22,619 bases of DNA from a virus, in the IMG/VR virus record IMGVR_UViG_3300030102_004066, positions 1 through 22,619 of that record; one strand, written 5' to 3'. Position 1 is the stretch's first letter, and each line of letters starts with the position of its first letter. This document shows positions 1 through 22,619 of the stretch, in pieces. The position numbers and the translations under genes are program-made. The notes beneath the pieces were generated by a model that worked only from the letters and a program-made list of their open reading frames with translations, was not told where the DNA came from and did not search any database.

Positions 1-615
1 CTTGTGACCACCTCTAACCATGTCAGGTAGGCCGCGTGGATCTTGCATAATCCACTCAGGATCATTGGAATACTTACCCGCATAACCACTGATAACGCTC
101 CAGTGCCCGCATGTATTGCTATCGCACTGTGGTGGTTCACCCTTCAAAACATCACCATGGTTTAGCCAGCCAACTAATACTGGACGACCTCTTTCAATTT
201 CAAATTCAATCAGGTCAGAGTCGCCATCTTGGCGGAACTCAGCATTTAGTCCAAGGCTTCTAAGAGCTTGTATTTGAGCATCAACGGAAGTGGTGTCACC
301 ATATTTGGAACGAATGGCGTTGTACTCATCATCTGTTTTTACCTTGCCGTAAAACGCTGCCACCATGGCTGACGCACTTGAAAAACATTGTCGGGCGGGT
401 ATTCCAACTTTGTTGTCAAGTTGACTGAAGTAAGGCATAAACACTTCCTGGTCTATGCCGCTTGCTTTCCAGGCATCAAACCATGCATTGTCTTCTTCTG
501 CCAAAAGGTCTTGAGGCATTTGCTCCTCAAGTTCCTTGATCGCAGCTAACTGATGTGGCGTTGACCGAAAGAACTGGAAAAACGGCAAGAGTGCTAGTGC
601 CATCAGACGCCTCAT
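1..615 (-). CDS. C39-like papain-fold peptidase, probable endolysin (C-terminus outside window)
   Basis: The reading frame starts at the ATG at 615 and stays open to the window edge, giving 205 residues with the C-terminus missing. The first 17 residues are hydrophobic (MRRLMALALLPFFQFF), which suggests a signal-anchor. A peptidase C39_2-type core follows: a Gln about residue 65 that could form the oxyanion hole, Cys77 in RQCFSSASAM as nucleophile, His171 in GHWSVISGY and Asp192 in MQDPRG. Marine cyanophages and pelagiphages carry similar proteins, usually annotated as C39-like peptidases or endolysins, so cleavage of peptidoglycan cross-bridges during lysis is the likely role. A peptidoglycan-binding domain may lie beyond the edge. 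The start overlaps the stop of the preceding 57-residue gene in ATGA, so the two are translationally coupled. A virion-associated or bacteriocin-processing peptidase is the alternative. Confidence 0.75.
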   Translation of the reverse strand, partial: MRRLMALALLPFFQFFRSTPHQLAAIKELEEQMPQDLLAEEDNAWFDAWKASGIDQEVFMPYFSQLDNKVGIPARQCFSSASAMVAAFYGKVKTDDEYNAIRSKYGDTTSVDAQIQALRSLGLNAEFRQDGDSDLIEFEIERGRPVLVGWLNHGDVLKGEPPQCDSNTCGHWSVISGYAGKYSNDPEWIMQDPRGLPDMVRGGHK

Positions 616-785
616 TTCTCAACGCGAGTTTCTGGCAGTAATAGCTCTTTTATGTGCTTGACCGCTAGATCATCTAAATCGTTGTCAGTGCGTTGCACTA
701 TGCGCTCCAGCATCGCAATGATTAGCTCTTTGAAAGCTTTGGAACGCCACATTGCCATAACAAATGGCTTGAGAATCAAAAGCAT
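612..785 (-). CDS. small protein of unknown function (57 aa)
   Basis: An ATG at 785 opens 57 codons ending in a TGA that overlaps the ATG of the C39-like peptidase gene (ATGA at 612-615). The protein starts MLLILKPFVMAMWRSKAFKE, then an amphipathic helix containing IIAMLERIVQRTDNDLDD, and a charged C-terminus. There is no clear membrane segment of full length, though the first 12 residues are hydrophobic. The coupling to the probable endolysin gene and the 27-base gap after the 84-residue membrane protein suggest a lysis-related or accessory role. I do not recognise the family. Open reading, ordinary codon use and coupling are the reasons to call it a gene. Confidence 0.6.
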   Translation of the reverse strand: MLLILKPFVMAMWRSKAFKELIIAMLERIVQRTDNDLDDLAVKHIKELLLPETRVEK

Positions 786-812
786 TGGACTGCTCTTAAC
801 TACACAGACACG

Positions 813-1067
813 TTAGTTCCGATTGCTATGACCCTCAAGTCGGGCCACTGATTGCTCAAGATTCGATAGTCTTGCAAAAATTTCTTGATCTCTTGTCCTA
901 ATGTCTGCGTGAAGAATATCCATTCTTCTCGCTAGATTATCGACAGCAGTCGTCAGTCGCACCAGCGAATCTCTTGATTGCTGGTTCTGACGGTTGGCAT
1001 TTGTAAAACCAGCAGAAGCCACCCCAACACTTGCTCCAGCAACAGCTGCCCAGACTTCAACCACCAT
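813..1067 (-). CDS. small membrane protein with coiled coil (spanin- or holin-like candidate)
   Basis: 84 residues. The N-terminus (about residues 3-21, alanine/valine/glycine-rich) can form one membrane helix. Residues about 34-79 show heptad-spaced Leu/Val/Ile with alternating charges (for example NLARRMDILHADI and RLSNLEQSVARLEG), typical of a coiled coil. A good Shine-Dalgarno, AGGGG, lies 5 bases before the ATG. It heads the minus-strand group that leads to the C39-like peptidase. An N-terminal anchor followed by a coiled coil is the layout of an inner-membrane spanin or of XhlA-type hemolysin-like proteins, but no signature settles this. The gene is divergent from the holin-like gene at 1091 with only 23 bases between starts, so promoters for the two directions must lie inside the opposite gene or further away. 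Confidence 0.7.
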   Translation of the reverse strand: MVVEVWAAVAGASVGVASAGFTNANRQNQQSRDSLVRLTTAVDNLARRMDILHADIRTRDQEIFARLSNLEQSVARLEGHSNRN

Positions 1068-1090
1068 TCGACCCCTAGCGTTTCTCCATC

Positions 1091-1354
1091 ATGGCAGAGT
1101 CAAACGGAAAGCAGGAACAAGACGAATCAAGCTCCCGTCTAGGCGACGTTATCAAGGTTGTGTTGCTTGGCTGGGCAATGGCAATTTTGACCGCAAACTA
1201 CCTTGGCGTTTTCAAGCAGTCTCTAGACCCAACCTATCCAGCCAGCATTTTGAGTGGCACAGCTGCGTCTTTTGGATTAGCTGTTGGCAACAATAGAAAG
1301 AAAAAAGAGGAGCCTACAATTAAAGAACAGACTCCAACCGCAAAGCCAAAATGA
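1091..1354 (+). CDS. two-helix membrane protein, holin candidate
   Basis: 87 residues with a charged N-terminus (Glu/Gln/Asp/Ser-rich, residues 1-16), a first hydrophobic helix at about 20-38 (KVVLLGWAMAILTANYLG), a short loop with DPTYPAS, a second weaker hydrophobic stretch at about 50-66, and a very basic, proline-containing tail from residue 68. Two helices with a charged tail and less than 100 residues fit a class II holin, and I recall a similar small protein with the GWA..LTANYLG pattern in cyanophages. It lies beside the putative lysis genes but on the opposite strand, and it is the first gene of an operon of three exported proteins, to which it is coupled by an ATGA overlap at 1351-1354. 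No Shine-Dalgarno is obvious. Holin function is inference. Confidence 0.7.
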   Translation: MAESNGKQEQDESSSRLGDVIKVVLLGWAMAILTANYLGVFKQSLDPTYPASILSGTAASFGLAVGNNRKKKEEPTIKEQTPTAKPK

Positions 1355-1842
1355 ACCGCACTCTTTTGGTATTGGGCATCACATTGGCAGCTGCAATGCC
1401 TGCCAAGGCTGATCTGACCCACAAAATCATCTCTTCCGTGTCACTGCAAGTTGGTGGCGCGGTGACAAGTGCAGATCGAATTGGTTCCTCGTTTTCGATT
1501 AGCGGTAGCGGAGTTGATACAACTGACTCCCATACAGCAAACACCGTTTCAGCCGGAACAATCACAAGCGGTGTTTATTCACCAGGCACTATCGCCGTAA
1601 CGCAAGACACCCCAGGTGAAGCCTTCTCGTTTAGTCAAAGCTATACGCAAGCCGATGCCGTTCCAACATCCGCTGTGACGACAGGCAACGCTGCAAACTT
1701 TGGCAGCATCATTAGTACAGCTCACGGAGTTGCTGGTGACCTAGCAGGCACCATTGCTTCAGATGGAGCCATGACCATTACAGCCGGTGGGGCTAACACT
1801 CTGGCTATCGGTCAGCTAACTACAGAGCTAACAATCAAATGA
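1351..1842 (+). CDS. exported Thr/Ser/Gly-rich protein of unknown function
   Basis: 163 residues beginning with a clear signal peptide: MNRT, a hydrophobic core LLVLGITLAAA, then PAKA and a likely cut after residue 20. The mature part has no cysteine and is rich in Thr, Ser, Ala and Gly, with alternating polar and small hydrophobic residues that suggest beta structure (for example SFSISGSGVDTTDS). No enzyme motif is visible. Its ATG overlaps the stop of the holin-like gene and its own stop overlaps the next ATG, so the four plus-strand genes are translated as a coupled set. I do not recognise the family with certainty. Secretion to the periplasm or cell surface is supported by the sequence; the role there is unknown. 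Confidence 0.7.
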   Translation: MNRTLLVLGITLAAAMPAKADLTHKIISSVSLQVGGAVTSADRIGSSFSISGSGVDTTDSHTANTVSAGTITSGVYSPGTIAVTQDTPGEAFSFSQSYTQADAVPTSAVTTGNAANFGSIISTAHGVAGDLAGTIASDGAMTITAGGANTLAIGQLTTELTIK

Positions 1843-2261
1843 TCTTGCTGCTGTTGTTGTTGATTGCCGCCCCAGCTGCGGCAGTTCCTGTGGTGCCTAA
1901 TTTTCAGCAAGGCACCTTAACTTCCACCACAACAACAAAAACAAAGGTCAACGAAGTTATCAATTCCTACGAGTACCGCACGGGATACGAACTGTCTGTC
2001 TCTGGGACGAACATCTCTCCAAAAAACGGTGAGCTTTCCCCAAAGGCTTTGAGCACTATCACTAATGATGTCAACGGCATCACAAGCACTTGGACTGGTC
2101 TTGATCCTGCTGACAGGCCAAGTTGGAACATTGTTGAAGAAGGTGGCAGCTTTCAGTTAGTTGAAACATTAATGGGGCCTGGCTTGGTGAACCACACCAT
2201 CATCAACCGCGAAACTGACATTGAATCCATCACGGAAACGACAAGTACATTTACACAATGA
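1839..2261 (+). CDS. exported protein of unknown function
   Basis: 140 residues with a very short signal peptide: Met-Ile followed by six leucines, IAAPAAA and a likely cut after residue 15. The mature protein has many Thr, Ser and Asn residues, no cysteine, and features such as YEYRTGYELSVSGTNIS, followed by a Gly/Pro-containing middle (GLDPADRPSW) and a C-terminus of alternating Glu/Thr. It sits between two other genes with signal peptides and overlaps both through ATGA (1839-1842 and 2258-2261). No known domain is recognised. Equal spacing, the shared export signal and the coupling suggest the three products act together, possibly as parts of one complex; that is inference. Confidence 0.7.
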   Translation: MILLLLLLIAAPAAAVPVVPNFQQGTLTSTTTTKTKVNEVINSYEYRTGYELSVSGTNISPKNGELSPKALSTITNDVNGITSTWTGLDPADRPSWNIVEEGGSFQLVETLMGPGLVNHTIINRETDIESITETTSTFTQ

Positions 2262-2959
2262 AGCGCGTTATCGCAGCGTTGCTGTTGCTTTCCGCTCCAG
2301 CACAAGCGCAGGTCTCAAGCACTGCCGCTCCAGTTGCAAACAGCTCAGGGTCAGTCACAAACCAAGCTGTGCAGGTAGTTCCTAGCCGTCAATTTACTAA
2401 CACTTATGGCGGAGGAATTAGCTGCCAAGGTGCAACGCTAAACATCAACCCTTTCCTCAGCAGTACCACCAGCTTTGCGATGCCTTATGAGGCTTACTAT
2501 GACGAGCCAGTTTACGACCCAGATAATCCTGGGCAAATCCTCTACTACCAGCCAATTCGTACAGCACAGAAAAATAATTTCTCAATCAATGGAGGAATTA
2601 CGGCAACAATCTCCGTTCCACTAGATCGCCATCATGTCAAAACCTGTCGTGCAGCAGCAGAGAAACAAGTCGCCTTGCTAGACGCAAAGATTGCGATGGA
2701 GCGGATGGTTTACGAGATCAAACGCGTTAAAAATTGCGCTGACCTTATGAAGGACGGCATCATAATTACTGGTGTCTACGCACAGATCTGCAGAGACGTG
2801 GTGCTGACTAATCCGCCCGGAGTTTTGCCGCCCCACACGCACTCAATTACTTACCCAAAGCCCGCCTCAGATCTCGAATGGCTCGATTCCGGTGACGCTG
2901 CGAAACCTTCCGCTCCTGTAAAGATTCCAATTTCTCCTTACGGCCAAGCTTCTGATTGA
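2258..2959 (+). CDS. exported four-cysteine protein of unknown function
   Basis: 233 residues. The signal peptide is MKR, a hydrophobic core VIAALLLL, then SAPAQA with a likely cut after residue 17. The mature protein carries four cysteines (56, 130, 160, 178), enough for two disulfide bonds in the periplasm. An N-terminal beta-like region with Gly/Asn/Tyr (TNTYGGGISCQGATL) is followed by a helical region around residues 128-165 and a Pro/His-rich tail (PPGVLPPHTHS). I have a memory of similar exported proteins in cyanomyoviruses, but cannot verify it. The last 37 codons overlap the 3' end of the opposite-strand structural gene by 113 bases, which is long for a convergent pair. It is the last gene of the plus-strand operon; a terminator follows at 3300. 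Confidence 0.72.
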   Translation: MKRVIAALLLLSAPAQAQVSSTAAPVANSSGSVTNQAVQVVPSRQFTNTYGGGISCQGATLNINPFLSSTTSFAMPYEAYYDEPVYDPDNPGQILYYQPIRTAQKNNFSINGGITATISVPLDRHHVKTCRAAAEKQVALLDAKIAMERMVYEIKRVKNCADLMKDGIIITGVYAQICRDVVLTNPPGVLPPHTHSITYPKPASDLEWLDSGDAAKPSAPVKIPISPYGQASD

Positions 2960-3701
2960 TCTTTTTAACCACTTTTTTAGTGAGAGGCTTGGCAAGTTTT
3001 TGCAGTACTGAGGCAATAGGCTTGGCAAATATGGCGGTGGTAGTCGCAACGGCAGCTGTGATCGCAATCGAAACTGTCGGCGCAGCATCAGGGATGTAAT
3101 TGTTCAACACCTGACTAGCAGGAACAGGATTCCAAAGTTTTACGCACTCCCCATCTTGCAGCTCATAGCCCACCAAAATCTCTGTTCCTAATTTGTTAAA
3201 AGATCCGATTTCTTTCGATCCAAACGGTGGGCACGGCGGATCTATTGGCAAGTTTGGGAGGTCGGGACTGGCACCCGACACGGTTGAGGGAGCTGTATTA
3301 GCCGGATTTGAGCCATCCGGCTTTTTCTTTGCAGCTGCTTTACGCGCCTTGGCTGCGTTTTTTACAACCTCCTCAGCGGTTTCTGAATCAACAGCAGGCG
3401 CTTCTGTTGGAGCAACTTTTGGTGCTTGTGTCGCTAACGCAGGATTGAAAACTGGCGGGTTGTATGACGGCATGGTTGCACCGCACACAACAACGTTGCC
3501 CTTTGGGTCAGTGTCATAAGCATCTTTATTGCCAGGCTGTGTGTTTCTGGTTTCTACACAGCCAGGTATTTCTGCAACAGGGAAGCCCAGCAGCAAAGTA
3601 ATTGGCGGTTCTTTTGGGATACTCTGAGGCGGCAATGCTTGCCACGTTGGAATCTCTTGCACAGAGATCCTTGGCAACTTGATCTCAGGAATTTCCGGCA
3701 T
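2847..3701 (-). CDS. proline-rich membrane-associated structural protein (cyanophage-type)
   Basis: 284 residues. The N-terminal 45 are rich in Pro and Ile with charged residues (MPEIPEIKLPRISVQEIP). Four cysteines lie in the middle (48, 73, 157, 186), in contexts such as IPGCVE, VVVCGATMPSYNPPVFNP and DGECVKLWNPV. Residues 100-155 are an Ala/Lys/Pro linker. A hydrophobic segment at about 208-226 (VSIAITAAVATTTAIFA) could cross a membrane, and the last 60 residues are strongly basic and helical (KKVVKKINQKLGRKEK, RNRAIRDLRR). I recall this layout from a virion structural protein of T4-like cyanophages, but cannot check it. The gene overlaps the plus-strand exported-protein gene at its 3' end by 113 bases, and its start codon shares a CATG with the divergent gene at 3700. 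A plus-strand terminator sits inside it at 3300-3326. Confidence 0.75.
   Translation of the reverse strand: MPEIPEIKLPRISVQEIPTWQALPPQSIPKEPPITLLLGFPVAEIPGCVETRNTQPGNKDAYDTDPKGNVVVCGATMPSYNPPVFNPALATQAPKVAPTEAPAVDSETAEEVVKNAAKARKAAAKKKPDGSNPANTAPSTVSGASPDLPNLPIDPPCPPFGSKEIGSFNKLGTEILVGYELQDGECVKLWNPVPASQVLNNYIPDAAPTVSIAITAAVATTTAIFAKPIASVLQKLAKPLTKKVVKKINQKLGRKEKLESLQERKVSQRHRNRAIRDLRRALGK
3300..3326 (+). terminator. intrinsic terminator for the plus-strand operon, inside an antisense gene
   Basis: A perfect 8-bp stem, AGCCGGAT at 3300-3307 and ATCCGGCT at 3315-3322, encloses a 7-base loop and is followed directly by TTTTCTTT. The T tract occurs only on the plus strand side, so the signal acts on plus-strand transcripts, that is on the holin-like/exported-protein operon ending at 2959. 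It lies 340 bases past that stop and inside the coding region of the minus-strand structural gene, whose codons for about residues 127-134 form the stem. Confidence 0.75.
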
Positions 3702-3945
3702 GAAGTCTCAACGGTTTACAGCAGGCGAACTTTCAATCAACCGTACTAAGCAACGCGAAGGCGTGCCCTATATCTACGTTTGCTTGTCAGGCGATACCTC
3801 AAGACTATTTACTGATCCAAAAGAACTGCTGAAATTTGTCAAATGGCCGCCAAAAACACCAACAGGAGATGCCTTGCGTGAATGGCTTGGCGCTTGGGAC
3901 GTTCCAGAGATTGAGCCGCAAGCTGACACGAAGATGGTTACCTAA
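3700..3945 (+). CDS. small hypothetical protein (81 aa)
   Basis: The ATG at 3700 has AGGA nine bases upstream and gives 81 residues; an in-frame TTG at 3679 would add seven more but lacks support. The sequence reads as a small globular protein: a basic N-terminus (ELSINRTKQREG), a beta-like YIYVCLSG, then LFTDPKELLKFVKWP and a helix with GDALREWLGAW. I do not know its function. Its start codon overlaps the start codon of the divergent 284-residue gene in the same CATG (3699-3702), and its stop overlaps the stop of the DUF3310 gene by 4 bases (3942-3945). It is thus a single plus-strand gene set between two minus-strand units with no spare bases, though its protein-like composition and Shine-Dalgarno support it. 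Confidence 0.65.
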   Translation: MKSQRFTAGELSINRTKQREGVPYIYVCLSGDTSRLFTDPKELLKFVKWPPKTPTGDALREWLGAWDVPEIEPQADTKMVT

Positions 3946-4166
3946 GGATTCAACCTGTCGATTGCTCGATTTAGATACCAAGCTGCCTTTTGCAGATCTT
4001 GCACGATATTGCCTTTATGCCATGCCCTCAGTAGATACTTAAGCACCTGCCCCACTAAATACCCAGTTACAGCGTCAGGCGCTCCAGCAACTACATCCTC
4101 GATGACTTCAATCGCCTCAACGCGACCATGCTTGTAGTGGGGCGGTGAGTTGACCTGATCAGTCAT
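3942..4166 (-). CDS. DUF3310 family protein
   Basis: 74 residues matching the DUF3310 pattern common in phages: VNSPPHYKHGRVEAIEVIED near the N-terminus, then GQVLKYLLRAWHKGN and the C-terminal signature DLQKAAWYLNRAID. Family members are small, often called SaV-like or nucleotide kinase-like, but no biochemical role is established that I know of. They are usually found among early or metabolic genes, so its place next to structural and membrane genes is a little unusual. The ATG overlaps the stop of the upstream 78-residue gene (ATGA, 4163-4166), so both come from one transcript. Full length for the family. Confidence 0.88.
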   Translation of the reverse strand: MTDQVNSPPHYKHGRVEAIEVIEDVVAGAPDAVTGYLVGQVLKYLLRAWHKGNIVQDLQKAAWYLNRAIDRLNP

Positions 4167-4399
4167 GGAAGTTTGAACGGCACAGCCGGACCAGTGCTAG
4201 TTGGCAACTCTGGCATAAGTTCATCAACCTGACCGGGCAGCATGTCAGTGACATTGGCGGTGATGTCATTCATCATGCTTGCGGCATAGTCGTCAATCAT
4301 CCCAGGGATCCGAGTAAACGCGACAATTGACGCTCCAACCAACGCGCCACTCATGACAAAGCCACAAATCCCGAGGATGTTGCAAATTTTTTGACTCAT
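4163..4399 (-). CDS. small single-helix membrane protein, cyanophage-type
   Basis: 78 residues. The N-terminus MSQKICNILGICGFVMSG continues into a hydrophobic helix to about residue 28, followed by a soluble part with Ile/Met/Asp-rich helices and a proline-rich end, MPELPTSTGPAVPFKLP. I recall small proteins with this layout in T4-like cyanophages next to structural genes; function unknown. It is coupled to the DUF3310 gene by ATGA. It begins only 12 bases after the strong terminator behind the porin-like gene, so its transcription must come from read-through or from a promoter overlapping that terminator. I see no clear Shine-Dalgarno. Confidence 0.7.
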   Translation of the reverse strand: MSQKICNILGICGFVMSGALVGASIVAFTRIPGMIDDYAASMMNDITANVTDMLPGQVDELMPELPTSTGPAVPFKLP

Positions 4400-4410
4400 A
4401 GTGATTGCAG

Positions 4411-4440
4411 ATAAAACAAAAGGCCCCCTTGCGGGAGCCT
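4411..4440 (-). terminator. intrinsic terminator after porin-like gene
   Basis: Read on the minus strand, AGGCTCCC, a GCAA tetraloop and GGGGGCCT form an 8-bp stem with one U-G wobble, followed by TTTTGTTTTAT. GNRA loop, GC-rich stem and U tract make this a textbook rho-independent terminator. It lies 38 bases after the stop of the porin-like gene and just before the next minus-strand gene. Confidence 0.88.
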
Positions 4441-4478
4441 GATGTCGGTCTGTGTGAGAAACCTACGTTGGTTATAGC

Positions 4479-4841
4479 TCAGAAGCTGTACTTCAGGCCA
4501 AGTTTGGTACCAACTGAAAGCTCATCACCAGTAATGCCACTCAGTTCGCCATAAACAGCAACGCTGTCAGAAGCCTGGATCGAACCACCAAACTTGCCAG
4601 CAAACTCAACCTCGTTCTCAGCGCCGTTAGGCATCACGATCGCAGGACCGCCTTGGATGTAATAGCTGTAGGCACCAGAAGAACCTTCATAACCGACATC
4701 GAGGTTGAGCGTTCCACCAAGAAAATCGTCGCCGTAGTTAGCCCCGTTGTACTCCGGATTGACGTAGACGTTGGCGAAAACAGGAGATGCCAGCGCAGCT
4801 GTTGAAGCGGCGACACCACTCACAATCAGAGACTTGAGCAT
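4479..4841 (-). CDS. small porin-like outer-membrane beta-barrel protein
   Basis: 120 residues with a signal peptide of about 23 residues (MLKSLIVSGVAASTAALASP then VFA). The mature protein has alternating polar and hydrophobic residues and many Gly/Tyr, as in short outer-membrane beta strands (NLDVGYEGSSGAYSYYIQGG, VAVYGELSGITGDELSVG), and ends in LGLKYSF. A C-terminal Phe after alternating residues is the usual BamA recognition signal for barrel insertion. I recall related small porin-like proteins in cyanophages, where the role is unknown. At 97 mature residues it is too short for a full 8-strand barrel of normal size or would form a minimal one. It has its own upstream spacer with inverted repeats and its own terminator, so it looks like an independent moron unit whose product may alter the infected cell surface. 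Confidence 0.75.
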   Translation of the reverse strand: MLKSLIVSGVAASTAALASPVFANVYVNPEYNGANYGDDFLGGTLNLDVGYEGSSGAYSYYIQGGPAIVMPNGAENEVEFAGKFGGSIQASDSVAVYGELSGITGDELSVGTKLGLKYSF

Positions 4842-4863
4842 GAGAAACAGAATTAACGTTTTC

Positions 4864-4906
4864 GCCTAATAGGTTACTAGGATTGTCACTGTGACAGTTG
4901 TTAGGC
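4864..4906. promoter_or_regulatory. nested inverted repeats upstream of porin-like gene, operator candidate
   Basis: The 88-base spacer before the porin-like gene holds a perfect palindrome, TGTCAC-T-GTGACA (4884-4896), lying between an inverted pair GCCTAA (4864-4869) and TTAGGC (4901-4906). A further small palindrome, CCTA-A-TAGG, is at 4865-4873. Such symmetry suggests binding of a dimeric repressor or activator. I could not place a convincing -35/-10 pair, so the promoter itself is not called. Confidence 0.4.
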
Positions 4907-4929
4907 TGTATCAATGTGTTGGCAGGCTA

Positions 4930-5121
4930 TTAATACCCGTCTGTTGATTGAAGATTGGAGTATTTAATAGCCAAACCTGTGAATAGACCGTGTTGAGGAT
5001 GCGACGATAAGTCTCTGCCATCAAGGAAGAACAATTCCTCAAGCCATGTAGCCCGGTTGAACATTGATTCAATATCTTCCGCACCAGGCTTACTGGCGAT
5101 CATTGGGTCAGGGCGCTGCAT
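4930..5121 (-). CDS. small hypothetical protein, cyanophage-type (63 aa)
   Basis: 63 residues starting MQRPDPMIASKPGAEDIESM, then a probable helix with FNRATWLEELFFLDGRD and an end with HPQHGLFTGLAIKYSN. The RPDPMI start and the WLEELF..DGR..HP..GLFTGL pattern remind me of small conserved hypothetical proteins in marine Synechococcus and its phages; no function is known to me. The ATG shares one base with the stop of the tail fiber assembly chaperone (TGATG at 5119-5123), so it is the last gene of the fiber block and translated together with it. A role in fiber assembly or in host adsorption would fit the place but has no direct support. Confidence 0.72.
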   Translation of the reverse strand: MQRPDPMIASKPGAEDIESMFNRATWLEELFFLDGRDLSSHPQHGLFTGLAIKYSNLQSTDGY

Positions 5122-5612
5122 CAGGAAGGCTCAGTCGGCCATTCCATCGTATGGGGAAAACCTTCTGCTGCACTGATGTCCCGCAATGCTTGACGGTAGG
5201 TCTTCCACTCTGTCTTCTTAGCCGTGGTCAACGGGCTATCTGTCAGAACAGTCCAGTCGCAGGCAGCCAGTTTGCGGTCACGCTCTGCACGAACGTTTAC
5301 AGCAGCTTGGTTGTCAATATTGGTGCGGTAAGCGGTTTCCTGCTCAGCAGCAGTCCCTTCTTCGTTGTCAGTGAAAACAGGACCAACGATGAACTTGGTA
5401 AACCACTGGCCGTTGATCTCTTCAACGCCATCACGCACGCTGCGTTCATACGGCCCAGACACCGTTGCAGCGGGTCCATTCAGCACAGGGTCATAACCAA
5501 ACCCGTCAAGGATGTCGGCTGTGATCTGTTTAGGGAATGACGTTCCAGGGTTGTCAGCACGAAGCTGACTGTCGGTGATAACGGCACCAGTGGAGCGGTT
5601 GCGGATTTCCAT
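5121..5612 (-). CDS. tail fiber assembly chaperone-like protein (Phage_tail_APC type)
   Basis: 163 residues. The C-terminal part, from about residue 110, has the signature of Phage_tail_APC-type proteins: RDRKLAACDWTVLTD, then WKTYRQALRDI and GFPHTMEWPTEPS at the very end. The N-terminal half (MEIRNRSTGAVITDSQ, later FTKFIVGPVFTD) resembles the beta-strand part seen in such proteins. Members lie directly downstream of the tail fiber they assist, in the way of lambda Tfa. Here the gene follows the 744-residue repeat protein with a 2-base gap, so that protein is the likely client. Length is normal for the family. Confidence 0.8.
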   Translation of the reverse strand: MEIRNRSTGAVITDSQLRADNPGTSFPKQITADILDGFGYDPVLNGPAATVSGPYERSVRDGVEEINGQWFTKFIVGPVFTDNEEGTAAEQETAYRTNIDNQAAVNVRAERDRKLAACDWTVLTDSPLTTAKKTEWKTYRQALRDISAAEGFPHTMEWPTEPS

Positions 5613-5614
5613 GA

Positions 5615-7849
5615 TCAGGCGATTGCGAAAAACAGATAACTGCCGCCACTAGTGTTCAGCGCAGCAGGTGCAGACGATGTAACTGTAAACCCAGCATTGA
5701 GCGGGTCAATGTAATCGGTGCCGGTAATTGGATAAGAACCACCAACATTTAGTCGAATGTAAGGATCATTGCCGCTTACGATGCCTTGATTGCTGTCCCA
5801 AACGTACCAATCACCAGTGCTGACTGCATCAGTGCGCTTGATCAATACATAACGAGCGCCTGCAGTAAACCCACAATCGACATTGATGTTATTACCAGTT
5901 CCTGAGTAACTGCCAATTTTGCTAATACCAGAAAGTGTTGCAAACAAAAGAGCAAAGTAATTTTCACCTGAGCTATTCATGCCTGAGCCTGGATGTGGCG
6001 AAAATGTTGTTGCCGTTGGTGTGCCAAAAATGTTATAATTGAAATTATATTCATCGTGGTCACTTTGTAACTGAATCCCCGTCGCAAGGTCGCTACTGCG
6101 TCCAACAAGCCATTGAGAGTTGCCGTCATGTCTTTTGGCAATAATAAGGTCAGGAGTAACCCCTAGATTGTGAGTAACGTTTAAGGTGCTGCCCGTGCCT
6201 TCATAAAAGACAACATCGAAAAATCCAGGTGCTCGACGAAATACATGAGTGATTTTATCTGTATTTGCAGTTCCTGTTTCACCAGATCTATTAAAGCCCA
6301 GCATATTGTCCCAAAAATTGTATGTTTGAGTTACTGCTGCATCAGTAAAAGAAGTGTAAATATAGTTTCCCCCAGAGAGCCTTAGCCTCAAAAAACTATT
6401 ATTTGAGTTTGCTTGTGCGTGAATGATGTTCATGTCAGCAACATGCCCTAAATAGCCTCTAACGCTTGTATCGGTGGCAAACTCATAATCAGCATTGAAA
6501 ACATCCGTTCCAGCGGTAGGCGGCTTGTTAGGGCGTCGGATTGCAATGTAAACGTATGAATCGTTGCTGCCGTTAACATCGCCGTCACTAGAGGTGAACC
6601 TGAATCCCGTGGGTGTCAAGGCCATAAGGGATTTAGTAAATTCAGCGTTGTTATTGTTTGCTTCCAGTAAAACATCGTCTTGGCCGTCAAAGATCCCCCT
6701 CATATTGTCAAATATCATCCAATCTTTTGAGCTGTTTGTTCGCTTAATAAGCACCCACTGAGGCTCAAAACCTAAAACTATTTCATTGCCGCTTGCGCCG
6801 GTTCCGCGATAACTACCGCAAACGCTGTAAACTTCTTCATCGTCATAAGTAGGTCCGGCATAACCTGAGAAATAATTTGCATCGTAGGCTTGAACAAGAG
6901 TGCCTGACGACTGAAGATTGCCAACGCGATACCTCTCCCCTGAAGCAGCAAAAATTGCGTCGGACAACTCATCCCATTTATTTTGACCAGAAACAGTATA
7001 TCTAACAGATGCGATATCGGCGTAACTGGTATTAACACTAGAATTATAGAAAAATCTATACGTACCAGTTCCGCTTGGGCCGCTTACGCCAAAGCCGTAG
7101 TAACTCTGCGCGAAACTTACTTCCTGATAAGAAGTGTTCGGTTGGTGGGCAAAAATGTAAGCAACATAACTTTTGCCGCTACCGTTTACAGCGTTATCAG
7201 TGCCTAACTCAAACGTAGAGCTGTTTACGGTGCCAATATAAGTACGCGAAACTGCGCCATCGGTAGAGTTAAGCTTGAGAAGATTGTTGCCGCTTAAATT
7301 TCCTGTAGATACACTTCGATGCCAGACCCACCAATCATCCGAATGTGAAGTGCATTTAACAACTACAGCTCCAGGGGTTGAACCTAAGCTGTGGGCAACT
7401 GTGCGACCAGATGTGCCGTTTCCTGTATATTTAACAACGTCAAAGAAACCAGGCGCTTTGCGAAACGTCCAGGAGACATGCTCTGTGCCGTAACTAGCAT
7501 CGTTGGAATTTTCAAAAAAATTGCCACCTAGGGTATAACCATCAGAATTAAAAGAAGTTAAACCATCGTTCTGGGTGGAAGTTATACCGCTGCTAGTTGG
7601 TCCGTTAAAGAACCTACCACCTTGTGGGCCAGTTCCATTTTCTGTATCATAAATAGTTCCGTAATTATTACTGCTATCTCTCACCTTCGACCAAACCATG
7701 CCGCCTTCACCTGCTAAATCAATGCCATTTTGAATTTGCAGAGTGTTTCGTGTACCGTTAAATAAAAACGTACTAAAAAGATCGTCAACGTAAACACGAT
7801 CAGCCGCTCCACCAGCAGCGGACATTAACTTTGCGGTGATGGGATCCAT
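5615..7849 (-). CDS. large tail fiber/adhesin with four related DUF7483-like repeats
   Basis: 744 residues, rich in Asn, Ser, Thr, Gly and Tyr, with only three Cys. It contains four copies of a beta-rich module of about 100 residues: residues 132-234, 341-437, 540-637 and 641-743. Copies 1 and 3 begin KAPGFFDVV/RAPGFFDVV and go on with a HSLG/HNLG..P motif; copies 2 and 4 carry VLIKRT, DW and a D..(R/Q)GI motif. All end in a hydrophobic strand such as SYVAYIFA, SYVYIAI, NYFALLFA or SYLFFAIA. I associate such modules with DUF7483-type proteins of marine phages, thought to be sugar-binding fiber parts. Gene order (J, fibers, this protein, fiber chaperone) supports a receptor-binding role. Start: ATG at 7849 with GAGGA just upstream overlapping the preceding stop region. 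Confidence 0.8.
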   Translation of the reverse strand: MDPITAKLMSAAGGAADRVYVDDLFSTFLFNGTRNTLQIQNGIDLAGEGGMVWSKVRDSSNNYGTIYDTENGTGPQGGRFFNGPTSSGITSTQNDGLTSFNSDGYTLGGNFFENSNDASYGTEHVSWTFRKAPGFFDVVKYTGNGTSGRTVAHSLGSTPGAVVVKCTSHSDDWWVWHRSVSTGNLSGNNLLKLNSTDGAVSRTYIGTVNSSTFELGTDNAVNGSGKSYVAYIFAHQPNTSYQEVSFAQSYYGFGVSGPSGTGTYRFFYNSSVNTSYADIASVRYTVSGQNKWDELSDAIFAASGERYRVGNLQSSGTLVQAYDANYFSGYAGPTYDDEEVYSVCGSYRGTGASGNEIVLGFEPQWVLIKRTNSSKDWMIFDNMRGIFDGQDDVLLEANNNNAEFTKSLMALTPTGFRFTSSDGDVNGSNDSYVYIAIRRPNKPPTAGTDVFNADYEFATDTSVRGYLGHVADMNIIHAQANSNNSFLRLRLSGGNYIYTSFTDAAVTQTYNFWDNMLGFNRSGETGTANTDKITHVFRRAPGFFDVVFYEGTGSTLNVTHNLGVTPDLIIAKRHDGNSQWLVGRSSDLATGIQLQSDHDEYNFNYNIFGTPTATTFSPHPGSGMNSSGENYFALLFATLSGISKIGSYSGTGNNINVDCGFTAGARYVLIKRTDAVSTGDWYVWDSNQGIVSGNDPYIRLNVGGSYPITGTDYIDPLNAGFTVTSSAPAALNTSGGSYLFFAIA
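5621..7456 (-). repeat. four internal protein repeats in A-B-A-B order
   Basis: The repeats lie at 7148-7456 (A), 6539-6829 (B), 5939-6232 (A) and 5621-5929 (B). A copies share APGFFDVV, B copies share VLIKRT. The order suggests duplication of an A-B pair with a spacer of about 100 residues kept between the first A and first B but not between the second pair. The DNA has diverged, so the duplication is old. Confidence 0.65.
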
Positions 7850-7855
7850 GCTTCC

Positions 7856-8647
7856 TCAGTTGACGTAATCGACGAGTGACGCACCGCGATACCGCGTCCC
7901 GCCATCATCAGTCACAAAGAAGAATAGATGAGTTTTGCCCGTGGTCAAAGTTGGCGCGGTGTCAGCAGGAAACTTGACGCTGGAAGGCCACGTCACCGTT
8001 CCAGACGTATGCGTTAACTCAAGCACGAAGCTGCCAACCGTTCCAGAAGCCGGCGGATTGGTAAACGTAAACGTTGAGTTGCCGCTGATGGTTTTGGTGA
8101 AGTAGTTGCCGGTGGAAAGGTCAATTGCGAGCGCACTAACGGCCTCAGCAACCTGCTCATAAGGACCATCAAGCTTGACGCCACCGTTATGGATCGTTTG
8201 GGGCGTAAAAGTCTGTGCGGCACTAAATGTTTGAGCTACGTCAGTCTTGGCGGTGTCGGCATCATATGCCTGAACATCACTACCAATCGCCACCCCAAGA
8301 CTGGTTCGTGCTGTTGCACCATTCTCTGCAACAAAGGTTGAACCGTTTCCAACAATGACGTTGCCGTCAGTGACAGCAAGCCCGGCGACCGCAGTCAGCT
8401 TGGCGCTGTACGCCTGTACGTTGCTGCCAACGTCTCCATCTACAAGAATGGTGTTACCAGCCGGAAGGTTTGCGTCGTATGCCTGAACTGAACTGCCAAT
8501 ATCGCTGTCAACAACGACGTTTGAGCCGCCATTTTGCAGCGTTCCTGTAAAGTTGGCAGTCGTTTGGGTCAGGGTGACGAGGTCATCGACACTCAGCGTT
8601 TGGGTGCTACTAGTGATCGTGTCAACTTTTACCGTTCCAAACGCCAT
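7856..8647 (-). CDS. tail fiber protein with VQAYDA repeats
   Basis: 263 residues, Ala/Thr/Val/Gly-rich. Three repeats centred on SVQAYDA/NVQAYSA/DVQAYDA (near residues 53, 76 and 125) precede a segment with ATARTSLGVAIG, a pattern common in phage fiber shafts where trimers are built from short beta repeats. The C-terminal part (YFTKTISGNSTFTFTNPP, then SFVLELTH, VTWPSSVKFP and HLFFFVTDDGGTRYRGASL) matches a C-terminal fiber domain I have seen in many phage tail proteins. It lies 6 bases before the 744-residue protein and after a 45-base spacer behind two tiny ORFs. The spacer has a TATAAC that could be a -10 element, but no convincing -35. Confidence 0.75.
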   Translation of the reverse strand: MAFGTVKVDTITSSTQTLSVDDLVTLTQTTANFTGTLQNGGSNVVVDSDIGSSVQAYDANLPAGNTILVDGDVGSNVQAYSAKLTAVAGLAVTDGNVIVGNGSTFVAENGATARTSLGVAIGSDVQAYDADTAKTDVAQTFSAAQTFTPQTIHNGGVKLDGPYEQVAEAVSALAIDLSTGNYFTKTISGNSTFTFTNPPASGTVGSFVLELTHTSGTVTWPSSVKFPADTAPTLTTGKTHLFFFVTDDGGTRYRGASLVDYVN

Positions 8648-8692
8648 CGGTTGATTAGCAGTGGGGCCGTTATATCAAGTGTAGTGCCTTGT

Positions 8693-8776
8693 CTAGCCTT
8701 TAACGATCAGCTTGGTGGCGCTGACGGCTGTTCCAGCAAACACATCTGGATAATCCGGGTCAGGGCTGATTGCCAT
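8693..8776 (-). CDS. tiny ORF (27 aa), second half of a possible frameshifted gene
   Basis: An ATG at 8776 gives MAISPDPDYPDVFAGTAVSA followed by TKLIVKG and TAG. It overlaps the end of the 48-codon ORF by 17 bases in the +1 frame. The chain of small hydrophobic residues ending in LIVKG looks like the last strand of a domain. There is no strong Shine-Dalgarno. Either it is a separate tiny gene translated by coupling, or the two pieces were one gene of about 75 residues broken by an indel near 8770, or they are joined by recoding. I cannot choose from sequence alone. Confidence 0.4.
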   Translation of the reverse strand: MAISPDPDYPDVFAGTAVSATKLIVKG

Positions 8777-8906
8777 CACCGTCAGTGCTCAGCACCTGAC
8801 CGTTTAATCCGTTGCCGTTAGGCAACTTCAGCTTGTTGTCCGCTGCAGTTGCCGAGGCTTTAATTTTTACATAGCCAGTTGTTTGGCCTTTTAGTCGAAT
8901 TCCCAT
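8760..8906 (-). CDS. short fiber-like protein (48 aa), possibly truncated
   Basis: The start codon shares a base with the stop of the collagen-like fiber gene (TAATG at 8904-8908), good evidence that it is translated. The 48 residues begin [20 protein letters not shown] and continue AADNKLKLPNGNGLNGQVLS and TDGDGNQP. This is the usual start of phage fiber head-binding segments of the G.V.LKAP...NTLTLP.GNG..GQ.L.TDG type, where a Trp-containing strand normally follows TDG. Here a TGA stops it. The next 24 codons are open in the +1 frame (see the 8693-8776 entry). A damaged fiber gene or a very small accessory protein are both possible. Confidence 0.5.
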   Translation of the reverse strand: MGIRLKGQTTGYVKIKASATAADNKLKLPNGNGLNGQVLSTDGDGNQP

Positions 8907-11611
8907 TAGATAACTACCCAGAAACTACCGCTAGGCACCGTAACTGTAACAGCGTTGTTAATGGTTAACGGACCTGCAGAAATTACGTTTTTACCAGTTC
9001 CAATCGTATAGCTGGTGGTAATGGTGTTGTCATGTTCAAGCGCCCACTTATCACTCCCCCCACCAGTGGCGCCTGAAGCAGCGTTTGTCCAGCTGATGGC
9101 ACCTGATGCGCCTCCACTTGTAAGCACTTGACCACTAGTGCCGTAGTTCGCTCCAGCAATGCCTACCTGTCCGGCTGGGCCAACACGAACACGTTCAGTG
9201 CCCTCAGTTGTAATTTTGAAATGACCATTAGATCCAGTATCAACAACTTCCGCTTCTGTATTCCCCTCAGTAATTTTGTCAGGATCAGCAGCTGTTCCAC
9301 TTGACGCAGCTGTAATCCGCCCCTGGTCATCAACAGTAATGCTGCTAAGCGTATAACTACCAGCAGTAACAGTAGTGTCAGCCAACTTCGCAGCTGTTAC
9401 TGCATCGTCAGCGATGTAAGCAGTGGCAATCGGCGTTGCGTTCCAAACACCTGTTGCAAGGGTGCCGACTGCAGTCAGGCTTGAGGTAACAACTGCGCTG
9501 CCCAGGCTTGTTGCATCAAGAACCTTGGTGCCCGCAATACGGAACTCTTTGGCACTGGCGATGTTGACGTGCTCAGAGAAGTCCCAGCTGTCGGTGCTGT
9601 TCGTCCAGACAATCGTGTGGTCCGTTGCACCCTTGAGTGTGATGCCGCCACCGTTAGCCGTGGCATCTGTTGGGGTGGAAACACTGCCAAGCTCGATGTT
9701 CTTATCATCGACGCTCAGCGTTGTGCTGTTGACAGTTGTTGTTGTCCCGTTGACCGTAAGGTTTCCGGCAATCGTGATGTTGTCTTCAAGCTTTGCTGAG
9801 GTAATTGCCCCATCAGCGATTTCGCTGGTGCTAATCGTTCCAGATGAAGCAGACGTAATCCGACCTTGCGCGTCAACAGTGATGTCTGCTGCCGTGTAAC
9901 TTCCAGCCGTCACAGATGTATCTGCCAGCTTCGCTGCAGTTACAACGTCATCGTCGATTGTGAAAGTAGCACCACTGTTTGAAACAGTGATATCTCCTTT
10001 ATCACCATCAGTAATTGTTTGATCGACCCAAGCCAAAGCACCTGAGCCGTCTGTTTTCAAGACTTGGTTTGCTGAACCTGCAGTAGCAGGCATCGTAAAT
10101 GTAATGTTGCCACTAAAATCGCTGTGCGCTGGAGCCTTAATTGCTGCGTAATGAGCATTGCTGACTTCGCAGTACAAGCGAACTTCTGACTGCGAACCAG
10201 AGTTTTTAATTCCAAGAATTCCACTGGAAATGAACTTAGAGTTCATATCCAGATCACCACCAAGTTGCGGGGTGGTATCTAAAACAATGTCTGTGCCTCC
10301 ATTGGCACCATCAGCACCGTCCGCACCAGCAGGCCCTTGAGCACCAGTAGCTCCTGTTGCTCCAGTGGCGCCCCTAGGAATGGAAAAATCAAATGTCGCA
10401 GCAGAACTACTACCGCTATTCGTAACGGTTGCGCTTGAACCAGCGGCACCTGTAGTGACTGTTCCGACAGAGATTGTCGCTGCTGCACCATCAGACCCAT
10501 CTGCTCCGGCAGCGCCATCAGCGCCAGCTGGACCCGTAGCGCCAGTTGCTCCAGTGGCGCCTGTAGCTCCCCTAGGAATGCTGAAATCCAGTGTTGCAGC
10601 GGAGCTACTGCCACTGTTTGTGACTGTTGCGTTGGATCCTGCGGCACCTGTCGTAACCGTTCCAACAGCAACTGTTGCGGCTGCTCCGTCTGCTCCATCT
10701 GCTCCATCTGCTCCGGCAGCGCCAGTAGCTCCGGTCGCTCCTGTATTCCCTGTTGCTCCAGTAGCGCCTCTTGGAATAGTGAAATTTAAAGTTGCAGCGG
10801 TACTTGTTCCTGTATTTGTTACTGATGCATTAGTGCCTGCATTACCAGTAGTGGTCGTGCCAATGCTTATTGTTGCTGAGCCTTGGGCTCCATCTTGACC
10901 AGCAGGTCCTTGTGGGCCTGTCGCACCAGTAGCTCCACGGGGGACTGTGAAATTAAGGACAGCAGCTGTGCTTGTCCCAGTATTTGTTACTGACGCATTT
11001 GATCCTGCGGTGCCGGTTGTCGTAGTGCCAATGCTTACGGTTGCAGAGCCATCAGCTCCATCTGCTCCTGCAGGACCCTGGGGTCCGGTTGCTCCTGTTG
11101 CACCAGTTGCTCCAGTAGCGCCGGCAGGGCCTTGAGGTCCAGTCGCGCCATCGGCGCCATCGGCTCCAGCCGCACCAGTTGCCCCAGTCGCGCCTGTAGC
11201 TCCTTGTGGAATTGAAAACGCAAAAACAGCTGCGTTAGAAGTTCCTGTATTTGTAACTGTGGCGCTTGAGCCAGGCGTGCCTGTACTAACTGTGCCAACA
11301 GCAATAGTTGCAGCTGCTCCATCAGCGCCGTCTGCCCCAGCTGCTCCAGTTGCCCCAGCTGCGCCTGTTGCGCCTGTTGCACCTTGTGGTCCAGTCGCAC
11401 CCTGAGGACCTGTAGCTCCAGTTGCGCCATCCGCTCCGTCAGCGCCTGCTGGACCTTGAGCGCCAGTAGCACCAGTTTCACCCTGAGGACCCTGAGGCCC
11501 GGTCGCACCAGTCGGACCTGCTGGCCCTTGAGCGCCTGTGGCTCCGCGAAGACCAGTAGTAAGGACCAGGGAGGAGGTAGTGACCTTGGTAACAACAACT
11601 TTGTTAGTCAT
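8906..11611 (-). CDS. collagen-like tail fiber protein
   Basis: 901 residues. Residues 1-20 ([13 protein letters not shown]...) are a short head. Residues 23-438 alternate collagen Gly-X-Y tracts (mostly [12 protein letters not shown]) with five copies of a 40-residue beta-like module that starts A-T-(I/V)-x-(V/I)-G-T and ends F-(S/T)-(I/V)-P-(Q/R)-G-A-T-G. Residues 470-530 hold a fiber domain with EVRLYCE and [15 protein letters not shown]. Two related repeats with [15 protein letters not shown] (about 559) and [15 protein letters not shown] (about 740), each followed by I(T/S)(V)D(A/D)QGRIT, form the shaft. The end contains [13 protein letters not shown] and SGSFWVVI, a likely trimer tip. 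Such proteins form long trimeric side or tip fibers. The gene overlaps its upstream neighbour by ATGA. Confidence 0.9.
10298..11545 (-). repeat. collagen tracts interleaved with five 40-residue modules
   Basis: Five modules lie at residues 100-140, 189-229, 245-285, 310-350 and 377-417 of the fiber, each flanked by Gly-X-Y tracts. Modules 4 and 5 are most alike, as are 2 and 3, pointing to stepwise duplication. The repetitive DNA leaves long open frames on the other strand and frames that are not genes. Confidence 0.85.
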
Positions 11612-11949
11612 GGTGTTGTGTAACCTTGGCTGACGAAAATAATGCCCTCTAAGTAATACTCTCGTATTCCTCCAGAGTCTTCCAAAAGCACGTCATATCG
11701 CAACTCATTAGGGAACGAGGCCGTTTGCGTGTCAGTCACGCTTAACGTAATCTTGCCTTCAGATCGATTGACGTACGTAATCGAAAAATCGGCTGATTTC
11801 GTGGTGCGGTCTTCGTTCCAAGCCTGGGCGTAAACGGTATAACCCGTCAGGTCGATAGCAGCATCACTACCGTCCTTAAACTGCAAGTCAAGCGAAAAAT
11901 CAGCCCGACGCTGCAGCGTGAAATTATACGTGCCAGGTTGAACGGCCAT
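11608..11949 (-). CDS. small beta-structured tail protein, BppU N-terminal-like
   Basis: 113 residues: [20 protein letters not shown], then [20 protein letters not shown], a middle with [15 protein letters not shown] and an end with [20 protein letters not shown]. The G.Y.FT...G..F...... (D/N)G...DLTGYT pattern is typical of small phage tail proteins related to the N-terminal domain of baseplate upper protein BppU, an Ig-like beta fold that docks fibers to the tail. Position between the S74 fiber and the collagen fiber, with an ATGA overlap into the latter, supports a connector role. No Shine-Dalgarno is visible; the 27 bases before the start follow the S74 fiber gene. Confidence 0.7.
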
Positions 11950-11976
11950 AAGTAGGTCACGTCAAAGGGATTGTAC

Positions 11977-12882
11977 TCAGGCCGCTTCAAGGGCGGCAAC
12001 CTTAGTTTCAAGCGTTTCAATCTTGACGATTGCTTCTTGCAAAGCCGCAGTCAGCAGCGGAACAAGCTTTGCCTGATCAATGCCCTGCATCACAGCATTG
12101 CCTTCATCATCAACTTCGTTATACGTTCCAATGACAGCCTCCGGAACTACGGCCTGCGCTTCATGCGCTAGGAAGCCATCAACTGTTGTTTCCGGTGCAA
12201 CAATAAAATTAAATCGCTTGGGAAGCAGCTGTTTTACACGAGTGATCCCATCAGTAAGCGCGGCAACGTTTTCCTTAAGCCGGTAGTCCGATGAAGTGTT
12301 ATAGGCCGTAGAAGAGCTTGTGACAGAAATACTGCCAACTTGCGTTCCAGAACGTTGAAAAGAGAAAAGTTGACCGTTTTGATTTCTGTTTGCGTGGATT
12401 GCGACGTTGTCTTGACGGGAAATAAGTAACGATGATCCATCATTGCTTGTTTGAAATGTGCATCCAACGCTTGTGTTGCTTAATCCAGGGCTTGTAGACC
12501 CGTAATCTGCGATAAAAATATGCCCGCTGCCATCAACGCGAAAACGCTCTGAACCACCTGTAGAAATGCTGATTCGGTCAGCAGAACCACTAAAAATGCC
12601 GGTGTTTGTATCGTCTGCAAAACTCAGACCAGGACTGGAAGCACTGCCATCCTGAAGTAGCACCGTTCCATCCAGCTTTTGCATGGTGACCCATGCACTA
12701 TTTCCGCTGTTCCTCATTTTCAGCAGGCCAGAGCCTGAATCTGCCCACCACTGGTACGCATAGGTGGTTGAGGGCGCTGAACTACCGCTGTTATTGCTGA
12801 CAACCGCCGCCAAAGCGTTATTCAGATCGCTACGCACAGCCGCCCCAGTGCCGTTAGCGATCACGTAGTCGTGAGTAGCCAT
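11977..12882 (-). CDS. tail fiber with C-terminal S74 intramolecular chaperone
   Basis: 301 residues. The N-terminal part resembles fibers that attach to the tail by a small domain (MATHDYVIANGTGAAVRSDL, later YAYQWWADSGSGLLKMRNSG). Residues 85-190 carry beta repeats with SPGLSFADDTNTGIFSGSAD and GGSERFRVDGSGHIFI. From residue 197 there is a peptidase S74/endosialidase-type chaperone: SSDYRLKENV, then RVKQLLPKRFNF, GFLAHEAQAVVPEAV and a C-terminal coiled coil (ALQEAIVKIETLETKVAALE). In this family a Ser (here Ser198) and a Lys (Lys203) serve autocleavage, which releases the chaperone once the fiber trimer has folded. The gene directly follows J, the usual place for a fiber bound to the tail tip. 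Confidence 0.88.
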   Translation of the reverse strand: MATHDYVIANGTGAAVRSDLNNALAAVVSNNSGSSAPSTTYAYQWWADSGSGLLKMRNSGNSAWVTMQKLDGTVLLQDGSASSPGLSFADDTNTGIFSGSADRISISTGGSERFRVDGSGHIFIADYGSTSPGLSNTSVGCTFQTSNDGSSLLISRQDNVAIHANRNQNGQLFSFQRSGTQVGSISVTSSSTAYNTSSDYRLKENVAALTDGITRVKQLLPKRFNFIVAPETTVDGFLAHEAQAVVPEAVIGTYNEVDDEGNAVMQGIDQAKLVPLLTAALQEAIVKIETLETKVAALEAA

Positions 12883-12914
12883 TCTTAGCCCGAAAGGGAC
12901 AACATCACTTTATT

Positions 12915-15900
12915 TTATACGGCTTTGCCATAGCCCACAGCTGCATAGGTGAAGTTGCGATCAACGTTTGAATCACTCGAATCCAAAATGTCCACATCAA
13001 ATCCGGTGGCGCTGACGTTGCTCACGTTTAACCTTTCGCCATTGCCGAGATTGTGAACAGTAACCGCAACGCTTGGTAGATGCGTGTTTTCGCCTCCAGT
13101 AGCCGAGTTACCCGTAAAGAACCCTTTCCCGAAAGCAACACTCTTCGTGCTCGTACCAGAGGCAATAACCCCATCGCTGTTTTCTTGTCTTTGCTGGAAC
13201 AAGGCTCTGTAACCCAACTGACTGATCAAAATGTTCTGGGCTGCATCAGCAGTTGTTAGCTCAGCTTTGAATTGGAAGGCTCTGCCTTGGAACGTTCCAG
13301 AAACAACCTCCTGCCATGCTCCATACGTTGCGGAGGGGCTTGGCGCGTCTGAACTGCTTCTTAGATAAAGCTTTGCGTTGACTGCATCTGCGTCCCCGCC
13401 GTCAAAATCAGTCCAAGAGTCAACTAACGCGGTTCGAGAATCAACCAAGTCATCTGGGAAGAAAGCTGCTGTCGCAAGATGCCGCTCAATGTGAACCCCA
13501 TAATTGCCGCCTAAATCTAGTGTTCGTGAGAACTCATACTCCCCAGAGACTTCAAGGGCTCCTGCTATGACAAAAGAGCTAATTGAATCAAAGTTTGAAA
13601 CAGTATCAATCTTGCTGTCGCTATCAAGAATTAAAGCTTGCAGCGTGTCATCACGAAAACATTTGTCGTAGTTTCCTTGGAACTTTGGAGTATCGGCGTC
13701 CTCTCTGCGGGATTCAATGACTAAACGCTCAAATGTCTCAGGCAGTTGAACAAGCACGCTTGTTGCGTTTACGCTTTTATTCCCAAGGTCGTCTTCAAAC
13801 TTCGTAAATATTTCTCCAGGAATTAACGGAACAATTGCTTCGGTTGAGTTGCCTGGCACAGCAACAATTAGATCTGTTGAGTTGGGCCAAGTAGCGGACC
13901 CATCAGTCAAATTACTGTGTTTAATGTGGACTAGCCCATTGACCTTTACATCAACATCAACTGTTTTATCCCAGCGCAAGCGTGCGCTGTTGGAACTAAT
14001 CGGCTCAATCGACAGGTTCTGCACGTCTGCTGGAGGTGCTGTTTTCCCTGTCAACTGGAACGTTGCTGAAGCTACTGAGCTTTGCCTTTTGTAGAAGTTC
14101 CTCGCTACAACCTGAACTTCCAGCACCCCGGCTCGTAATGCTGTAAGCGTGATCGAAGGGTCAGACGTGGTTACAGATACAGCGTTGTCGTCATCTAGTT
14201 TGTACTTAACAACAAAATCTTGCAAAAATTTTCTGTCGTGTACCCAGCTCAATGAGAAGCCGGTGTGAACTGTTTGGCCTTCTTGATATAGATACTCCTG
14301 TCCGTCGAGACCTTCAACAGCATTAGGCTGCTCATTCAAATTACTAACATCTCTTTGAGTAAGATTTAGATCCCGCTCAACAGCAGCATAGATACTTTCG
14401 TTGTACTTAATTGCAGTGACGCCAAGCGTTCCATCCTCAGCATCAGCAACGCTAACAACGCGAAACTGCTGTGACTGAATGTCACTTGTTTGAATTAACC
14501 AAGGCGCGTTACTTGCTGGAGCCTCGCTAAACGCTGAAGAAACACTTACTGCTCTTCCGCTGATGCTGCTAATGCTGCGCGTTTCAACCAAGCCTGTCGG
14601 CAAAATGACAGACAGGGTAGGGCTGTTGCTCATGTTTACCGAGAGATTGCTGCTGCTATCTACTGTCACAACAGTTGTCGTAGACGAAGAGACACGACCA
14701 TTCCTTCTCGTTCCACCGCGCAGTGGATCTGCAATGTCAACAACCATTCCAGGGCGAAGAGCGATACCTGAATCAAGGCCAACCCCAAAGCTGCAGGTTT
14801 CATGCAACTCTTGCTCACTTAATAAGGACCATTTGCCAATTCGATTTGCTTGCCCTTGCGAATAGCAGCCAACAGCCTTGATGTCTTTGTTGTTTATGCC
14901 GTACTTGGCAACTGCGTCAGCATCTTCAACGTACTCAAAAGCAACCTCTCCCAGATCGTCGTAATTTTGATACGCAACAGTCGCAGTAGTGTGACGACTA
15001 TTTAGCGACGAGCCAGAGTAAGAGAACACTCCATCTATAACGTTGGCAGGACCTAAAGCATATTGCGCGTCTGAAGGTTTATCTTGTTGTAGAACAAAAG
15101 ATCCTGCGCCGTAGTACGAAATGCCACGAAAAATACTGCTCATTTCCTGGATTACGTTATAGACTTCTTTTCGCTGATTGATCAATAAATTACAGCTAAA
15201 TCTAGTCTCTAGTCCTCCTTTTCCGTTAGATACAAGCTCGTTACAATATTGACTAATTGAGAAAAAATCATAACGATCTAACGAGGCTTCTGGAATGCCA
15301 CACCCATATCTTTCATTAGTCAGCAAGTCCCACAAACACCATGCTGGATCAGAAGTCCACTCAGGGCTTGATTTAAATGTGCCGTTCCAAACACCCGAAT
15401 ATGTTATACGTCCTGGATGAGTAACAGTGTCAACCGTAGCGTTACTTGGGATCTGAACTTTGATTCCGCGAATAAGATACTTGCGCCTAGGTATGCCGCT
15501 AAACTGACTTGAATCAATACGCAATCCGACTAGAGCACTATTAGGGTATCGAAGCTTTGCATCAATTATTTCAGTATAACCTTGCCAGAAAGTGTCGTTT
15601 TCAAGTGTTACGCTATCAGAGTCGGCTGTGTTACGAACAACTTTTATATCAACCGGAAACTGGCCTGAAAGAGTTAATAAGTAGTCGCGCTGATAATTTG
15701 AGCTGCTTTTGCCTGATATAACGTCTGTTCGAACGGGGCTATATCCCCCTCCATTGTATTGAACTTGAATAGATAGACTGACGGACGTTCCAACAATATC
15801 TCCGTCGTCCTCTACTTTGCGAAGAGATGGGATGCTGATTGAAATTCGTACGCGATCGACATTAGAGTCAGTGATACTTCTTACAACAGGGGTTCCGTTT

Positions 15901-16238
15901 TCTACTTGAATACCTACGGGAAATTCGGCTTCAACGTTGCCAAACACCCCAGGAATATAAGTTTGGTTTTGTGTTCCCGTCCTTGTAAAAACGTTGAATC
16001 CTTGAAAATTAAACGAACCATCTGCTGCTTGTAGTGGCGTATCATCTAAAAAAATACTTTTGCTGCCTTCTTCGAGACCCTGAATTTCTCCTTCACTTAA
16101 CAGGTCTAAAACATTGGCAAACTGGTTCGACTGAAGAGTGTCATCAGCCTCAGATGGAGTATTCCCGCCTCCACCCTTTCCGCCACCGCCACCACCACCG
16201 CCGCCGCCTGAGCCTGCGATGTACTTAGATATTGTCAT
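12915..16238 (-). CDS. J: tail tip attachment protein J (host specificity)
   Basis: 1107 residues, close to lambda gpJ (1132). After MTISKYIAGS come ten glycines, Lys and four more glycines, a stretch often seen at the start of J proteins. Next is the conserved block DTLQSNQFANVLDLLSEGEI with GLEEGSKSIFLDDTPLQ. The middle contains the tail_3-type region with LVGLRIDSSQFSGIPRRKYL, SDPAWCLWDLLTNERYGCGI and RKEVYNVIQEMSSIFRG. A fibronectin type III-like domain starts near residue 732 (TAPPADVQNLSIEPIS...LRWDK). The C-terminal end, which binds the receptor in lambda, shows no likeness I can name. It forms the trimeric tail tip. The gene starts 2 bases after gene I ends. Confidence 0.93.
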   Translation of the reverse strand: MTISKYIAGSGGGGGGGGGGKGGGGNTPSEADDTLQSNQFANVLDLLSEGEIQGLEEGSKSIFLDDTPLQAADGSFNFQGFNVFTRTGTQNQTYIPGVFGNVEAEFPVGIQVENGTPVVRSITDSNVDRVRISISIPSLRKVEDDGDIVGTSVSLSIQVQYNGGGYSPVRTDVISGKSSSNYQRDYLLTLSGQFPVDIKVVRNTADSDSVTLENDTFWQGYTEIIDAKLRYPNSALVGLRIDSSQFSGIPRRKYLIRGIKVQIPSNATVDTVTHPGRITYSGVWNGTFKSSPEWTSDPAWCLWDLLTNERYGCGIPEASLDRYDFFSISQYCNELVSNGKGGLETRFSCNLLINQRKEVYNVIQEMSSIFRGISYYGAGSFVLQQDKPSDAQYALGPANVIDGVFSYSGSSLNSRHTTATVAYQNYDDLGEVAFEYVEDADAVAKYGINNKDIKAVGCYSQGQANRIGKWSLLSEQELHETCSFGVGLDSGIALRPGMVVDIADPLRGGTRRNGRVSSSTTTVVTVDSSSNLSVNMSNSPTLSVILPTGLVETRSISSISGRAVSVSSAFSEAPASNAPWLIQTSDIQSQQFRVVSVADAEDGTLGVTAIKYNESIYAAVERDLNLTQRDVSNLNEQPNAVEGLDGQEYLYQEGQTVHTGFSLSWVHDRKFLQDFVVKYKLDDDNAVSVTTSDPSITLTALRAGVLEVQVVARNFYKRQSSVASATFQLTGKTAPPADVQNLSIEPISSNSARLRWDKTVDVDVKVNGLVHIKHSNLTDGSATWPNSTDLIVAVPGNSTEAIVPLIPGEIFTKFEDDLGNKSVNATSVLVQLPETFERLVIESRREDADTPKFQGNYDKCFRDDTLQALILDSDSKIDTVSNFDSISSFVIAGALEVSGEYEFSRTLDLGGNYGVHIERHLATAAFFPDDLVDSRTALVDSWTDFDGGDADAVNAKLYLRSSSDAPSPSATYGAWQEVVSGTFQGRAFQFKAELTTADAAQNILISQLGYRALFQQRQENSDGVIASGTSTKSVAFGKGFFTGNSATGGENTHLPSVAVTVHNLGNGERLNVSNVSATGFDVDILDSSDSNVDRNFTYAAVGYGKAV

Positions 16239-16240
16239 GA

Positions 16241-16903
16241 TTAAACCTGATCAATGTCGAGTCCAGCAGAAATCACCGCTGATCCAACAAACAACCGCCC
16301 GTAGGCTATTGGCACTGGGACGCCTTGACGCGTTGTTTGAGCGATTCCACTAAAGCTGTTTGATTCAAGTCTAGACGCCTCACGGGGCGGCTTTGGCACG
16401 GGTGAAAGCATTTGAGAAACGCCTACCAGCATCAAACCGAGGCCGATATTTCCGGCAGCAGCAGCAAGTGCGCTCGCTGCTGCAAATCCTGGAGCAATCA
16501 CACCAACGGCCCCTGAAGCAGCCACACCTGTCGTAGTAAAACCACCTGCGCTAAGAGCAAATCCAGCACCAGGAGCCAATATCGCAGTGGTAACCAATGC
16601 CGCACCAAGCAAAATCATGCCTGTGCCTCTGCCTGCACCAGTCATAACAGGCGCAATGCTGAACACCTCGCGTTCGCTCCAAGGAGCAAACAAGCCGGAT
16701 ACATCATCGTTATGTATTTTTTGTTTGCCGACTGTTACTCGATAGGCAACACCATTTTTTTCACTGTCAAGCAACCATTGCTGAAGCTTGGGAAAATTAA
16801 CCAGCAACGCACGCATAGCCTGAGCAGGGGTATCCGCCACAAACTCGAATCGAGTCTTCCCCAGCAGTTCGCGCAAAGTGCCGTAGACCTTAACGACTTT
16901 CAT
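16241..16903 (-). CDS. I: tail assembly protein I
   Basis: 220 residues, matching lambda gpI in size and layout. The N-terminal 80 residues (MKVVKVYGTLRELLGKTRFE, FVADTPAQAMRALLVNFP) form a ubiquitin-like fold in this family. A Gly/Ala-rich hydrophobic region spans about 88-165 (GRGTGMILLGAALVTTAILA and similar). The C-terminus has the family signature FSGIAQTTRQGVPVPIAYGR followed by LFVGSAVISAGLDIDQV. It acts with K and J in building the tail tip and is not known to stay in the virion. It overlaps the 3' end of gene K by 14 bases and ends 2 bases before J. Confidence 0.92.
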   Translation of the reverse strand: MKVVKVYGTLRELLGKTRFEFVADTPAQAMRALLVNFPKLQQWLLDSEKNGVAYRVTVGKQKIHNDDVSGLFAPWSEREVFSIAPVMTGAGRGTGMILLGAALVTTAILAPGAGFALSAGGFTTTGVAASGAVGVIAPGFAAASALAAAAGNIGLGLMLVGVSQMLSPVPKPPREASRLESNSFSGIAQTTRQGVPVPIAYGRLFVGSAVISAGLDIDQV

Positions 16904-17603
16904 GCCTCAAGGCGCAAGCGGTGTTCTTCAAATAATACCCGCCGTAAACGTCCTTGCTAGACAGCCGACCCTGCACATGATGCAGCACAACTTGATCTCC
17001 TAGGTAAATTGCAGCATGATTAGGCACTGAAGAAGCTAACTGCATAAGCAATAAGTCACCACGTTTTACCTCCATAATCGGAATCTCTATAAATCCCTCT
17101 TTCCCAAAATTTTCTAAGTACAAATTTTCTCCTTTGTCCCACCACTGATCACGCCTAAAATAATTTCCCAACTGTATGCCTAGCTCACGCTTGTACCAAT
17201 CACGTACTAGAGAATAGCAATCCACAACGCCGTGAGAAAACTCACGCCCCACATAAGGAAGTTGAAACCCTTCTGGCTCGCAGTATCCCCAGTTTCCAGT
17301 AGTTGGATTGACAATGTGCCAAGGCAGACCACTTTGCTCACAAGCAACACGATCAGCAGGCGAAGGGCTGTGGTTAGTAAAGGGATGACTATGAACAACA
17401 CCTACAATTTCGCCTTTGTCTTCTACAGCTGCATAATCAATTGGGTCCAGAACAAAATGCTCATCAGGTGTATCAGCGAGATTCTTGCAACGAAAATATC
17501 TGCGCCTTCCTTTAACGATCGCAACTAAGCCACAACACTCTTTAGGACTTGTTTCAACCGCATGAGCCAAAATTTGTTCAGCAACGGATGAAGGCAAAGT
17601 CAT
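16890..17603 (-). CDS. K: tail assembly protein K: JAMM peptidase fused to NlpC/P60 domain
   Basis: 237 residues with two enzyme domains as in lambda gpK. Residues 1-115 are a JAB1/MPN (JAMM) metallopeptidase: Glu22 in SPKECCGLV, then the full zinc motif H71-S-H73-P, Ser81 and Asp84. Residues 118-237 are an NlpC/P60 peptidoglycan hydrolase: nucleophile Cys129 in GVVDCYSLVRDWY, His196 in PNHAAIYLGD, and a third polar residue at His208 or nearby. All catalytic residues are present. The protein is needed for tail tip assembly and may cut peptidoglycan at DNA entry. It overlaps gene L by ATGA and gene I by 14 bases. Confidence 0.95.
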   Translation of the reverse strand: MTLPSSVAEQILAHAVETSPKECCGLVAIVKGRRRYFRCKNLADTPDEHFVLDPIDYAAVEDKGEIVGVVHSHPFTNHSPSPADRVACEQSGLPWHIVNPTTGNWGYCEPEGFQLPYVGREFSHGVVDCYSLVRDWYKRELGIQLGNYFRRDQWWDKGENLYLENFGKEGFIEIPIMEVKRGDLLLMQLASSVPNHAAIYLGDQVVLHHVQGRLSSKDVYGGYYLKNTACALRHESR

Positions 17604-18493
17604 GAAGTAAGTCCTACTCCAGGGAATGACCCGAAGGGTAGTTCATTGTTTTCGCCAAAACGCGCTTTGCAACTACTCAAACGTTTACCACATGCATCTT
17701 GCGCCAAAGTGTTAACACTGTTGTTGTTAACGTCGAAGTAGCTGCTGCCCGCATAACTGCACTCAGAGCTTCGATACTTCCACTGACAAATGTTCGCTAC
17801 AACCTGACGGTTAGGCAGCTCCTTGCCCTGCAAATCCAGTTTACTTGTAAGCTCGAAAACAACGACATCACGAGACTCCGTTGCTTTGCGATCGACGTAC
17901 CATTCTTCAACGGGAAACGTTGCATATGGATCTGCAGCAGGCTCTCCGTCTAAAAACTTCTTAAGTGTTCTGATCCTTTTAACCTTGGCACCAGTCAAGT
18001 CATTGCCAGCGTTTACGTCGTTTACTCCAAGAAGCAACGCTGTAATTGTTCCATCTAAGTTTGCAACCGATAAGGTTGGTCTTGGTAAAGACCCCGCATT
18101 TGTGTACTCAAAACCGTCTGCCTTCACTGGAATACGCGTGTAAGCGTTGCCGTTCCACGTAATGTTTCCCGTTACGTTTGCATTTGACCCGGCGTGCCAG
18201 CGCAATATGTCAGAACTTCCGTGTAATGCGCTGTCATAATGCAGTTCAAACAGTTCAATAACCGTTCCTGGGTCTAATGCTGAAACATCGGCATAAACCG
18301 AGCTAATTGCAGCCCAAACAACACTGTTGTCTGTAATTGTGCTCCCAATATCTGTAGGCCAAGCAGGCTCAGAACTACCAGACGTTCCAGCAGTCGTACA
18401 CTTAAATACAAGGCCGCTGTTTTGCGTGGTGGTGGCACGTCGTACGTCACCAACAGAAAATGAAGTGCTAGCAGCCCAAGCGGTATAAGCCAT
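17600..18493 (-). CDS. L: minor tail protein L with extra N-terminal module
   Basis: 297 residues; residues 66-297 are lambda gpL-like (PGTVIELFELHYDS, VEEWYVDRKATESRDVVVFE, ELPNRQVVANICQWKY). Four cysteines, 236, 245, 268 and 275, have the spacing 9-23-7 that I recall for the four cysteines of lambda gpL that hold an iron-sulfur cluster, so that cluster is probably present. The first 63 residues are an addition: YTAWAASTSFSVGDVRRATT, with GLVFKCTTAGTSGSSEPAWP and a Trp at 60, which resembles a small carbohydrate-binding-like module seen in several phage tail proteins. In lambda, gpL closes the tip below M. Overlaps M by one base and K by ATGA. Confidence 0.92.
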   Translation of the reverse strand: MAYTAWAASTSFSVGDVRRATTTQNSGLVFKCTTAGTSGSSEPAWPTDIGSTITDNSVVWAAISSVYADVSALDPGTVIELFELHYDSALHGSSDILRWHAGSNANVTGNITWNGNAYTRIPVKADGFEYTNAGSLPRPTLSVANLDGTITALLLGVNDVNAGNDLTGAKVKRIRTLKKFLDGEPAADPYATFPVEEWYVDRKATESRDVVVFELTSKLDLQGKELPNRQVVANICQWKYRSSECSYAGSSYFDVNNNSVNTLAQDACGKRLSSCKARFGENNELPFGSFPGVGLTS

Positions 18494-18834
18494 CAGGGTT
18501 CAAAAACTTCGCGAAACGTTGCCTGAATACTGGCACGGTTTAAATAGGGAATCGACTTGCTCCACTCTTCACAAACAAATTTGGAGCTGCTGCTTTCTCC
18601 TGGCGGCGTAAAATCAAAGCTTGCGTTGTCTGCAGCACGAGCGTCGAGAAAAGTTTCAATAGTGTCAGCGTCTGTTTCTGACACCTCAAAGGACAAGTTA
18701 AAAATTTTGGGATTTTGATTTAACCCAAGACTTGTACGTTGTTCATAACCGTCCCCAAAACGCACTGTCCGCACTACCGGGGCACTGCTTTTCTGAATCC
18801 CGTAAGTTGGTGTGATTGAGGGAAAAGTAGCCAT
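18493..18834 (-). CDS. M: minor tail protein M
   Basis: 113 residues, close to lambda gpM (109). The start MATFPSITPTYGIQKSSAPV and the following RTVRFGDGYEQRTSLGLN are the family signature. Later come NLSFEVSETDADTIETFLDA and a C-terminal FTPPGES...KFVCEEWSKSIPY and ATFREVFEP. gpM joins the tape-measure initiator complex to L. It is coupled to both neighbours by one-base TGATG overlaps (18832-18836 and the L start at 18493). Confidence 0.93.
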   Translation of the reverse strand: MATFPSITPTYGIQKSSAPVVRTVRFGDGYEQRTSLGLNQNPKIFNLSFEVSETDADTIETFLDARAADNASFDFTPPGESSSSKFVCEEWSKSIPYLNRASIQATFREVFEP

Positions 18835-20699
18835 CAGACTGCAAGAAGACCGCCGGGACGTTTTTGCTTGACTAGCTCGGCTTGCACTGCAGCACCAAGC
18901 ATTTTGCCGAGTTGTGCTGCCTGATTGGAATCGCCTTCAACAGACGAGCCAGACGCATCCACGTTTACCACAATGCTAGACCCGCCCATTGCGTTGTTTG
19001 GAATAATATTGCCCTGCGCTCCAGGGATAAACAACTCAGGGCCACGTTCACCGACCAAATAAGGACGGCCTGCCCCGACACCTCCTCCGTTCGCTTTTCC
19101 GGTAATTGGATTTGGAAAAAGTTTTGACCCAGGAAACAATGCGTTTAAACCAAGCGCAACGTTTAAATCTAAAAGACGATTAGAAATATTTCGAAGAATA
19201 TTGCTTGCTACCTCACCAAGAGTCTTTGTGCCCTCTACCGCTGAAGAAATTGCATCAACAACACCAGTCTTAATGATTGTACCAATGTCTTTATAAATAG
19301 CAGCAAGATTTTCTGCCGCTTTCTTTTCTGCAGCCTGTCTTTCCTTTGCAGCATCTGCTAAAGCCTTGTCTTGTTTTTTCCGCCTATCTACAATGTTTAA
19401 TATCATAAATTGATTTTCAAATTCATCTATAATTGCTTGTCTCCGTTCTGGAGCAAGCAAGTTTAAATCACGCTCAACCGCTTCCTTGTCAATAATTAAC
19501 TGCAAAGATCTTTTTTCTTGAGTCGTCATAGCTTCAGCTAGCCGACTTCTTTCTTTTGCCTTTTGCAGCATTCTTGTGGCCAGCTCTTCTTGTCTCTGTA
19601 ACGGGGTTTTCTTTTTATCTTCAGGCGTTTGAACGGTTTTAGCGAACTCTGCGATCTCAAGTTCAGGAATCGACATCCTTGCTTTTCCTGTTGCAATGGC
19701 AATCTGATCAGATATTTTTTTTGCTTGAGTTTGGCTTGTAGGAAGTGTTCCTTCAAATCCAGCTGCACGAAGGTTTTTGGCGAAGTTTTTTATATCTTGG
19801 CCTCTCCTGCTGCCAGCTCTAAATTTTTGAGCTGCTAGCTCGACTCCAGTCAGGCCCGTCGCTTTATCAAACGCCTGCTTTGCCGCTTGTTCACCTGCTG
19901 CTTTTGATAAAAACTCAAGAATTGGCCCAGCAACTTTGGCAATGCCGGCCAACACTTGAGTAAAAATAATGCTTAAATTGTTTCCTAAAGTTGCTGCATT
20001 TTCTCCAAAAGACGTTAAAGCATTTACGCCATCTTGTCCCACTCTTGACGCTAAAAGCTTTGTCGCAAGTTCGGCAGCTTTAGCTTTTGAACCATACCTT
20101 TCAATTTTCTCCAAAAAGCTTTGAGTTTCCGTTCCGGCTATGCCGGTCGCAGAAGCGACCGTATCAAGGTCAAAAGATAATTCATTGAATGCTTGTCCTA
20201 CTTCTGCTGTTCGGCCAACCAAGTTTTCGATTTGACCAGCAACAACTTGAAGACCAATTCCGCCTGCAAATCCGCCAAATGCTCCGCCAATCGCACCAGC
20301 TGCAGCTTGAAAAGGGCTTCCACCAAACAGCAACGGAAAGCCGCCACCAAGGACAGCTTGACCAAGCCTTCCACTACCACCAAATCCACCACCAAATCCA
20401 CCTACTCGTCTACCTCCTCCACCTCCGCCAGATCGCGTCGCTTGACGTTGCAAAGATGCGTTTTCAGTTAAAAGTTTGTTCTCACGTTGCAGCTCTTTAT
20501 TGATTTTTTTAAGTTTGGTTAGTTTTTTATCTAAAGTTCTACTAGTTTTATCAAGGCTTGCTCCCCCTTTTTGCTGTACCTTTTTAAAAGCTTCGCTTAT
20601 CTTGTTTGCGGATATACTGGCTTCGTTTAACTTTTTAGTCAGCTTGTTTAGCTTAGCTTCGCTAAATTTAATGGCTATATTTACGCCGTAGTCAGCCAT
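18834..20699 (-). CDS. tail tape measure protein
   Basis: 621 residues. Residues 10-85 form a Lys-rich coiled coil (KLNKLTKKLNEASISANKIS). Residues 91-110 are glycine-rich. Residues 112-160 and 235-265 are hydrophobic and may insert in the membrane. A long helical middle (about 320-480) is full of Lys, Glu and Ala. The end has the motif KANGGGVGAGRPYLVGERGP then ELFIPGAQGNII, seen in many tape measure proteins. If length follows the lambda ratio (853 residues for about 135-150 nm), the tail is near 100 nm. Position after G/T and before M is exactly lambda H. Confidence 0.93.
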   Translation of the reverse strand: MADYGVNIAIKFSEAKLNKLTKKLNEASISANKISEAFKKVQQKGGASLDKTSRTLDKKLTKLKKINKELQRENKLLTENASLQRQATRSGGGGGGRRVGGFGGGFGGSGRLGQAVLGGGFPLLFGGSPFQAAAGAIGGAFGGFAGGIGLQVVAGQIENLVGRTAEVGQAFNELSFDLDTVASATGIAGTETQSFLEKIERYGSKAKAAELATKLLASRVGQDGVNALTSFGENAATLGNNLSIIFTQVLAGIAKVAGPILEFLSKAAGEQAAKQAFDKATGLTGVELAAQKFRAGSRRGQDIKNFAKNLRAAGFEGTLPTSQTQAKKISDQIAIATGKARMSIPELEIAEFAKTVQTPEDKKKTPLQRQEELATRMLQKAKERSRLAEAMTTQEKRSLQLIIDKEAVERDLNLLAPERRQAIIDEFENQFMILNIVDRRKKQDKALADAAKERQAAEKKAAENLAAIYKDIGTIIKTGVVDAISSAVEGTKTLGEVASNILRNISNRLLDLNVALGLNALFPGSKLFPNPITGKANGGGVGAGRPYLVGERGPELFIPGAQGNIIPNNAMGGSSIVVNVDASGSSVEGDSNQAAQLGKMLGAAVQAELVKQKRPGGLLAV

Positions 20700-20732
20700 C
20701 GACCCACAAAGCCAACAAGTGATGGCTTTAGT

Positions 20733-20927
20733 CTACCGCCTTGTCATGGTTTGAGCCCTACTGGACACCCTAGATCGATCCATGACTTTCTCTTCTTCCT
20801 CGCCCTTGATCTCGTAATAAGCAGCCCAACCGATTAACTCCTCTTGAGTAAGGCGCTGAGTGAGCTGCAAAACAGTCATTCCCAGCTCGGTAGCGAGAAA
20901 AAACAGAAAAAGCCAGTCACTACGCGC
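20733..20927 (-). CDS. tail chaperone T extension, read only by +1 (or -2) frameshift from G
   Basis: The 220 bases between G and the tape measure are not empty. In the frame +1 to G an open frame runs from after a TAG at 20985-20987 to a TAG at 20733. From the proposed shift it encodes 64 residues: ARSDWLFLFFLATELG, then MTVLQLTQRLTQEELIGWAA and YYEIKGEEEEKVMDRS. A hydrophobic start, TQEELIGWAAYYE and a charged end are typical of the T domain of GT chaperones, which in lambda joins the tape measure to the tail-tube subunit. The fused product would have about 179 residues. An internal ATG at 20879 could also give a free 48-residue T, but lacks a good Shine-Dalgarno. Confidence 0.75.
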   Translation of the reverse strand, partial: ARSDWLFLFFLATELGMTVLQLTQRLTQEELIGWAAYYEIKGEEEEKVMDRSRVSSRAQTMTRR

Positions 20928-21273
20928 TTTTGAGATCTGCTTTCGCTTCCTCCACCTTGTTTTCGGCGCCGGAGGACAGCATGGCTAGCTGAATCTCTTG
21001 AAGAACTGAAGCGTCAACAGCATTCTTGAGCTGAGCTTTCTCGCCATCCTGGAACAGACGTTTGCCGTCTGCATCCAATGCCTTTTCAATCATCAGGCCA
21101 AGCGCAAAGTCGTTGGCGTCATCCGTTCCAGTCTTTTTTTGGATGCTTTCGCGTTCAGCAATGGTCAAAGGGTGCCAATACACCTCAAGCACCACCTCAT
21201 CGCCGTCCCTGACTTCATGCTTATATAGCTGACTAACGCCAAATTTATTCCGAAGAAGCTCTGCAGCTCGCAT
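20920..21273 (-). CDS. tail assembly chaperone G
   Basis: 117 residues. The sequence contains MRAAELLRNKFGVSQLYKHE, a beta part VVLEVYWHPLTIAERESIQK and helical DDANDFALGLMIEKALDADG, followed by AVDASVLQEIQLAMLS. This fits siphovirus tail chaperones (DUF1799/TAC-like) that bind the tape measure protein and are absent from virions. Place directly before the tape measure, size and the hidden T frame downstream all support it. The stop TAG is followed by a U-rich stretch. It starts 26 bases after the tail terminator; the spacer has a weak Shine-Dalgarno only. Confidence 0.85.
   Translation of the reverse strand: MRAAELLRNKFGVSQLYKHEVRDGDEVVLEVYWHPLTIAERESIQKKTGTDDANDFALGLMIEKALDADGKRLFQDGEKAQLKNAVDASVLQEIQLAMLSSGAENKVEEAKADLKSA
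20926..20934 (-). promoter_or_regulatory. candidate +1 frameshift site CTC AAA AGC
   Basis: In G frame the mRNA reads CUC AAA AGC GCG UAG. After decoding AAA (20931-20929) the Lys tRNA can move one base onto the next AAA (20930-20928) with perfect pairing and continue GCG CGU in the T frame. It lies two codons before the G stop. This is the best site I see in the 60-base overlap of the two frames; other sites in that overlap have poorer re-pairing. Confidence 0.5.
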
Positions 21274-21299
21274 AAAATACTCACGTTATTAATACTATA

Positions 21300-21728
21300 C
21301 TACGCGACAGCCGTAAACTGGCAAGAAATAACCCCTACGAAATGAGAACGATCCTCTAGATCCAACGGCGTTGGCCCATTGATGTCCAAAACCCTAGGAA
21401 CAGAACTAAAGGTGTCTGTATAACTTGGAGCGTTTACTGAGGTAAGTCCGTCAATTACTGCCTCGCTGAGTACAGACAGCACTGACGTTCCAGTACTCTT
21501 AGGTACATATACGTTGCATTGAATCGTGCCAGAGTAATAATCCTGCGAAGCACCTTGGTTTTGCAGCGTAGACTGTCCAAAATTGACCGACATCAAAATA
21601 TATTTTTTGGCCTTGCCCGGAGCGATAAACGCCACATTGTCGTAAACCATCAAGACATCACTATCAGCAGTGGCAACGGCATCAGTTACAGCTTTTTCAA
21701 AAGCAGCACGAGCATTAACGAGTGTCAT
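21300..21728 (-). CDS. tail terminator protein (DUF4128/lambda U-like)
   Basis: 142 residues. The pattern MTLVNARAAFEKAVTDAVAT, then VYDNVAFIAPGKAKKYILMS, followed by YYSGTIQCNVYVPKSTGTSV and a C-terminal strand VGVISCQFTA is that of DUF4128-type terminators, which cap the tail tube and join it to the head. Order (neck, terminator, chaperone, tape measure) agrees. In lambda the tube protein V comes next, but here G follows after 26 bases. Overlaps the neck gene by ATGA at 21725-21728. Confidence 0.8.
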   Translation of the reverse strand: MTLVNARAAFEKAVTDAVATADSDVLMVYDNVAFIAPGKAKKYILMSVNFGQSTLQNQGASQDYYSGTIQCNVYVPKSTGTSVLSVLSEAVIDGLTSVNAPSYTDTFSSVPRVLDINGPTPLDLEDRSHFVGVISCQFTAVA

Positions 21729-22147
21729 AACTTGCCTCCTTTTTCGGAAAAGTTTTTCTTCAGAAGGGTTTTGATACCCTGCCCTTGAACATAGTTCTGG
21801 ACCTGGCCAAACTCGATTGCACGCTCCGCATAATCTACAGAGCTGCCAACATATACCGTATCTTGAAGCTTTAAGCCAGATTGAGCTTTAAAACGTGGCT
21901 TGATAACCGGCTGTATTTTGCCCTGCTCTTTTGCCTTTTCACTCCAAGGTTTGAAGTTTTCAATCTTGTCTTTCGCTTGGACCCTTGCTGTTTGCGCTTT
22001 CCAGCTTGACGCAAAAAAGCCCGTTCTCACAGGACTGTTACCTGTCTGAGCCAAACCCTCTTTTGAAATAACATCCGCACTAAACTGATTTAATCCAGCA
22101 GTCAGCTTGCCTTTAAGGTCTTTGGCGGCATGACTTAAATCTTTCAT
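21725..22147 (-). CDS. neck/minor tail protein, HK97 gp10 or lambda Z-like
   Basis: 140 residues, Lys-rich. The signature of the HK97 gp10 family is visible: NSPVRTGFFASSWKAQ in the first half and VYVGSSVDYAERAIEFGQ in the second, corresponding to the usual PVDTG.L..S and V.N...YA...E.G. motifs. These proteins act at the head-tail joint. It sits just before the tail terminator and is coupled to both neighbours: TAATG at 22145-22149 and ATGA at 21725-21728. Confidence 0.85.
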   Translation of the reverse strand: MKDLSHAAKDLKGKLTAGLNQFSADVISKEGLAQTGNSPVRTGFFASSWKAQTARVQAKDKIENFKPWSEKAKEQGKIQPVIKPRFKAQSGLKLQDTVYVGSSVDYAERAIEFGQVQNYVQGQGIKTLLKKNFSEKGGKL

Positions 22148-22533
22148 TAGAACCTTACCAGCAAAATATACAGGTACTCTTGACCGCCACGGAACGTTTC
22201 TACATCAGTAATCTGAGCAACACGATCCGCGCCAGCAAACCTCAACGTTATTTCGTCTTGAAGTGTTGGCTGATTATCCCCTATTTGATCTGGCGATATG
22301 TAAATACGGGCTTTTCGTTCCTCGCGACCTTCCTCTTCCTCGGATCGAATGAACTCGATCGGGCACTTTAAGTTGTAGTAAGGCCGGTCAAACGTGGTAA
22401 ACGCACCTGTTGCCGTGTCGTATTCGCCAGCAAACTTACGGGTGTAGTCGATCTCGGTGTCTAAACCATCGCCAAGATCGGCAACGATTGCCTTGGCCGC
22501 TTCCTTAAAAACACTGTCTAACGCTCCAGGCAT
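22147..22533 (-). CDS. head-tail connector/closure protein candidate
   Basis: 128 residues: MPGALDSVFKEAAKAIVADL, then YDTATGAFTTFDRPYYNLKC, an acidic segment EFIRSEEEEGREERKARIYI and a C-terminal beta part with EITLRFAGADRVAQITDVET. The position, just before the gp10/Z-like gene, is that of the head-closure protein (lambda FII, HK97 gp9), and the beta-rich C-terminus fits. I do not see a decisive motif. A good Shine-Dalgarno, AGGGG, lies 7 bases before the ATG. Confidence 0.65.
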   Translation of the reverse strand: MPGALDSVFKEAAKAIVADLGDGLDTEIDYTRKFAGEYDTATGAFTTFDRPYYNLKCPIEFIRSEEEEGREERKARIYISPDQIGDNQPTLQDEITLRFAGADRVAQITDVETFRGGQEYLYILLVRF

Positions 22534-22542
22534 GTCAACCCC

Positions 22543-22619
22543 TCACAGCGCGGATTTGATACGAACCACTGCCACCCAGACAGTAAGCGCCGAGATAAGA
22601 CTGAAGCCAAGGATAAACG
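22543..22619 (-). CDS. 3' end of a small membrane protein (partial)
   Basis: From the window edge, one frame encodes FILGFSLISALTVWVAVVRI followed by KSAL and TGA: a membrane helix with a basic end. The stop is 9 bases before the next ATG. A second frame, ending at 22535 with GSGSYQIRAVRG, is also open and cannot be excluded; I prefer the first because of its regular hydrophobic composition. Too short to name. Confidence 0.4.
   Translation of the reverse strand, partial: FILGFSLISALTVWVAVVRIKSAL

Follow-up and report, generated by a model that had tools for sequence, protein, structure and literature searches.

Organization of the tail gene locus

The window, by which we mean the whole 22,619-nt stretch of viral DNA that was analysed (IMG/VR record IMGVR_UViG_3300030102_004066), carries tail genes on its minus strand (Table 1). 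They follow the order terminator, G, T, and tape measure, with two overlapping frames ahead of the tape measure gene, as is found for frameshifted GT chaperones. The 3′ end of G reads GTG GAG GAA GCG AAA GCA GAT CTC AAA AGC GCG TAG, and a gap of 220 nt separates it from the start of the tape measure gene at 20699. No stop codon interrupts the +1 frame from about 20984 until the one at 20735..20733. Its first codon past the predicted slip site is GCG (20927..20925), and the 64 residues encoded from there begin ARSDWLFLFFLATELG / ARSDWLFLFFLATELGMTVLQLTQRLTQEELIGWAAYYE, end with TMTRR, and terminate 33 nt 5′ of the tape measure gene (18834..20699), while the −1 frame meets a stop codon 44 nt past the G stop. 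The initial annotation, made from the letters of this DNA, had proposed a T-like domain hidden in the +1 frame behind G. Its placement of G (21273..20920, minus strand), its 64-residue +1 T, and its 220-nt gap were all reproduced, as was its statement that a −1 slip would end early. An Rfam scan and a tRNA scan of the window found nothing.

Table 1. Features of the G–T locus on the minus strand of the window
Feature	Position	Strand	Evidence
Tail terminator gene, upstream of G	21300..21728	−	phrog_179 7.4e-12
G, short form of the tail assembly chaperone, 117 aa, zero frame	20920..21273	−	phrog_344 6.4e-6, phrog_20784 3.5e-24; best PDB match of the model HK97 2ob9
GGAGGA, Shine-Dalgarno-like element, −22..−17 from slip codon	20948..20953	−	GGAGG at −22 in all 82 loci of the window's group
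Predicted slip site AAA_AGC: AAA 20931..20929 in P site, AGC 20928..20926 in A site, skipped A 20928	20926..20931	−	AAAAG in 278/278 +1 loci vs 0/194 −1 loci; AAA, never AAG
TAG stop of G, two codons past slip codon	20920..20922	−	Sequence
T domain, +1 frame, 64 residues + stop TAG, predicted to be translated only within GT (179 aa)	20733..20927	−	phrog_337 5.1e-6, phrog_26456 7.5e-10; pN/pS 0.28 in the window's group
Gene for the tape measure protein, 3′ of GT	18834..20699	−	phrog_1538 1.6e-9 and other tape measure families

The family phrog_344, which matched G, also matched lambda gpG marginally (0.05), and Phage_TAC_13 of Pfam gave weak matches in 6 of 38 G homologues. An AlphaFold model was made of G alone, with alignment rows from the window and viral contigs, and reached a pLDDT of 80.5. 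Its best match in the PDB was the HK97 tail assembly chaperone 2ob9, with YqbN third, at weak scores (E 5e-3, TM about 0.5). The phrog_344 match, the weak Phage_TAC_13 matches, and the weak fold match to 2ob9 relate G to known chaperones; an NCBIfam search with G returned chance matches only.

Elsewhere in the window, positions 8906..11611 (minus strand) encode a 901-aa protein in which several collagen-like GATG-rich stretches alternate with a repeated module (33 protein letters). This protein is probably a tail fibre.

The T domain is conserved in the +1 frame

The tail protein family phrog_337 matched both the T of the window and lambda gpT (4.7e-7), which indicates, at the level of sequence families, that T is homologous to lambda-type T domains. 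A Pfam search with T gave chance matches only. The chance of one given frame staying open across 62 codons was p = 0.04; since openness by itself is weak evidence, a comparison across loci was needed. In the groups of homologous loci described below, the +1 T frame had pS values of 0.42–0.73 and pN values of 0.11–0.21, with a pN/pS of 0.17–0.39 (0.28 in the window's group). These substitution patterns indicate that T is a real coding region under purifying selection at the protein level in the +1 frame.

The frame of T follows the signal at the end of G

The homologous loci came from protein-based scans of viral contigs and from searches of phage records, and 474 of them include the end of G. 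To locate T, we used a profile HMM derived from nine T sequences that represent both frames. T was found in 472 of the 474 loci, in the +1 frame in 278 and in the −1 frame in 194, and the remaining two contigs end too early. Many of these loci are near copies, and at 82% identity they were reduced to 30 +1 and 19 −1 representatives. The phages form an aquatic family related to cyanophages and pelagiphages.

AAA_AG was present in G's frame near the G end in all 278 +1 loci and in none of the 194 −1 loci, and the AAAA run before the G stop that the initial annotation had singled out is thus conserved as AAAAG. The codon after AAA was AGC in 271 of the +1 loci, AGT in five, and AGG in two, while the codon before it encoded Met or Leu in seven spellings. 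In three groups, with 74, 69, and 59 unique sequences, the slip lysine codon was always AAA and never AAG; at the other conserved lysines in G of these groups, both AAA and AAG were mostly used. The canonical −1 heptamer X_XXY_YYZ, in the form A_AAA_AA, was absent from all 278 loci with T in +1. Among the −1 loci, 110 carried A_AAA_AA(C/A), 82 of the P-HS2 type carried A_AAG_GAA, and L202 carried the G_GGA_AAG of lambda; in S-2L no recognised slip site was found.

The position of the shift could also be narrowed down. A stop codon of the T frame lies directly 5′ of AAA in 238 of the 278 +1 loci, that is, between GGAGG and T, and the G stop follows 2–9 codons past AAA. The shift is therefore confined to AAA or the few codons before the G stop, and the only sequence that these codons share among the +1 loci is AAAAG. 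A DNA-pattern scan of viral contigs, whose pattern itself includes AAAAGC and whose loci overlap the first set in part, found 117 loci, with a T match in the +1 frame for 116.

The scan of bacterial and archaeal genomes returned one contig end only (L475:3-71), which is binned in a Sphingobacteriales MAG (JAAXIF010000024.1) and codes for the C-terminal 23 residues of a G with 91% identity to that of the window. It is probably a phage contig in the wrong bin.

Two kinds of −1 loci had features of their own. The P-HS2 type (L088:3480-3510, L208–L287), with T in −1 at A_AAG_GAA and no heptamer, has an invariant RGGGGGA after the G stop TAA. This element lies some 10 nt 3′ of the slip codon and is a strong anti-16S match; no T start codon was found at a normal distance after RGGGGGA. 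The Pelagibacter phages HTVC202P (L085) and HTVC026P (L086) have the −1 site GTA AAA AAA AAC with a run of nine A, which is long enough that transcriptional slippage could contribute.

Sequence context of the slip site

Across 72 sequences of the window's group, the codons GTG GAG GAA were free of synonymous changes, and GCG, which follows them, was almost so. The GGAGG in these codons lies about 17 nt from the slip codon AAA. The AG-345-A17 group has AAGGAGGT or AGAGGAG near −30, with GAG GCT AAA GCC invariant; AG-345-A17 itself is of single-cell origin. In the remaining +1 groups, the sequence near −24 is less strongly complementary to the 16S end. A Shine-Dalgarno spacing of about 17 nt is not expected to push the ribosome in the +1 direction, judging from prfB and dnaX.

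Of 2,117 Ser codons in the AT-rich AG-345-A17 group, only 110 are AGC, whereas this codon is common in the window's and the other groups. Avoidance of AAA AGC in other genes was not observed, the pair occurring at the expected rate. Given that the window's group uses AGC commonly and that other genes show no depletion of AAA AGC, the six bases alone may not suffice. Downstream RNA structure was inconsistent among the groups, with no convincing covarying stem. An upstream hairpin GAGG/CCTC adjoining the slip codon was considered and set aside, because its 3′ arm would sit inside the ribosome with AAA in the P site.

Proposed mechanism and alternatives

G and T very probably constitute one tail chaperone gene decoded by programmed +1 frameshifting, through a slip of tRNA-Lys on AAA_A.GC. 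Most ribosomes would stop at the TAG past AAA AGC GCG and release G. A minority would pause while AAA holds peptidyl-tRNA-Lys and the A site presents AGC, and tRNA-Lys would then move by +1 onto the overlapping AAA with full re-pairing. Ala-tRNA would read GCG, and translation would run on into T to give a 179-aa GT (...ADLK-ARSDW...). Each of the 278 loci allows tRNA-Lys to re-pair at +1, AAA to AAA, and GCN (Ala) then stands in the A site in most of them. The homology, the frame, the selection on T, the invariant signal, and the strict coupling of signal and frame are read directly from the sequences; the shift itself, its +1 (rather than −2) direction, its rate, and a slow AGC we infer. By analogy with lambda, from which both roles are taken (PMC5009743), G would coat the tape measure protein and GT would recruit the major tail protein.

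The +1 slip of tRNA-Lys with full re-pairing had already been put forward in the initial annotation, and the invariant AAAAG, the use of AAA but never AAG, and the +1 frame make it the best-supported mechanism. The survey added three points to that proposal, namely the −1 use at the same place in close relatives, the restriction of the codon after AAA to AGC, AGT, or AGG, and the fixation of GGAGG at −22.

A Mu-like −2 shift would lead to the same T frame, with a product ...DLKK-ARSDW... that has one extra residue, and such shifts are known in tail genes (PMC5009743). In every locus, however, it would place tRNA-Lys on a UNA codon (UGA, UAA, UCA, or UUA) with a U-U mismatch in the first position, whereas a +1 shift retains all three pairs. 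Since the re-pairing of the Mu type is thus lacking, −2 is the less likely direction. We consider it improbable, even when it is credited with the fact that a Shine-Dalgarno-like element at a long spacing would pull the ribosome backward and not forward. Separate translation of T, by re-initiation or from a non-standard start and with no GT fusion, is more doubtful still. The GGAGG 5′ of the slip site does resemble a ribosome binding site, and a start codon stands ahead of the conserved T block in 18 of 82 loci of the window's group and in 71 of 88 of the L192 group. In the other 64 of the 82, however, the first ATG, GTG, or TTG of the T frame lies only within or past that block, four loci of the AG-345-A17 type have no such codon at all, and the T-frame stop between GGAGG and T (238 of 278 loci) stands in the way. 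Because most T frames are start-less before the conserved block, independent initiation cannot make T in general, and it would leave the fixed AAAAG unexplained. T usually lacks a start of its own and is under selection as a protein; in the L192 group, early start codons are frequent.

Slippage during transcription instead of on the ribosome is hardly credible. The slip site is a run of A, but it has only four of them in the +1 loci and transcriptional slippage needs about 8–9, and a constraint on the AG that follows the run would be unexpected. A chance open frame or a sequencing error has next to no probability either. Frame openness alone left some room for chance (p = 0.04), but the same frame recurs in 278 loci with homology to lambda T and purifying selection, so that the comparative data already refute this reading. 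The initial annotation had named a separate T ORF with a strong start and a sequencing error as findings that would overturn it. The former was looked for among the homologous loci and not found, and the latter is excluded by hundreds of independent contigs.

Comparison with known frameshift systems

The locus resembles that of lambda gpG/gpGT in the order of the tail genes, G, T, and tape measure, in the phrog_337 match of T, in a shift near the G end, and in the want of a good T start. It differs in the signal, which in lambda is a −1 heptamer G_GGA_AAG and here a +1 site AAA_A.GC, and in the length of T (144 residues for the annotated T of lambda vs. 64 here). The cyanophages KBS-S-2A, S-H1, and P-HS2 and the pelagiphage HTVC026P have homologous G and T, with the shift at the same place in the gene, but their T is in −1 with A_AAA_AAC or A_AAG, and none has AAA_AG. 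The tail genes of different phages use −1, −2, and +1 shifts, HSTV-2 very likely +1 (review, PMC5009743), and the training data of PRFect contain 350 forward sites (PMC10274946). The haloarchaeal virus HSTV-2, very likely (PMC5009743), and the forward sites of actinobacteriophages (PMC10274946) share the feature that a +1 shift gives access to the second chaperone domain.

In yeast, the slip at A.GU_U and A.GG_C is thought to be driven by slow decoding in the A site (PMC12661321), and the A-site AGC, AGT, or AGG with a skipped A found here resembles these sites. The yeast sites of Ty1, Ty3, EST3, and ABP140 (CUU_A.GG_C, CUU_A.GU_U, GCG_A.GU_U) share the A-site AG(G/U), the skipped A, and a +1 codon that starts with G, but they act on a eukaryotic ribosome, have CUU or GCG rather than AAA in the P site, and belong to unrelated genes. 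The gene of release factor 2, prfB, is likewise a bacterial case of a +1 slip in which the P-site tRNA re-pairs, with a Shine-Dalgarno-like sequence upstream. In prfB a stop codon occupies the A site and the Shine-Dalgarno sequence lies about 3 nt from the slip codon, whereas here AGC stands in the A site and 17 nt separate the element from AAA, so that the arrangement is not of the prfB type.

Apparent repeated reversal of the shift direction

An unrooted tree, with many open forks, was built from G and T with the slip columns omitted. The direction of the shift required five changes on this tree, or four when the longest branches were left out, and its well-supported branches force at least three or four changes. 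G alone gave five changes and T alone three. A single +1 clade was rejected (AU p = 4.5e-5), and uniting the +1 groups around L192, L204, and L296 in one clade was disfavoured (p = 0.017). The direction of the shift thus appears to have been reversed several times in evolution, with 3–5 changes on these trees.

The difference between the two kinds of site can be seen in GAC GTA AAA AAC TAA of L082 (−1) and GAC ATG AAA AGC GCT of L192 (+1). Aligned in the T frame, these loci read AAA AAA CTA AAA and AAA GCG CTA AAG, respectively, and the spacing from GAC to the first AAA is 2 nt vs. 4 nt. We give about even chances to a broader interpretation, in which one lysine tRNA slips either way at one site of one homologous gene, backward on A_AAA_AAC and forward on AAA_A.GC. 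Lineages would have switched at least three times, by a 2-nt change in length and a new following codon, and AAA_A.GY would be a bacterial counterpart of the yeast A.GU and A.GG signals, aided by a distant Shine-Dalgarno-like element through an action not described so far.

Few conserved signals are known for programmed +1 frameshifting in bacteria, and it is still a question what makes a ribosome shift forward or backward. These phages offer a natural experiment, since homologous genes with one site and one lysine tRNA shift in opposite directions, and a simple rule splits the 278 loci from the 194 with no exceptions. Tail chaperones made by frameshifting are known, and rare +1 cases are among them (PMC5009743). 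A search of the open-access literature returned no description of AAA_A.GC as a signal, of GT in these phages, or of a homologous family in which the direction has reversed repeatedly. The signal and the reversals look new.

GT in annotated relatives

No GT fusion is annotated in the relatives checked, KBS-S-2A, S-2L, S-H1, P-HS2, MED4-117, HTVC026P, and HTVC202P, so that the analysis supplies a hidden gene for these phages. In the Synechococcus phage S-H1 (L084:2875-3018), T is annotated as the stand-alone hypothetical protein AZB50580.1, which starts within the T domain and is likely a misannotation of a −1 frameshifted GT. The BFVD entry D6PII1 (UniProt), a viral protein that shares 74% identity with G over the aligned part, is 179 aa long, exactly the predicted length of GT, and may be a GT fusion that arose from a missing A in sequencing.
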